From Brumimicrobium oceani (GTDB taxonomy: Bacteria; Bacteroidota; Bacteroidia; Flavobacteriales_D; Crocinitomicaceae), in contig NZ_QFRJ01000015.1 in the NCBI RefSeq assembly GCF_003143775.1, positions 1 to 64,000 of the forward strand: 64,000 nt of DNA. The letters run 5' to 3'. The notes under the pieces were generated by a model. The model searched no databases and was not told where the DNA came from. It saw only the letters and a list, made by a program, of their open reading frames with translations. Made by a program: the position numbers and the translations under genes. Shown here one piece after another: positions 1-64,000 of the stretch. Position 1 is the stretch's first letter. Every line of letters starts with the position of its first letter.

Positions 1-108
1 TGTCTATTGCAGCAGGGTCCACCTCTTACCATTCCGAACAGAGAAGTTAAGACTGCTTGCGCTGATGGTACTGCCCTTTTAAGGGTGGGAGAGTAAGACG
101 ACGCCACT
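1..108 (+). rRNA. rrf: 5S ribosomal RNA, 5' end cut by the window edge
   Basis: The sequence reads as a Bacteroidota 5S rRNA lacking only its first few nucleotides. Recognisable blocks are CCATTCCGAACAGAGAAGTTAAG-type loop sequence near 31-50 and the closing GAGAGTAAGACGACGCCA near 90-106. It would be the last gene of an rRNA operon lying to the left. The exact 3' end is approximate. Confidence 0.95.
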
Positions 109-115
109 TTTTAAA

Positions 116-145
116 AACCTCATACAGAAATGTATGAGGTTTTTT
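116..145 (+). terminator. Terminator of the rRNA operon
   Basis: A 9-bp perfect stem (118-126 with 131-139) has a GAAA loop and is followed by six T (140-145). It lies directly after the 5S rRNA. Confidence 0.85.
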
Positions 146-178
146 GCGTTTATTGAGATTTGTTTGTTTATTTACGTT

Positions 179-282
179 GATGGCACTGTCCGTCAGCCGA
201 CGGATAGGGTTGACTTTCTATTGACGGAAGAGTAAGACGACGCCATTTTTTAAAATCTCATACAACAATGTGTGAGGTTTTT
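179..282 (+). repeat. Degenerate duplicate of the 5S 3' end plus its terminator
   Basis: The block repeats the end of the 5S gene and its terminator. GATGGCACTG (179-188) corresponds to GATGGTACTG of 5S, and AGAGTAAGACGACGCCA (about 230-245) is identical to the 5S tail. A second hairpin (257-264 with 269-276) with a T-run follows, resembling the hairpin at 116-145. The middle (about 190-225) differs from 5S. It cannot encode a whole 5S molecule, so I read it as a remnant of unequal recombination in the rRNA operon end. Confidence 0.75.
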
Positions 283-587
283 GTTATTGAGATTTTATTT
301 GTAGTGAGATTGTTTCTCAGTGGATTGATGGACGAGGCTACTCTTTGCAGAGATGGATCGTCACGTTGCCTCTTGAAATGCTCAGTATTGTTTTGAAGCG
401 TAAGATGGCTGCAGATGCTTGTTTTTTTCTTTGGTCTTAATGGTTCTTGTTGTGAAGTAAATGAAGGGTTAGATGGTCATACTTCTACAAAACAAAGAAA
501 TTTTGATTGTTGATGTTGAATTGTCAGTGGTTAAAGTATTTTGCACCTCTGAATTCCTTGGGTTTCTTCTTTATTTAGCTTAATTAT
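283..587. other. Intergenic stretch without recognised gene
   Basis: No convincing open frame or RNA was seen. TATTTTGCAC near 538 resembles a Bacteroidota -7 region and may belong to the promoter of the permease that follows, but no clear -33 box accompanies it. Confidence 0.4.
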
Positions 588-1481
588 GTGATTAATATGA
601 CAAAAAAAACTGGTCTTTTGTATGTGGGTTTTGGTTCCCTTAGTTATGGAATTCTTGCTACAGTAGTTAAGTATGCCAATGGTGAGGGGGCTTCAACTGC
701 CTTATTAACTTTCTCTCAATATCTTTTTGCAACAGTATTTCTAACGATTCTGGCTTGGCGCATAAGTAAATCTGAAAAAGTTCTGTCTAAGTATAGCATG
801 CCTTCGAAAGTACTTAAACTTAAAATTATGCTTTTTGGTACAACGCTCGGTTTTTCTAGTTGCTTTTATTATCTCACCATACAATATGTTCCGGTTTCTG
901 TGGGGATTATACTTCTCATGCAATCTATTTGGATGGGTGTTTTAGTCGATCTTATTTCCACTCGAGGTGCAAATGTTAGGTTGAAAATTTTAGGAGCCTT
1001 AACTGCAATTACAGGAACTCTATTAGCTGCGAATGTTTTTGAAAGTTCTATTTCTCCTCATCCACTTGGTTTAGTTTTTGGTTTGTTGGCAGCCCTGAGT
1101 TTTACTTCATTTATGTACTTTTCAAACAGCCTCGGTCATCAAACGCATGTTATTATTAAAAGTAAATATCTTGTTTACGGTGGTTTTATAGTGGTATTAA
1201 TATTTTGGAATATTTCTATTTTTGAATCATTTGATTTTTCCGATTTATTGAAGTATGGTTTGTTCTTAGCTATTTTTGGTTCAATGATTCCCCCAATATT
1301 TTTCGCACAGGGAATGCCAGCAATAGGAACTGGATTAGGGAGTATAGTTTCAAGTATAGAAATACCATTTTCAGTTCTAAGTGCAGCTGTTATATTGGGT
1401 GAGGATGTTTCTTCTATTCAATGGCTCGGTATTGTGGTTATTCTTTGTGCTGTGGTCTTGATTAATTTTAAGAAGATCTAA
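588..1481 (+). CDS. DMT-superfamily (EamA-type) permease
   Basis: This is a 297-residue, very hydrophobic protein with about ten predicted membrane segments spread over the whole length. It has the two-fold internal repeat typical of EamA/RhaT-type drug/metabolite transporters: a Gly-rich first segment (LLYVGFGSLSYGILATVVKY) and a second half with GMPAIGTGLGSIVSSIEIPF. Such proteins export or exchange small metabolites across the inner membrane; the substrate cannot be told from sequence. The start may be codon 1 or Met4 (597), which begins MTKKTG. It is a single gene with no obvious operon partner; the next frame begins 78 bp downstream. Family call is firm, function open. Confidence 0.85.
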   Translation: MINMTKKTGLLYVGFGSLSYGILATVVKYANGEGASTALLTFSQYLFATVFLTILAWRISKSEKVLSKYSMPSKVLKLKIMLFGTTLGFSSCFYYLTIQYVPVSVGIILLMQSIWMGVLVDLISTRGANVRLKILGALTAITGTLLAANVFESSISPHPLGLVFGLLAALSFTSFMYFSNSLGHQTHVIIKSKYLVYGGFIVVLIFWNISIFESFDFSDLLKYGLFLAIFGSMIPPIFFAQGMPAIGTGLGSIVSSIEIPFSVLSAAVILGEDVSSIQWLGIVVILCAVVLINFKKI

Positions 1482-1559
1482 ATTTCTTATTATTTAGTTG
1501 TTCTCCAAACAAAAGGTCTATTGGTATTGTTAAACTGCTAACATTAAAATCGCGAACAA

Positions 1560-1982
1560 ATGCTTTACCTCACATCATTTAAAGATAAAGAAGTCGATAA
1601 GGAAATAAATCAAGCTGTTGGTAAACCTTTTAACATTAAAGATATTATCTTTAAAAAAGTGGGTGTCATTGGTTCCTCTAGAATGGAGGTAATAGAGTAC
1701 AGTAAATTATTTGTTTCTGCCATGAATAAAAGCAAACAAGCTGTACAAGCAAATATTGGTTTGCGACCCAACGGAATTGTCGTTGTTCTTAATATTCGAT
1801 TAAGCGATTATACTTGGGTTATTCCTTACCATTACCTTTCTATTTTTAAAACTGATCTTCTAGTCATTCATAGTCAAGGGGAATTTCTGAAACTTAAAAT
1901 TAACGAAGATCAAAATAAAAAGTTTATCGATAAAATTCTTAAACTTAAAAATGAACAGGTGGGCGGAGATTATTATGGTTAA
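1560..1982 (+). CDS. Hypothetical protein, 140 aa
   Basis: The family is not recognised. The product is a soluble-looking, lysine-rich protein with no signal peptide and no clear membrane segment. Beta-strand-rich stretches in the middle (IVVVLNIRLSDYTWVIPYHY) and the end (LLVIHSQGEFLKLKI) would suit a PH-like or similar small beta fold, but this is only an impression. It sits between the permease and the giant secreted protein, with an independent start 78 bp after the permease stop. Codon use looks like that of its neighbours, so it is probably a real gene. Confidence 0.6.
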   Translation: MLYLTSFKDKEVDKEINQAVGKPFNIKDIIFKKVGVIGSSRMEVIEYSKLFVSAMNKSKQAVQANIGLRPNGIVVVLNIRLSDYTWVIPYHYLSIFKTDLLVIHSQGEFLKLKINEDQNKKFIDKILKLKNEQVGGDYYG

Positions 1983-2060
1983 AATCATATTTATTTTTCT
2001 CTTGCATCTATTAATTTCTTAATTTAGCGATAACACTTCTTATTAATTAGATACTTTGGA

Positions 2061-5000
2061 ATGAAGCTTAACTTAATAACCTTTAAAATTTTCTTATTTA
2101 CTGTCGTATTTCTATCGAATACTTGCCTTCACGCAAATGAAGATTTGTTTTCCATCGAGGGTGGCTACATAAGTAATGAAATGACAGATGAGAAAGCTTC
2201 TTCTGAATACATTTTAAACTCAAATCAAAATTTCCCGGATGATGCTGCTATCACCGCGATAGGGGCTATTAATTTAGATTCTTGCTTGGTTTCGGAGGAC
2301 ATTACAGTTGATCTTTTAAATAATGGTACAACTAATCTGACCAGTTGTTGGATTCATTTTGAAGCGAATGGAGTTTTAATTCAGAGTTTATATTGGACAG
2401 GAAGTTTGATTCCTGGTGAAACATTAAACAATGTGTTTATCTCCACCTTCAATGATTTTTATCCTACAGTTGATATTACAGTTTGGTCAGAACTACCTAA
2501 TGGAACCGTAGATATGAATACTTCAAATGATAGTTTAAATGTTCATCTTTTTCCAAATAAGTTAAAAGGAACTTATACAGTAGGTGGTGCAAATCCAAAT
2601 TTTAATTCTTTAAGTGACGCGTTTAATCAACTTGATACTTCTGGGGTATGTGGAGATGTCATTCTAAATATCCGCAATGGACTATATTATGAAACGATTT
2701 CTATCGATAGCATTTTGGCCAGTAATATGAATTATAGGGTTACTGTTCAATCTGAGAGTCAAAATCCTCAAATGGTTACCATAGATTCTGTTGATATTGT
2801 TTGCAGTAGCACACATAATGTGGAATTTAATAACTTGACTTTTAAAAATGGCAGCATTGATTTTACAGAAGGTTCCAAGAATTTAATATTCGATCAAAAT
2901 GTATTTGATTCTGCTTTTGTAAACATCTATAATGCCACGGATAATCTTTTTTCAGACAGTGTCATGATAAGCAATAATATTTTTAATGGTGGTTCGATAA
3001 AAGCGCATTCATTACAAGGAGTGAATGCTGTTTCAAATCATTTTATGGTTAAAGGAAATGAGTTTTATGATTCCTATGGTATAAGTGTAGAAATTAACAA
3101 TTACAAAAACATAGAAATTTCGCATAACCGTTTGCAAAGTCACAGTGCTTTTTCACCTGTTGCTATTTCTGTTTTTTATCAAAGTGATTCACTTTCTATT
3201 GACAATAACATTATTACGAAGTCTACTGCTGGGCATACTATGGTTATAGAATCTGCAGTAGTCAATGATGATGTTGCGGTGAAAATTTTCAATAATTCAA
3301 TTCATCAAATTGTACACAACGTTAATTACTTGAATAGTTCTATTGACATAAGCAACTTGCAAAAATTGGAATTTATGCATAATACCGTTTTTCTATCAAC
3401 TGTTAATAATAGTCCTAATTCTCAGGCACTATTGCTTCTTTCTGGAGTTGATAGTGCTTTTATTAAAAACAACATGCTTATTAATGATGGTGAAAAATTG
3501 ATTTATAAATTGAATAACAATATCCATTTTGATTGTGACTTCAATAACTACTGGAATGATCACAATTTTGCCACAGTAACCTATGGTGGTTCAACCCTAT
3601 GGACAGCAACTTTAGCTGAATTTTCTTTAATCTATTCAATAGATAATAATTCTACTTTTATTAAACCTTATTTTGCGTCGTCAGATTTCTTGTATCCCAT
3701 GAATGCCCTTAGTATGGATAATCTGGGAACACCTATCAGTTATATCGATACAGACATCCTTAATTCTTCTCGCGATCTGAATACACCAGACGTGGGGGCC
3801 TATGAATTCTTTCAATTACAACATGATATTGCATTAGAAAATCCTTCATGGATAGACACCGCAATTTGCGCTGGAGGAAGTGTGAATTTAATTTTCGATG
3901 CATTCAATAATGGGAGCGAGCAAATAGATAGTTTTACAGTTTATGTTGACATTGAGAATCAGGCTTTGGATACAATTATTGTTTATCAAAACATAGCGCC
4001 ACAACAAACGATTTCTTTCAACCTAGGAAGTTATACATTTACTAATCTCATTACTGATGTTAATATTTCAATTGCCTTACCTAATGGATATTATGATTCA
4101 ATACCTATGAATAATAATTTTAGTGGTCGCTTTCACACCAAACTTGATGGAATTTACACGGTCGGTGATACGACTGCTGATTTTGTATCCATTAACGATG
4201 CACTAATTAGTTTGAACAGAGGTATTTGTGGACCGGTAACTTTTAAATTGAAGGATGGAACGCATACTGATTGGGGAAATATTGGACCTGTTGAGGGAAA
4301 TTCACCTACTAACTCTATTACATTCGAATCTGAATCTTTAAACTCCAGCCTGGTAATTGCAAACCATACAAGCTCAAGTAATTTGATCACTTTCCGAAAT
4401 GTTGAAAGTCTTTCTCTTAGACACATTTCGTTTAACACTCGAATTAACTTAGATTCTGTGAATTTAGTGAGTGTCGATACCTGTGAATTTAATGGAGGTG
4501 GAATTTATGGTTCTATAAATCCTAATTTTGTGGATAGTTTATCGGTCATAGGATCTAGCTTTAATAACTCGGCAATTGATTTTTGGAGTGATGTAAACAA
4601 CGTAAAGATTTTAAAAAACTCATTCAGTGGAACATCTAAAATTTCTTTTGCTGCTTTTAACACCGCTTCGCCCCATCCTACAAACATTCTAATCAGTGAA
4701 AATGAATTAGACATAAACAATTCAAACCCTTCTATACATGCAAATATTTACATGCAATCGTGTGAAAATTTTGAAATCAGTAACAATAAACTGTCAGGAA
4801 ATGTCCGTTCCATCAGAATTAAAGCTTGTGATATCGGAGTTAACAACGTAATAAAAAACAATTTCATTAGCTCTTCTTACCTTCCTTTTGAATTGTCTGC
4901 GAGTAATGGCTTGAAAATCTATAACAATTCCATTTATTCAAATTCGATATCAATGGAATACAATACGAATGTTGAATTTAAGAATAACATTTTTCAAAAA

Positions 5001-6551
5001 ATTGGTTCGAGTGGTGTGTTTTTCTATTTTTCTAATATTGGAATTCAAGAATTTGACTCTGATAATAACCTGTTCTTTGGCGATACATCCATGTTTAGTA
5101 ATAGCCTAACTTACAGTAGTTGGAAATCTCAACACAATAAAGATCTGAATTCTTATTATGGTAATCCAATTTATACCAGTACAACAGACTTGCATAGCAA
5201 TTCTTTTTTAGCGGATAGCAACGGAATGGTTCTGCCTGAAGTAAATTTAGATATAGATGGACAAGCACGAAATATAACACATCCTGATATTGGCGCTGAT
5301 GAATTTGATACTGATTGGTCTACAATTTTTGACCTATCCGCAGACAGTTTGCTTAATCCGAGCAATTATAATTGCACAGATAATGACTCAATTTTATTTG
5401 TCTTTTCAAATAATTATACGGACACTGTTACAAGTGCCATTATAACTTGGAGTGTAAACGGTGTGCTTCCAAATATTTATAATTGGAATGATGTACTCGC
5501 ACCAGGACTAAGTGATACTGTTTTTCTAGGATTAGGAAATTTTGTTCCGAATACGGACTACTTAATTACTATTAATATTTCTGAGCCCAATGGAATTGAG
5601 GATGCTTATTTTGTCAATAACACCATAGCTATATCTTATAAGGGCTACGTACAACCTGAAATTAGTTTAGCTCAAAATTTTATTTGTGATGGAGATGAGC
5701 TAACGTTGTCTTCAACCTTCTCAGACTCAACCTATAGCTATGCATGGTCAAGTGGCGCTATAAATGATTCCATAATTATAAATACCGGAGGAACATACTG
5801 GTTAGAAACCATTAATTCGTTTGGATGTATGGAGAGTGATACAGTAGTAATTACTGGATACCCAACACCATCAACTGTTTCAATTTTGGCCTCTGATACT
5901 GTTTTTTGTAGTGATGATTTTGTTACCCTAACTGCGGATCCTATTATTGCAGGTAATATTCATACATGGAATTGGAACTGGCCTGGTGGAAACCCAACGA
6001 GTATAACCGTGAATGATGATGCCGAAGTTATTCTCACCACTGAGGATCAGAACGGATGCTTACAGTTTGATACCATCCAAGTGTCTATGGTTCAGGTACC
6101 ATATACTAATATTTGGAGAAGTGGCGTAAACATTTATTGTGATAATGTCCCGTCTGGTTCTACATTTCAATGGTATTTAAACGGAGCTTTAATTCCGGGG
6201 GCAATAGGTCAATTTTATACTCCAGTTGTTAATGGAGTATATGCGCTCGAAGTAACCAACGGAATCTGTTCGTTTACAACAAATGATCATTACTACTACA
6301 CTTTAGGTTCGACGGATTTAGAAATCAATGAAATTTCATTAGCACCTAACCCTGCAACTACTGAAATCAGAATCTATAATTTATTTTCAAAATACAGTTA
6401 TGCGATTTATGATGCAACAGGAAGAGTGCTTATAGAAAGAAAGGACATTTTAAACACTACAATTCCACTTGCCGATTTATCGAAAGGTGTTTATGTAATT
6501 GAATTAATGGTAAATGATCAATTGGTCATTAAGAGCTTTGTGAAGAAGTGA
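2061..6551 (+). CDS. Giant secreted beta-helix/CARDB protein with T9SS sorting domain
   Basis: The 1496-residue protein begins with a signal peptide (hydrophobic residues about 5-25). Two architectural units repeat: a CARDB-like domain (about 70-165, 600-690 and again 1090-1190) followed by a long right-handed parallel beta-helix rich in NN.I/NS.. turns (about 170-590 and 690-1080). Shorter Ig/PKD-like domains follow near 1190-1400. The last roughly 70 residues (SLAPNPATTEIRIYN... to the terminal KSFVKK) form a type A T9SS C-terminal sorting domain. The protein should be exported by Sec, then moved through T9SS and anchored on or released from the cell surface. Beta-helix proteins of this kind are adhesins or polysaccharide-binding or cleaving proteins; no catalytic motif was identified. 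It ends 55 bp before the CRISPR array. Confidence 0.85.
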   Translation: MKLNLITFKIFLFTVVFLSNTCLHANEDLFSIEGGYISNEMTDEKASSEYILNSNQNFPDDAAITAIGAINLDSCLVSEDITVDLLNNGTTNLTSCWIHFEANGVLIQSLYWTGSLIPGETLNNVFISTFNDFYPTVDITVWSELPNGTVDMNTSNDSLNVHLFPNKLKGTYTVGGANPNFNSLSDAFNQLDTSGVCGDVILNIRNGLYYETISIDSILASNMNYRVTVQSESQNPQMVTIDSVDIVCSSTHNVEFNNLTFKNGSIDFTEGSKNLIFDQNVFDSAFVNIYNATDNLFSDSVMISNNIFNGGSIKAHSLQGVNAVSNHFMVKGNEFYDSYGISVEINNYKNIEISHNRLQSHSAFSPVAISVFYQSDSLSIDNNIITKSTAGHTMVIESAVVNDDVAVKIFNNSIHQIVHNVNYLNSSIDISNLQKLEFMHNTVFLSTVNNSPNSQALLLLSGVDSAFIKNNMLINDGEKLIYKLNNNIHFDCDFNNYWNDHNFATVTYGGSTLWTATLAEFSLIYSIDNNSTFIKPYFASSDFLYPMNALSMDNLGTPISYIDTDILNSSRDLNTPDVGAYEFFQLQHDIALENPSWIDTAICAGGSVNLIFDAFNNGSEQIDSFTVYVDIENQALDTIIVYQNIAPQQTISFNLGSYTFTNLITDVNISIALPNGYYDSIPMNNNFSGRFHTKLDGIYTVGDTTADFVSINDALISLNRGICGPVTFKLKDGTHTDWGNIGPVEGNSPTNSITFESESLNSSLVIANHTSSSNLITFRNVESLSLRHISFNTRINLDSVNLVSVDTCEFNGGGIYGSINPNFVDSLSVIGSSFNNSAIDFWSDVNNVKILKNSFSGTSKISFAAFNTASPHPTNILISENELDINNSNPSIHANIYMQSCENFEISNNKLSGNVRSIRIKACDIGVNNVIKNNFISSSYLPFELSASNGLKIYNNSIYSNSISMEYNTNVEFKNNIFQKIGSSGVFFYFSNIGIQEFDSDNNLFFGDTSMFSNSLTYSSWKSQHNKDLNSYYGNPIYTSTTDLHSNSFLADSNGMVLPEVNLDIDGQARNITHPDIGADEFDTDWSTIFDLSADSLLNPSNYNCTDNDSILFVFSNNYTDTVTSAIITWSVNGVLPNIYNWNDVLAPGLSDTVFLGLGNFVPNTDYLITINISEPNGIEDAYFVNNTIAISYKGYVQPEISLAQNFICDGDELTLSSTFSDSTYSYAWSSGAINDSIIINTGGTYWLETINSFGCMESDTVVITGYPTPSTVSILASDTVFCSDDFVTLTADPIIAGNIHTWNWNWPGGNPTSITVNDDAEVILTTEDQNGCLQFDTIQVSMVQVPYTNIWRSGVNIYCDNVPSGSTFQWYLNGALIPGAIGQFYTPVVNGVYALEVTNGICSFTTNDHYYYTLGSTDLEINEISLAPNPATTEIRIYNLFSKYSYAIYDATGRVLIERKDILNTTIPLADLSKGVYVIELMVNDQLVIKSFVKK

Positions 6552-6606
6552 GTGAAGAGGTAGATACATGATAATTATTGATTTGAAATTGATTTTCCCC
6601 AAGCAG

Positions 6607-6658
6607 GTTGTGAAAATATTTTAAATTGATACTTTTATGTGATGATTCGATTCACAGT
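6607..6658 (+). repeat. Degenerate terminal CRISPR repeat
   Basis: This copy has five substitutions in repeat positions 9-16 and a 5-nt duplication (GATTC) near its 3' end, giving 52 nt. Positions 1-8 and 17-40 are intact. The damaged part is the tracrRNA-pairing half, while the promoter-like boxes and their spacing are kept. Being degenerate, it most likely marks the old, leader-distal end of the array. Confidence 0.85.
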
Positions 6659-6687
6659 GGTTTACTTGCTTGCCCTGCTACTTGTAC

Positions 6688-6718
6688 GTTGTGAATTGAA
6701 TTCAAATTGATACTTTTA
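6688..6718 (+). promoter_or_regulatory. Promoter-like boxes inside every CRISPR repeat (example: repeat 2)
   Basis: Within each repeat, GTTG (positions 1-4) and TACTTTTA (positions 24-31) are separated by 19 nt. This resembles the Bacteroidota promoter TTTG-N19-TAnnTTTG with one mismatch in each box, and the spacing equals that of the tracrRNA promoter at 16580-16610. Transcription would start near repeat position 36, about 10 nt before the spacer. Type II-C arrays of Neisseria and Campylobacter are known to use repeat-embedded promoters; applying this here is inference. Confidence 0.55.
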
Positions 6719-9700
6719 TGTGATGATTCACAGTCATCTGAGTAAACCATCACGCCCTCGCCTAGTTGTGAATTGAATTCAAATTGATACTTTTATGTGA
6801 TGATTCACAGTAATCATCTCTTTCCTTATCAATTTCCTCCTGTTGTGAATTGAATTCAAATTGATACTTTTATGTGATGATTCACAGTTAATAATTTAGG
6901 AACCTCAATGAGTTCTAAGTTGTGAATTGAATTCAAATTGATACTTTTATGTGATGATTCACAGTGGGAACTCCCGACATGTTCGCAGATATTAAGTTGT
7001 GAATTGAATTCAAATTGATACTTTTATGTGATGATTCACAGTTCAGGCAACGTAATTGTTGCCGTATCTGCCGTTGTGAATTGAATTCAAATTGATACTT
7101 TTATGTGATGATTCACAGTTTACAATCTACACCTACATCTGTCTGAATAGTTGTGAATTGAATTCAAATTGATACTTTTATGTGATGATTCACAGTGGAC
7201 GAGAGTAGGCGATCTGACAATCGTATGTTGTGAATTGAATTCAAATTGATACTTTTATGTGATGATTCACAGTTGATTTGACTTCGGGATTATTGTTTTT
7301 CTTGTTGTGAATTGAATTCAAATTGATACTTTTATGTGATGATTCACAGTGTTGAATTGGTTACGGTTGACGATATGCAGGTTGTGAATTGAATTCAAAT
7401 TGATACTTTTATGTGATGATTCACAGTGATAAAAGACTTTTTCTATTCACTACCAAAGTTGTGAATTGAATTCAAATTGATACTTTTATGTGATGATTCA
7501 CAGTTCACGTGGAACTAATAAACCTTTTTTATAAGTTGTGAATTGAATTCAAATTGATACTTTTATGTGATGATTCACAGTCTAAACGAGTGTTGTCTCT
7601 TTCAAATTCCTGTTGTGAATTGAATTCAAATTGATACTTTTATGTGATGATTCACAGTCCTATCAGGTTCTTGTATAGCGAGCCGTCAGTTGTGAATTGA
7701 ATTCAAATTGATACTTTTATGTGATGATTCACAGTAAAAGTTAAATCTATAAGAATAGGCTATGGGTTGTGAATTGAATTCAAATTGATACTTTTATGTG
7801 ATGATTCACAGTTCTGCTAATTCGGAAATACTCATGTTTCGCGTTGTGAATTGAATTCAAATTGATACTTTTATGTGATGATTCACAGTAGTCTTTCTCA
7901 AAAACCTCTTCAAGTTCCTGTTGTGAATTGAATTCAAATTGATACTTTTATGTGATGATTCACAGTTTTTGCTTTTCCTGTGCGACCCGTGTTTTTGTTG
8001 TGAATTGAATTCAAATTGATACTTTTATGTGATGATTCACAGTTCTACAATAACTTTCAACTTCACTAGTTGGGTTGTGAATTGAATTCAAATTGATACT
8101 TTTATGTGATGATTCACAGTAAGACAACAAATTTAGCAAAAACACTTTTTGTTGTGAATTGAATTCAAATTGATACTTTTATGTGATGATTCACAGTAAC
8201 GGAATCAAAATAATATACCAAACATGAGTTGTGAATTGAATTCAAATTGATACTTTTATGTGATGATTCACAGTATAAATCTTATTTCTTAAATCCTTTA
8301 AAAGTTGTGAATTGAATTCAAATTGATACTTTTATGTGATGATTCACAGTGATGTTAGATGTGGATTCATTCACTTTGGTGTTGTGAATTGAATTCAAAT
8401 TGATACTTTTATGTGATGATTCACAGTATAGTAATTTTTCGGAAGGACTTAACTCCTGTTGTGAATTGAATTCAAATTGATACTTTTATGTGATGATTCA
8501 CAGAATCAAAACAATACTTTCCTTCATTGGAAGTGTTGTGAATTGAATTCAAATTGATACTTTTATGTGATGATTCACAGATTAGACTTCTCTATTTTGC
8601 CTATTGGAGTTGTTGTGAATTGAATTCAAATTGATACTTTTATGTGATGATTCACAGAGAGCTTGTCAAAATTGGATTTGGTGGAATTGTTGTGAATTGA
8701 ATTCAAATTGATACTTTTATGTGATGATTCACAGAAAAAGAAGAAGTTTCCGTGAGAAGATACCTGTTGTGAATTGAATTCAAATTGATACTTTTATGTG
8801 ATGATTCACAGATCAGACTTTCGCCAAAAAACCATACCGAAAGTTGTGAATTGAATTCAAATTGATACTTTTATGTGATGATTCACAGAATTCCCAGTTG
8901 AACTCACAAACCAAATATCGTTGTGAATTGAATTCAAATTGATACTTTTATGTGATGATTCACAGACGACCTTCAGCATTTATCTTCTATTATAGCGTTG
9001 TGAATTGAATTCAAATTGATACTTTTATGTGATGATTCACAGATGGTATAATGTGAGTATAAAAATACCTAATGTTGTGAATTGAATTCAAATTGATACT
9101 TTTATGTGATGATTCACAGAATCTATCACGGTTATTCGTTACCTTCTCTTGTTGTGAATTGAATTCAAATTGATACTTTTATGTGATGATTCACAGAAGC
9201 TATAATAATTTATTGCCCACTATGTGGGTTGTGAATTGAATTCAAATTGATACTTTTATGTGATGATTCACAGAGTAACAATAAAGCGGTCATTCTTAAT
9301 GATGGTTGTGAATTGAATTCAAATTGATACTTTTATGTGATGATTCACAGATAACCAAAATACCAGCACTCCCATTTTTTGTTGTGAATTGAATTCAAAT
9401 TGATACTTTTATGTGATGATTCACAGATGTTTGGCGTTCCGCAAATTCTTTCTTTGGGTTGTGAATTGAATTCAAATTGATACTTTTATGTGATGATTCA
9501 CAGATATCCTAATAGTAGAATGCACCGGCTTAAGGTTGTGAATTGAATTCAAATTGATACTTTTATGTGATGATTCACAGATGGAATGGTTCAAACGATT
9601 TATAACAGACTGTTGTGAATTGAATTCAAATTGATACTTTTATGTGATGATTCACAGAACGTTTCAACGCTACCAAGTCATCATAAGTGTTGTGAATTGA

Positions 9701-9734
9701 ATTCAAATTGATACTTTTATGTGATGATTCACAG

Positions 9735-9771
9735 AAGACCGCTCTGAAAAGGGTGGTCTTTCTGCGTTTTA
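9735..9771 (+). terminator. Terminator abutting the last CRISPR repeat
   Basis: AAGACCGCTC (9735-9744) pairs with GGGTGGTCTT around the loop TGAAAA, giving a 10-bp stem with two G-T pairs, followed by TCTGCGTTTT. It would end crRNA transcription on the plus strand immediately after the last repeat and keep array transcripts out of cas1. Confidence 0.75.
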
Positions 9772-9938
9772 GCCACTTTTTAGGATGAAAATTTCTACTC
9801 TTTTTGATTAGTAGATTCCTTTAAAAGTATCGGTTTTTGGTTTCTATTTTAATCGTTTGTTAACATACTCAATTTAAAAGATTGTAACCTTATCGAATTT
9901 ATTACGTAGTAAAAGGTTGTCAATCAATACTTAGACTT
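9761..9938. other. Probable leader and cas1 promoter region
   Basis: This AT-rich gap separates the array terminator from cas1. It should hold the leader, because the leader-distal end is marked by the degenerate repeat at 6607, and the cas1-cas2 promoter. A short inverted repeat TCTACT...AGTAGA lies near 9794-9815. I could not identify an unambiguous TTTG/TAnnTTTG pair. Confidence 0.5.
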
Positions 9939-10829
9939 ATGATTAAAAGAACTTTGTTTTTCGAAAATCCTGCTTATTTGAGTACAAAGAATAACCAACT
10001 CGTTGTTAAGCTTACGCAAAGCAATGAAACCAGAACTGTGCCTATAGAGGATATTGGAATGATGGTACTAGAAAATCAACAAATCACATTTACCAATGGT
10101 TTAATCGAAAAGTTGACTTATCAAAATGCCGCAATTGTTTGTTGTAATCAGCAACATTTGCCTTTAAGTTTGATTTCTCCATTAAGCGGACACTCTGAAT
10201 ATAATGAGCGGTTGAGATTTCAATTAGAAGCTACTCTTCCTTTAAAGAAATACTTATGGCAGCAAACCATTGTTTCAAAAATTACAAATCAAGCTAACTT
10301 GTTGGGACTTTTAGGTAAGCAAAATGATAAATTGAGAAAATGGTCCAAGGAGGTTTTATCTGGTGACACAACAAATAAAGAAAGTCATTCGGCTGCTTTT
10401 TATTGGGATCGGATATTTGATATTCCTGGTTTTTATCGTGGTCAGAAGGAAATTGCACCCAATAATTTATTGAATTATGGTTACGCTATTTTGAGAGCGG
10501 TTTGTGCAAGATCTTTAATTGGAAGTGGAATGCTACCCGCTTTAGGGATACATCATGCCAATAAGTATAACGCCTATTGTTTAGCAGATGATATTATGGA
10601 GCCTTATCGACCTTTTGTGGATGAAGTGGTTTATGCAATAGTTCAAGATAATGATGATATTGAAGAACTCACAAGTCATATTAAACAGCAGCTTTTGATA
10701 ATTCCTGCAATAGATGTAACTATTGATGGCAAGAGGAGTCCATTAATGGTAGCCATGAGCAGAACAACACATTCTTTATATGAGTGTTTTGCTGGGATTT
10801 CTAGAAAAATTTTATACCCAACATTATGA
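9939..10829 (+). CDS. cas1: Cas1, CRISPR adaptation integrase (type II)
   Basis: The product is 296 residues, the normal size for type II Cas1. The N-terminal beta domain (1-80) is followed by the alpha-helical catalytic domain. The metal-binding triad is visible as Glu148 (in TNKESHSAAFYW), His205 (in LGIHHANKYN) and Glu221 (in DDIMEPYRPF). With Cas2 it captures protospacers and inserts them at the leader-proximal repeat. It is the first gene of a cas1-cas2 operon that starts about 200 bp after the array, in the same direction. The stop overlaps the cas2 start (ATGA at 10826-10829). No csn2 or cas4 is present in the window, which points to subtype II-C. Confidence 0.97.
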   Translation: MIKRTLFFENPAYLSTKNNQLVVKLTQSNETRTVPIEDIGMMVLENQQITFTNGLIEKLTYQNAAIVCCNQQHLPLSLISPLSGHSEYNERLRFQLEATLPLKKYLWQQTIVSKITNQANLLGLLGKQNDKLRKWSKEVLSGDTTNKESHSAAFYWDRIFDIPGFYRGQKEIAPNNLLNYGYAILRAVCARSLIGSGMLPALGIHHANKYNAYCLADDIMEPYRPFVDEVVYAIVQDNDDIEELTSHIKQQLLIIPAIDVTIDGKRSPLMVAMSRTTHSLYECFAGISRKILYPTL

Positions 10830-11176
10830 GTGAAAATCAATTTTTAACCCGACTTAATCAATACAGAACTATGTGGATCCTTGTATTTTTTGATTTACCG
10901 ACAGAAACAAAATTGGAACGAAAGGCAGCTGGTAAGTTCCGAAAATCATTATTAACTGATGGTTTTACAATGTTTCAATTTTCCATTTATTTACGTTTTT
11001 GTGCGAGCAGGGAAAATGCAGATGTACATACCAAACGAGTAAAACTCCTACTTCCCAAAAAAGGGAAAATAGGAATTTTACAGGTCACCGATCGTCAGTT
11101 TGGTATGATGGAATTATTCCATGGCGTTAAAGAAGTGGAGAAGGAGACTCCACATCAACAATTGGAGTTGTTTTAA
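10826..11176 (+). CDS. cas2: Cas2, CRISPR adaptation subunit
   Basis: The product is 116 residues with the ferredoxin-like first strand MWILVFFDLPTET carrying Asp23, the conserved acidic residue of Cas2. It forms the dimeric core of the Cas1-Cas2 integrase. Translation is probably coupled to cas1 through the 4-bp ATGA overlap. Its stop codon TAA (11174-11176) directly abuts the stop codon of the convergent cas9 gene (11177-11179 on the minus strand), leaving no intergenic base and no separate terminator. Confidence 0.96.
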   Translation: MSENQFLTRLNQYRTMWILVFFDLPTETKLERKAAGKFRKSLLTDGFTMFQFSIYLRFCASRENADVHTKRVKLLLPKKGKIGILQVTDRQFGMMELFHGVKEVEKETPHQQLELF

Positions 11177-14100
11177 TTAAGCTTTAGAAATATTTCCTAG
11201 TCTATCAACTTTTAATTTCCAACAAATCTTTTTTATTTGAGTCACACCGTCTATCATGTTTTGGTTTTTATTTTGTTGACTTCCAAGTCCAAACTCATTT
11301 TGAATCAGTTCTTTTTCAGCAATATTTATTTTGTTCTTATCATTTAATTCTTTAAATATTTCTTTGTTCTTTTTTCCGTGAAACCTCCAAATTGGCTTCG
11401 AAATAGCATAGGGAACGAAGTTTGCAATACTTATACTACCATCAACATATTTATAAATCCTATTTACTTGTTCTTTTGTTAGGTTTTTAAAATCCACTTC
11501 ATTTAAGTTATTGATTTCCTTATTTGTTGGGACATAAACTAAGTCTAATGGTGAGAGTGTAAATATTCTCTGAAATTCATTTAGTCTGTCATCAAAAATT
11601 TTATTGGGTAAAGGATTAATGCGATTGTTTTTATCTTGCTTTAATGATTCGATTAAATCCATCAATCCAATATCTTTAAATTTTCTTTCTGTCGTTTCAT
11701 TTCCTTCATGATTTATATAAGTTCTTTCATAGAAACCAAGGTAGAGATTAGAGCCTGCGTCATTCACTACATACTGTTTTGATTTAACAGATTCTCCATC
11801 ATCACCATTTATAGCTCTTTGATTCCCAAAGCCTCTAGAAATTCGTACTTTTTTTATAGGTTTATGACTCTTACCATTGTTTAGCCTTTGAAGTTCACTG
11901 GGCTTATTCATTTCTTCGATTAGTTCATTTGTAAAAGCAATTTCAGGATGCTCCGTTATTTTTCTGTCATTTCGATTTTTGAATACGTCCTCAGATAATT
12001 CATTAATAAAGATATTTAACATTTCATATTTAACTTTTTTATAAGTAAATTGATTATTTCTTAGATGTACAATAAAATCTTGAGTGGATTGAAACTCATT
12101 TTCTTCATCTTTTACAATAGCTTCAAATTCTTGTTTTTTCAAAAGAAAATCAAAGTAATTGATTGCTTCTTCAAATTGAAGTTCAACAGTATTATACTCT
12201 TTTAAATGATTCAATAATATTTTCTGGATTCCTATATCGGTAATAGTTCTTATTTTTGCACTATTAAATGAAATATCCAAATCTTTTCGGATTACTATTT
12301 TTTCTTCTCCACTTAATAATTTCTTCCCATAAAATGAATCTTTCCCTAAACTTCTCCGAATGGACCAATTTTTCTTTTGTCCATTTTCAGTGTTTTGTTT
12401 TATAAACTTGTTCTTACTAGATGTATTATTATACCAGTTTGTGGTATTGTTAATAACCCTAAGATTTTGCTTGAAGGTCACAATAGTTCCTTGTAATGCT
12501 GTTAGGATCATTTTTTTGTAATCAAAATCAAAAGAATCATGCATTTTATATATATACGTTTTCTCTAAGACTGAATCTCTTCGAGAATTTTCAACTCCTA
12601 ATTTACGAGTTTCGCCAGGAAGCATATAATACCAATTGTTTTCATCTTTAGCATCATCTCTTTTTATGAACTTTATCTTTCGTTTTAATGTTTGTCTGTA
12701 TTTTTCAATTTTCTTTTGAGTTCCGTAATCTTCCGATTTAGCTTTAGCATTAATGTTATTGATATAATTAACATGGTCCTCTGTACATAAGGCGACAATT
12801 AGTGCATCTAGCGCATGATGTCTATGATCGATCCGTTTAATGTCATAAGAATCATCTTTTTCACGAATGCTATCATCTAAATTACAATCAAAATATCTGT
12901 GTCCTGATTTGGATGTTTGCCATTCACCAAACAAGTTTGATTTTGTTAGTTCATTCATTCTAATAAAACGTGGTGATACAAGTTCTCCCCATACTTCGTT
13001 AAGTTTCCAAGCTCGCTTAAGTTCTGAAGTAACTCTACCAGTAACAGGTAATAAATTCTTAGAACGGAACTCAACTTCCCCCGGTTCTCTTACAATATGA
13101 CTTAATAACTCCATCGCTTTTCGAGATATATGTTGAGTATTATTCATTTGACTGTTTGTAAAGCCTTTTGGAATTTCTTTAGAAAGTAGAATATATCTTT
13201 TTGTTCCAGAGAATTGAGTGTTTACGATGTTTAAGTATTCATCTTCGGAACAAACAGGAGTGCCTAAATAAGATTGACCATTTTGATTTTGAATAAATTC
13301 TCGTCCAGTCCTATCACTTTTTAAATTATTTAAACTATTTTCTACTACAACCTTATTACTTAAAGAATTGTTTGTGATGGAAGCTTGAGGGAATATATGG
13401 TCGATGTTGAATTTGTTTCCATCAAATAGTTCTGTGATTTTTATCATTTGTCCCGAATATGGAGAACGGTACCCTTGTTCTATCCAAAGTTTATATTTTT
13501 CAAAATCTGATTTGTTTATATACTGTTTTTTTAGGATATCTTCAATTTCTTTCTTGTTATATGACTTGTCTTTAAAGAAATCTTTGTTCGTGTTTTTAGT
13601 GTGTTCAGCACTTTCTTCTACAATTTTTAATCGTTCGAAATGGTCTTTATTATTAGGGTTCGCATTATATGTGTTGTTCTTTAAAAACTCTTCTAAAACT
13701 TGACGAATTCTTTTGTTCTGCTTACGATTATCAGACATGCGATTAGAATCGCTCTCTTTTTCTTTGATTGATTTTTTCAGTTCTCTGCCAACCTCTAAAT
13801 GAATTTTTGAGAAAAAGCTTTCCTTTCCTTTTCCATAATAATCCCATATATCTGCGACAACTTGCATCATCTCCAATATTACTTTTTCTGCCACAGGATT
13901 ATTTAGAGAGTGTTGTTTTAGTTCTTGATGTAACTCTTTTCTAATTTGATCAGGAGAGAACCAATATTTTGCTTGAGCTAATTCTGAATGTCGTCCGTAA
14001 ATTAGATATGAAGCTTGCGTAAGATTAAGTTTTTTAAAGTCTTCTATTTGTTCAAAATCTTTAAATGTATTGAATAGTCCTTTTGGAAAAGGGAGTTCAC

Positions 14101-16519
14101 CTTGTTGTATGTCAATACTTGTATTTATTACTTTAGAAAAGTCAGATTTTTCTTCATTGAAATCAACCATATTAAGTTTCTCTAATATCTCCTTTTTTCT
14201 TTTATAAAGCTTTTCGTTCCATTTCGTATACCAAGGTTCCTTTTCCCATTTGTCTATTTGGTTCTGTTTCCCTAATCTGATTAGAGGTAATATCTTCTTT
14301 AAAGCCTTTTCTGAATAAGAGCAATATTTTGACGCAAATTTCGGGAAATTTACAAAATCACTGATAATTTTCTCTCTAACTTCGTCTGTAGTATCACTAT
14401 TTTCTAAAAATCGATTAAAAAAGGTTTTTGCACTTTTGTTTGCGTCCGCTGTTTTTTCTTTGTAGCTCACTGAATATAAATAATGCCATAAATCAACTTC
14501 TTTCTCCTGAGTAAGGAATTCAGTATGATCTTTAAAACCACATCTTATAAAACGAGTTGCAAAACTAACTTTTGTTTCGTTGCCCTTTATTTCGTCGTCT
14601 TCAGGGAAATTCCATGTGTAATTACTATCCTTTTTCTTGTAATCGAGATTAAAAGATTTTTTACAAAACGAGAGTAGCTGATCTTGGTTTAAAGATTTTC
14701 GATTATTTAATTCATCAAAAAGCATTTGATATTCCTTTTCACTTTTTAAATATTCTTTGGTTATATCCTGATTAGTCAATTTTTTTCCATTAACTTCTTT
14801 CTCTAGTTGGATAAGTTTTAGGTTGTGGAGTTTATCCCATATTCTAAATTCCTGAAAATAGGGATGAGTAGCAGAAACTACTTTATTGTAAATAGGTTCT
14901 TTTTTAGTTTTAATCTCACCTGTTTTAATATCAACCTCTTCAATTAGATTACCCTTTTTGTCTTCAGCGTTTTTCCAGTATCGTATTTCATAATTGCAGT
15001 TTGAAATTTCAGATTTTTTGCTTTTTAAAGGTCTTTGATATAGCAAAATATCTTCTACTAATAGCTGTTGTATGGCATTTTTATTTTTAAGTAAAGTGTT
15101 TTGATGATTTTTGTTTTTTGGATATAGAGTCTTGACGCACTGTTCAAAAACTTTTTTGTCTTCTAATTTATTATGAAATTGTTTTTGCGTAGTGATAATC
15201 TGCTTTAGTTCTTCTCGGTAAAAGTTTCTGTCAACCACTTGAAACATTCCTCCAATTATTTTAGTTCTTTCACCTGTCCTAGCATCACTTTTTAAAATGT
15301 TATAGATACTCGGGGAAATATAATTCTTTGCACTGCCATCCTCTTTCTTATAACCTTGGTTTATATTAAATGTTAACGCCTCTTTTTCTGTTTTCTTTTT
15401 AAGTAAAGTCCAATCGCTTGAATTGTCGCTTAAATCTGGTTCTCGTAATTTTCTGTCTTTTTTTAATTGTGGTTTAACTTGTCCTTTATTGTTATAGACT
15501 GTTTCAATGATATAATCAAATGGTTTATATAGTACATTTTTATATTTAAAAGTAAAGTTTTTAGGTTGTTTTATTTCCTTCCAACCATTCTGATAGGTAA
15601 GTGTGTATTTATGCTTCCCATCATCTTTTTCATACTTAACATTCTCTATTTGTAAAGAGTAAATATCAATAATTGTAAATTCTGTTTTCTTATCCTCTAT
15701 AACGCCCTTCGAATTAACTTTAGACGTTTTTATCAATTCCTTCAAATCACCTTTAAATGTCATTTGAACATCAGAAAATTCATTGTAAATAAAACTGTCA
15801 TTACCTTCTAGGTGAACTTCAAAAAAGGTTTTACCTTCTTTATCAGTTTTTGGAATAACTTCTTTTACACTTAAATCTAACTCCTCTATTATTTCGTTAT
15901 CTTTTGTTGATTTATCTTCAACTTCTGTTTTTTCATATCCTCTTTTTTGATTATAACTTAAAAGAACCCATGAAAGCTCTTCCAAATTAACTTTTTTAGA
16001 GAGTGCTTTTTGTCTCAGATAGTATAATGTCCAGTCATATGGAATTCGTTTCCCTTTTATATTTTCAACTTCGTCGTCATTAATTTCTTCTAACATTTCT
16101 TTATAAGAATCCATGAAGAGGAATGATGCTTTTTTACCTTCTTGTTTGGGGAGATAAGCTAATTTCGGCTCTTTGTTTTTGTGAAATTTCCCAGATTTAT
16201 TTCCGTTATCACTTTTGAAGTCAATTTCAAGCTTGTAATGTTTAGGTAGTGTGTCTATTAAATTAAGAACTATATGTAGCCTATCTCTTCTCAATAAGTA
16301 TCTTTCGTTTAGTCTTCTAGGTCCTCGCTGCTCAGTTCTTTGGGCAGCAGTGCTTTTTATTTTGCTTCCACTTTCAAAATCTTTTATTTCTCCGGCATCC
16401 ATTGGAATTATTCTTGATCCTATACCAACTATTTTGACTGTACCATTTTCATGGTCAATTTCAACCAAAGCCCATCCAATACTGTTGGTTCCTAAGTCTA
16501 ATCCTAATACTCTTTTCAT
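11177..16519 (-). CDS. cas9: Cas9 endonuclease, unusually large (1780 aa)
   Basis: RNA-guided DNA endonuclease. RuvC-I is at the N-terminus (LGLDLGTNSIGWAL, Asp8). The Arg-rich bridge helix spans about 58-90 (STAAQRTEQRGPRRLNERY). RuvC-II contains IHLEVGREL with Glu909. The HNH domain contains NIDHIFPQAS with His1041 and downstream Asn/Lys residues. RuvC-III contains DHRHHALDAL with His1235 and Asp1238. All catalytic residues are intact. About 820 residues lie between bridge helix and RuvC-II, and about 540 follow RuvC-III, so both the recognition lobe and the PAM-interacting end are enlarged. It is larger than the Cas9 proteins I know (about 950-1690 aa). The orientation opposite to cas1-cas2 is not the usual cas9-cas1-cas2 operon. 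No frameshift or fused foreign domain was recognised. The PAM cannot be inferred here. Confidence 0.97.
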   Translation of the reverse strand: MKRVLGLDLGTNSIGWALVEIDHENGTVKIVGIGSRIIPMDAGEIKDFESGSKIKSTAAQRTEQRGPRRLNERYLLRRDRLHIVLNLIDTLPKHYKLEIDFKSDNGNKSGKFHKNKEPKLAYLPKQEGKKASFLFMDSYKEMLEEINDDEVENIKGKRIPYDWTLYYLRQKALSKKVNLEELSWVLLSYNQKRGYEKTEVEDKSTKDNEIIEELDLSVKEVIPKTDKEGKTFFEVHLEGNDSFIYNEFSDVQMTFKGDLKELIKTSKVNSKGVIEDKKTEFTIIDIYSLQIENVKYEKDDGKHKYTLTYQNGWKEIKQPKNFTFKYKNVLYKPFDYIIETVYNNKGQVKPQLKKDRKLREPDLSDNSSDWTLLKKKTEKEALTFNINQGYKKEDGSAKNYISPSIYNILKSDARTGERTKIIGGMFQVVDRNFYREELKQIITTQKQFHNKLEDKKVFEQCVKTLYPKNKNHQNTLLKNKNAIQQLLVEDILLYQRPLKSKKSEISNCNYEIRYWKNAEDKKGNLIEEVDIKTGEIKTKKEPIYNKVVSATHPYFQEFRIWDKLHNLKLIQLEKEVNGKKLTNQDITKEYLKSEKEYQMLFDELNNRKSLNQDQLLSFCKKSFNLDYKKKDSNYTWNFPEDDEIKGNETKVSFATRFIRCGFKDHTEFLTQEKEVDLWHYLYSVSYKEKTADANKSAKTFFNRFLENSDTTDEVREKIISDFVNFPKFASKYCSYSEKALKKILPLIRLGKQNQIDKWEKEPWYTKWNEKLYKRKKEILEKLNMVDFNEEKSDFSKVINTSIDIQQGELPFPKGLFNTFKDFEQIEDFKKLNLTQASYLIYGRHSELAQAKYWFSPDQIRKELHQELKQHSLNNPVAEKVILEMMQVVADIWDYYGKGKESFFSKIHLEVGRELKKSIKEKESDSNRMSDNRKQNKRIRQVLEEFLKNNTYNANPNNKDHFERLKIVEESAEHTKNTNKDFFKDKSYNKKEIEDILKKQYINKSDFEKYKLWIEQGYRSPYSGQMIKITELFDGNKFNIDHIFPQASITNNSLSNKVVVENSLNNLKSDRTGREFIQNQNGQSYLGTPVCSEDEYLNIVNTQFSGTKRYILLSKEIPKGFTNSQMNNTQHISRKAMELLSHIVREPGEVEFRSKNLLPVTGRVTSELKRAWKLNEVWGELVSPRFIRMNELTKSNLFGEWQTSKSGHRYFDCNLDDSIREKDDSYDIKRIDHRHHALDALIVALCTEDHVNYINNINAKAKSEDYGTQKKIEKYRQTLKRKIKFIKRDDAKDENNWYYMLPGETRKLGVENSRRDSVLEKTYIYKMHDSFDFDYKKMILTALQGTIVTFKQNLRVINNTTNWYNNTSSKNKFIKQNTENGQKKNWSIRRSLGKDSFYGKKLLSGEEKIVIRKDLDISFNSAKIRTITDIGIQKILLNHLKEYNTVELQFEEAINYFDFLLKKQEFEAIVKDEENEFQSTQDFIVHLRNNQFTYKKVKYEMLNIFINELSEDVFKNRNDRKITEHPEIAFTNELIEEMNKPSELQRLNNGKSHKPIKKVRISRGFGNQRAINGDDGESVKSKQYVVNDAGSNLYLGFYERTYINHEGNETTERKFKDIGLMDLIESLKQDKNNRINPLPNKIFDDRLNEFQRIFTLSPLDLVYVPTNKEINNLNEVDFKNLTKEQVNRIYKYVDGSISIANFVPYAISKPIWRFHGKKNKEIFKELNDKNKINIAEKELIQNEFGLGSQQNKNQNMIDGVTQIKKICWKLKVDRLGNISKA

Positions 16520-16579
16520 AGTGATAATTTTGGTTTGTTAAATTAGAAAACACCAATTTAACCAAAATTCTCAAACTAT
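16520..16579 (-). promoter_or_regulatory. Probable cas9 promoter region
   Basis: Read on the minus strand upstream of the cas9 ATG there is a TTTG, 17 nt, then TAATTTAA, a partial match to TTTG-TAnnTTTG. It lies back to back with the tracrRNA promoter in a gap of under 100 bp. Confidence 0.35.
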
Positions 16580-16610
16580 TTTGGATTTCGCGGATATATA
16601 GTTATATTTG
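16580..16610 (+). promoter_or_regulatory. tracrRNA promoter, exact Bacteroidota consensus
   Basis: TTTG (16580-16583), 19 nt, then TATATTTG (16603-16610) fits TTTG-N19-TAnnTTTG without mismatch. A start about five to seven bases downstream coincides with the first base of the anti-repeat. Confidence 0.85.
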
Positions 16611-16614
16611 AATC

Positions 16615-16698
16615 ATCAATTTGAAATCAATTCACAATAAGGATTATTCCGTTGTGAAAACATTTAAGCTGCCTCGACTTTCTTCGGGGCATTTTTTT
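16615..16698 (+). ncRNA. tracrRNA
   Basis: The anti-repeat ATCAATTTGAAATCAATTCACAA-type segment (16615-16637, 23 nt) is complementary to repeat positions 2-24 with one mismatch. AATAAGG...CCG follows (16636-16651), the nexus motif I recall from type II-C tracrRNAs. A terminator hairpin comes next: TGCCTCGA (16670-16677) pairs with TCGGGGCA (16684-16691), with seven T (16692-16698). Promoter, anti-repeat, nexus and terminator together define an RNA of about 84 nt. It is transcribed divergently from cas9 and would pair with pre-crRNA to form the guide loaded into Cas9. Confidence 0.92.
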
Positions 16699-16722
16699 GC
16701 TCTAAACTTTACCATCGATCCC

Positions 16723-16871
16723 CACCCCGACAAAGTCCCGTAGCATTGTGCAGCTATTTTTGATTCAGACAAGTTTTTTGCGCTTGCGACCTTGTGAAGC
16801 ACACGCAAAACACATTGACTGGCAAAAAGAGCAAATAAACTAAAGGGCGGAGGCGGAAAAGGTGGCCAAAA
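16723..16871. repeat. Dispersed 149-bp repeat, copy 1
   Basis: The stretch runs from CACCCCGAC to GGTGGCCAAAA and aligns over its whole length with 47887-48035, which has the same 149-bp length and orientation. Conserved blocks include GCGACCTTGTGAAGC, CAAATAAACTA and GAAAAGGTGGCCAAAA. Function is unknown; it may be a non-autonomous element or a remnant. The open frame that crosses it and the tracrRNA on the minus strand is not convincing. Confidence 0.75.
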
Positions 16872-16957
16872 CAAAAGCCAGACAATTTTTATTATCTGAC
16901 TTTTAATTTTAATTAGTGAAAAATAGGGGAGGAGCTGCTTAGAAATGCTCTTCAATT

Positions 16958-17662
16958 CTAAAAGGGATTTGTAGCGTGGACTGTAACTTCTGGAATGTAG
17001 GCTCTTTTGTCCATTTCTAAAGAGTTCACTATCGTAATGGCAATGTCTTCGGGAGTTAATTTGTTATCTTCCAACGGTCTTTCGGTTCTGTGCTCTTCAT
17101 CACCAAATGCTGTGGGTACTTCGCTTGGGTTAACTTGAATTACGCGAATATTGTTTTGACGTAATTCTCCTTGCCAACATTGTGTCATTCCTCTGAGCGC
17201 GAATTTTGAAGTAGAATAAATTGAACCAGTCGGATAACCTTTCAATGAAGCCGTGGAGGCGATGTTAACAATATTTCCTTCATTTTGCTTGATGAAAATT
17301 TTAGCTGCGCCTTGTGCGACCATTGCTGCTCCAAAAACATTTACTTCATAAACTTGTCTTAATTCTTCTCTGGTTAATTCAACGAGGGTTTTCTTAATTC
17401 CAATTCCGGCATTGTTTACCAAAACGTCTAATCCATTGAATTCTTTCTCTATGAAAGCGTATAAAGCATCAATTTCTTCATCTTTCGTAACATCACATTT
17501 AAAAGGAGTTGCGCCAATTTCTTTTGCTACAGATTTCGTTTTTTCGTGATCTCTTCCTGTGATGATGACGCTTGCACCTTTTTCAACGCATAATTGCGCT
17601 GTTGCCTTGCCTAACCCAGAATTTCCTCCTGTAATTAAAATTATTTTGTCTTTTAGATTCAT
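16958..17662 (-). CDS. Short-chain dehydrogenase/reductase (SDR)
   Basis: The product is 234 residues, a classical SDR. The NAD(P)-binding motif TGGNSGLG is at about 11-18, NNAG at about 86-89, and the catalytic Ser plus YSTSK are at about 140-160. It is an oxidoreductase of the YdfG type by general resemblance (the RDHEKTKSVAKE segment and the VNPSEVPTAFG loop), and acts on a small alcohol or carbonyl in the cytoplasm; the substrate is unknown. It is transcribed alone on the minus strand; the next minus gene upstream, sucD, is about 600 bp away. Confidence 0.88.
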   Translation of the reverse strand: MNLKDKIILITGGNSGLGKATAQLCVEKGASVIITGRDHEKTKSVAKEIGATPFKCDVTKDEEIDALYAFIEKEFNGLDVLVNNAGIGIKKTLVELTREELRQVYEVNVFGAAMVAQGAAKIFIKQNEGNIVNIASTASLKGYPTGSIYSTSKFALRGMTQCWQGELRQNNIRVIQVNPSEVPTAFGDEEHRTERPLEDNKLTPEDIAITIVNSLEMDKRAYIPEVTVHATNPF

Positions 17663-17748
17663 TTATGTTTTTTTGATTCATATCAATATATAAACAATTT
17701 TTAAGAATTCAAAAATTTAAATATCTGGATAAACAATAATCAGAGATA

Positions 17749-17779
17749 CAATGTCGTAGGGGCGATTTGTAAATCGTCC
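17749..17779. repeat. REP-like palindrome, copy 1
   Basis: A GATACAATGTCGTAGG lead is followed by GGCGATTTGTAAATCGTCC, an inverted repeat around GT. The same lead plus palindrome pattern recurs at 17866-17938 and 19530-19567. Confidence 0.65.
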
Positions 17780-17865
17780 GCATGCATTGACATTCGAAGA
17801 TTAATTCAAGGATTTAAAAATTCCAATATTCAACCAATCGGTCAAACATTAATCGGATAAACATT

Positions 17866-17938
17866 AATCGAAGATACAAGGTAGGGACGATTATTCCCTT
17901 TGGTTATGAGATGGCTTCGTTAGGTTTGTAATTCGTCC
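17866..17938. repeat. REP-like palindrome, copy 2 with interrupted centre
   Basis: AATCGAAGATACAAGGTAGG is followed by GACGATTA, an insertion of about 38 nt, then AATTCGTCC. It is the same family as 17749-17779 and 19530-19567. The rest of the roughly 600-bp gap between the SDR gene and sucD holds no recognised gene. Confidence 0.55.
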
Positions 17939-18220
17939 TTGCACATATATATGCGGCTTATTCAGTGATCGGAGATTTTAAGGTTAATTTATAAATGCTG
18001 AGATCACGGTGATTTCTCTTGTCGAAAGCAGCAACAACGTATTCAATAATTCTTAGGTTTAAATCATTTTCTTCAGAGTTAATTGAATTGATTGTCCTCC
18101 CTCTGTATCTCCCTCCAAAAGGGAGAGGTGTTATTTACAACGTTTAAATTATTGGATAGAGATTCTTGTTCACTAATTGAACATTTTCTTGATCAGCTTT
18201 GACCAATTAAATACTAAAAC

Positions 18221-18250
18221 AAAAAAAAAGGAGCCTTTCGACTCCCTTTT
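18221..18250 (-). terminator. Terminator of sucD
   Basis: On the minus strand, AAAGGGAG, a short loop, CTCCTTT and a long T-run follow the sucD stop by about 20 bp. Confidence 0.75.
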
Positions 18251-18269
18251 AAATATTATATATGGAATG

Positions 18270-19139
18270 TTATTTCAACAATTCAGCCATTTTCTCACCA
18301 ATTTTTGCTGGAGAGTCAACTACGTGAATTCCACATTCTTTCATAATTGCTTTTTTAGCTTGTGCAGTATCTTCGTCACCACCAACGATTGCACCTGCGT
18401 GTCCCATTGTACGACCCGCTGGCGCAGTTTCACCTGCGATAAATCCAACTACTGGTTTTGTACCATTTTCTTTGATCCATCTTGCAGCGTTTGCTTCCAA
18501 GTTACCACCGATCTCACCAATCATCACGATTCCTTTTGTTTCAGGATCGTTCATTAATAATTCAACAGCATCTTTGGTTGTAGTTCCAATAATTGGGTCA
18601 CCACCAATTCCAATTGCAGTTGTAATTCCTAATCCTGCTTTCACTACTTGATCAGCAGCTTCATAAGTTAAAGTACCTGACTTAGATACGATACCTACAG
18701 ATCCTTTTTGGAAAACAAAACCTGGCATAATACCCACTTTTGCTTCTCCCGCAGTAATAACTCCTGGGCAGTTAGGTCCTACTAAACGTGTATCGAAAGC
18801 AGAGATATATTCTTTTGCTTTGATCATGTCGTTAACTGGAATACCTTCAGTAATACAGATAATCACTTTAATTCCTGCATTAGCAGCTTCCATAATTGCA
18901 TCGGCAGCAAATGCTGGCGGAACAAAAATGATAGATACATCAGCAGCAGTCTTGTCAACGGCCTCTTGAACTGTGTTAAAAACTGGTTTGTCTAAGTGCT
19001 TTTGTCCTCCTTTTCCAGGTGTAACACCTCCTACAACGTTGGTTCCAAATTCAATCATTTGACCTGCGTGGAATGTTCCTTCACTTCCTGTGAAACCTTG
19101 GACTATAACTTTTGATTCTTTATTTACTAATACGCTCAT
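18270..19139 (-). CDS. sucD: Succinate-CoA ligase, alpha subunit
   Basis: This TCA-cycle enzyme converts succinyl-CoA to succinate with nucleotide phosphorylation, as a complex with SucB/SucC beta subunits encoded elsewhere. The protein begins [21 protein letters not shown] and is 289 residues from this start, the usual length. A longer frame would add 12 residues but lacks family support. Signature segments are the CoA-binding N-terminal Rossmann domain, PNCPGVI around 120, and the active-site GHAGAIVGG with its phosphorylated His near 245. It is followed by a good terminator and appears to be transcribed alone. Confidence 0.96.
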
Positions 19140-19304
19140 GTTCGCGAGATTTTCTACTTTGGTTAATGTCGCCAAAAATAGAGTTTACAATAGTCAATGA
19201 CAAGTAAAAAGAAGAAAATGTTTTTTCTATTTAAGGAATGCTGAATATCTTTAAAAATAAATGTTAATTTTTTTATTTTTACTTTCAGATGAGAAATAAA
19301 TCCT

Positions 19305-19416
19305 TAAATTTGCCACAAGGTTATTTTAGTGTAAATAAAATAATCTGGTTTTATAGTTTTAGCATGGTTTAGCAAAAAGAGGAATAAATGTAACGCATTT
19401 ATTCCTCTTTTTCTTT
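19305..19416 (+). ncRNA. Candidate small RNA ending in a strong bidirectional terminator
   Basis: TAAATTTG (19305-19312) matches the -7 consensus, with TTTC 18 nt upstream. About 60 nt later lies a 17-bp perfect stem (19374-19390 with 19396-19412) flanked by A- and T-runs. Between them, TTATTTTA and TAAAATAA form a further hairpin. No gene on the plus strand uses this terminator. On the minus strand it may serve the subtilase gene ending at 19709. The small RNA itself is speculative; the terminator is firm. Confidence 0.35.
19374..19412. terminator. Bidirectional terminator
   Basis: A 17-bp perfect inverted repeat with a 5-nt loop is bordered by A5 and T5 runs, so it can act in both directions. 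It probably ends the minus-strand transcript of the subtilase gene at 19709-23164. Confidence 0.8.
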
Positions 19417-19529
19417 TTGGAAGAATTAAAAGCAAACCATCAATCGTAAACAGGTATGAACGATTTTTAAACCAGCCGATATCATCATACAAGCGTAATC
19501 GAATTCAAAAAAATCAAACGATAACCACC

Positions 19530-19567
19530 AATCGAAGATATAATGTAGGGACGGTTTGTAAACCGTC
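19530..19567. repeat. REP-like palindrome, copy 3
   Basis: AATCGAAGATATAATGTAGG precedes the perfect palindrome GACGGTTTGTAAACCGTC. A further half-copy (GTAAACCGTCC) lies near 19650. The family is shared with 17749-17779. Confidence 0.65.
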
Positions 19568-19708
19568 TATTATCATTATTAAAACGAGATAGCATTCGGA
19601 AATTTCAAAATCCGACCACCAATCCCAAGTACCGCATATGAACCCATCGTAAACCGTCCAGCGCAAACATGTCAATCATTAAACCTTAAACATTAATAAT
19701 TAAATCTT

Positions 19709-22700
19709 TTACTTCACCACACATAGTCTTTTAGAGAATATAAACTCTCCATTATCATTTTTGAAATGAATAAAGTAAACTCCTGAATTCCAGTTTTGAA
19801 TAGCTACTTGAGTTGATTCATCTAGGAGTGTAATTTCTCCCATAATTTGTCCACTAGCTGCATAAATCACCGCCTCTGCAACATCATTCATACCTTTTGC
19901 TATGGTAACGAGATCAACAGCTGGATTAGGGTAAATATTAACCTTAGCTTCGAGGATTTCATTATTCAAACCAACATCATTTTTCTCTACAGTGATAGAT
20001 TTACAGCTAACAATCGTATCACAACTTCCAAATGCTGTTAGGCAAACATTGTAAACACCTTCATTAATATATGTGTGTGTTGGTTCAAAATCAGTAGATG
20101 TATTTCCATCGTCAAAATCCCATTCATAAGAAATTGCATTTTGAGAATTGTTATTGAATTCTATCATTAAATAGAAATTGTCAGTAGTGAAATTTGGGAG
20201 AGGTTCAGCTACGATAGGATCTAAAATAGTATATCCTTTTGTGATTTTGCAACCATTGTTATCTGTCGCTGTTACTTGATGATTTCCAGCCCCTACATTG
20301 TTCCAAGTACTTGAGTTTGGTCCGTTATTCCATTGATAACTAAAGTTGGTTCCTCCTGAAGCAATCGCCGTAATTGAACCGTCAAGACTGCCCGGACATG
20401 ACGGCGGATTTATAGTTTCGATTAATGATAATTGTGTGTCATAAACCAATGGGAAGAACAGAGTAGTGTCGCATCCAGAAAGATCTTCGATGATTACGGA
20501 ATAATTATTCGTGTTGAGATTGGCTATGCTGGCATTCGTCATTCCGTTATTCCAAGTGTAGGTGTATCCTGGAGTTCCACCGGAAACATTTAGTGTGATT
20601 GCTCCATCTTGAATTTCGTTACATGTTGGATTACTAAAAGTGGACGTAACAGTGAAATTACAAGAAACATTTGTTTTAATTTCTATACAATAATCTTCAA
20701 TTTCGCCAGAAGTAAAATTACCACAGACATTGGGTAATGCTGAAGAACCAAAACCTTGATAAGCCATTTGAACTCTCATTCTTGTTTTTCCAAGTAATGC
20801 ATTGGCTGGAATAGAGATTATATCATTTACAGTTCCTGAATTTGCATTTCCTTGGTCATAAAGTAATTCTGAACTATTGAAAATACCGTTTTGGTCTAAG
20901 TCTACCCAAATTCTACTGTATTGATCTAAAGCTTGACCGTCAAATCCAGGTGTTAATGTGAAAGAATAGTTTTGTCCTGACGATAAAACAAATGAATTTG
21001 AATTAAAGCCATATCCATCATCATCACCACTTGTAAATGTATTTCCAGCGATTTGAAATTCTTCTATCCATTCATTTTGAACTCCTAATAAAGCTAGTGG
21101 TTGTTCTCCATTATTGATACTTGCCAATAAAGTATTTCCATCCGATTGAGAAATCATTACTGCGGGAATAGTAACATTGTTATTTGTTCCCCCCATATCC
21201 ATCGTTCCTGCAACATTGTTGATCACGATTAGGGCAGTAGCACCTGCATTTTGGGCGTTCATTGCTTTAACAGTAAAGTTGCAACTTCCTCTTTGAACAA
21301 CGGCAATATTTCCATTAATTTCGGTATTGTTGATCAATAGATTACAGCCTTCTGAAGAATTTGCGGATCCGTCGTCCACCAAAACTAATTCTCCAAAAAC
21401 ATAACCATTTTCTACATTTCCACCCCAATTACTCGTTGCTTGGTAAGTGTAGCTACCACTAATAGATGCAGGAGAATGAACTGTAAATGTAGATGTTGGA
21501 TTTGCATTTGTTCCTGTCGCACAATAAGGTAAATCAACACAGCTGCCACATCCTGAAGTTGTGAATGTATTGATTATTGAAGTGTTGCTTATTTCACCAT
21601 CACAAATTGAAGAAACAGTGTATTCATAAGTTGTACAGCTTGTTAATCCAGTGAAAGTATGGCTAGTATCTGTAATGGTGTAATTTGACCAATTTCCTGA
21701 ACCAGCCACTTGAATATTCACCCTGTAATCGTTGAGTGGATCTGTTTCATTGAAAGAAATATCTGCACTATAATCATATACTGTTTCTGTGTTAATAATA
21801 TTTGGAGGCATACATGAACTACATATAGAAGTCATTAAAAGATCAATAGAGTTTTTAGCATTTATTCTTCCTCCAGTAATTGTTTTTGATTGTAAATGTG
21901 GTGTCTGATCAACGCCGTTAAACAAAGCTTGTCTTACCATGTCTGTCGTGGCTTGTGGATTTGTCATTGCTGCTTGTTCAAGACTAGAACACGGTATACT
22001 GTACATTAATCCAATTAATCCTGCGGTTAGCGGACAAGCAAAAGAAGTACCTGATGTAGAAGAATAAGAGTTGTTCTGTGCGGTAGTATAAATGTTAGAA
22101 CCCGGAGCTGCTAAATCGATTGTTTGGTCACCATATCCAGCAAAATCAATAACATCAGAGCTGTTGGTTGCGGTAACACTTACCATATAATCACTTGCAC
22201 AAGTAGTTGGCACATCTCCAAAAGTATCTACATCTTGATTTTGGTTTGTGGTAGCGCCAACATTGAGAATTCCGGCCTGACCTAAATCATCATAAAAACT
22301 GCACCAAATTGGGTAATTTGCTGGATTTCCACCGTCAATTCCCCAAGAGGAACTGGTGGCAACAACAAAAGCTCCTCGAGCACCATTGGTTTGATTCCAA
22401 AGTAAACGTGCGTTTAGAGCGTAGTCATAGGATGCGACAATATTGGCTTCAGTAAAAGGGTTAGCATATCCAGCGATATCCATGATTTTAAGGTCCCAAT
22501 TTATTCCAGTTACACCAAGATCGTTGTTTCCTTTGGCTCCCATCATTCCGGCACAACTTGTTCCATGTGAGCCTGCTCCAATATTATCGTCATTACTCGA
22601 AACATTCCATCCGTTGTAGTCATCTACATATCCATTTCCATCGTCATCAATTCCATTGTTTGGTATTTCGCCTGTATTTACCCATTGATTGGCTTGTAAG

Positions 22701-23164
22701 TCACTGTGGTTTATTAAATCTGCACTTTCTATTAAGGCTACTACGATTTCTTTACCATTGGGTGTGGTTCCACCTGTGGTAATGTCCCAAGCTAATTGCG
22801 AATCGATGTTGTTATGGTGCCATTGATTTCCGAAAAGTGGATCGTTAGGTGTAGCTCTTAATTCAACTTTTCTATTCGCTTGAACATATAAAATGGGTGG
22901 CTGTCTTTCTAATAATGATAAAACCTCGCTCAGATTTGTTTGTTCGTCATTGAAATTGAACAGCCAAATGTCAGCATGTTGAGAGAGTAAGCTTTCAATG
23001 GTCAATTCAAAATGTACAGGTAGGCTGTTCATTATGGTCTTCGGGTTCTGTCCTTTTTGCATGCGCACCATTACTTGGTTGCTGATGGCGTTTTCAAACT
23101 GTGCCCAAACTGATGTAGTGAAGATTAGGCAAGTAAATAAGGGGGTAAGAATGAAGTTTTTCAT
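19709..23164 (-). CDS. Secreted subtilisin-like (S8) protease with PA, PKD and T9SS domains
   Basis: The product is 1151 residues. A signal peptide (1-21) is followed by a propeptide-like region to about 105 and then the S8 catalytic domain (about 110-445). His200 lies in GSHGTSCAGMM and Ser374 in SGTSFACPLTAG. The usual catalytic Asp motif (D-S/T-G) reads VALIESADL, placing Glu146 where Asp is expected. Downstream come a fibronectin III-like segment (about 450-535), a PA insert (about 545-690), a GEVED domain (about 700-830), SprB-like repeats (about 835-980), a PKD domain (DFDDGNTSTDFEPTHTY), and a T9SS sorting domain (IYPNPAVDLV to the C-terminus). It is an extracellular or surface protease; activity is uncertain because of the Asp-to-Glu change. 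It is transcribed alone. Confidence 0.88.
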   Translation of the reverse strand: MKNFILTPLFTCLIFTTSVWAQFENAISNQVMVRMQKGQNPKTIMNSLPVHFELTIESLLSQHADIWLFNFNDEQTNLSEVLSLLERQPPILYVQANRKVELRATPNDPLFGNQWHHNNIDSQLAWDITTGGTTPNGKEIVVALIESADLINHSDLQANQWVNTGEIPNNGIDDDGNGYVDDYNGWNVSSNDDNIGAGSHGTSCAGMMGAKGNNDLGVTGINWDLKIMDIAGYANPFTEANIVASYDYALNARLLWNQTNGARGAFVVATSSSWGIDGGNPANYPIWCSFYDDLGQAGILNVGATTNQNQDVDTFGDVPTTCASDYMVSVTATNSSDVIDFAGYGDQTIDLAAPGSNIYTTAQNNSYSSTSGTSFACPLTAGLIGLMYSIPCSSLEQAAMTNPQATTDMVRQALFNGVDQTPHLQSKTITGGRINAKNSIDLLMTSICSSCMPPNIINTETVYDYSADISFNETDPLNDYRVNIQVAGSGNWSNYTITDTSHTFTGLTSCTTYEYTVSSICDGEISNTSIINTFTTSGCGSCVDLPYCATGTNANPTSTFTVHSPASISGSYTYQATSNWGGNVENGYVFGELVLVDDGSANSSEGCNLLINNTEINGNIAVVQRGSCNFTVKAMNAQNAGATALIVINNVAGTMDMGGTNNNVTIPAVMISQSDGNTLLASINNGEQPLALLGVQNEWIEEFQIAGNTFTSGDDDGYGFNSNSFVLSSGQNYSFTLTPGFDGQALDQYSRIWVDLDQNGIFNSSELLYDQGNANSGTVNDIISIPANALLGKTRMRVQMAYQGFGSSALPNVCGNFTSGEIEDYCIEIKTNVSCNFTVTSTFSNPTCNEIQDGAITLNVSGGTPGYTYTWNNGMTNASIANLNTNNYSVIIEDLSGCDTTLFFPLVYDTQLSLIETINPPSCPGSLDGSITAIASGGTNFSYQWNNGPNSSTWNNVGAGNHQVTATDNNGCKITKGYTILDPIVAEPLPNFTTDNFYLMIEFNNNSQNAISYEWDFDDGNTSTDFEPTHTYINEGVYNVCLTAFGSCDTIVSCKSITVEKNDVGLNNEILEAKVNIYPNPAVDLVTIAKGMNDVAEAVIYAASGQIMGEITLLDESTQVAIQNWNSGVYFIHFKNDNGEFIFSKRLCVVK

Positions 23165-23393
23165 AAGAGTGACAATTGTAAATTATTGTTTAATAGGCTG
23201 CAAGATATATTGTTTTTTTGGAATTTACTCTTGCTACGTATTAAAGTGCTGATGAAAAATTTAAATATGTCATTTTTTAACCTTTATGGAAATCATTCAT
23301 CTTATTTGTTGGTTCCACTTAGGGTTACCACTAATTCCAATTTAAAACTTTGAGTTTAGTTTAATGTGACTTATTGAAAATTGATCCATTCAA

Positions 23394-23537
23394 CAAAAGA
23401 GATTCCTCAAGACGCGGTATTTTAGGGATGACAATCGATAGGTTGGTTAGGGGAGGAAAGTTGCTTTAGCGACTTTCCCCAATCAATAATGTATAACACC
23501 TGTCATCCGAAGGAGTTAAACGACTCTGAGATCTCTT
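23394..23537. repeat. Nested palindromic element
   Basis: Nested inverted repeats are visible: CAAAAGAGAT...CTCA with TGAGATCTCTTTTTG at the outer edge, GGATGACA (near 23426) with TGTCATCC (near 23501), and GGAAAGT (about 23455) with ACTTTCC (about 23472). The whole segment can fold into one long imperfect hairpin, like a MITE or REP element. No protein is encoded. Confidence 0.6.
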
Positions 23538-23591
23538 TTTGATTAAAGTTAAATATTGATTTAACTTTAAAGTCTTGTTTTTTTACATAAC

Positions 23592-23931
23592 GCTTGTCGG
23601 GAACTTTACCAGCAGTTTAATAAATTACAGTAGAAAGCGGTTTTCTCTAAAAATTGACAAGATCCTTCCATTGTTGAAAATCATAATTTTCAACAATGGT
23701 CAGGATGGCAGTTTTGGGGATTGGTGGGGCAAAGTAGAGGAAAAAACAAAAGCGCTCTCGCGCTTTTGTTTTTTCCTCTACTTTGAGATATGCCCCTGGC
23801 CTAATGTCATCCTGAAGAAAATTTCTTTTTCAATTTGTTGAAAATAGAAATTTGCGAAGGATCTTGCCGGTTCACCGCTTAATCACATCATTGATTAGAT
23901 GTATTTACTGGTAAAGTATCGGATAGGCATT
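23592..23931. repeat. Long palindrome-rich dispersed element, copy A
   Basis: The ends (GCTTGTCGGGAAC... and ...AAAGTATCGGATAGG) recur at 57483-57689. Copy A contains two extra perfect hairpins: 14 bp (23668-23681 with 23686-23699) and 26 bp (23730-23755 with 23760-23785, loop TCTC). CAAGATCCTTC near 23658 and GAAGGATCTTG near 23866 pair over a longer distance. It looks like a non-coding mobile or structural element; an 88-codon frame across it is not credible. Confidence 0.7.
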
Positions 23932-24048
23932 TTTTATATACTTACTTGTATTATGTAGAATTGTTATGGCATAGGATAACCATATCTTATTTTAAGTTAT
24001 CTAATGATTTTACTTTGAAGAAGAAGAAATTTTTATATTTGTTCACTC

Positions 24049-25008
24049 ATGGATAAAAAAATCGAAATATCTATTGTTGTTCCACTTTATAACGAAGTAG
24101 AATCACTACCAGAACTGCATGAATGGATTGTATCTGTAATGCAAAAACACAACTTTACTTATGAAATTATCTTTGTTGATGATGGAAGTAAGGATGGCTC
24201 ATGGCAGGTTGTAGAAAACCTTCAACTCAAAGACCCAGGTGTGAGAGGAATTAAATTTCAAAGAAATTATGGTAAATCTGCCGCACTTCAGAAAGGGTTT
24301 GAAGCAGTGGTTGGAGATTTCGTGATTACGATGGATGCGGATTTACAGGACTCGCCAGAAGAGATTCCAGAAATGATCCGCATGATAAAGGAGGAAGATT
24401 TTGATATGATTTCAGGGTGGAAGAAAAAAAGATTTGACCCTTTATCTAAGACCATTCCTACTAAATTATACAATTGGACAGCACGAAAATTAACTGGGAT
24501 TTATCTACATGACTTCAATTGTGGATTAAAAGCCTATCGATCTATAGTCGTAAAAAGTATAGAGATTTATGGAGATATGCACAGGTATATTCCAGCATTG
24601 GCCAAATATGCAGGGTTTAATAAAATTGGCGAAAAAGTAGTACAGCATCAAGCGCGTAAATTTGGTACTACAAAATTTGGATTGAACCGTTTTATGAATG
24701 GTCCTTTAGATTTGCTTTCTGTGGTTTTTATAGGAAAGTTTGGTAAAAAACCAATGCACTTTTTTGGAGCAATAGGAACTTTGCTTTTCGTTATAGGATT
24801 TGCATTTGCATTATACTTAGGAATTGACAAAATAGTAAGTCTCTTCTCTGATCATCCTTCACCTTTAATCGCTCAAAGAACTGAGTTTTATATTGCTTTG
24901 ACAGCCATGATTATCGGTAGTCAATTTTTTCTTGCGGGTTTTATCGCTGAGCTGATCGGCAGGAACTCTTCTTCTAGAAATGCTTATCTTATTGAAACGG
25001 AAATATAA
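24049..25008 (+). CDS. Family 2 glycosyltransferase, DPM1/GtrB-like, membrane-anchored
   Basis: The product is 319 residues. The GT-A domain occupies about 1-225: VVPLYNEVESLPEL at the start, FVDDGSKDGS for nucleotide-sugar binding, and the metal-binding MDADLQDSPEE. Two transmembrane helices near 235-260 and 275-300 follow. Such enzymes transfer a sugar from a nucleotide donor to a polyprenyl phosphate, or extend lipid-linked glycans, at the inner face of the membrane. It heads a run of plus-strand genes; the next gene starts directly after its stop codon, so the two are co-transcribed. Confidence 0.9.
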   Translation: MDKKIEISIVVPLYNEVESLPELHEWIVSVMQKHNFTYEIIFVDDGSKDGSWQVVENLQLKDPGVRGIKFQRNYGKSAALQKGFEAVVGDFVITMDADLQDSPEEIPEMIRMIKEEDFDMISGWKKKRFDPLSKTIPTKLYNWTARKLTGIYLHDFNCGLKAYRSIVVKSIEIYGDMHRYIPALAKYAGFNKIGEKVVQHQARKFGTTKFGLNRFMNGPLDLLSVVFIGKFGKKPMHFFGAIGTLLFVIGFAFALYLGIDKIVSLFSDHPSPLIAQRTEFYIALTAMIIGSQFFLAGFIAELIGRNSSSRNAYLIETEI

Positions 25009-25551
25009 ATGAGTGAACTTAAAATAGATGCTTCTTGGACGCTTTTTTTAGATCGTGACGGGGTAATTAATGAACGCAATTTTGAGGGGTACATTACTTC
25101 TGTGGAAGATTTCAATTTTTTACCTTATGCAAAGGAAGGGTTGAAAGAACTAGCTAAACAATTTTCTAGAATTATTGTCGTTACTAATCAACAAGGGGTT
25201 GGCAAAGGGAGCATGTCGCTAGCTGCGCTGGAGGAAATACACCATTATATGACTTCTTCATTGTTGTCTGAAAATGTAAGTATCGATCATGTGTTTTTTG
25301 CTAGCAATTTAAGGGGAGCTCAAAAGGATAGGAGAAAACCCAATAGTGCCATGGCTTTAGAAGCGAAAGAAATGTTCCCAGAAATAGATTTTTCGAAGTC
25401 CGTAATGGTGGGAGATACCGCTTCAGATCTGAAATTTGGAATGAATCTAGCTATGAAAACTGTTCTCATTCATTCGGCCGAAAAAGTAGATATTAAGCCG
25501 GATATTAAAGTAAATAATCTAAAAGAATTTGCAGATGTACTTAAATCTTAG
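25009..25551 (+). CDS. HAD-superfamily phosphatase, GmhB-like
   Basis: The product is 180 residues. HAD motif I is FLDRDGVIN (Asp14, Asp16), motif II VTNQQG, and motif IV VGDTASDLKFG. The arrangement and length match HAD-IIIA histidinol-phosphatase/D-glycero-manno-heptose-1,7-bisphosphate phosphatase proteins. The ATG follows the glycosyltransferase TAA with no gap, and the stop lies inside the next gene's first codons, so a role in sugar-phosphate or surface-glycan metabolism is likely but inferred. The four Cys of the zinc loop in typical GmhB are not seen, so the precise substrate is open. Confidence 0.82.
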   Translation: MSELKIDASWTLFLDRDGVINERNFEGYITSVEDFNFLPYAKEGLKELAKQFSRIIVVTNQQGVGKGSMSLAALEEIHHYMTSSLLSENVSIDHVFFASNLRGAQKDRRKPNSAMALEAKEMFPEIDFSKSVMVGDTASDLKFGMNLAMKTVLIHSAEKVDIKPDIKVNNLKEFADVLKS

Positions 25552-26311
25552 AACAACGGTAATTAGTTTGACACTCATGTTGAGTTTGAGCGTTTTTTCA
25601 TTTTCTCAGATTAACCAAGTGGATGCGCAAGGGCGAAAGCAAGGGGAGTGGGCAAAAACTTACGATGACTCTGATGGCTTGCGCTACAAAGGTCAGTTTA
25701 AAAATGACAAACCAGTTGGAAAGTTTATTTATTATTATCCAAATAACAAAATCCGTTCTATCATAACTCACGATGAAAACAGCGATCGATCTGAGGCTTA
25801 TTTTTACCATCCAAGTAGTGAGTTAATCGCCCACGGAATTTATCGCGGTAAGGAAAAAGATAGTGTATGGACACATTTTTTAACTTCAGGTCATTACAGT
25901 TATACAGAAACGTATAAAAATGGTGTGCTCCATGGTGAGCGCATTACTTATTATGGCGCTGAAGCCGTTGAGGACAATAGAGTTAAACTTGTACTGAGAA
26001 AGTCAAATTACGTCAATGGAAAGCAGCAGGGCGATTTTGTCGAATATTTTCCTGATGGAATTGTTAAAGCAGAAGGGAAATATTATGATGGAAAACCAGA
26101 CGGTGTAATTTTAAAGAATCATCCGAATGGAAAAATCATGATCAAAGAACGCTGGAAAAACAAAACGAAGCATGGATGGTGGGTAACCTATGATGAGTCT
26201 GGAAAAGAGCTTGGTCGTATTTATTTTAAAGATGGAACACAGCTAGAAGGGGACGAGCTTTCAGAATATCTTGAAAAATTAAAGAAAGAAGGGATTAATC
26301 CTAATAAATGA
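25529..26311 (+). CDS. Secreted MORN-repeat (YwqK-like) protein
   Basis: The product is 260 residues. A signal peptide (hydrophobic to about residue 27) is followed by repeated motifs of the type G-x-Y-x-x-G-K-x-D/x-G (YKGQFKNDKPVGKFIYYYPNN, YKNGVLHGERITYY, YYDGKPDGVILKNHPNGK). These are MORN_2 or YwqK repeats, common in Bacteroidota exported proteins. The annotation as antitoxin that such proteins often receive is not supported here. It overlaps the HAD gene by 23 bp if Met1 is used, or by 17 bp from Met3 (25535), so it is in the same operon. Confidence 0.8.
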   Translation: MQMYLNLRTTVISLTLMLSLSVFSFSQINQVDAQGRKQGEWAKTYDDSDGLRYKGQFKNDKPVGKFIYYYPNNKIRSIITHDENSDRSEAYFYHPSSELIAHGIYRGKEKDSVWTHFLTSGHYSYTETYKNGVLHGERITYYGAEAVEDNRVKLVLRKSNYVNGKQQGDFVEYFPDGIVKAEGKYYDGKPDGVILKNHPNGKIMIKERWKNKTKHGWWVTYDESGKELGRIYFKDGTQLEGDELSEYLEKLKKEGINPNK

Positions 26312-26348
26312 TTTAATTTAGAAGAGCTGTAATTGTAAAGAAAATCTA

Positions 26349-27020
26349 ATGAATAAGACAATTCTCTTGAGTGCTATACTTTTTGCAATGCTCGCTTGTA
26401 AGGAGTCGGAGATCGTGGATTTTGGTTTTGAATATTTCCCAATTACAGAAGGTGCCTTTTCAGAATATGAAGTGTTAGAGGTTTTTCATGATGTAGATGT
26501 AAGTCCCCAGCACGATTCTAGTCGGTATATTTTAAAGACTAAAATAGGAGAAGAGGTTCTCGATAATTCAGGAAGGCTTGTAAACAAATTTTTTCAATAC
26601 AGATATGATATTTCAACTGGAGAATTACTAGACCAACGTGTCTGGACATTAGTTAGAGATGGTGGTAGAGGAGAGGTCGTTGAAGAGAATCAGCGATTAA
26701 TCAAAATGGTGTTTGCTGTTAAAAATGATCAAGAATGGGATGTTAATGCCTTTAATTCACTACCTAGTCAAGAAGTTTTTCTCTCAAATGTAGGAGAGAG
26801 TAGGTCAATTGAAGGTTTTCCATTTGAAGAAACAGCAATAGTCAATTACGATGACTTTTTCTCTTTGGTTGACTATCGGAAAAAGCGCGAAGTGTATGCC
26901 AAAGGTGTGGGTTTAGTGGAGAGAAGTTTTAAAGATTTCACAATTCAAAATTTTGACACTACTGATATTCGGAAAGGTACAGAAGTGCATTATCGATTGA
27001 TCAATTACGGGGTAGAGTAG
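26349..27020 (+). CDS. Hypothetical lipoprotein
   Basis: The product is 223 residues with a lipoprotein signal (LLSAILFAMLAC, Cys at about 17). The rest is a soluble domain without recognised family; it contains FPITEGAFSEYEVLEV, and similar openings occur in Bacteroidota periplasmic proteins. It lies 38 bp after the MORN protein in the same direction and is probably the last gene of that operon. Probable location is the periplasm or outer membrane. Confidence 0.7.
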   Translation: MNKTILLSAILFAMLACKESEIVDFGFEYFPITEGAFSEYEVLEVFHDVDVSPQHDSSRYILKTKIGEEVLDNSGRLVNKFFQYRYDISTGELLDQRVWTLVRDGGRGEVVEENQRLIKMVFAVKNDQEWDVNAFNSLPSQEVFLSNVGESRSIEGFPFEETAIVNYDDFFSLVDYRKKREVYAKGVGLVERSFKDFTIQNFDTTDIRKGTEVHYRLINYGVE

Positions 27021-27333
27021 GTTTTTTATTCCTCTGCACTAGGTAGCTTGAAAATGAAATTGATAATTAGGTTTTTCACTTTTTCTTCTGTGGAAATCGA
27101 TTGGTATAGCTGTGAATATCGATTAATGGAGGGAGTCGCTTTATAAAAAGTGATTGTATTGTGAAATATTATTTGCTTATTTTGATTGATTAGCTTATAT
27201 TTGCACACCATAAAAAAAAATGGGAATGATTTTTTAACAGAAATGTGAAATAAAATCTTTTAAACTTTGGCTAATTAAGAAAATTTATATTTCTTTGCAG
27301 CCGCTTTTGTAATTAGCATAAACTATTTTAAAT
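27021..27333. other. Intergenic gap upstream of rpmB
   Basis: No gene was identified. The 3' part contains the probable rpmB promoter. A 61-codon minus-strand frame here lacks coding character. Confidence 0.4.
27266..27297 (+). promoter_or_regulatory. Probable promoter of the rpmB-rpmG operon
   Basis: TTTG (27266-27269), 20 nt, then TTTCTTTG (27290-27297), followed by CAGCC. The match to TTTG-TAnnTTTG has one mismatch and a spacing one longer than at the tracrRNA promoter. Confidence 0.4.
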
Positions 27334-27570
27334 ATGTCACGAGTTTGTCAGTTAACAGGGAAAAGAGTAATGGTTGGGAACAATGTTTCTCACTCCAACC
27401 AGAAAACAAAACGTAAGTTTTACCCTAATTTAGTAAAGAAGAAGTTTTTTCTTCCTGAAGAGAAAGAGTTTATAACCCTTCGAGTTTCAACGTCAGCGTT
27501 GCGTACTATCAATAAAAATGGTATTACAGCATGTGTTAAAGAAGCAAGAGCGAAAGGATATTTAAAATAG
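27334..27570 (+). CDS. rpmB: 50S ribosomal protein L28
   Basis: The product is 78 residues and matches L28 along its length: [29 protein letters not shown] at the N-terminus and [14 protein letters not shown] later. It is part of the large ribosomal subunit. The rpmB-rpmG-DUF4295-ftsY order is typical of Bacteroidota. It starts a short ribosomal operon, with rpmG 39 bp downstream. Confidence 0.97.
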
Positions 27571-27609
27571 TCAATAACTGAGTGTTATTAACTAGGAAAA
27601 AATAATAAG

Positions 27610-27792
27610 ATGGCAAAAAAAGGAAATAGAGTTCAAGTTATACTAGAGTGTACAGAACATAAGGAGTCAGGTAAACCTGGGACTTCAAGATATATTAGTA
27701 CGAAGAATAGAAAGAATACGCCTGAGCGTTTGGAGTTAAAGAAATTTAATCCTATTCTTAAGAAGATGACAATTCACAAAGAAATTAAATAG
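27610..27792 (+). CDS. rpmG: 50S ribosomal protein L33
   Basis: The product is 60 residues ([17 protein letters not shown]..., then [21 protein letters not shown]). It has only one Cys, so it is the zinc-independent form of L33. The gene sits between rpmB and the DUF4295 gene, with 7 bp to the latter. Confidence 0.96.
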
Positions 27793-27799
27793 TTGAGTT

Positions 27800-27955
27800 A
27801 TGGCAAAGAAATCAGTAGCATCTATTCAGACTGGAGGTGGTAAAGCCCACACGAAAGTAATCAAGATGGTGAAAAACGAAAGAGGATCTTACTCATTCAA
27901 TGAGCAGATCGTTTTAAACGAGGAGGTTAAAGATTGGTTCGCAAAAGGCAAATAA
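27800..27955 (+). CDS. DUF4295 small basic protein
   Basis: A 51-residue frame (MAKKSVASIQTGGGKAHTKV... to ...DWFAKGK) begins 7 bp after rpmG. This is the Bacteroidota-specific DUF4295 protein found beside L33. It is very basic and probably ribosome-associated; the function is unknown. It is followed by a terminator before ftsY. Confidence 0.9.
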   Translation: MAKKSVASIQTGGGKAHTKVIKMVKNERGSYSFNEQIVLNEEVKDWFAKGK

Positions 27956-27991
27956 TCTTAGTTTTCGTAGTTTAAACAAATATTAATAATT

Positions 27992-28027
27992 AGCTTCTTG
28001 CCTCTGGTAGGGAGCTTTTCTTTTTTT
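27992..28027 (+). terminator. Terminator of the rpmB-rpmG-DUF4295 operon
   Basis: An 11-bp stem with G-T pairs (27992-28002 with 28006-28016) has a TCT loop and is followed by a T-rich run up to 28027. It lies only about 10 bp before the ftsY start, so ftsY needs its own promoter or read-through. Confidence 0.65.
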
Positions 28028-28034
28028 ATACAAT

Positions 28035-28991
28035 ATGGCATTATTTGGATTGTTTGGAAAGGATAAAAAGAAAAAACTTGACCAAGGTTTAGAAAAAACC
28101 AAAGAAAGTTTTTTATCCAAAATCACGCGAACTGTTGTTGGTAAATCTAAGGTGGACGATGAAGTCTTAGATGAGCTTGAGGAGGTTTTAATTACTTCTG
28201 ATGTAGGCGTTAAAACTACTATCAAGATTATTGAGCGTATTGAAGAGCGAGTTGGAAGAGAAAAGTATGTGAATACTTCTGAACTACAGGGAATTCTTCG
28301 AAGTGAAATAGCTGCACTTTTAGAGGAAAATAATACCAGTGATATTGATTATGAAATTCCAACACACCCAGAAAATAACCCTCATGTAATTATGGTGGTT
28401 GGTGTTAATGGAGTGGGTAAAACCACCACAATTGGAAAACTGGCATATCAATTTAAGGATATGGGTAAAAAGGTTGTTCTGGGAGCAGCTGATACATTCC
28501 GTGCGGCTGCGGTAGACCAACTTATTATATGGTCTGAACGCGTAGGTGTAAAGATAGTGGAGCAAGGAATGCAGGCAGATCCGGCTTCCGTAGCCTTCGA
28601 AACACTGCAGGTTGCGAAAGCGCAAGGAGCGGATGTTGTTATTATTGACACTGCTGGCCGACTGCACAATAAGGTTAATTTAATGAATGAGCTTACCAAA
28701 ATTAAACGTGTCATGGAAAAGGTTGTTCCTGGCGCTCCTCATGAAATTTTATTGGTTTTGGATGGTTCAACTGGTCAAAATGCTTATGAGCAAGCCAAGC
28801 AATTCTCTCTTGCCACTGAAATCAACGCATTGGCGATCACCAAACTTGATGGTACCGCCAAAGGTGGCGTTGTGATTGGTATCTCCGACCAAATGAAAAT
28901 TCCAGTTAAATACATTGGAGTGGGTGAACAAATGATGGATTTACAGCCTTTCAACAAAAAAGCATTTGTGGATTCTTTATTTGGAGAATAG
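28035..28991 (+). CDS. ftsY: Signal recognition particle receptor FtsY
   Basis: The product is 318 residues. An NG domain is present: helical N domain (about 25-95) and GTPase G domain with GVNGVGKTTTIGKLA (G1), DTFRAAAVDQL, DTAGR (G3) and TKLDGTAKGG (G4/G5). It lacks a long acidic A domain, as is usual in Bacteroidota. It docks the SRP-ribosome complex at the inner membrane for co-translational insertion. It follows the ribosomal protein cluster. Confidence 0.97.
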   Translation: MALFGLFGKDKKKKLDQGLEKTKESFLSKITRTVVGKSKVDDEVLDELEEVLITSDVGVKTTIKIIERIEERVGREKYVNTSELQGILRSEIAALLEENNTSDIDYEIPTHPENNPHVIMVVGVNGVGKTTTIGKLAYQFKDMGKKVVLGAADTFRAAAVDQLIIWSERVGVKIVEQGMQADPASVAFETLQVAKAQGADVVIIDTAGRLHNKVNLMNELTKIKRVMEKVVPGAPHEILLVLDGSTGQNAYEQAKQFSLATEINALAITKLDGTAKGGVVIGISDQMKIPVKYIGVGEQMMDLQPFNKKAFVDSLFGE

Positions 28992-29073
28992 CCAACAAAT
29001 TCTAGGGTATATTCAATTATACTTTATTACTTTGCAGAAATTAAATTTCAAAAAATAAAACAGAAAATTATAT

Positions 29074-30516
29074 ATGAAAAAATTGTTTTTTATTCCGTTA
29101 ATCACCCTCTTTGTAGCGTGTACTTCTGATCCCAAAGATGCATCTGAAATTGATTTAGATGATTTTAAAGAAAGAATTTCCTATGCGCTTGGAGCAGATA
29201 TGGGGACCAATTTCACAAATGTGCCTGAGGAAATATTTAATATGTTAGACAAAAAAGAACTCGAGAATGGCTTCTATGAGTTTCTGACTAAAGAGAATTT
29301 AAAAACAACTGATTGTATTGGTATTTTGGAAGCAGCGTTATCAAGCCCTTCTGGAATTGATACATCGAAGTACCAAATGAGTGAAATTTCTCATTGTTAT
29401 GGTTCTATCTTTGGTGAAATGATGAGAAATTCTCTTATCTCTAAAGATGCAATGGGAGAAATTAATCCGGAGATTGCGCGCATCGGTTTTGCGAATTCTT
29501 TAACAAAAACAGATACTTTAATTCCTGTGGAGGAACGTCAGCAAATGATTATGAATTTCAATAATGACCTTAATAATTTTGCAGGTGAGGAGTTCATGAT
29601 TAAAATGTCGAAAGAACATAAACACGATGTTAAGGAAGAAGGCTATATCTTAATTGAAAATGAAGAGGGGAGTGAGACGCCAATTGATTTGTCTGGAGAA
29701 TATAATATTGTTTATACCATGACGAATATTGCTGGAGATACGATTATTTCAACATTAAAAGATCCAAAACTATCTGATGAAGAAAACGCGCAAGTAGTAA
29801 ACGCAGATGATATTGTCTTTCCTGAAGCTTGGAAATTAGCCGCGAAAAATATGAAGGTAGGTGCTGAATACACAATCCATACTTCTCATGAATTGGCATA
29901 CGGCGAAGAGGGGTTAAGGTCTCCAAATTCACCAAACTATGTGATTCAACCATTTTCTGCAATCACTATTTATTCAAAAGTACTATCTCAAGGAGAGCGT
30001 TTTGGAGAGGTGAAAGCGAATGGACAAAAAGTGATTGAGCAAGCCAAAATGCGACCAAATACAAAAGTTGATACTTCAGGTTATATTCTTACAACTCTAG
30101 AGGAGGGGAAAGGACCTAAAGTACAAAAGGGTGATGACGTGCAAGCGCATTACATTCTTAGTAATTCCAAAGGTGAAGTCATTGAGAATAGTTACATGGC
30201 TTCGTCTCAAAACAATCAGCCAGCACCATCTTTTTCTCTCAACGGTGTAGTATTGGGATGGCAATATGCTATTCCTGAAATGCGTGAAGGTGGCCGTTAT
30301 AAATTGGTTTTACCTTATTACCTAGCATATGGTGAACAAGGTAATCAAAGTATTCAACCTTACGAAACGTTGACTTTTGAAATCGAAGTAATTAAGTCTG
30401 GAGCGGAAGGAACATTGGTTCAATCACGCCAACCGCAACAACAGCAGCAGTTTTCTGAAGAGCAAATGAGACAACTTCAAGAGCAATTACAGCAACAGCA
30501 GCAACAACAACAATAA
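29074..30516 (+). CDS. FKBP-type peptidyl-prolyl isomerase lipoprotein
   Basis: The product is 480 residues. The signal peptide ends in a lipobox (LITLFVAC, Cys16). A helical FkpA/Mip-like N-terminal domain (about 30-170) is followed by two FKBP-like domains (about 185-310 and 330-450; the second contains LPYYLAYGEQGNQSIQPYETLTFEIEV). The C-terminus is a Gln-rich tail (about 452-480) with runs of up to eight Gln. It probably acts as a periplasmic or outer-membrane-anchored foldase. It is transcribed after ftsY with an 82-bp gap. Confidence 0.88.
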   Translation: MKKLFFIPLITLFVACTSDPKDASEIDLDDFKERISYALGADMGTNFTNVPEEIFNMLDKKELENGFYEFLTKENLKTTDCIGILEAALSSPSGIDTSKYQMSEISHCYGSIFGEMMRNSLISKDAMGEINPEIARIGFANSLTKTDTLIPVEERQQMIMNFNNDLNNFAGEEFMIKMSKEHKHDVKEEGYILIENEEGSETPIDLSGEYNIVYTMTNIAGDTIISTLKDPKLSDEENAQVVNADDIVFPEAWKLAAKNMKVGAEYTIHTSHELAYGEEGLRSPNSPNYVIQPFSAITIYSKVLSQGERFGEVKANGQKVIEQAKMRPNTKVDTSGYILTTLEEGKGPKVQKGDDVQAHYILSNSKGEVIENSYMASSQNNQPAPSFSLNGVVLGWQYAIPEMREGGRYKLVLPYYLAYGEQGNQSIQPYETLTFEIEVIKSGAEGTLVQSRQPQQQQQFSEEQMRQLQEQLQQQQQQQQ

Positions 30517-30527
30517 AATATACTGAA

Positions 30528-31463
30528 GTGTTCAATACTTCAAAGGCTATAATAGAAAAGGTTCGTCTTCCATTAGGGAAAGGCGAACCTTTTTCTTTTG
30601 ATGTAAAGAGAGATGATCTAATAGACCCTATAGTTTCTGGCAATAAATGGAGAAAATTAAAGTACAATTTACTTACAGCGTCAAATAGAAAGAATAAGGG
30701 GATACTAACTTTTGGTGGTCCTTATTCAAACCATTTGGTGGCCACTGCTAAAGCGGCTTCACAATTCAGAGTAGGCGCGATAGGTATTGTTCGTGGTGAT
30801 GAATTGAATGCATACAGTAATCCAACACTAAAGGCTTGCACTGATTTAGGGATGAAGCTGATATTTGTTTCTCGCTCAAATTATCGGAGAAAAGATGAGC
30901 CAACTTTTCTTAAGCAATTACATGAAGATTACCCAAATTATTTTTTCGTACCGGAAGGTGGTAAAAATTATTACGGTGTTATTGGATGTCAGGAAATTTT
31001 GCAAGAAACCAGTAATGATTATGATCATGTTTATTTGGCCGGTGGTACGGGAACAACGGGTGCTGGTTTGGTTTTGGGGGCAACTCAAAAGTCCAGAATT
31101 AATGTAGTTTCTGCTTTAAAAGGAAGTTTTATTCAGGATGATATAAACGCTCTTCTTCACATGGTATTGAACGAGGAAGAGATGGTTGAGGAATACAAAG
31201 AGCGCTTAATCGTGCATAATGACGCCCATTTTGGCGGGTATGGGAAGGTGCCCCAAGAATTAATAACTTATATAAACTCTATTTATGAATCGACGGGTTT
31301 AAAGTTAGATCCAATTTATACGGCAAAAGCGATGTATCAGATGGAACAGGACTTTAGGAATAAAATTATTCAACCCAATGAAAAAGTGTTATTCGTGCAT
31401 ACAGGAGGGCTTCAAGGCGCATTGTCTTGGAAGGAAAGCCTGGGTTATCTAAAAGATGATTGA
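30528..31463 (+). CDS. PLP-dependent 1-aminocyclopropane-1-carboxylate deaminase/D-cysteine desulfhydrase family protein
   Basis: The product is 311 residues, of tryptophan-synthase beta-like fold type II. The PLP Lys is in SGNKWRKLKYNL (near residue 41), with the substrate loop TFGGPYSNH and the phosphate-binding GGTGTTGAG near 170. The family covers ACC deaminases and D-cysteine desulfhydrases; desulfhydrase-like activity is more common in Bacteroidota, but this cannot be decided here. It begins 11 bp after the FKBP stop, so the two are probably co-transcribed; a hairpin terminator follows. Confidence 0.85.
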   Translation: MFNTSKAIIEKVRLPLGKGEPFSFDVKRDDLIDPIVSGNKWRKLKYNLLTASNRKNKGILTFGGPYSNHLVATAKAASQFRVGAIGIVRGDELNAYSNPTLKACTDLGMKLIFVSRSNYRRKDEPTFLKQLHEDYPNYFFVPEGGKNYYGVIGCQEILQETSNDYDHVYLAGGTGTTGAGLVLGATQKSRINVVSALKGSFIQDDINALLHMVLNEEEMVEEYKERLIVHNDAHFGGYGKVPQELITYINSIYESTGLKLDPIYTAKAMYQMEQDFRNKIIQPNEKVLFVHTGGLQGALSWKESLGYLKDD

Positions 31464-31471
31464 CACCAATA

Positions 31472-31505
31472 GAAAAGAGGCTAGCTTTTTGGCTAACCTC
31501 TATCT
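31472..31505 (+). terminator. Terminator after the PLP enzyme gene
   Basis: AGAGGCTAGC pairs with GGCTAACCTCT around a T-rich loop (one mismatch). The T-rich tail is modest. Confidence 0.5.
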
Positions 31506-32048
31506 TGCTAAACTATACTACAAAAACTATCCTACGTTTATAAACTATGATAGTTTGAGGTGTAGGAACCCCATGTCATTATAGACTTTTGCTTGATTTA
31601 GGTGAGGCATGTCTTATAATTTCTTTTTTGAGTTTCGTTTCATAATTATAGTTCAAATGTAGTGCATTATATTCTGTTAAATGCAGAATTTTAAGCTTTT
31701 ATGATTGTTAGTTATCCAGTGGTTGGTTTCGATTGGTGAATATACGTTTTAGAGGGGTGAGTGGTGTTTTAAGCGAATTAACGGAGCAAAGTTGTTTTTT
31801 CCAGCTAAAAAATATGGTTTTACCGAGGTGAATACTGTCTTTTAGGGGACAAATAATTGGAGCTAAAGGAAATACAGAATCAGGTTTTCAATTTTTTAGT
31901 TTAGTCGATTAATATTGGCTCTATAATATAATTCTTTAGGGGGTTACCCGCTATCATACCAGTTCTACACAATAGGGTTAAACAGTAAGTTGTTAGTGAG
32001 CATTAAATGGGGAGTCCCAATGAATAAAAACTTAAATGTTAAGCGCAA
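31506..32048. other. Intergenic stretch without recognised gene
   Basis: About 540 bp. AAACTATC (near 31521) and GATAGTTT (near 31548) form a short inverted repeat. No coding frame, tRNA or repeat family shared with other parts of the window was recognised. Confidence 0.4.
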
Positions 32049-32050
32049 AA

Positions 32051-32078
32051 AAAGACCATTTCTAGTGAAATGGTCTTT
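32051..32078 (-). terminator. Terminator of the cyclophilin gene
   Basis: A perfect 11-bp stem (32051-32061 with 32068-32078) lies about 25 bp after the minus-strand stop, and A-rich sequence before it gives a T-run on the minus strand. Confidence 0.75.
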
Positions 32079-32102
32079 CAATATTCATTAAAAACTACTT
32101 AA

Positions 32103-32537
32103 CTAGTCTTCTAAAATTGTGATTTTTTCAATTTTATCACCAACCTTAATTTGGTCAATAACATCTAATCCTTCAGTAACGATACCAAAACAAGTATGGT
32201 TTCTGTCTAAGTGCGCTGTGTTGTTTCTACTGTGACAAACAAAAAATTGTGAACCACCAGTATTTCTTCCAGCATGAGCCATAGATAAAACTCCTCTTTC
32301 ATGGTGTTGGTTTTCTCCATCTAATTCACAATCGATAGAATAACCTGGTCCGCCTGTTCCTGTCCCTTTTGGACATCCTCCTTGAATTACAAAGTCAGGA
32401 AGAACCCTGTGCCATGTTAAACCGTCATAAAACCCTTCTTTTGATAATTTCACGAAATTCTCTACTGTTTTAGGAGCATCTTTGTCGTAAAAATCAACTT
32501 TCATTTCACCACGATTTGTCTTTATAATACCTTTCAT
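32103..32537 (-). CDS. Cyclophilin-type peptidyl-prolyl isomerase
   Basis: From the likely start MKGIIKTNRGEMKVDFY the protein is 144 residues. A longer frame would add seven residues, but the family begins at this Met. Cyclophilin motifs are FVKLSKEGFYDGLTWHRVLPDFVIQGG and FFVCHSRNNTAHLDRNHTCFG. No signal peptide is present, so it is a cytoplasmic small cyclophilin. It is a single gene with its own terminator. Confidence 0.93.
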   Translation of the reverse strand: MKGIIKTNRGEMKVDFYDKDAPKTVENFVKLSKEGFYDGLTWHRVLPDFVIQGGCPKGTGTGGPGYSIDCELDGENQHHERGVLSMAHAGRNTGGSQFFVCHSRNNTAHLDRNHTCFGIVTEGLDVIDQIKVGDKIEKITILED

Positions 32538-32558
32538 AATCTTCAAATTTTTGAGCAA

Positions 32559-32980
32559 AGATAAGGAATCATCTACTATATTCTAAATTATTGAAGATCA
32601 TTTGTGAGTGCTTTATACTTTTTTGTAATATATGTATGTTTTATACCAAGGACTGACTTTCTGCTCTATGAACAAGCCTTCCTATTTACTTGTAAAAATG
32701 AAAGGAAATTGCTCGTGAACACTGTAAAATGTAACATGTGTTGTGGGCTACAGTAAAATTCTCAGTAGAACAATTAATTTTAAAAGATTTAATTTGGTGA
32801 CCCATTGCATTCTAGATCGAGCTCAAATAATATGCTTTTAATATGCTTTGAATTTTAATTTTCTACACGTTTTTTTAGTGTTAGAATAGGCATTACAATA
32901 ATGTCATAGAAATAGATTCATTTCGAAACATTATCGTTATATCTTTGTCACTATATAAAGTTAGACGATACAGTTTTATT
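32559..32980. other. Intergenic gap between divergent ppi and bshC genes
   Basis: About 420 bp, AT-rich, holding the promoters of two divergent genes. No other feature was recognised. Confidence 0.4.
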
Positions 32981-34567
32981 ATGAAAAGAATTACAGTTAA
33001 CCGAAGAGAAACATCATATTTTAGTGCTTTAGCTAATCAAATAAATGACAATCAAAATGCGATTTCAAAATACATTCAAGCTCCTTTCAACTTAGAAAAT
33101 TTCGAATCGCAAATTGCTTTAAAAAGTGCGAGTTATTCCACAGCACAGCGATCCTTGCTGCATACTGTTTTGACGCAACAAATGACTCCATACAAGAACT
33201 ACAACAAAGTAGCTCAAAATTTGGAGTTGCTTAAAGACAAAAACACATTTACTATCACCTCTGGTCATCAATTAAACTTATTTGGCGGTCCATTATATGT
33301 GATTTATAAAATAATGGACGCTATTCGCTTGTCGGAAAAGTTAGCAGAGAAATATCCAGATCAAAATTTTGTGCCGTTGTTCTGGTTGGCAACAGAAGAT
33401 CATGATTTTGCAGAAATCAACCACTTGGAATTATTTCATGATAAAATTTCTTGGGAAAGCCAGCAAGAAGGTCCTGTGGGTCGATTTTCACTGGAAGGTA
33501 TGGATGGTGTCAAAACTGAAATCTTAGCAAAGTTTGAGAATAACCCTGATTTTGCTGAGTTTTTGGATCAATTTTATACAAAAGGGAATTTAGCTGAGGC
33601 GACCACAGAGTTGATGATGCGCCTTTTTGGTGAATATGGATTAATTGTTTTAGATGCCGATAATTCAGATTTAAAAGCAACATTTTCGCCTTTAATGAAA
33701 AAGGAATTGGAGTCAAACTTTTCAGAAAAAGAGGTTTTAAAGACGACCGAAAAATTGGAAGAGGATGGTTTTCATGGTCAAGCAATGGCACGTCCGGTAA
33801 ATTTGTTCTACATCAAGGACCAATTAAGAGAAAGAATTATTCCAACAGAAAATGGTGATTTCGAAATTGGAGAAAAAACGATTTCAAAAGAAGATTTGCT
33901 TAAAGAGTTGGAAGCATATCCAGCGCGTTTTTCTCCAAATGTAGTTCTGCGCCCTTTATATCAGGAATTTATTTTGCCCAACCTTTGTTATTTAGGTGGA
34001 GGAGGAGAAATGGCGTATTGGCTTCAGTTTAAAGGAATGTTTGATCAGACTGATGTTCCGTTTCCTATAATAAAAGTGCGAAATTCTGTTCAATGGTTTG
34101 ACAAATCGACCAATAAAAAGATTGAAAAGCTAAATCTTGACTACAAGGATGTTTTTGAATCTATTCATGAGGTAAAAAAGCAATATGTTTTGGACCATGC
34201 GGAGGTGGAGTTAGATTTTTCCGCCTTGGAAGAAAAGTCAGCAGCGTTAATGGAGGAATTACAGCTTTTAATTTCCTCACTTGATAAAGGGTTGGCGGCC
34301 TACGGAAAAAGTGAATCCACGAAAGTTCAAAAGCAGGTGGATGGGGTGAAGCAAAAATTGATTCGCCATTCGAAGAAGAAAAACGAGGATGCAATGAAGC
34401 AAATCGATGGTATTTATAAACGTTTGTTTCCTTATAATGGTTTACAAGAAAGGTCTGAAAATATGATTCCTTACTTGGGTAAATATGGACCAAAGGAGTT
34501 TGTTGGGATGGTTTATGATTTGATTGATTCGGAAGAAAATGATCTGATTTTAGTCATTGAAGAATAA
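32981..34567 (+). CDS. bshC: Putative cysteine ligase BshC (bacillithiol synthesis)
   Basis: The product is 528 residues from the ATG at 32981 (MKRITVNRRETSYF); 12 further codons are open upstream but not typical. It matches BshC: the N-terminal Rossmann-like core with TITSGHQLNLFGGPLYVIYKI and LFWLATEDHDFAEINH, and the C-terminal coiled coil near 390-470. BshC adds Cys to glucosamine-malate, giving the low-molecular-weight thiol bacillithiol, made by many Bacteroidota and Firmicutes. It is transcribed alone; the convergent gene ends about 80 bp downstream. Confidence 0.94.
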   Translation: MKRITVNRRETSYFSALANQINDNQNAISKYIQAPFNLENFESQIALKSASYSTAQRSLLHTVLTQQMTPYKNYNKVAQNLELLKDKNTFTITSGHQLNLFGGPLYVIYKIMDAIRLSEKLAEKYPDQNFVPLFWLATEDHDFAEINHLELFHDKISWESQQEGPVGRFSLEGMDGVKTEILAKFENNPDFAEFLDQFYTKGNLAEATTELMMRLFGEYGLIVLDADNSDLKATFSPLMKKELESNFSEKEVLKTTEKLEEDGFHGQAMARPVNLFYIKDQLRERIIPTENGDFEIGEKTISKEDLLKELEAYPARFSPNVVLRPLYQEFILPNLCYLGGGGEMAYWLQFKGMFDQTDVPFPIIKVRNSVQWFDKSTNKKIEKLNLDYKDVFESIHEVKKQYVLDHAEVELDFSALEEKSAALMEELQLLISSLDKGLAAYGKSESTKVQKQVDGVKQKLIRHSKKKNEDAMKQIDGIYKRLFPYNGLQERSENMIPYLGKYGPKEFVGMVYDLIDSEENDLILVIEE

Positions 34568-34581
34568 AAGAATTTAAGTGA

Positions 34582-34613
34582 ACGGTTGAATTGACGGAGA
34601 TCAATTCAACCGT
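34582..34613. terminator. Hairpin between convergent genes
   Basis: A perfect 13-bp inverted repeat (34582-34594 with 34601-34613) lies between the bshC stop and the stop of the minus-strand lipoprotein gene. There is no direct T-run, so termination is assumed from position. Confidence 0.5.
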
Positions 34614-34650
34614 AACTCCAAGTTTTTTTCACGTCTTAAAGCTGAAAGTA

Positions 34651-35073
34651 CTATTTCAATTTCAAATCTAAGACAATTTCCTCGTCCCAATCGTAGCAAG
34701 TTTCTTCACAGTTTTCATAAGATTCACTTCTTAATTTTTCACTATCAACGACCAGAATGTAATCATTGCCATCTTTATATTTTGCGGTTACAGAATATCT
34801 TTCGCCTTCTGGCATTAAATAGTAAACTGTATTTTCTGTAGTGAAAAACGTGTCATACAATTCACCATCATCAATATAACCTTTATACAATTTGACTTCG
34901 ATGGCTTCAGAGTTGGGGTTATTCGATAACTCGACCTTTATGTATAGTTCGTCAGGCTTTTGCGTGTAACAGATCTGGTCAGGATCGCAAATATCGTTAT
35001 TGCTTTTTCCGCATGATGTATTTAGCGTTATGAAAAACAAGAGTATTAAAGAATGTTTGAGTTGCCTTTTCAT
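34651..35073 (-). CDS. Hypothetical lipoprotein, 140 aa
   Basis: The signal peptide ends in a lipobox (FFITLNTSC, Cys about 21). The mature part is acidic with several Cys (CDPDQICY, CEETCYDWDEE). No family was recognised. Its ATG overlaps the TGA of the upstream gene (35070-35073), so the two form a translationally coupled pair; they may act together in the envelope. Confidence 0.7.
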   Translation of the reverse strand: MKRQLKHSLILLFFITLNTSCGKSNNDICDPDQICYTQKPDELYIKVELSNNPNSEAIEVKLYKGYIDDGELYDTFFTTENTVYYLMPEGERYSVTAKYKDGNDYILVVDSEKLRSESYENCEETCYDWDEEIVLDLKLK

Positions 35074-35678
35074 GGTGTTTGATCTTTATTGATGAACATA
35101 CTGAGTTTTAGATTAATTGTATGCGGATCAGCGTATGGATTTTGGTTAAAATATAAATAACCTAAATTCAAACGACTAATTTTTGAAAACTGCCAGGACA
35201 ATCCGGCTCCAGGTGTAAGTGATAAGGTTTTATTTCGGTTTTCTTTTAGTCCCTTGTAGGTACCATAGAAATATCCAAATTTCATCATGGCGTAAAGCCC
35301 AATTTTACTGGAATTCATAAAGTGAATAAAGTAAAATCGCTTTTCTAGGTCGATAGAAAACTGTAGTACTTTTTCTTGTACTTGGTAAAATAAATTTTCA
35401 TCCTCCTCAAAGACCACTTTTTTGTAGTAAGGCCTAAAACTACCATTGAAAGTTGCACTAAAATCGTATCCTAACTCCTCTAAGCCTAAACCAAAATCAA
35501 ATAGAAAATCTTCATGATTAAAAAATGTTCCTAAATTAATTCCAAAATTGGGTTGGAAATAACTACCGGCTAAAGGGTTTGTTAAAATGGGTTGACCAGT
35601 AGATTTAAATGAATTGACCAATAAAAAACATAGGGTCAAGAGAGTCAAAAGTGCTTTGCGGTAATGGGGTGGAATCAT
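35070..35678 (-). CDS. Hypothetical outer-membrane beta-barrel-like protein
   Basis: The product is 202 residues with a signal peptide (about 1-28). The rest alternates polar and aromatic residues in the way of small outer-membrane barrels (NFGINLGTFFNHEDFLFDFGLGLEEL, GLYAMMKFGYFYGTYKG, LNLGYLYFNQNPYA). It is the first gene of a two-gene operon with the lipoprotein. Family unknown. Confidence 0.65.
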   Translation of the reverse strand: MIPPHYRKALLTLLTLCFLLVNSFKSTGQPILTNPLAGSYFQPNFGINLGTFFNHEDFLFDFGLGLEELGYDFSATFNGSFRPYYKKVVFEEDENLFYQVQEKVLQFSIDLEKRFYFIHFMNSSKIGLYAMMKFGYFYGTYKGLKENRNKTLSLTPGAGLSWQFSKISRLNLGYLYFNQNPYADPHTINLKLSMFINKDQTP

Positions 35679-35875
35679 ATCAATAGTGTTTGTATTATGG
35701 TTTCTTTTACAAAAATAGAAAAAAGAATTTTATTGGTGATTTACAAATAGCATTCCATTTCCTAGTAGACTATGTTTTACTGAGTACTAGGTAAGTTTAA
35801 AAACTAGAAATGTTATTTATTGGAATTTTAAATAAGGAAGGTTCAGAATTGAAGTTCACTTTCCATCTGATCGGA

Positions 35876-36679
35876 TTAAACCATTCCTCTTTCCTTCTTG
35901 ATGTTTTCATAGGCTTCGTTTATTCTTTGGAACTTTTCCTTGGCTCCTTTTTGATATTCCTCTCCCATGGTGGCTACTTTATCTGGGTGATAGCGAATGG
36001 CCATTTTTCGGTATGCTTTTTTGATTTCAGCGTCTTCTGCATCTTTCGTTGTTCCTAAAACTTTGTAATCGCTTTCTGTATCCCGTTGGAACATGTTTTG
36101 AACGCTGGTAAAGTCCATGTTTGGAATTCCCATCATTGAGGCAATACGTTGTAAGACTTGCATTTCAGCGGCGGAAACTGTGCCATCTGCTTTTGCTATT
36201 CCGAATAAATAATGCAGCAATTGGACACGCACTTCTGGTTGGGTTCTTGTGCGTACATCATTGCAAATTTCTTGAATTGGTAAAGCTTGAGGTTGATCTA
36301 AAAAAGTTTTGAGGGTTTGTAAATGTGAGGTGGTAAATTGATTTCCAAATTGCTGTTGTAAAAATGCTTTTACGTATTCTAACTCAGATTTCATGACTCT
36401 ATCATCCGCTTTCATTACTGCTGCAGATAGCGCCAATAACATGGTTGGGAAATCGTAGCGTTGTGTTTGACGTTGGTAGAAATCAAAAATGTCTTGAGAT
36501 GAACGGAAGTTTTGTTGTCTTCCCTGTCCACCCTGCTGACTTTCATTAAGAAAACTGGCTGCACGAGCAAAATTATCGATAAATGTTCCAAAAATAAACC
36601 CTAGAAAGGCTCCATACAAACGAAATCCGGTAAGGTAAAACCCTAATCCTGCTCCAATCCACTTAAAATATCCTGTCAT
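35876..36679 (-). CDS. TerB/DjlA-like protein with C-terminal J domain
   Basis: The product is 267 residues. A hydrophobic Gly-rich N-terminus (about 5-35) is probably membrane-associated. A TerB-like helical domain (about 75-190) contains [19 protein letters not shown] and [15 protein letters not shown]. The J domain (about 203-265) contains HPDK in AIRYHPDKV, needed to stimulate DnaK. This is the DjlA-like co-chaperone layout. It lies downstream of htpG on the same strand, separated by a terminator. Confidence 0.88.
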
Positions 36680-36685
36680 AACACT

Positions 36686-36716
36686 AAAAAAAGGAGCGGG
36701 AAATTATGCCCGCTCC
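36686..36716 (-). terminator. Terminator of htpG
   Basis: GGAGCGGG (36693-36700) pairs with CCCGCTCC (36709-36716), and seven A at 36686-36692 give a T-run on the minus strand just after the htpG stop. Confidence 0.85.
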
Positions 36717-36724
36717 TCTGAAAT

Positions 36725-38611
36725 TTATACTAATTCTATACTTCTATTCACGAAGTTTGTTAAATCTTCACCTTTCAACATGCCTTGTGCAAGCATTGCT
36801 AAATCGGTAAGTTGTTTTGCTTTTTGAGCTTGTTCCTCACCTTTGGCTGCTAAAATACTTGAAATTTTTGGATGATTGCTATTTACAATCATATTGTAAG
36901 TTTCTGGGAAAGCTCCAAAAAATCCTGCGCCTCCCATTGCTTGTTGCTCTTTCATTCTTCTAATGAATTCTGGTTGAGTCACAACAATTGGAGCTTCACT
37001 TTCCGACATACTTTCAAATTGAACCTTGAACTTGTCTTTGTTTACTGTTGCTTCAAATACAGGTTGTAATTCTTTTTGCTCATCTTCACTTAATTTAGAA
37101 GGAATATTTTCGTCTTTCTGAATTAATTTGTCCAAGGTATCCGCATCTACTCTGGCGAAAGTAACATTCTCTAAAGAGGATTCCATTTTTTGAACCCAGT
37201 GTGCTGCAAGAGGTCCTTGTAATTCAATTACCTTGTAGCCTCTGTCGTTTGCAGCTTTTACAAAACTGTATTGCTCCTCTTTATCGTTGGTGTAAAGGAA
37301 AACAGTTTTACCGTCTTTATCCGTTTGTGTTGCTTTAACTTCTTCCTTGAATTCTTCAGGAGTATAGAATTTTCCATCTGTGCTCTCCATCAAGTGGAAG
37401 GCTTTTGCTCTATCTGCGAATTTATCATCAGACAACATTCCGTATTCAGAGAATATGCGCAAATCTCCCCATTTTTCCTCGAAATCTTTACGGTCTTTCT
37501 TGAACATTTCTTTCAGTTTATCAGAAACTTTTTTCGAAATGTGAGCACTAATTTTCTTAACGTTGCTATCACTTTGTAAATATGAACGCGAAACGTTTAG
37601 GGGAATGTCTGGTGAATCAATTACACCATGTAAAAGTGTTAAAAACTCAGGTACAATTTCCTCAACGCTATCTGTAATAAATACTTGGTTAGAGTATAAT
37701 TGAATTTTATTCTTTTGAACTTCAACGTTTTCCTTAATCTTAGGGAAATATAAAATCCCAGTAAGGTTAAATGGATAATCTACATTTAAGTGAATGTGGA
37801 ATAATGGATCTTCAATTGTAGAAGGGTACAACTCTCTGTAAAATTGAGCATAATCTTCTTTCTCTAATTCAGCTGGCATTTTTGTCCATGCTGGAGAAGG
37901 ATTGTTGATTTGATCTGGAACTTCATTAGAAATTTTCTTAATGTTTCCTTCTTCATCTTTTTCTCCCTTAGGATCATCAATTTGCTCTGTACGCGTTCCA
38001 AAAATAACTGGAACAGGTAAGAATTTACAATATTTGTTCAAGATTCCGCCAATTCTAGCTTCTTCTAAAAACTCTGCAGATTCTTCATTGATGTGTAATA
38101 TGATATCTGTTCCTCGTGTTGCTTTTTCAGCATCTTGAATCGTGTATTCTGTTGTTCCATTACTTTCCCATCTTACTGCGGTAGCGTCTTCATATCTTCC
38201 CAATGTAAGGATTTCTACTTTTTCTGCTACCATGAAAGCAGAGTAAAAACCTAAACCAAAGTGTCCAATAATAGACTCTTTGTTATCAGATTCTTTATAT
38301 TTCTGAACGAATTCTTCCGCTCCAGAGAACGCGATTTGGTTGATGTATTTATCAATTTCATCGGCTGTCATTCCAATACCATTATCTCTAATGGTTAAAG
38401 TTTTAGCCGCTTTATCTAAAATTACTTCAACTTTTAATTCACCAACTTCTTTATCATATTCTCCATTTTTGGATAAAACTTTTAGTTTCTGAGATGCATC
38501 TACAGCATTCGAAACCAACTCACGTAAAAATATCTCGTGATCTGAGTACAAAAACTTCTTGATAATCGGAAATATATTTTCCGTCTCTACATTAATATGA
38601 CCTTTTTTCAT
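36725..38611 (-). CDS. htpG: Chaperone HtpG (Hsp90)
   Basis: The product is 628 residues, full length. The GHKL ATPase domain is at the N-terminus (LRELVSNAVDASQKL, DNGIGM, GHFGLGFYSAFMV), followed by the middle domain (GVIDSPDIPLNVSRSYLQSD) and the C-terminal dimerisation domain. It is an ATP-dependent cytosolic chaperone. It is transcribed alone with its own terminator; the J-domain protein behind it is a plausible functional neighbour. Confidence 0.97.
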   Translation of the reverse strand: MKKGHINVETENIFPIIKKFLYSDHEIFLRELVSNAVDASQKLKVLSKNGEYDKEVGELKVEVILDKAAKTLTIRDNGIGMTADEIDKYINQIAFSGAEEFVQKYKESDNKESIIGHFGLGFYSAFMVAEKVEILTLGRYEDATAVRWESNGTTEYTIQDAEKATRGTDIILHINEESAEFLEEARIGGILNKYCKFLPVPVIFGTRTEQIDDPKGEKDEEGNIKKISNEVPDQINNPSPAWTKMPAELEKEDYAQFYRELYPSTIEDPLFHIHLNVDYPFNLTGILYFPKIKENVEVQKNKIQLYSNQVFITDSVEEIVPEFLTLLHGVIDSPDIPLNVSRSYLQSDSNVKKISAHISKKVSDKLKEMFKKDRKDFEEKWGDLRIFSEYGMLSDDKFADRAKAFHLMESTDGKFYTPEEFKEEVKATQTDKDGKTVFLYTNDKEEQYSFVKAANDRGYKVIELQGPLAAHWVQKMESSLENVTFARVDADTLDKLIQKDENIPSKLSEDEQKELQPVFEATVNKDKFKVQFESMSESEAPIVVTQPEFIRRMKEQQAMGGAGFFGAFPETYNMIVNSNHPKISSILAAKGEEQAQKAKQLTDLAMLAQGMLKGEDLTNFVNRSIELV

Positions 38612-39258
38612 TTTATTTTAATTTTTTGTTGACGAATGTGAATAGTCAATCTTTGTGCCAGTGGAGTAGGACTGTCAAAATGTCGCGCAATGGTTTTGTT
38701 TTCGAAGCATAATTCTCCCAGCGACGGCGAGATTATTCTTGTGGTAGTCTGAATCCTTTCGATAACCAACCTAAAAACTAAAAATAAGTTCAAATAGTTT
38801 CTTCCACTAATTCCTTTGAATTCCTGTTCCACCGCTATAATCAATAGGGCTGTTTTGCGGGTAATCTTTTGACCGAAAAACTAATGCTGGATTTACAGTT
38901 GGATTAACACCAGTTGATTTAGTGAAAATTATTTACTCTCGAAGATGTTTGGACTTATGATTATGAAAGGAGTTTTTTGTTTGGAAACCAAGCTACCACG
39001 AGAAGCTGCGCTAAATCTCGCGGTAGCTTTGGGAAAGTCCTGATAAATGCGTGGTTTTTGTGACACTGAATAGTAATCAACCAAATTAAATTCGAAATGC
39101 ACGCTCATAATCAAAGCGTAACACACCAAAATAATCTTTCAAAAATAATGTATTAAAACGTTTTCCCCATACGTTCGGCAAGCTCAGTAGGGCTAAGGAA
39201 ATCCGGATCCGTCAACATGGTATTATTCATTCTTGTCTGTTTTTTTTTATTTGTATTC
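38612..39258. other. Long intergenic region with hairpin element
   Basis: About 650 bp without a credible gene. AAGCTACCACGAGA (38990-39003) and TCTCGCGGTAGCTT (39016-39029) form a 14-bp stem with one mismatch, which looks like a REP/MITE-type hairpin. Short frames at 38608-38844 and 38929-39129 lack coding character. Confidence 0.5.
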
Positions 39259-39318
39259 ATGAGTACTTCGTAGTTCAGCGTTGGCCTATCGGCACGCCGA
39301 ATACTTAGTTATTGTGCG
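39258..39318 (-). repeat. attC-like cassette boundary 1 (partial)
   Basis: GTTATTGTGCG (39308-39318) lies 15 bp after the stop of the next gene on the minus strand. An internal imperfect hairpin (TTCAGCGTTGGC with GCACGCCGAA, about 39273-39301) is adjacent. The outer arm towards lower coordinates is not clear. Its TTGTGCG core matches in inverted form CGCACAA at the other end of the same gene unit (40430-40436). Confidence 0.5.
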
Positions 39319-39333
39319 TTCGTATTTTATTAT

Positions 39334-40410
39334 TTAGAACAGTTTATCAAATGATTTACCGTTAAACCTGTAAACTCCTCCATTTGCCATTCCAAAAAGT
39401 AAATTATTACTATTGTCTTTATAGATAGTCCAAATCATTGATTTAGATAATTCGCTGTCAATGGTATAGTTTGTCAAAGTATTACCGTCATATTTCCAAG
39501 CGCCTGAATCCCTATCTCCAAACCAAATGTTGCCTTCTGAATCTTCTTCAATGGCAAAAACGGATTGTAATCCTGTATTTTTATCTAATTGTTGTGATTT
39601 AATGTTCGCTTCAAATTGATTCAATGGAATTAGTTTTCCTTGTTCTTTTGAGAAATGGGTTATGTTATCTTCTTCTTTAAGTATTACACCAATTCCATTA
39701 TTCCCAATCCAAATTCGACCTTTTGAATCTGCCAAGACACTTCTGATATGTAAAACTTCATTGTCTTTAAGTTTTAGATTTTTATGGTCATAAAGATTTA
39801 TCATTTTGCCATTGTAATTGAACAATGCTGAATAAGTTGCAATCCAAACTTTACCGTCTCTATCTTTTGAGATACCTGTAACCCCATAAGATTTATTCGG
39901 ATTATCATTTTTAGGTTTTGGAAAAATTAGATAGTTCATATTCATCCCATCAAAACGGTTTATTCCATCTTCTTCTCCCGCATAAAACCATAAGTTCCCA
40001 GTAGTAGTATTCCAGTCTGACTTTGGAGCATTAAACTCAGTCGAATAACTTGTGAATTTACCTTCGTTATAGCTACTCACACCTTTTGCCGTTACAATCC
40101 AAATTATTCCGGTTTTATCTTCTTGAATTGAACGGATTTGATTGTCTTGTAAACCGTTATTAGTTGTAAAGTATTTAAATATTTTTCCATCATAATTACA
40201 TACTCCTTCATTATGACTTCCAAGCCAATAGTTACCCTTACTGTCTTGGAAGATTGCACGTATTCCCGAAGTAAATTTTAAGGTGTCGGTTTGTGAGGTG
40301 TTTGCCAATTCTGGCTTAATTACTTCCTTTTCCGTTGGCTTGTTATCTACACAAGAAAAGTTTATAGTCAATATGAGTATTAGGTAAATCAATTCTTTTT
40401 TTTTGCTCAT
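39334..40410 (-). CDS. Two-component-regulator-propeller lipoprotein
   Basis: From Met9 of the open frame (MSKKKELIYLILILTINFSC) the product is 358 residues. This start gives a proper lipoprotein signal and lies 20 bp inside the boundary repeat. The mature part consists of repeats with W-I/L-G (NYWLGSHNEGVCNYDG, IWIVTAKGVSSYNEG, RIWIGNNGIGV, NIWFGDRDSGAWKYDG). These are Reg_prop blades of a beta-propeller, as in the sensor part of hybrid histidine kinases, but no kinase follows. It is probably a periplasmic binding protein. It is the only gene of cassette unit 1. Confidence 0.8.
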   Translation of the reverse strand: MSKKKELIYLILILTINFSCVDNKPTEKEVIKPELANTSQTDTLKFTSGIRAIFQDSKGNYWLGSHNEGVCNYDGKIFKYFTTNNGLQDNQIRSIQEDKTGIIWIVTAKGVSSYNEGKFTSYSTEFNAPKSDWNTTTGNLWFYAGEEDGINRFDGMNMNYLIFPKPKNDNPNKSYGVTGISKDRDGKVWIATYSALFNYNGKMINLYDHKNLKLKDNEVLHIRSVLADSKGRIWIGNNGIGVILKEEDNITHFSKEQGKLIPLNQFEANIKSQQLDKNTGLQSVFAIEEDSEGNIWFGDRDSGAWKYDGNTLTNYTIDSELSKSMIWTIYKDNSNNLLFGMANGGVYRFNGKSFDKLF

Positions 40411-40429
40411 TTTGGATTTTACTATATGA

Positions 40430-40568
40430 CGCACAACGTGTCGCAGCTAAGAGACGTGGGGCTTTTCGAGGCGATTTCCTGTCCGCCCGTGACAAAAGTA
40501 GCCACGAAGAACGAAACTCGCGGAAACCACTGTCCGCCCCATGTTTTCTTAGGTGCTGTTGTGGTGCG
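40430..40568 (-). repeat. attC-like palindrome 2
   Basis: This 139-bp imperfect palindrome has outer cores CGCACAAC (40430-40437) and GTTGTGGTGCG (40558-40568). Inner arms CTAAGA...GGGGC (40447-40462) and GCCCC...TCTTAG (40536-40552) pair. It begins 6 bp after the stop of the 40575 gene. Each core matches the distant end of the unit on its own side rather than its partner, as in integron cassettes. Confidence 0.7.
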
Positions 40569-40574
40569 TTTACT

Positions 40575-41309
40575 TTATTCATCGATATTTTTTAGAATAA
40601 CCTGTTTTTTAAATTCACTGGATAAATCTTTTAGAATTGAAGGAAATTTATCAATTTCACTATCTAGTTTTTGATAAGCTTTGAAATTTTCATTAGTCAG
40701 GTCTTGTTGAATTTTATGAGCGTTTAAATCCCAAAGTGACACTTCACCCAATTGTTTTGGATTTGTATGATACATTTTGACAAAAGACATATATGCACTA
40801 TGCGAGTTGTTTAATACATCAATGATTTTTTGAATGAGTTCATCTGGTAAGTATAAAGTGCATAGCTTCCTGCTAATATCAGCTTTTTTATAAAGCTCAT
40901 TAAAACTGCTTTTGTTCTTTCTAAAATCTTCTTCATTCTCTGCCCAAAACATATTTTCTCTAATAAAGTCTTGTAGTTTAATAAGGTCGAGCACTAACTC
41001 TTCAATTTTCTGAAATCTCATCTTAGTTAGTTCAGCTAGGCTGATTTGATACGAGATGTTATTTTTAGCTAATTCAGCTTTTAGGTTTTCAACCTTGACA
41101 GTCAATTGTTCTGAAATTTTTGATTTATAATCCGCGATTAGGGTTCTAAATTCTTGCTTTACACTTTCTTGTGTTCTAGTGAGCTCTTCAGCTGTAATAA
41201 TTTTAGCATTTTGTTTCCCTAGTTCCTTCATTAAGGATTTATAGAAAATAAAATATGAAACTATTAGAAATAAAATTATTTCAATGATTATCTCAATTGT
41301 TGTTTCCAT
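40575..41309 (-). CDS. Membrane-anchored coiled-coil protein, partner of Abi-like gene
   Basis: The product is 244 residues. One N-terminal transmembrane helix (about 5-25) is followed by a long helical/coiled-coil region (about 35-120; EELTRTQESVKQEFRTLIADYKSK...), with further helices to the end. No family was recognised. Its ATG lies inside the end of the upstream Abi-like gene (17-bp overlap), so both are translated from one message. Together they fill cassette unit 2. A membrane-anchored partner of a predicted abortive-infection protein could act as sensor or as effector; this is inference. Confidence 0.7.
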   Translation of the reverse strand: METTIEIIIEIILFLIVSYFIFYKSLMKELGKQNAKIITAEELTRTQESVKQEFRTLIADYKSKISEQLTVKVENLKAELAKNNISYQISLAELTKMRFQKIEELVLDLIKLQDFIRENMFWAENEEDFRKNKSSFNELYKKADISRKLCTLYLPDELIQKIIDVLNNSHSAYMSFVKMYHTNPKQLGEVSLWDLNAHKIQQDLTNENFKAYQKLDSEIDKFPSILKDLSSEFKKQVILKNIDE

Positions 41310-42123
41310 TTTTTATGTTTTGATATTCTTTGCTATCTAACAGGAAGTCAACAAATGTCATTGTCGCATTTACTGCTAATCTAGCATGGTGTTTTAATGT
41401 TTTAAACTTATTAGCATGTCTGTCCCCTGAATTATTACTAAGTCCTGATAATCCACTTGTGATTGAATCTAATCCTGATAGAATTTGAATTACTGTAGGC
41501 GGCAATACATGAGGGTCAATAGTAAGGTTCAAAATCTTCTTAACTTGCTTATATAAGTTGTCAAGCTTTCCGTCATTTTTAATTTCTTTCCCTTCATGCT
41601 GTTCAATTATTTCTATCATGACAGCTTCTGCTAAACTCCGTGCATTAGTTATCGCACCATTAAAATCGCCTTGATCAATTTTTGTATGACACTTCGTTAT
41701 TTGCTCTTGAATAAACTCATGATTAAGACCTTTTACAGTCTCAGGCTCAACGACTATTCCTTTTGAATCATGTACTTTATAAAATTCTCCAACTTTTTTA
41801 AGCTCAAAACCTTCATAGCGCAGATAGTCATTAATGGGTTTAATAATTGCGTCAAGTTCTTCGGGATCTGCTCCCGCTTCGATTAAATCTCTTGGGTCAA
41901 CTGAATTTTCAATTATTAGTTTTAATCCTTGTGTTCCGTTGAATTGTCTGACTTTTTCTTCCGTGTATTTCCATCTACTTGGAAAACCTTCTTCATATCT
42001 ATCATCTGCTCCGAACTCAACAAAAAAATCAACCAATTGAGGACCTGTTTTATATGGAAGGATTTTATTATCCCCACATAAAGTCTTTCCTAAAAATTTA
42101 ATAGTTCGTTCAGATACTTTCAT
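41293..42123 (-). CDS. Abortive-infection (Abi_C-like) family protein
   Basis: The product is 276 residues. The N-terminal half (1-130) is of unknown fold. The C-terminal half resembles the Abi_C/HEPN-like domain: ITNARSLAEAVMIEIIEQH (about 158-176), then GLSNNSGDRHA (227-237) and a helix LAVNATMTFVDFLLD. In Abi_C proteins the second motif usually reads R-N-x-x-G-D-x-H-G; here Ser229 replaces the Arg, with Arg235 next to His236. The gene starts 22 bp inside boundary palindrome 3 and is followed by the overlapping membrane-protein gene. A role in phage defence is inferred from the family and from the cassette context. Confidence 0.72.
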   Translation of the reverse strand: MKVSERTIKFLGKTLCGDNKILPYKTGPQLVDFFVEFGADDRYEEGFPSRWKYTEEKVRQFNGTQGLKLIIENSVDPRDLIEAGADPEELDAIIKPINDYLRYEGFELKKVGEFYKVHDSKGIVVEPETVKGLNHEFIQEQITKCHTKIDQGDFNGAITNARSLAEAVMIEIIEQHEGKEIKNDGKLDNLYKQVKKILNLTIDPHVLPPTVIQILSGLDSITSGLSGLSNNSGDRHANKFKTLKHHARLAVNATMTFVDFLLDSKEYQNIKNGNNN

Positions 42124-42145
42124 TTATGTTCGTGTCTTTTTTAAT

Positions 42146-42226
42146 GCACCACAACGGATCGCAAATAGGCACAGGCGGCTAGTACGTGTGAACGTTTGCC
42201 GCTTGGGCTTATTTGCTGTTGTGTGC
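42146..42226 (-). repeat. attC-like palindrome 3
   Basis: This 81-bp imperfect palindrome has outer cores GCACCACAAC (42146-42155) and GTTGTGTGC (42218-42226). Inner arms GCAAATA (42161-42167) with TATTTGC (42210-42216), and GGCGGC (42174-42179) with GCCGC (42198-42202), pair. It lies 4 bp after the stop of the 42231 gene. GCACCACAAC is the exact inverse of GTTGTGGTGC at the other end of the Abi unit. Confidence 0.8.
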
Positions 42227-42230
42227 AGTA

Positions 42231-43001
42231 CTATTTCCCAATCATTATGTATGTTCCGATGAATAGCCCTGAGAAGTCTAAGTTTATCGGGTATTCGTTA
42301 AAAATAACCCACTCATTATCTAATCTATCTCGAACCGTTTTTGTTACAAAATATTGATAGCCTAATTTGATGCCAATTGAAGAGAACAGGCTGCTTTTTG
42401 AAAAATAATAACCTATGTCAATAAAAGCTTGCCCTTGAAAGTCCATACTTTCAAAAAACTCATAATAAGACGCTAAAGGGAATGATTTAGACCTCATATC
42501 AGAAATGACCTTTGAGTAAGCAACACCACCATTTAAACCAACACCTAATTTTAAGTTTTGTAGAAACTTACTATTTTTTTGATCTAACTTTAATAAAGTA
42601 TTTAAGAAAAGTGTGGAGTTTATTCCAAAAGAAATAGCTTGTGTTTTTAATTCATAATTCCTTTCGTGTTGGGCAATAACGTTACCAAAATCATCTGTTT
42701 CTATGAATTTCGGGGTTGAACTTTGACTTCCATATTGGTAGGAAGAAAACAAACCGACATTAAAATATTTGGAAGGTCTATAATTTATTGATAAATCAAA
42801 CTTCTGACCTTTTTCTAATTTCTTATCAAGTATTTTTGGGTTGGATTGCGAAGTAACCGAATCAATAAAAAACCGATTTAAATTTTCCATTGAATATTTG
42901 TTTAATCCATATCCAAATTCAAAAGATAATTTTTCTGTCTCAAATTGCGAGAATAATGCTGGAGATATTAAAATACAGATTATTAAAATTTTTAGCTTCA
43001 T
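42231..43001 (-). CDS. Predicted outer-membrane beta-barrel protein
   Basis: The product is 256 residues with a signal peptide (about 1-18) and alternating amphipathic strands with aromatic ends (FDLSINYRPSKYFNVGLFSSYQYG, AFIDIGYYFSKSSLFSSIGIKLGYQYF, FSGLFIGTYIMIGK at the C-terminus). It is probably a small outer-membrane barrel; the family was not recognised. Its start overlaps the stop of the upstream lipoprotein gene by 4 bp, so it is the third gene of the protease operon in cassette unit 3. Confidence 0.65.
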   Translation of the reverse strand: MKLKILIICILISPALFSQFETEKLSFEFGYGLNKYSMENLNRFFIDSVTSQSNPKILDKKLEKGQKFDLSINYRPSKYFNVGLFSSYQYGSQSSTPKFIETDDFGNVIAQHERNYELKTQAISFGINSTLFLNTLLKLDQKNSKFLQNLKLGVGLNGGVAYSKVISDMRSKSFPLASYYEFFESMDFQGQAFIDIGYYFSKSSLFSSIGIKLGYQYFVTKTVRDRLDNEWVIFNEYPINLDFSGLFIGTYIMIGK

Positions 43002-44035
43002 GGTTCTAAGTTTATTTTGGTTTCCTCTAATGTATTCAAGTCAATAAGATATATTGATGAGTTTTCGATTATTGCTCCTGTTGGGTTTGAATCGTTATCT
43101 AATTCAAGATGACTATCTACTCGTTCACCGATTAAATATTTCCCATCTGGTGATGCCGAAATAGACTCATACCTTTTGGTATCGCAAAAAGGTATGAGTA
43201 GCTCAACATTTGAGTTGTTTACTCCTATTTTATACAACCCTCCATCCGGATACCCAATAGAAACATACACATATTCTTCGTTATTCGACCAGCAAAGACC
43301 TGATACGCTAGGATAATCAAATGCTTGGTTCATGTTAACAATACTTGTAAAGGAGAGTGACTCCTCGTCAAGCGATGCGGTTGCTAAATATGGACTATTA
43401 CTATTGTTAATATGAACCAATGACAATAATTTATTATTAAAAGAAATTGCATTGTATCTGAGATATCCATTATATACATCACCAGACTCTGAAAGTGTGT
43501 CAGGGATAAGTGTATTTAAATTTTGAGATAAAAAATAATATGGAATTCCAAGGTTAGGTGAATATGCCCAATATAATTCATCACCTGTCTCATTCCAAAC
43601 GGGATAAAGGTTATGGACATTATCAGTAAACTGAGTTAAACTATCTCCATTGTCTTTTACAATAAAGATATGTTCAGAATATGCAGGAGTATGCGTATAA
43701 GCAATCCAACCACTACTTCCCCATTTTGGCTGACCACCAATCTTCCCACTCTCTGTAATCAACGTCTTTTGTTGTGTTTGAATGTTATATTTTATTAATT
43801 GAAATAGGTTTTGCTCATAATCCCTAAAATGATAAATAAACTCATTACTGTTATTGGGATTAAAATGTGGTGCTTTAAATTGAGGTCTATCTATTGTAAA
43901 GTAAGTTTGAAAGGGTAAATTTTTAGCAAAAGGCTTGCAATCTGAAGATTCTAAAACAGGAGGAACAGGCTTGTCTTTTCGACAAGCCATAGTTCCTAAT
44001 GCAATAAGAATATATATAATTACTTTAATATTCAT
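42998..44035 (-). CDS. TolB-like propeller lipoprotein
   Basis: The product is 345 residues with a lipoprotein signal (IYILIALGTMAC, Cys18). PD40/WD40-like blades follow: KWGSSGWIAYTHTPAYSEHIFIVKDNGDSLTQFTDN, YPVWNETGDELYWAYSPN, and SASPDGKYLIGERV near the end. It is probably a periplasmic six-bladed propeller. It sits 5 bp downstream of the subtilase gene and overlaps the barrel gene, so these three are one operon. Confidence 0.78.
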   Translation of the reverse strand: MNIKVIIYILIALGTMACRKDKPVPPVLESSDCKPFAKNLPFQTYFTIDRPQFKAPHFNPNNSNEFIYHFRDYEQNLFQLIKYNIQTQQKTLITESGKIGGQPKWGSSGWIAYTHTPAYSEHIFIVKDNGDSLTQFTDNVHNLYPVWNETGDELYWAYSPNLGIPYYFLSQNLNTLIPDTLSESGDVYNGYLRYNAISFNNKLLSLVHINNSNSPYLATASLDEESLSFTSIVNMNQAFDYPSVSGLCWSNNEEYVYVSIGYPDGGLYKIGVNNSNVELLIPFCDTKRYESISASPDGKYLIGERVDSHLELDNDSNPTGAIIENSSIYLIDLNTLEETKINLEP

Positions 44036-44040
44036 ATTGA

Positions 44041-47000
44041 TTATTTTTTAATGATTTTTTTGGATATTATCTCTTTTCCAATGTTTAGGTTACAGATATA
44101 TATTCCTTTAGATAAATGCGATACACTTACAGTCAAGGACTGTTTTCCATTGGATTGGTTTTCCATTACGTGTGTAGCAATTTGTCTACCAGTTGCATCT
44201 AAAATCTCTAGGCGAACATCTGTATTTTCTGATAAGTTATAATCAATTGTGATTTGGTCATCACTTGGATTTGGATAAATATTGACTCCACTTTCCAAGT
44301 TTTCCTCATCTACGTTCGCTGTTGAGTTTGGATCTTTAACATACAATGAATAACTTGTTTTCAACTGGCTCGGAGGTGCTGGAATCCATTTATTAATTGA
44401 TTGTCCTATACTGTTGTGTAATATATGCCAGCAAAAAGTTGTTGTTGAAACCGAAACTACATTTTGATTTATTGTTGGTGAATGATTAAAGTATTTGTCA
44501 CCTGTAATTGGATTTGCTGCAGAAACCCCTATACTTGAACTATACCTTTTCCAAGTATCAATTGCTGTTTGGCCTACAGGCAAAATGTCAATAAAACTAT
44601 ATGTTACTTGATATCTATCAGCAGTATAATAACCTGCGGCTACACCATTTGTATTATTTGATACAATCACATTTAAACCTGCTGCAGTAGTCTGAAGTGG
44701 TGAAGACTGACCTCCTCCGTGAAACACATAATAATCTGGAAATGCAAGTTTCTTGAGAGATAAATCAGCGTTAACACGTCCATAGCCTACTTCCTGATTA
44801 TAACCTGAATATGGTGTTGTAGCGAAGTTTTCTAAAAAGTACTCTACATCTTCAGGAGCAAGACCATTTGGATAGCCATTATTACTGCTGTGTTCGCTTT
44901 GAAACAGAGCTGTTACACCAGCAACATGTGGGGCAGCAAAAGAAGTACCATCTCCATTATATGCATAACCTGAGTTATTATTATGGTCTAATGTCGCATA
45001 TATGTCATTGGTTCCTGGTGCGATAACATCCAAACTATTTCCAAAAGTAGAGAAATCGGCTCTACCACCTGTAAGCCCCTCATTTGCTCCTACTTTTAAT
45101 ACCCATGTATCATTAAATGTGGCTGGATAATTAACGGTTTGGTCGTAATCATTACCGCTTGCAACGACAATAACACAGCTTTCTTCATAAGCCGCCTCTA
45201 TTGCATTTTTTAATATGTTTGAGTTCTGAGTAGTTCCCCAACTATGATTTTGGATATCTAATCCATAACCATAATTCGAATTCGGGTTGTGCATGGCTCC
45301 TTCAATAATTGCTGATGATATATTACTCATTGTTATGAAAGATGTACCTCCATTATTTATTTTTTGTGAAAATAGTTGTACTCCTGTATTACTATTCTGA
45401 ACATCACCTCCAGCTATGCCTGCAATACCGATGTTATTATTCCTCAAAGCTCCAATGATTCCAGCAACAGCTGTTCCGTGACCATCTGAATCAGGTGTTG
45501 GTTGGTTTTGAGGACTTGTATTATTGAAGTAGTCCCATCCACCAACTATTTTTGTACCAGTCCAAGTTCCGTCCCCAAAATCTTCATGTCGCCAATTGAT
45601 ACCTGAATCAAAAACTCCTACCTTAATTGATTGTTGTCCGACTTGTTTATCCCAAGCAGCTTCAACCTCAATACCATGGTTAGAATTATAAAGTCCTGTT
45701 TGTTCGGAGAGGTATAAATTATCATTTGGTTGATTGAATAATTCACCAACATAATTTAATTCAGCAAAATGCACAATAGGGTAAATAGTACTTAAACTAT
45801 CAATAACCACCGTTTCATTCTCGTTTTTAGGTATGAATACAGACAAGGTAGCCCAAAAATCGTCTATTCTATGTGTTTCACCCAATCTGGTAACAGAAAT
45901 ACTATCTGCTGTGGTCATCCCACGGAAAATCTTGTAAGTATCTAGTCTACTCCAATCAAATCCTGTTTTTTCATTAAGTTTATTTAAAACATCTTTTTTT
46001 ACGAAATCTTGCAGCATCCCTGCAACAAAACTTTTTCTATCAATTGAAGAATATTTAATTGCTGAGGTGTCAAAGCGAACAATTAGTTCATTTGCATTAT
46101 TGATTCCGTTCGACAAGTCTATTGATTTTTCATGTACGGTATATTTTACAGTAATATTCTCAAACTCATTTCCATTTATTTGTGATTGACCAGCTACTAT
46201 AATATTACCATCTAAATCAATTCCGATATTTGTCGGTGTATCATTTAAACCCGAATCCCCATCAAATATGATTTCATTAAATAACTCACCATTTTCATCG
46301 TAACCTAGTGTCACAAAATTAGAATTACCAGCTTCTATGGAGCTACCAGTAACGAAAACCTTATTGTTATCTTTAATAACAAGATTAACAGCTTCATCAT
46401 CTTCATTATTCTTTCCATTGTATTCTCTAGACCAATCTAAAGTTCCGTAGGAATCAAATTTTAATAAGGAGTAATTTTTCCCTTCATTTTGGGTAGTAAC
46501 AAATCCAGATACATAAACGTTACCTTGATTGTCTACTTTTATTCCTTTACCTATGTCTTCGTCTCCATCACCATCATAGGTTTTTTCCCAGATTAGATTG
46601 AGATTATCATCTAATTTATAAACAGTTATATCATAATCAGTTGAAGTGTTTTTCTTCGTTCCAGCAATATAATAGTTGCCATTAGCGTCAACAGTCATGT
46701 CGTAAACTTCGCTAACTCCACCTGTTACACTTTGACCAGTTCTAAAATCGTTTATAAATTGACCATTCGGTTCAAGTTGAATGGTCGCCATCTCCCAGAC
46801 AGCTGGATTTTCAGATATTTGGCTTCCCCCAGAGACGATTATTTCCTGAGTATTTGAAACTTTTATTTTAGCAGGAACATCATCGAATCCATCATAATCG
46901 TAGCGTTGTGCCCAAACCTCATTACCATTACCAGCTTCTAATTTAATTACAACATAATCAGAATTAGTGTTATTACCAGCACTACTTCCTGTAACGAATA

Positions 47001-47502
47001 AAAAATCATCATTTCCTGTGATTGCAGTTCCCGCATCATAAGGCAATGGAGCGCCACCATAGTTATAAAAATAGTCCCATTGTTTAACACCATTACTGTT
47101 AAACTTCACAACAGCTAAATCATAATGATTTTGTGCATTTTCAGCTACAGCTCCTGTTACATAAACGTTGTAATTATCATCAACGAATAGATCAGCAGCC
47201 ATGTCGTCTTGATTTAATGCACCGCTATAAGTGGTTTGCCACAAGAGATGACCAGCAAAATTAAACTTTTGAATCATCATGTCTAATTTGTTGGTATTAG
47301 GGTTCAGTGAAGCGCCAGCTACATAAACATTACGTAAATTGTCTGTCTTAGTAACTAAAGTAGAAAATATTGGCGTTTGAATTTTCCCACCTGGCCCACT
47401 CCAGTATTCGGAAAGCATTGTTTGATTGTTTTGAGCAAATGCCGTGAAATTAACAAGCATTGTAATTACACTCAAAATCAATATTTTATTTAAGTTTTTC
47501 AT
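44041..47502 (-). CDS. Secreted S8 protease with N-terminal propeller and T9SS domain
   Basis: The product is 1153 residues with a signal peptide (about 1-23). Residues about 50-460 form SBBP-type propeller repeats (DDMAADLFVDDNYNVYVTGAV, GKGIKVDNQGNVYVSGFV). A prodomain-like segment precedes the S8 domain (about 620-910) with Asp in VGVFDSGINWRHED, His in DGHGTAVAGIIG and Ser in DGTSFAAPHVAG, so the triad is complete. A T9SS sorting domain (NIYPNPSDDQITIDYN ... KIIKK) closes the protein. It is an extracellular protease, first gene of a three-gene operon with a lipoprotein and a barrel. The unit lies between attC-like sites at 42146 and 47670. Confidence 0.9.
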   Translation of the reverse strand: MKNLNKILILSVITMLVNFTAFAQNNQTMLSEYWSGPGGKIQTPIFSTLVTKTDNLRNVYVAGASLNPNTNKLDMMIQKFNFAGHLLWQTTYSGALNQDDMAADLFVDDNYNVYVTGAVAENAQNHYDLAVVKFNSNGVKQWDYFYNYGGAPLPYDAGTAITGNDDFLFVTGSSAGNNTNSDYVVIKLEAGNGNEVWAQRYDYDGFDDVPAKIKVSNTQEIIVSGGSQISENPAVWEMATIQLEPNGQFINDFRTGQSVTGGVSEVYDMTVDANGNYYIAGTKKNTSTDYDITVYKLDDNLNLIWEKTYDGDGDEDIGKGIKVDNQGNVYVSGFVTTQNEGKNYSLLKFDSYGTLDWSREYNGKNNEDDEAVNLVIKDNNKVFVTGSSIEAGNSNFVTLGYDENGELFNEIIFDGDSGLNDTPTNIGIDLDGNIIVAGQSQINGNEFENITVKYTVHEKSIDLSNGINNANELIVRFDTSAIKYSSIDRKSFVAGMLQDFVKKDVLNKLNEKTGFDWSRLDTYKIFRGMTTADSISVTRLGETHRIDDFWATLSVFIPKNENETVVIDSLSTIYPIVHFAELNYVGELFNQPNDNLYLSEQTGLYNSNHGIEVEAAWDKQVGQQSIKVGVFDSGINWRHEDFGDGTWTGTKIVGGWDYFNNTSPQNQPTPDSDGHGTAVAGIIGALRNNNIGIAGIAGGDVQNSNTGVQLFSQKINNGGTSFITMSNISSAIIEGAMHNPNSNYGYGLDIQNHSWGTTQNSNILKNAIEAAYEESCVIVVASGNDYDQTVNYPATFNDTWVLKVGANEGLTGGRADFSTFGNSLDVIAPGTNDIYATLDHNNNSGYAYNGDGTSFAAPHVAGVTALFQSEHSSNNGYPNGLAPEDVEYFLENFATTPYSGYNQEVGYGRVNADLSLKKLAFPDYYVFHGGGQSSPLQTTAAGLNVIVSNNTNGVAAGYYTADRYQVTYSFIDILPVGQTAIDTWKRYSSSIGVSAANPITGDKYFNHSPTINQNVVSVSTTTFCWHILHNSIGQSINKWIPAPPSQLKTSYSLYVKDPNSTANVDEENLESGVNIYPNPSDDQITIDYNLSENTDVRLEILDATGRQIATHVMENQSNGKQSLTVSVSHLSKGIYICNLNIGKEIISKKIIKK

Positions 47503-47669
47503 AATTGTATTTTTTAAATTTATAAAATTATTTAGTGATTTTAGACTAAAATAGGTTGTTTCTTTTCAAAAACCAGTCATGGCGGTATCTTTATTCTATT
47601 GGTTAAAAAGAATTTAAAGGTTATTAATATTTTGTTTAAACCGTTCATAATAGTGGCATGTAGTGTATT

Positions 47670-47700
47670 GCACACAACAGGTGGCTATACGCAATTGCGC
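47670..47700 (-). repeat. attC-like boundary 4 (one arm only)
   Basis: GCACACAAC (47670-47678) is the exact inverse of GTTGTGTGC at 42218-42226, the other end of the protease unit. It continues as AGGTGGCTATACGCAATTGC, but no matching second arm is found downstream, so the site is truncated. Confidence 0.6.
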
Positions 47701-47886
47701 ATATTCCAATTGTATATTTTATTCCAAATATAACATTGATCTCAACACAAGCCCCAATTACAACAAGCATTTTCAATTGATTACAGAAAGAATACAAATA
47801 TTTAATCAACTTTATAGTGGTATAATTATGCGGATAATATACGTTTAATTATACCCTTAAAGCTTAGATCCGGAGCCCAATCTTTC

Positions 47887-48035
47887 CACCCCGACGAAGA
47901 CCGGTAGCTTTATGCAGTGATTTTTGTTGTAAACAAGCTAATTTGTAGAGCGACCTTGTGAAGCTCCTGCAAATAGTATTGTTTGCCAAAAAGTACAAAT
48001 AAACTATAGGTCGCAGGCTGAAAAGGTGGCCAAAA
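47887..48035. repeat. Dispersed 149-bp repeat, copy 2
   Basis: Same length and orientation as the copy at 16723-16871, with shared blocks GCGACCTTGTGAAGC, CAAATAAACTA and GAAAAGGTGGCCAAAA. The rest of the gap 47701-48149 shows no gene. Confidence 0.75.
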
Positions 48036-48149
48036 AAGAAAACTAAATAGCTGGCATCCCATTCCAAACAAATTCCCAATTTCCTTTCTCCAAATCTTCT
48101 ATTCACAAAAGATATGATTATTTTCGCATTCAATTGAAATTGAAGAAAA

Positions 48150-48920
48150 ATGTCGAAAAAGCGTCCGTTAATTTTAATAACAAATGATGATGGAATTCAG
48201 GCCAAAGGAATTCGAAGCTTGATTGAAGCGGTTGAGCCTTTTGGAGATATCGTGATTGTTGCACCAGATAAACCGCAATCGGGAATGGGGCATGCCATAA
48301 CGGTAAACGATGTTTTGAGATTGGATCCGTCGCCCTTGTATGAGCAATATGACGCCTATACTTGTACTGGAACACCTGTGGATTGTGTAAAGTTGGCTAT
48401 CGCTGAGGTAATTAAAGGAAAGCCAGACTTGTTGGTTTCAGGAATTAATCATGGAGAGAATAGTGCTTCGAATGTATTGTATTCTGGAACGATGTCGGCA
48501 GCGGTGGAGGGTGCCATGGAAGATATTCCTTCTATTGGATTTTCACTTTTAGATTTTGATGCAGATGCAGATTTTTCGGCTTCTCAATGGGCGGTTAAAG
48601 AAGTGGTTAAACGTGCTTTAAATGGTGATTTCCCAAAAAGTATTTGTTTGAATGTGAATATTCCACAGTTGAAAACGGAAGAAATTAAAGGAATTAGAGT
48701 TTGTAGACAAGCAAAGGCTTACTGGAAAGATAGTTTTGATAAGCGTTATGACCAATTTGGAAAGCCTTATTTCTGGCTAAAAGGTGAATTTAATCGTGAC
48801 GATTGGAGAGAAGATACCGATATTTGGGCTTTGGATAATGGATACGTAAGTGTGGTTCCAACGCAATTTGATATGACGGCTTATCATACGATTAGCGAAA
48901 TCGCGGAATGGGAATTTTAG
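48150..48920 (+). CDS. surE: 5'/3'-nucleotidase SurE
   Basis: The product is 256 residues. The metal-binding N-terminus is ILITNDDGIQAKGI (Asp12, Asp13). VAPDKPQSGMGHAIT and LVSGINHGENSASNVLYSGTMSAAVEGA are SurE signatures. It dephosphorylates nucleoside monophosphates and is linked to stationary-phase survival. It starts a plus-strand cluster with a small membrane protein and lpxB. Confidence 0.96.
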   Translation: MSKKRPLILITNDDGIQAKGIRSLIEAVEPFGDIVIVAPDKPQSGMGHAITVNDVLRLDPSPLYEQYDAYTCTGTPVDCVKLAIAEVIKGKPDLLVSGINHGENSASNVLYSGTMSAAVEGAMEDIPSIGFSLLDFDADADFSASQWAVKEVVKRALNGDFPKSICLNVNIPQLKTEEIKGIRVCRQAKAYWKDSFDKRYDQFGKPYFWLKGEFNRDDWREDTDIWALDNGYVSVVPTQFDMTAYHTISEIAEWEF

Positions 48921-48957
48921 TTTTAAACCAAGCATACAATAATCATATTCGGGGATC

Positions 48958-49272
48958 ATGGGAGCAATGGATAAATTAGGAAAAAAGTTAGACAGTCGTT
49001 TAATGGGTGTTGTTTTTGGCATTGCTTTAACGATTATTGGTTTTGTTGTTTTTTGGCAATGGAAATACAGTGACCGCTCTTTTAGTCAGCTTTACACCTT
49101 AATTTCTGCGAGTGAAAATCATAGAAATGACCTTCTTGTTTTTTCACTAATACCGAACTTGTTGTTATTTTATTTTACCAATTTTCAATGGCGCTGGGAT
49201 CGTTTTACAACTGGATTGGTTGGTGTAACGATTATTCTAACGGTTGTTGTTGCCGCATTAATTTTACTGTGA
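48958..49272 (+). CDS. Small membrane protein, 104 aa
   Basis: Three hydrophobic segments (about 18-36, 60-75 and 83-103) indicate a small integral membrane protein; no family was recognised. Its TGA overlaps the GTG start of lpxB (49269-49272, GTGA), so it is translationally coupled to lpxB. Proteins in this position are common between surE and lpxB in Bacteroidota, from memory. Confidence 0.75.
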   Translation: MGAMDKLGKKLDSRLMGVVFGIALTIIGFVVFWQWKYSDRSFSQLYTLISASENHRNDLLVFSLIPNLLLFYFTNFQWRWDRFTTGLVGVTIILTVVVAALILL

Positions 49273-50393
49273 AAAAACTATATATCATAACAGGTGAGGC
49301 TTCGGGTGATTTGCATGCTGCGAATTTGATGAAAGCTATTCTTCAACAAGACGAAAAAGTTGATTTTCGTTATTGGGGTGGAGACAATATGTCGGCTGTT
49401 GTTGGCGAGCCCGTAAAGCACATTTCGGAATTGGCTTTTATGGGCTTCATAGAAGTGGTTGCGAACCTAAGAACCATCTTAACGAATATCAAATTTTGTA
49501 AGAAAGATATTCTAAAATATAAGCCTGATGCTTTGGTTTTGGTGGATTATCCAGGATTCAATTTAAGAATTGCAAAATGGGCGAAGGCGCAAGGCATTCC
49601 CGTTATTTATTACATCTCTCCGCAAATTTGGGCTTGGAAACAGAACCGTGTACACACAATTAAGAAGGTGGTGGATAAAATGTTGGTTATTCTTCCTTTT
49701 GAAAAAGAGTTTTATGGCAAATTTGGGATGGAGGTTACTTTCGTTGGACATCCTTTGCTGGATGCAGTGGAGCAGTTCCGTGCTAAAACGGATAAGGTAG
49801 ATTTATATGCGAAACACCAACTAGATAAACGACCTGTAATAGCGCTTTTACCTGGAAGTAGAAAGCAAGAAATTAATACGAAATTGCCAATAATGTTGAA
49901 CAGCTTGTCGGCTTTTGAAGATTATCAGTTTGTCATTGCAGGCGCTCCAGCATTGCCCGCTTCGTTTTATGAGCCGTTTTTGAAACACTCAAAAAATGTG
50001 CATTTAATTCACGGAGAAACCTACGATTTATTGTCAATTGCAACTGCGGCTTTGGTAACTTCTGGAACGGCCACTTTAGAAACAGCTTTGTTTGAGGTTC
50101 CTGAAGTGGTTTGCTACAAAGGTTCTTCGATTTCTTATCACATTGCAAAACGCTTAATTAAAGTTGATTACATTAGTTTAGTCAATTTAATTCTTCAAAA
50201 AGAAGCCGTTAAAGAATTAATTCAACATGAGTGCAATGCAAAGAATATAGAGCAGGAGTTAAAGTTGATTTTACCAGGAGCAGAGAAGCATGACGAAATG
50301 AAGAAAGATTATGCAGAATTGCTGAAAATTCTCGGTGAGGGTGGAGCTAGTGTAATTGCTGCGCAGGAGGTGCTGAAGGTAATTGAGAATTAA
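49269..50393 (+). CDS. lpxB: Lipid-A-disaccharide synthase
   Basis: From the GTG at 49269 the protein is 374 residues, beginning (M)KKLYIITGEASGDLHAANLMKAI, the exact LpxB start. The 27 codons open upstream to 49188 lie inside the preceding gene and are not part of LpxB. Signature segments are LVLVDYPGFNLRIAKWAKAQGIPVIYYISPQIWAWK, LPGSRKQEI and VTSGTATLETAL. It condenses UDP-diacylglucosamine with lipid X in lipid A synthesis at the inner membrane. GTGA coupling to the membrane protein gene supports the start. Confidence 0.95.
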   Translation: MKKLYIITGEASGDLHAANLMKAILQQDEKVDFRYWGGDNMSAVVGEPVKHISELAFMGFIEVVANLRTILTNIKFCKKDILKYKPDALVLVDYPGFNLRIAKWAKAQGIPVIYYISPQIWAWKQNRVHTIKKVVDKMLVILPFEKEFYGKFGMEVTFVGHPLLDAVEQFRAKTDKVDLYAKHQLDKRPVIALLPGSRKQEINTKLPIMLNSLSAFEDYQFVIAGAPALPASFYEPFLKHSKNVHLIHGETYDLLSIATAALVTSGTATLETALFEVPEVVCYKGSSISYHIAKRLIKVDYISLVNLILQKEAVKELIQHECNAKNIEQELKLILPGAEKHDEMKKDYAELLKILGEGGASVIAAQEVLKVIEN

Positions 50394-50510
50394 CAATTTA
50401 CTGAATGTATCGCGACTAGCTTGCATAAAACATCTCTTTTCCATTGTTAATTGTTCATTGTTTTTTCAATTATTAATTATCCATTATTAATTATGAATTA
50501 ATTTAGCCGC

Positions 50511-51695
50511 ATGAGGCCAATTGTTCTCCTATTTTTTCTAATTTTTATGTCATTTTCAACATTTGGAAATGATATTCAAATTGGCGTATATCGGGGGTAC
50601 AACATTCATCGCATTGACTTTTCATACAATGAAGGGAGCTATTTAATTTTTGGCGATACCACTGCTTTTGGAGCGCTTTTGCCCAATGAGTTTGTGTCTA
50701 TCAAGAGAGTAGGAAATAGCGTTGAATTGAAAAAAGGCGTAAGGACGATTGGGACTTTCAAAAAAGTGACTTTGAAACCTACAGGAACAGAAAATGTTTT
50801 GCGTTTACGTCCGAGATCTCCAGTTTTGAAGGAGAGAAAATACAACGACGGATTTATTGTTTTTTCGGGAACGAAAAGCTTGACCATCGTGAATGATGTC
50901 TCTTATAAGCATTATTTGGGCGGCGTGGTAGAATCTGAAGGAGGAGGAGGAAAGCATGTTGAATATTATAAAGCTCAAGCGGTAATTTCTCGAACTTATG
51001 CGATGAAATACCTCAAAAGACATCAAAAAGAAGGTTTTAATTTGTGCGACCAAGTGCATTGTCAAGCTTATCACAGTAAATTAATTTATACGGATGACAT
51101 TCGAAAAGCGGTTAATGCGGTGGATGGGGTTTATATTATGGATACCGTTTCAAATACTTTGATAGAAGGTTTTTTTCACGCCAATTGTGGAGGACAATCA
51201 AGTAGCTCAGACTATGTTTGGAAGGAAGATATTCCTTATCTGCAACCTTTCAAGGATACTTTTTGCATTTATACGCGTCAGGCCACTTGGGAAAAGCGAA
51301 TTCCTAAAATTGAATGGAGAAAATTTTTGGTCAACAATTATTTCTATCCAATTGAAGACAGTTTATACCGTTCAATTATGTACACTTTTGAACAGGAAGA
51401 TAGAAAAGCGTTTTATATTAGTCCGCATTTGGGCATCCCTTTACGCGATTTACGTTATCACTTTAAATTGCGATCCACTTACTTTTCTTGTACTCCAGAT
51501 GGACAGGATGTACTTTTGAAAGGAAAAGGCTTTGGTCATGGTGTTGGTTTGTGCCAAGAAGGGGCGATGGGAATGGCCAATAAGGGCTTAAATTATCAAC
51601 AGATTTTATCATTCTATTTTGAAGGAATTGAGTTTAGGCATTATTTTGAAAAATTATTTTTTAATCAAGGACCTTATAAAGTGGGCGATTTTTGA
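50511..51695 (+). CDS. SpoIID/LytB-domain secreted protein
   Basis: The product is 394 residues with a signal peptide (about 1-20). The SpoIID domain (about 130-380) contains YKHYLGGVVESEGGGGKHVEYYKAQAVISRTYAM, FFHANCGGQSSSSDYVW and GKGFGHGVGLCQEGAMGMA. SpoIID proteins are lytic transglycosylases acting on peptidoglycan lacking stem peptides; the key Glu is present in VESEG. The gene lies about 120 bp after lpxB, separated by an AT-rich gap, and is probably transcribed alone. Confidence 0.9.
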   Translation: MRPIVLLFFLIFMSFSTFGNDIQIGVYRGYNIHRIDFSYNEGSYLIFGDTTAFGALLPNEFVSIKRVGNSVELKKGVRTIGTFKKVTLKPTGTENVLRLRPRSPVLKERKYNDGFIVFSGTKSLTIVNDVSYKHYLGGVVESEGGGGKHVEYYKAQAVISRTYAMKYLKRHQKEGFNLCDQVHCQAYHSKLIYTDDIRKAVNAVDGVYIMDTVSNTLIEGFFHANCGGQSSSSDYVWKEDIPYLQPFKDTFCIYTRQATWEKRIPKIEWRKFLVNNYFYPIEDSLYRSIMYTFEQEDRKAFYISPHLGIPLRDLRYHFKLRSTYFSCTPDGQDVLLKGKGFGHGVGLCQEGAMGMANKGLNYQQILSFYFEGIEFRHYFEKLFFNQGPYKVGDF

Positions 51696-51821
51696 TGGGA
51701 GTTATTGTTTTGAAGCGCTGTAACTGGTTTTTGTGGACTATGTTTCTGGAACTTAGCGCACCTGCTCATCCCTTGAAATATGGAAGAAGTTCAGTGTTAA
51801 AGAAGCGTTTGAATATTGGTT

Positions 51822-53711
51822 TTAGTGAATAATAGAAAAAATTCCATCTTTGTAATCCACCAGTTCCACATCAGTCATCCAGTTTAAAACTCCTACAAAA
51901 CTATGTTTTTCAACGCCTTTGATTTCGTGTAATAAATCTTCTAATGACATTTCTTTTTCTTCGAGAAGTCCAATAATAATTTGTTGAAGTTCTTCTGCGC
52001 TATAATTCGATTTTTCTTCTGCCAAACAAACATCGCATTTCCCACAGGCTTTTCCTTTTTGTCCGAAATATTCTAAAAGCAGAATGGAACGACAAATCGG
52101 TTTTTGTACAAAATTCAGCATGCTTGCCAACTTTTTGTGTGCCACCTCTTTTCGGGTCTGATACACTTTTTTGTCAATTTGCATATAATCGTCGGGTAAA
52201 CGTTCGTGCAGCAAGGTCACTTGGGGAAGCTCGGATTGCCAAGAAATATCTGCTAATCCTTGTTTTTCTATGTATTGAAGCTGTTTGTGAATTACCGCTT
52301 TAGATTTCTTTAATTTTTGAGCAACCCTATTCTCGTTGACTTCGTAGTAATTTTCAAATATTCCGGGATGACTTCGAGATAAAAATGAAATCAAGGGATC
52401 GTAATCATCATTTTTCAGTTGAAAGTTGTATAAAGTTTTATTGCTGACAATAAATTTGAGTTTAGTTGGATGAAAAACAGCTTCGTTAAATAGAATGGAA
52501 CCGTTTAACTCCAATATTTTTAGCGCGTTGTAGGTGGGTAGCGGTTCAAAGTCATATTTTTTTACTAAATCCTTGATTGCTAAATTGTAGCTTTCATTGG
52601 CTCCAGAACCAATTGCAATTCCGAAATGATTGCACAATGCTCGGTATACTGTTTTAATAAAGTCTATAGGAGGAAATTGTTGTTCAATTCTTTGGCGCAT
52701 TCTCACTAAATCTACCTGAGAATAAAAAGCCATGTTTCTGGATGCTTTACCATCTCTTCCAGAGCGTCCTGCCTCTTGGAAGTAGGCTTCCAAATTATTC
52801 GGAATTTCATAATGTAAAACAAAACGTACATCGGGCTTATCGATCCCCATTCCGAAGGCATTTGTAGCCACAACAATTCTTATTTCGTCATTTAACCACG
52901 CATCCAATTTTTTATTTCGCTCTTCACCTGCCATTCCACCATGATAAACTCCCGCGGAAAATCCGTGAGAAATTAAGAGTCTAGCGATATCTTTGGTTTC
53001 ACGACGAGTTTGGCAATAGACAATTCCTGTTGAACCTATAAAACGCTTACAAGCTTTAAGAATGGCGTTTCTTTTATTTTCGACTGCATACACTTCATAG
53101 GAAATATTATCTCTTGCAAAATCCCCCTCAAAATAGTTGGGATTTCGCATTTGAAGTTGTTGGATAATATCCGTTCTAACTTCATCTGTGGCTGTTGCAG
53201 TCACGGCAATAATTGGAACATCGCTATGGATTTCTCGCAATTTATAAATCTCCAAATACGGAGGTCTAAAATCATGTCCCCATTGAGAAATACAGTGTGC
53301 TTCGTCAATGGCGATAAGGGATACTTTCATTTGCTTAAAGCGAGCAATAAAAATATCAGTTTTCAATCTTTCGGGAGAAACATAGAGAAAATCCAGTCCG
53401 CCAAATTTTGCATTATCTAAAATAATATCGATTTCTCTTCTCGACATTCCAGAAGTAATAGCAGCAGCTTTTAGGCCACGGGATTTTAGGTTTTTCACCT
53501 GATCCTGCATCAAAGCAATAAGTGGAGAAACAACTAAACAAATGCCTTCTCTAGCTATTCCTGGCACTTGAAAGCAAATTGATTTTCCACCACCCGTGGG
53601 AAGTAAAGCAAAGGTGTCATGACCGTTTATAGCGCTTTGAACAATGTCTTCTTGCTGCTTTCTAAAGCCATCAAACCCCCAATATTTCTTTAATATTTCG
53701 ACTGCTGTCAC
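51822..53711 (-). CDS. recQ: RecQ-family ATP-dependent DNA helicase
   Basis: The product is 629 residues. Helicase motifs are LLPTGGGKSICFQ (Walker A), IDEAHCISQWGHDFRP (DEAH, aromatic-rich loop), VTATAT, and QEAGRSGRDG (motif VI). The RQC domain follows with zinc Cys (CRSILLLEYF...CGKCDVC). No clear HRDC domain is seen at the C-terminus, so this is a short RecQ form. It unwinds DNA 3' to 5' in recombination and repair. It is transcribed alone and divergent from the aminotransferase gene. Confidence 0.95.
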   Translation of the reverse strand: MTAVEILKKYWGFDGFRKQQEDIVQSAINGHDTFALLPTGGGKSICFQVPGIAREGICLVVSPLIALMQDQVKNLKSRGLKAAAITSGMSRREIDIILDNAKFGGLDFLYVSPERLKTDIFIARFKQMKVSLIAIDEAHCISQWGHDFRPPYLEIYKLREIHSDVPIIAVTATATDEVRTDIIQQLQMRNPNYFEGDFARDNISYEVYAVENKRNAILKACKRFIGSTGIVYCQTRRETKDIARLLISHGFSAGVYHGGMAGEERNKKLDAWLNDEIRIVVATNAFGMGIDKPDVRFVLHYEIPNNLEAYFQEAGRSGRDGKASRNMAFYSQVDLVRMRQRIEQQFPPIDFIKTVYRALCNHFGIAIGSGANESYNLAIKDLVKKYDFEPLPTYNALKILELNGSILFNEAVFHPTKLKFIVSNKTLYNFQLKNDDYDPLISFLSRSHPGIFENYYEVNENRVAQKLKKSKAVIHKQLQYIEKQGLADISWQSELPQVTLLHERLPDDYMQIDKKVYQTRKEVAHKKLASMLNFVQKPICRSILLLEYFGQKGKACGKCDVCLAEEKSNYSAEELQQIIIGLLEEKEMSLEDLLHEIKGVEKHSFVGVLNWMTDVELVDYKDGIFSIIH

Positions 53712-53818
53712 TGCCTTGATTGTTTAATGGACAAATGTAGTTAAAATTACACCAAAATTGAAAAGCAGTTAGTATGTCTATTGAAAAAACAGTATATTCG
53801 CAACATATCAAAAATAAT

Positions 53819-54886
53819 ATGGAAACATCAAAATATACAATTAAAACTACACGTACTAAGAACAGTAAAATAAACGAAGTAGATTGGGATAACATACCAT
53901 TCGGAAGAGTTTTTTCGGACCACATGTTGGTAATGGATTATAAAGACGGTAAATGGGGGGAACCTGAAATTATCCCTTTTGAAGATATGGCTTTACACCC
54001 TGCTACATCTGCCATTCACTACGGTCAATCAATTTTTGAAGGGATGAAAGCCTACAGAACAGTAGATGGTGACCCTGTGACTTTTAGACCAGAAAAAAAT
54101 GCACAACGTTTTAGAAAATCGGCACACCGCATGTGTATGCCAGATATTTCTGAAGACCTTTTCTTGTACTGCTTAGATGAATTGTTGAAATTTGATGATG
54201 AATGGGTACCAAAGAAAATTACAAATTCAATGTATATTCGTCCGTTTATGTTTGCAACGGATGGTTACACTGGGATTAAGCCTTCAGAGACTTACCGTTT
54301 CATGATTTTTACTTGTCCAGTTGGTTCTTATTACACCGAAGCGATTAATTTAAAAATTGAAGAAGATTTTACACGTGCAGCAGCAGGTGGAGTAGGTGCA
54401 GCAAAAGCAGCAGGAAATTATGCAGCTTCTTTGTATCCAGCGAAATTGGCTCAAGATGAAGGTTATCACCAATTGATTTGGACGGATGCCCAAAATCACG
54501 AGTATGTTGAAGAAGCAGGAACAATGAACATTCTTTTCGTTATTGACGGAAAATTAGTTACACCAGCAGAGTCTGATACGATTTTAGCAGGGATTACTAA
54601 GAGAAGTGTAATTGAAGTTGCGCAAGATTGGGGTATGCCAGTTGAAGAGCGTAAAATTACTGTAAAAGAAATTATTGAATCTATTGAGAACGGAACGCTT
54701 ACTGAAGCCTTTGGTGCTGGAACTGCAGCAACAATCGCACCTGTTAAAATGATAGGGTTCAGAGGGAAAAAGTATGACTTGCCAGGAGAGGAAAAGCGTA
54801 CATTCTCTAAAAAGGTTGTGGAGGAATTAGACAGTATCAAATACGGAAAAATCGAAGATCGATTTGGTTGGGTACATAAAGTGTAA
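53819..54886 (+). CDS. ilvE: Branched-chain amino acid aminotransferase
   Basis: From METSKYTIKTTRTKNSK the protein is 355 residues, the usual length of the BCAT-type enzyme. An in-frame ATG at 53774 would add 15 residues without family support. Class IV PLP signatures are HYGQSIFEGMKAYR, RPFMFATD, and GGVGAAKAAGNYAASLYPAKLAQ with the PLP Lys region, then EEAGTMNILFV and AFGAGTAATIAPVK. It transfers amino groups in Leu, Ile and Val metabolism. It is a single gene followed by a terminator. Confidence 0.94.
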   Translation: METSKYTIKTTRTKNSKINEVDWDNIPFGRVFSDHMLVMDYKDGKWGEPEIIPFEDMALHPATSAIHYGQSIFEGMKAYRTVDGDPVTFRPEKNAQRFRKSAHRMCMPDISEDLFLYCLDELLKFDDEWVPKKITNSMYIRPFMFATDGYTGIKPSETYRFMIFTCPVGSYYTEAINLKIEEDFTRAAAGGVGAAKAAGNYAASLYPAKLAQDEGYHQLIWTDAQNHEYVEEAGTMNILFVIDGKLVTPAESDTILAGITKRSVIEVAQDWGMPVEERKITVKEIIESIENGTLTEAFGAGTAATIAPVKMIGFRGKKYDLPGEEKRTFSKKVVEELDSIKYGKIEDRFGWVHKV

Positions 54887-54910
54887 TCTAAAATTACTAT
54901 AAGATAAAAG

Positions 54911-54939
54911 AAACGACTCAAGAAATTGGGTCGTTTTTT
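54911..54939 (+). terminator. Terminator of ilvE
   Basis: AAACGAC pairs with GTCGTTT across a loop, and the T-run continues to 54939. It lies about 25 bp after the stop. Confidence 0.75.
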
Positions 54940-55132
54940 CTTTTTGATCTAGTTAAGTCGATACACCAAGAAAATCTAATGAATCTTTGCTGTTTAATTT
55001 GTTCATAGAATTTCATTTGACTCTACTTACGCATATATAAAACAAGCTTAAAGAAGAAATACATTTATTGAATTGAAGTGCTAATCAGTCTGGATTTATT
55101 ATTTCATTTAATAAATGCGATATTTTTGATAA

Positions 55133-55673
55133 CTCTTGGTGTTCTATAAGCGTTATTAACGGTTAAAAACCTTTAGCGTAAGGATGTGCTTGAGTTTGAG
55201 GAATTGGAGCTTTGGATTCTTAAGTTGAAGTTCGGGGAATCTTGATTGTTGGAGTCTTATAAGCGTTATTAACGGTTAAAAACCTTTATCGTAGGGATAT
55301 ACTTGCGTTTGAGGAATTGGAGCTTTGGATTCTCACGTTAGAATTTTAAAAATCTTGATTGTTGGAGTCTTATAGGCGTTATTAACGGTTAAAAACCTTT
55401 AGCGTAAGGATATACTTGCGTTTGAGGAATTGGAGCTTTGGATTCTCATGTTAGAATTTTAAAAATCATGATTGTTGGAGTCTTACAGGCGTTATTAACG
55501 GTTAAAAACCTTTAGCGTAGGGGTATACTTGCGTTTGAGGAATTGGAGCTTTGGATTCTTATGTTGAAACTCGGGAAATCTTGATTGTTGGAGTCCTATA
55601 AGCGTTATTAACGGTTAAAAACCTTTAGCGTAAGGATATACTTGAGTTTTAGGAGTTGGAGCTTTGGATTCTT
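55133..55673. repeat. 113-bp tandem repeat, about 4.8 copies
   Basis: CGTTATTAACGGTTAAAAAC recurs at 55151, 55264, 55377, 55490 and 55603, exactly 113 bp apart. The conserved unit also holds GGAATTGGAGCTTTGGATTC and ATTGTTGGAGTC. The most variable part is the segment after GGATTCT. The unit length is not a multiple of three and stops occur in all frames, so it is non-coding. Each unit contains the small palindrome GGTTAAAAACC. The surrounding gap 54940-55873 holds no gene. Confidence 0.92.
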
Positions 55674-55873
55674 AATTTTGGGACTTGGATTGAGTTTTGG
55701 CTTGGGGATTTTGGGAGTTTGGAGTGCATTGATCGCTGGAACGAGTTTGTTTTAGATGCAAAAGCTTTCAAGTTGAGCTGCTCTTCCCAAAAAAATAACA
55801 CTTGCAAATCCTCAACTTTATTTACCTTTATTATGGAATTTTGAACGACATTGCATCTCAACATTAAAGGACT

Positions 55874-57223
55874 ATGAGAACGCTAACTTACATTTTCATT
55901 TTATGGGCTTTTGGATCGTTTGGTCAAGAGTTAAAACTGCAATTTACTTTCGTGGATGCGATGACTGACGCCATGGTAGATTCCGTTGAAGTAAAAATCT
56001 ATTCATCGACTAATAAATTACTAGGAGCACAAAATCTAAATAATTTCGAGCCCATTGTAACAGATTTTCCAACCAATCAAAAAGTAAAAATCAAAGCGCA
56101 CAAAGTTTCTTACTATCCTATTGATACGCTTGTAGATTTAAGTAGATTTCAAAGAAGCATTCAAAAAGGAAGGGTTATTTTAATTGAATTGGTATTTCGC
56201 TATGACGGACAAATATCAGGTGAAACGAGTATTTCTGCTATTTATAAGCCTGAAATTAGTTTTTCTTCGGAAATTATAAGTGTTAGTGACTTTGTAGTCG
56301 TAAATGAAACAACCAAGGTTTTGTTGGTCTATCCCAAAAGGTTGAATGCAGGAAGCGAATTGATTTGGTTTGAGAATGACAGCATTGTAGCGAGAAGAAT
56401 TGTGCCGGAAAAGGCAATCAGATTAGATACGGATTATAGGAATAGAATTTATTTGCGTTGTGAATACAATGACTTTCAACTGAAAAATGATGAGTTTCTG
56501 ACATTAGTGAAAGTGCCACGGGCACAGTTGGACAATTATGTTAAACCAATCCTTGACACTTTGCAAAATAAACAGCTTTTCTTTACGACACATAAATCGC
56601 ATTATCCTGCATTTGATTTCTTCAAGGTGAGCATGAATGATACTAGCCATTCTGTAGTGCACCACATCGAGGATGTAGAAATGATGGAACTTTACCGTGC
56701 AGAGTATAAATGGGCAGATGTAAGAACCAAACTTTGGGCTTGGGACATGGAAGCGGAAACGGGTATTGACCGCGAAGTTTGGGTGGGCGCAAATGTTTTC
56801 ACTAATTCAATTTATTATGAAGCACCCTACAGCGAATTTTTCTTGGTGGGAGATGAGGTGTTGATTTTCGATTTTTACAAAGATTATTTGTATAAATACA
56901 ATGCCAATACTGGAGAAAAATTGGACAGTTCATCTATCCGCTTTCATAAATATTCAAGAAAAACAGGGTGGGAGAGAAGATTAATTCAAGATCCGGTGAC
57001 TAAAAATATTTACACAATGTACGATAACGCTGGTTACACTGATGTTTATAAAATAGACCTGAATACAGGGGAAAGGATGAAAAAAGCCACCTTATTCTAT
57101 CGCTATGTAGAAAATGTTCAAGTGTACAATGATGAGCTTTACTACATTTATCGTCCCTTTGAAAGTTTGCAGAAGAAATACCTTTATAAAGAGAGCTCTC
57201 CATTGATATTTAGGGTTCACTGA
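55874..57223 (+). CDS. Hypothetical secreted protein, 449 aa
   Basis: The signal peptide covers about 1-18 (MRTLTYIFILWAFGSFGQ). An N-terminal beta-sandwich-like part (about 20-110, FVDAMTDAMVDSVEVKIYSS) resembles carboxypeptidase-regulatory-like domains. The rest (about 250-449) looks propeller-like, with YLYKYNANTGEKLDSSSIRF and NIYTMYDNAGYTDVYKIDLNTGERM. No catalytic motif or T9SS tail was found. It is transcribed alone and followed by a terminator. Confidence 0.7.
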   Translation: MRTLTYIFILWAFGSFGQELKLQFTFVDAMTDAMVDSVEVKIYSSTNKLLGAQNLNNFEPIVTDFPTNQKVKIKAHKVSYYPIDTLVDLSRFQRSIQKGRVILIELVFRYDGQISGETSISAIYKPEISFSSEIISVSDFVVVNETTKVLLVYPKRLNAGSELIWFENDSIVARRIVPEKAIRLDTDYRNRIYLRCEYNDFQLKNDEFLTLVKVPRAQLDNYVKPILDTLQNKQLFFTTHKSHYPAFDFFKVSMNDTSHSVVHHIEDVEMMELYRAEYKWADVRTKLWAWDMEAETGIDREVWVGANVFTNSIYYEAPYSEFFLVGDEVLIFDFYKDYLYKYNANTGEKLDSSSIRFHKYSRKTGWERRLIQDPVTKNIYTMYDNAGYTDVYKIDLNTGERMKKATLFYRYVENVQVYNDELYYIYRPFESLQKKYLYKESSPLIFRVH

Positions 57224-57236
57224 AAAACACAAAAGA

Positions 57237-57267
57237 CCTTTATAATCAATGTAGTAAAGGCTTTTTT
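57237..57267 (+). terminator. Terminator of the 55874 gene
   Basis: CCTTTA (57237-57242) and TAAAGG (57255-57260) pair, followed by six T. Confidence 0.6.
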
Positions 57268-57482
57268 AAAGTGATGAGATACACGATTTTCTAAGTAAAT
57301 AGCCGATTTCCCTTGCGTTTATATTTAAAATTTCGGGGTTATATTTTGTTAGTCTGCCATACATCATCTACTTCCTTATCTTCAATTCACAGTATGCCTA
57401 TACGGTTTCGTTTTGTCAAGTTGTAGCTAATGCAAGCCTGACTTTTTCATTGAACCCTATTAAAAAATAAATAAAATTAAAT

Positions 57483-57693
57483 GCTTGTCGGGAACTTTAC
57501 CAGCAGTTCAATAAATTACAATAGAAAACGGTTTTCTCTCTCCTTTGAAATATGCCTCTAGCCTAATGTCATCCTGAAGAAAATTTCTTTTTCAATTTGT
57601 TGAAAATAGAAATTTGCGAAGGATCTTGTCGGTTCACCGCTTAATCACATCATTGATTAGATGTATTTACTGGTAAAGTATCGGATAGGTATT
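57483..57693. repeat. Dispersed element, copy B (internal deletion relative to copy A)
   Basis: The segment starts GCTTGTCGGGAAC and ends AAAGTATCGGATAGG, as at 23592-23931. It lacks the central roughly 130 bp that hold the two perfect hairpins of copy A. The flanks of the deletion are GGTTTTCTCT and TTTGA(A/G)ATATGCC. Confidence 0.8.
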
Positions 57694-57749
57694 TAAAATT
57701 AAAAGTCTGATATACAGGGTTTCTGTGTTGAAAAGTGGCTTAGTTCTTA

Positions 57750-58400
57750 TTATAATCGATTAAAAATGCACTCTTCCGCTATTTCCAATAAGGTGTCATT
57801 ATGAATATCATGGACACCTTTAAAGTTTTTAATTTTTGTTTCAAAATTCTGCTCTTCAAAAAAGGTATTGACTTCTTCCATTTTGCCTTGAAAATATTCA
57901 TCGTCGTCGCCTACCACAAAATAATTATTGGAATGCATCATTCCATTAGTACCCTCTTCAATCGATATGTCATTTGGAAACACGCTAGCCCATAAAATAA
58001 AGTGATCTGCGTTAAAATTTCCATTGTTGTGCCAGCGGGAGGCTGTTGCTCCTCCTTGAGAAAATCCCAACAGAAATCTTTGCTTAAAATCGTATTGTGA
58101 AAGTAAAGCATCACCTAACTGGTTTAAGTAATTGTGATTGTCTTCGATATCGTCCAATCTCGCCACCTTGGTCATCCAAGAAGCACCAACTCTTCCACTT
58201 GTTCCTTTTCTGTAAAAGCGGTGAAAGCCTTCTGGGGCAACAATGAAATTTTTATTGGGATTTAATTGATGAAATTTGCGAATAAAAAATTCCGCTAATT
58301 GAGAATATCCATGAAGTACTATCCAAATGTTGTCTGCTGTTTCTGGATTTCCATAGGTGTAATAACGTGCTGTTTTTGATATCGAAATTTTGTGTTCCAA
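57750..58400 (-). CDS. Alpha/beta-hydrolase, phospholipase/carboxylesterase type
   Basis: The product is 216 residues. The nucleophile elbow is GFSQGGA (Ser about 117), an oxyanion-side HG lies in WIVLHGYSQLAEFF, and the catalytic His is in KGVHDIHND near 200. No signal peptide is present, so it is cytoplasmic. It is the last of three minus-strand genes (exonuclease, FAH-family, esterase) with gaps of 6 and 26 bp. Confidence 0.85.
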   Translation of the reverse strand: MEHKISISKTARYYTYGNPETADNIWIVLHGYSQLAEFFIRKFHQLNPNKNFIVAPEGFHRFYRKGTSGRVGASWMTKVARLDDIEDNHNYLNQLGDALLSQYDFKQRFLLGFSQGGATASRWHNNGNFNADHFILWASVFPNDISIEEGTNGMMHSNNYFVVGDDDEYFQGKMEEVNTFFEEQNFETKIKNFKGVHDIHNDTLLEIAEECIFNRL

Positions 58401-58426
58401 AGCTGAGTTATTCTTTTATCGAATGC

Positions 58427-59038
58427 TTATTTTATTTTGAGATTCATCAATTTTTCTTCGCCTATATAAGCTTCTAGTACATCACCAATTTCAACTGGGC
58501 CAACACCTTCAGGAGTACCTGTAAAAATTAAATCTCCTATTTTAAGGGTCATAAATTGAGAAACATAAGCAATGATGTCATCAACGCTAAAAATCATGTC
58601 TTTGCTGTTTCCTTTTTGTACAAGCTCTCCATTTTTTACGAGGCGAAAATCAATATCTTGAATTTGTTTTCCCTCAAGAGGAACCCAGTGAGTTCCCAGT
58701 GGTGCGCTATGTTCAAAGCCTTTCGCTATTTCCCAAGGATGACCTTTATCTTTACATTTTTGTTGTAAATCCCTGGCGGTAAAATCTATACCTATTCCTA
58801 CATGATCGTAATATTCATGAGCAAATTTCTTAGAGATATTCTTCCCTAATTTGTTGATTTTCACAACTAATTCACATTCGAAGTGTAAGTTTTTTGTGAA
58901 GTTTGGATAGTAGAAAGGGTTCTTTTTGGGTAAAAGAGAGGTTTCTGGTTTCATGAAAAACATAGGAACTTCCGGTATTGGAGAGTTCATTTCTTTAGCA
59001 TGGTTCACATAATTTCTACCTATACAAATAATTTTCAT
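58427..59038 (-). CDS. Fumarylacetoacetate hydrolase family protein
   Basis: The product is 203 residues, the single-domain FAH form. Motifs are ICIGRNYVNHAKEMNSPIPEVPMFFMKP, LHFECELVVKI (metal-binding Glu residues), GIDFTARDLQ and IFTGTPEGVGP. Family members are acylpyruvases or oxaloacetate decarboxylases/tautomerases acting on small keto acids. It lies between the exonuclease and esterase genes in an apparent operon. Confidence 0.92.
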   Translation of the reverse strand: MKIICIGRNYVNHAKEMNSPIPEVPMFFMKPETSLLPKKNPFYYPNFTKNLHFECELVVKINKLGKNISKKFAHEYYDHVGIGIDFTARDLQQKCKDKGHPWEIAKGFEHSAPLGTHWVPLEGKQIQDIDFRLVKNGELVQKGNSKDMIFSVDDIIAYVSQFMTLKIGDLIFTGTPEGVGPVEIGDVLEAYIGEEKLMNLKIK

Positions 59039-59044
59039 ACCTAA

Positions 59045-59905
59045 CTATTTTCCAAATTTACTTTTTAACGCTTCGATTTTATTCTCCATGCGTTTTTCTT
59101 CTTTCTCTTTTAAAACCTTTTTCTGCTCTTGCTTTTTCGCCTTAATTTTCTCTAATTCTTGCTTAAGAACAGCCTTGGTGTAACGCGGGAAGTTACTATT
59201 CATCATCCAGCCATAGTAGCCAGCTTCTTTTTTATTCACTTCCTCTATCGTTTTCCCTTTGTGTTTCCCAAAGTTGTAAACTGCTTCACCATTTTCATTC
59301 TCAGCTATTCTTCCAGCGAAATCAAGTATTTTAAACTTATTATGTGTAGAAAATTCGGCTAAGAATTCCATGTTGTTTTCAAGTTCTTCATATTTATCTA
59401 CCTGAGCTTTTAATACTTCATAAGTCGCCATAGCATCTGCCTCAGCACTATGAAAATTTTCTAGATCTTTCTCACAATAAAATTTATACGCGGCAACAAG
59501 CGTTCTTTGTTCCATCTTGTGAAAGATGTTTTGAACATCGATGAATTTTCGATTACGCATATCAAAATCATGTTCTACCCTTAAAAATTCTTCGGCCAAC
59601 ATCGGGATATCAAACTTGTTAGAGTTGAATCCTGCTAGATCTGCTTTTCCTATAAAATCCGCTATTGTGTTGGCTAGCTCTTTAAAGCTTGGTTCGCCCT
59701 TTATGTCTTCTTGAGTAATACCATGAATTTCCGAACTCTCTTTAGAAATCGGAATTTCTGGATTAATTCTTAATGTCAATTTAGATTCTTCTCCATTAGG
59801 ACTAATTTTCAAAATTGAAATTTCTACAATTCTGTCTTGCGATACATCCAAACCTGTAGATTCAATATCAAAAACACAAAGGTCATTTTTTAAGTTTAAG
59901 CTCAT
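59045..59905 (-). CDS. DnaQ-like 3'-5' exonuclease
   Basis: The product is 286 residues. DEDDh motifs are VFDIESTGLD (Exo I), FNSNKFDIPML (Exo II) and HSAEADAMATYEVL (Exo III). A C-terminal extension (about 205-286) carries NFGKHKGKTIEEV, the quality seen in many Bacteroidota exonuclease tails, then a Lys/Glu-rich coiled coil. It probably acts in DNA repair or proofreading. First of the three-gene minus-strand cluster. Confidence 0.9.
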   Translation of the reverse strand: MSLNLKNDLCVFDIESTGLDVSQDRIVEISILKISPNGEESKLTLRINPEIPISKESSEIHGITQEDIKGEPSFKELANTIADFIGKADLAGFNSNKFDIPMLAEEFLRVEHDFDMRNRKFIDVQNIFHKMEQRTLVAAYKFYCEKDLENFHSAEADAMATYEVLKAQVDKYEELENNMEFLAEFSTHNKFKILDFAGRIAENENGEAVYNFGKHKGKTIEEVNKKEAGYYGWMMNSNFPRYTKAVLKQELEKIKAKKQEQKKVLKEKEEKRMENKIEALKSKFGK

Positions 59906-59919
59906 AATTTAAAATAAAA

Positions 59920-59944
59920 AAAGCGGGCTGTAATAACCCGCTTT
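59920..59944 (-). terminator. Terminator of the OmpA-family gene
   Basis: AAAGCGGG (59920-59927) pairs with CCCGCTTT (59937-59944), and A-rich sequence at lower coordinates gives a T-run on the minus strand. It lies between the OmpA-family gene and the exonuclease gene. Confidence 0.8.
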
Positions 59945-59965
59945 AAAGTTACTGTGTGACAAATA

Positions 59966-62401
59966 TCAATTCTTTATATTTAAAATCCAAGCCGATTGTA
60001 TAACTTCCTCTCGGGCTTTATTTAATATTTTAAGTGCTTCTGCTTTTGTAGATTTTTTTCCAGCGGTTACGATATAAAGATTTCCATCTCTTTTAATAAC
60101 TTCGGCTGTAAATCCTTTCTCTTTGGCCTTGATAGATAGGTTTTTAGCGAATTCGTTACTTTGGAAAACACCAATTACAACGTGATAATCGTAGTCTTCT
60201 TCTATCATTTCGCCACTTGTAAATAAATCTCCTTGTTGGTCGATATATTTATGTAAAGTGGATGTTCCGTCTTCATTGTCTACTAATTTGGTAACAAAAA
60301 TAGATTTCGGTCTTTCTTGTTTGAAACTATTATATCCTGCTAATGTTAATTCTACGAACTGGTATGGTAAGTATTTGTCCAGGTTCTTGTAGTCTGCATC
60401 ATATTCTGGTCCGTCTACTTTTATGTTATTAATTTTAACAGTTATTTCCTTCGTAACTCCAATCTCTTCGAAATACTCCATGAGTAAATCTTTTACTCCT
60501 TTTGCACGTATCCTTGCTAACTCTTCATTATTACTGAAAGATTGCGTTGGCACTTTTGATGCAGAAGCGTTGATTCTAATCTCTAAGGTTCTTCTACCAT
60601 TTTCCATTTGTACATTTAAAGAGTCTAAAAATACCTTTAAAGCACCTTTTGAAGGATTTAACTCATTCTTATTGTACCCAAAATAGTGTTTTATGGAAAT
60701 AGGATCGTAAGAAGCAATTAATGATTTAGGGTCAATTAATTCCTGAGTTTCGCTATTTAGGACATAAGATCTAAAAATTTCTTCAGAAATATCTATACAA
60801 TTTGTTTTGATCAATTCTTTCGAAATCTCTATTTCTCCATCTTGTCTCGAAAGTATAAGTTCATATTCATGACAAGAGGTTAAAGAAGTAAGAAAAGTTC
60901 CGTTGCTTAACTTTGGGTAAACACTAAATTCATAAGGAGTATCACAGTTTAAGCATTTCAAGTTAAGTGAAATGTCTTCACTTATAGGACTACCGTCTTG
61001 ATTGTTCACCTCTCCGAATAATACACTAACTCCGTCGATTCTTTCATTTTCGTTCACTACTTGATAAATATCCTTTTCACCAAAGCCTTGTGATCTGTAG
61101 GAGCTAAAGTATCCAATTGTTCCATCAAAAATAGAAGTATAATAAATTTCATCACTTGTGGTGTTAAGCGGATAGCCGAGGTTAATAGGTGTAGACCAAT
61201 TTCCTTGGCCATCTCTCTTTGATTTAAAAATATCAAATCCACCCATACTTTTTTCACCATTATGGGAAAAGTACATTGTTTTATTGTCTATTGAAATAAA
61301 TGGAGAATCTTCGTCGTACTTCGTGTTGATTGTTGGTCCGAGATTTTCAGGAGCGCTCCATAAATCTTTTCCCAGTTTTTTAATCATGTAAATATCTCGA
61401 CCTCCATAACCCCCTTCGCGGTCAGAAACGAAATACTTTCGCATCCCGTCAGGTGATTCAGCCATGTGTGTTTCCCACGCATCAGTATTAATTCCATTGT
61501 CTTGTATGATTTCTAAATCTTCGTATTTATTAGACCTAAGGATAGAGGTGTAAATGTCGCCGTTTCCGGTTTGATCAATGTAGGCGAAAATTCTTCTTTC
61601 ATCTCCACTTACTGCAACAGTTGCCTCATTGTATTCGGGTTTACAAAACTCTAAAACATTTGGTTTGGACCATGTGTTATCTTCGTTTTTATAGGAAACA
61701 AAAATATCTTCGAGGTAGAGGTTTGTTCCTGGTTCTTTATAATATAGGTTGCTAGAATCCGGTAACAATCTTCTGGAAGTAAAGTACAATGCTGTTCCGT
61801 CAATTGAAACTACAGGGCTGTATTCTGGGTTGTTTGTATTTACGGTATTTCCAATGTTTTTAACTTCAAAATCTTTAGGACTTTTGAGTAACTCCTTAGC
61901 AATCTCACATTGTTTAATACCGAGTACAGCGGCATCAAAATTTAGATTTCCTTTGTCAGAAATTTTAATGAAATCCTCATAATACGCAATTGCCTCATCT
62001 ATATTTCCTGCCAAGTGATGGGCTCTACCCATATAAAATAACGCCTCTAATGGCGCTTTTTTCTCTCTGGTTGACATCATATCAAAGCGTTTAGAAATTT
62101 TTAAAACGGCTTTTTCCAGATAAGGTATAGTCTTCATAAAATCATCTGAAACACGCAGCAATGCATATCCAGTACGGTAATTATAATTTGAACTTTCAGG
62201 ATTAAATGAGAGTAGCTTTTCTGCAGTAAGAAATGCATGATAATGACTTTCCTCTAGCATTAGTCTGGTGTTTACTTCGAGCACTTCTTTTTCTGAAGTG
62301 GAAGCCAAAACTTTTTTCAACTCTTTGTTAGATAAATCCTGAGCGTTAGAGAAAAAAGAAATAGAGAGTAGTAATGCGAGTGTTTTTAAACTGAATTTCA
62401 T
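59966..62401 (-). CDS. OmpA-family protein with TPR, PD40 propeller and SPOR domain (PorE-like)
   Basis: The product is 811 residues with a signal peptide (about 1-20). TPR-like helices (about 60-175) are followed by a PD40 propeller (about 185-470; SPVVSIDGTALYFTSRR, MAESPDGMRKYFVSDREGGYGGRDIYMIK, SPFISIDNKTMYFSHNGEKSMGGFDIFKS). A carboxypeptidase-regulatory-like domain (about 475-560) and an OmpA_C peptidoglycan-binding domain (about 585-705) come next, and a SPOR-like domain closes the protein (about 735-811, YHVVIGVFQSNEFAKNLS). TPR-propeller-CRD-OmpA is the order I know for PorE of T9SS; the SPOR tail is additional. It would link outer membrane and peptidoglycan. It is transcribed alone. 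Confidence 0.85.
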   Translation of the reverse strand: MKFSLKTLALLLSISFFSNAQDLSNKELKKVLASTSEKEVLEVNTRLMLEESHYHAFLTAEKLLSFNPESSNYNYRTGYALLRVSDDFMKTIPYLEKAVLKISKRFDMMSTREKKAPLEALFYMGRAHHLAGNIDEAIAYYEDFIKISDKGNLNFDAAVLGIKQCEIAKELLKSPKDFEVKNIGNTVNTNNPEYSPVVSIDGTALYFTSRRLLPDSSNLYYKEPGTNLYLEDIFVSYKNEDNTWSKPNVLEFCKPEYNEATVAVSGDERRIFAYIDQTGNGDIYTSILRSNKYEDLEIIQDNGINTDAWETHMAESPDGMRKYFVSDREGGYGGRDIYMIKKLGKDLWSAPENLGPTINTKYDEDSPFISIDNKTMYFSHNGEKSMGGFDIFKSKRDGQGNWSTPINLGYPLNTTSDEIYYTSIFDGTIGYFSSYRSQGFGEKDIYQVVNENERIDGVSVLFGEVNNQDGSPISEDISLNLKCLNCDTPYEFSVYPKLSNGTFLTSLTSCHEYELILSRQDGEIEISKELIKTNCIDISEEIFRSYVLNSETQELIDPKSLIASYDPISIKHYFGYNKNELNPSKGALKVFLDSLNVQMENGRRTLEIRINASASKVPTQSFSNNEELARIRAKGVKDLLMEYFEEIGVTKEITVKINNIKVDGPEYDADYKNLDKYLPYQFVELTLAGYNSFKQERPKSIFVTKLVDNEDGTSTLHKYIDQQGDLFTSGEMIEEDYDYHVVIGVFQSNEFAKNLSIKAKEKGFTAEVIKRDGNLYIVTAGKKSTKAEALKILNKAREEVIQSAWILNIKN

Positions 62402-62495
62402 ACGCTTTAATTAATTCTGATTGAAATGAAATGGAAATGGAAAGTTTAATTTTTTTGGATTAAAAGGTCTTCCATTAATTGCGGGCAAAGATACA

Positions 62496-62530
62496 AAAAG
62501 CCCGTTTAATTTTGCATTAAACGGGCTTTT
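62496..62530 (-). terminator. Terminator of the E2 gene
   Basis: A perfect 14-bp inverted repeat (62496-62509 with 62517-62530) is flanked by A/T runs and lies about 25 bp after the minus-strand stop. Confidence 0.88.
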
Positions 62531-62554
62531 ATAGGTTAAAAACCTAAATGTGTC

Positions 62555-63877
62555 TTACAATTGTGTGTTCACATCGAAAGCTTCTAGGTAATCAGCAACT
62601 CTTCTTACAAACATTCCACCTAAAGATCCGTCTACAACTCTGTGGTCGTAAGCGTGAGATAGGAACATTTTGTAACGAATTCCAATAAAATCACCATCTG
62701 GTGTTTCAATTACAGCTGGAACTTTTCTAATTGCTCCGATGGCCATGATCGCAACTTGTGGCTGATTGATGATAGGCGTTCCCATAACATTTCCAAATGT
62801 TCCAACATTGGTCATTGTATATGTTCCTCCTTGGATATCATCTGCACTCAATTTGTTATCACGAGCGTTATTCGCTAATTCATTTACTTTTTTAGCTAAT
62901 CCGTATAGATTTAGTCTGTCAGCGTTTTTAATTACTGGAACAATTAAATTTCCAGATGGAAGCGCTGCAGCCATTCCGATATTGATATTCTTCTTTTTGA
63001 TAATACGGTCACCGTCAACAGTGATGTTGATCAATGGGAAATCTTTAATCGCTTTCGCTATTGCTTCAATGAAAACAGGAGTGAAGGTAAAGTTTTCTCC
63101 TTCTTTCTTCTTAAAGTCACCTTTTATTTTGTTTCTCCAGTTCCAGATGTTTGTAACATCAGCTTCTACATAAGAAGTCACGTGAGGAGAAGTTTGTTTT
63201 GACTGAACCATGTGTGCTGCGATCATTTTACGCATGCGGTCCATTTCAATAATCTCATCCCCTTCCATAAGTGGAACACTTGAAGGTTTTGGTGCTGCTT
63301 TTGCGGGTGCTTGTGGCGCTGCGGCTGCTGGAGCAGTTGGAGCAGCAGTTTCTTGAGTTGCGGTATTCTTACTTCCGCCATTCTCTATATAATCAAAAAT
63401 ATCTTTCTTAGTCACACGTCCACCTTGACCTGTTCCAGAGATACTTTCTAGTTCATTCATTGCAATACCCTCTTTTTCAGCAATACTTCTTACTAATGGA
63501 GAGTAGAATTTACCGCTTGGTCCATTCTTGTCTAAATCACCACCGCCAACTGTTGCTATTGCTTCGTTTACGCTCGTGTCGATTTTTTCAGCTGCCGCTG
63601 CAACTTCTTTCTTTTCTGGTTCAGCTGCTACTTCGCCGTTCGTTGAAATCAATGCAATAACATCGCCTACTTGGGCAACTTCATCTACCTCAAAGAATAT
63701 CTTTGCTACAGTACCAGAAACTTCAGAAGGCAATTCATTGTCAACTTTGTCAGTTGCCACTTCTACAAGTGGTTCGTCCATTTCAATTGTGTCTCCTACA
63801 TTTTTTAACCAGTTAGTAATGGTTGCTTCGGTAACACTTTCTCCCATTTTCGGAAGGCGAATTTCTACTTGTGACAT
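62555..63877 (-). CDS. 2-oxoacid dehydrogenase complex, E2 (dihydrolipoamide acyltransferase)
   Basis: The product is 440 residues. The lipoyl domain (1-78) carries the lipoylated Lys44 in ATDKVDNELP. An Ala/Pro/Glu-rich linker follows, then the E3/E1-binding domain (about 125-165, YSPLVRSIAEKEGIAMNEL...GRVTKKDIFDYI), a second Ala/Pro linker (about 170-200), and the acyltransferase domain with DHRVVDG (His412, Asp416). It transfers the acyl group to CoA in a pyruvate, branched-chain or 2-oxoglutarate complex. The KVDNE-type lipoyl site and single lipoyl domain suggest a branched-chain or oxoglutarate type rather than pyruvate. E1 and E3 genes are not in the window. Confidence 0.92.
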   Translation of the reverse strand: MSQVEIRLPKMGESVTEATITNWLKNVGDTIEMDEPLVEVATDKVDNELPSEVSGTVAKIFFEVDEVAQVGDVIALISTNGEVAAEPEKKEVAAAAEKIDTSVNEAIATVGGGDLDKNGPSGKFYSPLVRSIAEKEGIAMNELESISGTGQGGRVTKKDIFDYIENGGSKNTATQETAAPTAPAAAAPQAPAKAAPKPSSVPLMEGDEIIEMDRMRKMIAAHMVQSKQTSPHVTSYVEADVTNIWNWRNKIKGDFKKKEGENFTFTPVFIEAIAKAIKDFPLINITVDGDRIIKKKNINIGMAAALPSGNLIVPVIKNADRLNLYGLAKKVNELANNARDNKLSADDIQGGTYTMTNVGTFGNVMGTPIINQPQVAIMAIGAIRKVPAVIETPDGDFIGIRYKMFLSHAYDHRVVDGSLGGMFVRRVADYLEAFDVNTQL

Positions 63878-64000
63878 ATATTAGTTTATAGAATTATAAT
63901 CAATTTAAGAAGCACAAAAGTAATCAAATTTTCAGTTATAACAAACGAAAAACCTTGATTTATCGGTCTAGTCTCCTCCAGTGCTTTCTTAGGATTAGCA

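Follow-up and report, generated by a model that had tools for sequence, protein, structure and literature searches.

Candidate Bacteroidota-type promoters in the repeats of a type II-C CRISPR array from Brumimicrobium oceani

A promoter recognised by sigma-ABfr/SigA, the primary sigma factor of the Bacteroidota, probably lies in each repeat of the type II-C CRISPR array of Brumimicrobium oceani, a reading to which we give a probability of about 0.7 on the sequence evidence. The array lies within a window of 64,000 nucleotides, the whole stretch of DNA analysed here. The candidate -7 box, TACTTTTA, occupies repeat positions 24–31, just beyond the stretch paired with the tracrRNA, and TTG at positions 2–4, 19 nt upstream of the box, may act as a -33 element. 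The box is reported to lie at -12 to -5 in F. psychrophilum (PMC9723704), which would put the RNA start near position 36 of the repeat, some 11 nt ahead of the spacer. The transcript would traverse the spacer and the next repeat, where pairing with the tracrRNA would allow RNase III to cut it. A hairpin after the last repeat would halt any run-on transcripts, and the array would be transcribed toward its leader without any leader promoter. Each stored virus sequence can probably be read out separately. The sequences show the boxes and their spacing, their recurrence and sliding across the Bacteroidota, the polarity of the array, the pairing of the anti-repeat and the terminator-like hairpin; sigma binding, the start site and processing are inferred.

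Repeat starts span 6607–9689, mostly at intervals of 77 nt (n = 41), and 40 of the 41 repeats are identical over 46 nt (GTTGTGAATTGAATTCAAATTGATACTTTTATGTGATGATTCACAG). The first repeat (6607) is altered in the half that pairs with the tracrRNA, at positions 9, 10, 11, 13 and 16, and has 4 nt inserted close to its 3′ end; its GTTG at 1–4 and TACTTTTA at 24–31 are intact. The genes cas1, cas2 and cas9 are adjacent with no csn2, cas4 or other gene between them (9939–16519) and the anti-repeat at 16615–16637 pairs with repeat positions 2–24, both of which identify the system as type II-C. Because this anti-repeat belongs to a tracrRNA on the + strand, the crRNA sense is also + (Table 1). The Cas9 profile matches the 1,780-aa protein best from residue 969, which corresponds to profile position 523, and the N-terminal part of the protein is unusually long. 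The hairpin at 9734–9761 is the only terminator-like site within 6400–9950, and is a possible 3′ end of array transcripts, a possible leader palindrome, or both. Among the leaders of relatives, 36 of 154 have a strong hairpin (z below -2) less than 60 nt from the last repeat (for example at loci L059, L046 and L078).

Table 1 Features of the CRISPR locus, in window coordinates
Feature	Position	Strand	Remarks
Type II-C CRISPR array	6607–9735	+	41 repeats of 46 nt; spacers about 30 nt; crRNA sense +
Degenerate first repeat, leader-distal	6607–6656	+	Both promoter-like boxes retained
TTG, candidate -33 element	6689–6691	+	Repeat positions 2–4 in every copy; coordinates of the first intact repeat
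TACTTTTA, candidate -7 box	6711–6718	+	Repeat positions 24–31 in every copy; coordinates of the first intact repeat; last copy 9712–9719
Predicted transcription start	6723	+	Position 36 of the repeat in every unit; 11 nt ahead of the spacer
Hairpin	9734–9761	+	Immediately 3′ of the last repeat; z -2.7
Leader, spacer-acquisition end	9735–9938	+	Adjoins cas1; degenerate repeat at the opposite end; base-47 A fills the leader-side half
cas1 (type II)	9939–10829	+	TIGR03639, E 6e-88
cas2	10826–11176	+	TIGR01573
cas9, 1,780 aa	11177–16519	-	TIGR01865, E 8.5e-80; bridge helix, HNH, RuvC-III
tracrRNA promoter, TTTG-N19-TATATTTG	16580–16610	+	TTTG 16580–16583, 19 nt, TATATTTG 16603–16610
tracrRNA	16615–16700	+	Anti-repeat, nexus hairpin, terminator; fold z -3.9

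The arrangement TTG-N19-TACTTTTA is present in 41 of 41 repeats, the degenerate first copy included. This confirms an earlier note on this DNA, which had placed GTTG at positions 1–4 and the box at 24–31, 19 nt apart, and had equated this spacing with that of the tracrRNA promoter at 16580–16610; both are indeed N19, which is also the commonest spacing among the tracrRNA promoters of relatives. Searching the 64-kb window for TTG-N19-TAnnTTTR returns 44 sites, comprising the 41 repeats, the tracrRNA promoter and 2 others. The repeat box agrees with TAnnTTTG at 5 of 6 positions, the final consensus G being A here. In the organism's own genome, which encodes two sigma-70-family proteins of 290–291 aa, no gapped 6-mer upstream of codirectional genes is more sense-enriched than TAnnTTTG (54 sense versus 23 antisense). 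For TAnnTTTA, the form taken by the box here, the same genome shows no clear enrichment upstream of genes (65 sense versus 56 antisense), and a sigma-70 promoter scan of the array finds sites to be rarer than chance. A single repeat is not significant, as shuffles of positions 19–46 match equally well in 4.6% of cases at N19 and in 17% at N18–21. The 41 copies are not independent of each other, and significance is taken from relatives instead of from this array.

We gathered type II Cas1 loci from a phylum sample, a class sample, named genomes and plasmids. About 160 arrays were readable, and their long repeats (44–48 nt) form 58 clusters at 85% identity. A box matching at least 5 of 6 positions of TAnnTTTG, with TTG at N18–22, is found in 48 of these 58 clusters; shuffles give 6.9 (at most 14) and the reverse strand gives 8. 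Exact TAnnTTTG boxes occur in 21 clusters against 0.5 expected; the repeats share ancestry, so that shuffle tests overstate their independence and favour the claim, which the clustering at 85% identity corrects in part. Among 4,096 gapped templates TAnnTTTG ranks first in the Bacteroidota II-C repeats, and the spacing between TTG and box peaks at 19 (26 clusters versus about 1.5 expected). Comparison thus gives good support to the core of the earlier note's interpretation, a Bacteroidota-type promoter in each repeat; the box of the B. oceani array itself has the weaker TTTA form.

Across relatives, conservation is high at the ends of the repeat and over its first 17 nt, and low column by column in its middle. 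Within this variable middle the box slides from position 23 to 28 across the long repeats while its spacing from TTG stays the same. Some repeats contain a second register, with TTG at 9–11, a box at 31–32 and a spacing of N19–20. The P. intermedia repeat printed in PMC5608340 has, in crRNA sense, TATCTTTG at 24–31. Short repeats show a related pattern: in 9 of 18 Bacteroidota clusters the repeat closes with nAnnTT and has TTG exactly 19 nt before it, where 0.7 would be expected. The box of these short repeats may run on into the spacer; the spacers that follow them show no bias to the initial TG that would complete it.

The same box accompanies the tracrRNA genes of the surveyed loci. A box of at least 5 of 6 matches precedes the tracrRNA in 93 of 97 loci, a raw count without a chance level that takes the best of about 65 positions, and these boxes lie mostly 2–5 nt before the anti-repeat. 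The corresponding TTG spacings are 19 (22 loci), 20 (15), 18 (7), 21 (6) and 22 (1). They come from a scan of the tracrRNA at each locus, as TTG spacing in pooled upstream regions is possibly inflated by tracrRNA promoters and was set aside.

Outside the phylum, TAnnTTTG is absent from the six II-C repeats compared, which come from Bacillota, Bdellovibrionota, Pseudomonadota and Fusobacteriota and all lie on plasmids. These repeats end in TATAAT, TACAAT (two), TAGACT, TAGGTT and TATGCT, of which only TATAAT and both TACAAT ends are close to the -10 consensus. TTG at positions 2–4 belongs to a GTTGTG-like repeat end that is also present in II-C repeats outside the Bacteroidota and is for that reason no separate Bacteroidota signal.

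The direction in which these arrays grow and are transcribed can be read from their terminal repeats. Among the 121 arrays whose 5′ end is readable, 57 have a degenerate repeat there, compared with 2 of 153 at the 3′ end; L153 and L206, the sole arrays scored as having a mismatched 3′-terminal repeat, may be detection artefacts. Base 47 of the B. oceani units directly follows the 46-nt repeat. It is T in the 24 older units; newer ones, nearer cas1, have A, and this repeat variant marks the direction of growth. A degenerate repeat at the 5′ end together with the base-47 variant indicates that new units enter at the 3′ end, and the position of the degenerate repeats at the crRNA 5′ end that transcription runs toward the leader. 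Judged from the degenerate repeat, the base-47 variant and the anti-repeat, array transcription is predicted to run to this variable end. As the leader then lies downstream of transcription, the array promoter cannot sit in it.

Terminal repeats also bear on the two boxes. Among degenerate long terminal repeats, 41 of 48 have lost TTG at positions 2–4, and mutation affects 1.0% of the box compared with 54% of positions 1–8. The 3′ part, which contains the box, is unaltered in nearly all of them. We considered the intact box as proof of selection for a promoter and rejected this, as a deletion through recombination with an inner repeat would refresh the near side even in the absence of selection. 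Because recombination could explain the intact box and TTG 2–4 is mostly lost, terminal repeats are used here for polarity only. Lost TTGs of long terminal repeats are not regained above chance (5 of 34 versus 4.0 expected). Whether TTG is needed as a -33 element is doubtful, and a dispensable -33 element agrees with the reported absence of a -33 motif in F. johnsoniae (cited in PMC7366714).

The repeat boxes might be inactive if a promoter upstream of 6607, reading toward the leader, produced a single long precursor that tracrRNA and RNase III cut at each repeat. The suboptimal box of this array would fit such a scheme, and the intact anti-repeat pairing with positions 2–24 would make a long precursor processable. 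We nevertheless regard it as unlikely: TTG-N19-TAnnTTTR is absent from 6400–6607 outside the repeats, a 3-kb untranslated transcript would be required, and neither the retention of TAnnTTTG throughout the phylum nor its sliding at constant spacing would be explained.

Somewhat less probable still is that the box is kept for another job, such as recognition by Cas1–Cas2, an RNA or DNA hairpin or tracrRNA pairing, its likeness to a promoter being accidental or inherited. Repeats are homologous and their conserved ends and first 17 nt are maintained for reasons of this kind, and some Flavobacteriaceae repeats look palindromic around the box by eye. Against this, anti-repeat pairing stops at or just beyond the start of the box, the motif floats within a repeat middle of low column-wise conservation, the repeat of this array folds no better than shuffles (z -0.4), and both motif and spacing match those of tracrRNA promoters. 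Chance resemblance within an AT-rich repeat, to which the single-repeat probability of 4.6–17% lends some credit, is very improbable given the 48 of 58 clusters against 6.9 expected and the position and spacing common to relatives. A sigma-factor promoter in each repeat is thus the best reading of the array.

Neisseria meningitidis type II-C arrays with repeat-embedded promoters were reportedly described by Zhang et al. in 2013. The II-C systems of N. meningitidis and Campylobacter jejuni share with the present one the genes cas9, cas1 and cas2, a promoter-like box in each repeat and a separate tracrRNA with its own promoter. In Campylobacter, where repeat-borne promoters have been shown, the repeats end in GGTAAAAT and starts have been mapped (Dugar et al. 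2013, PMC3656092). In the Neisseria and Campylobacter arrays the -10 box (in Campylobacter GGTAAAAT) stands at the very end of a short repeat and transcription begins within the spacer, unlike in B. oceani, where a TAnnTTTG-type -7 box lies at positions 24–31 of 46 and the predicted start comes about 11 nt before the spacer. The likeness to these arrays drawn by the earlier note thus extends to a promoter-like box in each repeat; the location of the box inside the repeat and a predicted start ahead of the spacer set the B. oceani array apart. In Clostridium cellulolyticum, whose II-C array is transcribed opposite to the cas genes, internal repeat promoters have been suggested; the extended -10 box at the repeat 3′ end there is not the Bacteroidota box (PMC7038990).

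Transcription toward the variable end has been ascribed to II-C arrays (PMC8092290). Within the Bacteroidota, a repeat promoter has been suggested in F. columnare from TTG and eight RNA-seq reads of the array (PMC8092290) and in F. psychrophilum from TTG (PMC10309648); these proposals resemble ours in having a repeat-encoded promoter and transcription toward the variable end, with weak RNA-seq support. They name TTG 33–35 bp before the spacer and, in the available text of the two papers, include no -7 box, spacing argument or phylum survey. In Riemerella anatipestifer, a Flavobacteriaceae relative whose 47-nt repeat also begins GTTG (compared here by its description), repeat promoters have been reported absent and the leader considered instead, an analysis that used a fruit-fly promoter predictor not built for TAnnTTTG (PMC5006608). 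We found no Bacteroidota transcription start site (TSS) map covering a II-C array in the literature: in the text available, the B. thetaiotaomicron TSS map includes no CRISPR, and the main text of the F. psychrophilum TSS paper (PMC9723704) does not mention CRISPR. Repeat-borne promoters in II-C systems are known, and their suggestion for Flavobacterium named TTG only. Judged from the open-licence literature, the -7 box inside the repeat and the phylum-wide pattern appear to be new, and an earlier description may exist.

If our reading is correct, crRNA synthesis from one promoter per repeat, known from a few model II-C systems, would hold for an entire phylum that uses another promoter code, which would explain how Bacteroidota II-C arrays are transcribed toward the leader and would bring the reported absence of repeat promoters in one such array into question. 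It yields a simple rule for array direction and start sites open to checking against existing TSS data, and such arrays would be expected to drive their own expression in Bacteroides-type hosts and not in E. coli. A more tentative idea, which we consider possible and on balance doubtful, is that the II-C repeat of Bacteroidota takes its architecture from the promoter code of the host, with two 19-nt registers (TTG 2–4 with the inner box, and TTG 9–11 with a box located at the end of the repeat or beyond it), and that the roughly 10 extra bases of 46–48-nt repeats serve to house a complete -7 box and start site. Arrays of this kind would be silent under ordinary sigma-70, and the repeat itself would restrict the range of phyla able to use a II-C array acquired by transfer.

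Some Bacteroidota repeats have no good box, notably a 36-nt type in one genus (family f6, genus g8). These repeats, of the type GTTGTGGTTTGATTAAAGATTAGAAAACACGATATT (for example at L051 and L085), contain no TAnnTTTG, yet their tracrRNA promoters often have TAnnTTTG. At the other extreme of length, locus L098 of genome G533, from the same family as the window, has 25 copies of a 57-nt II-C repeat, the longest in the set.
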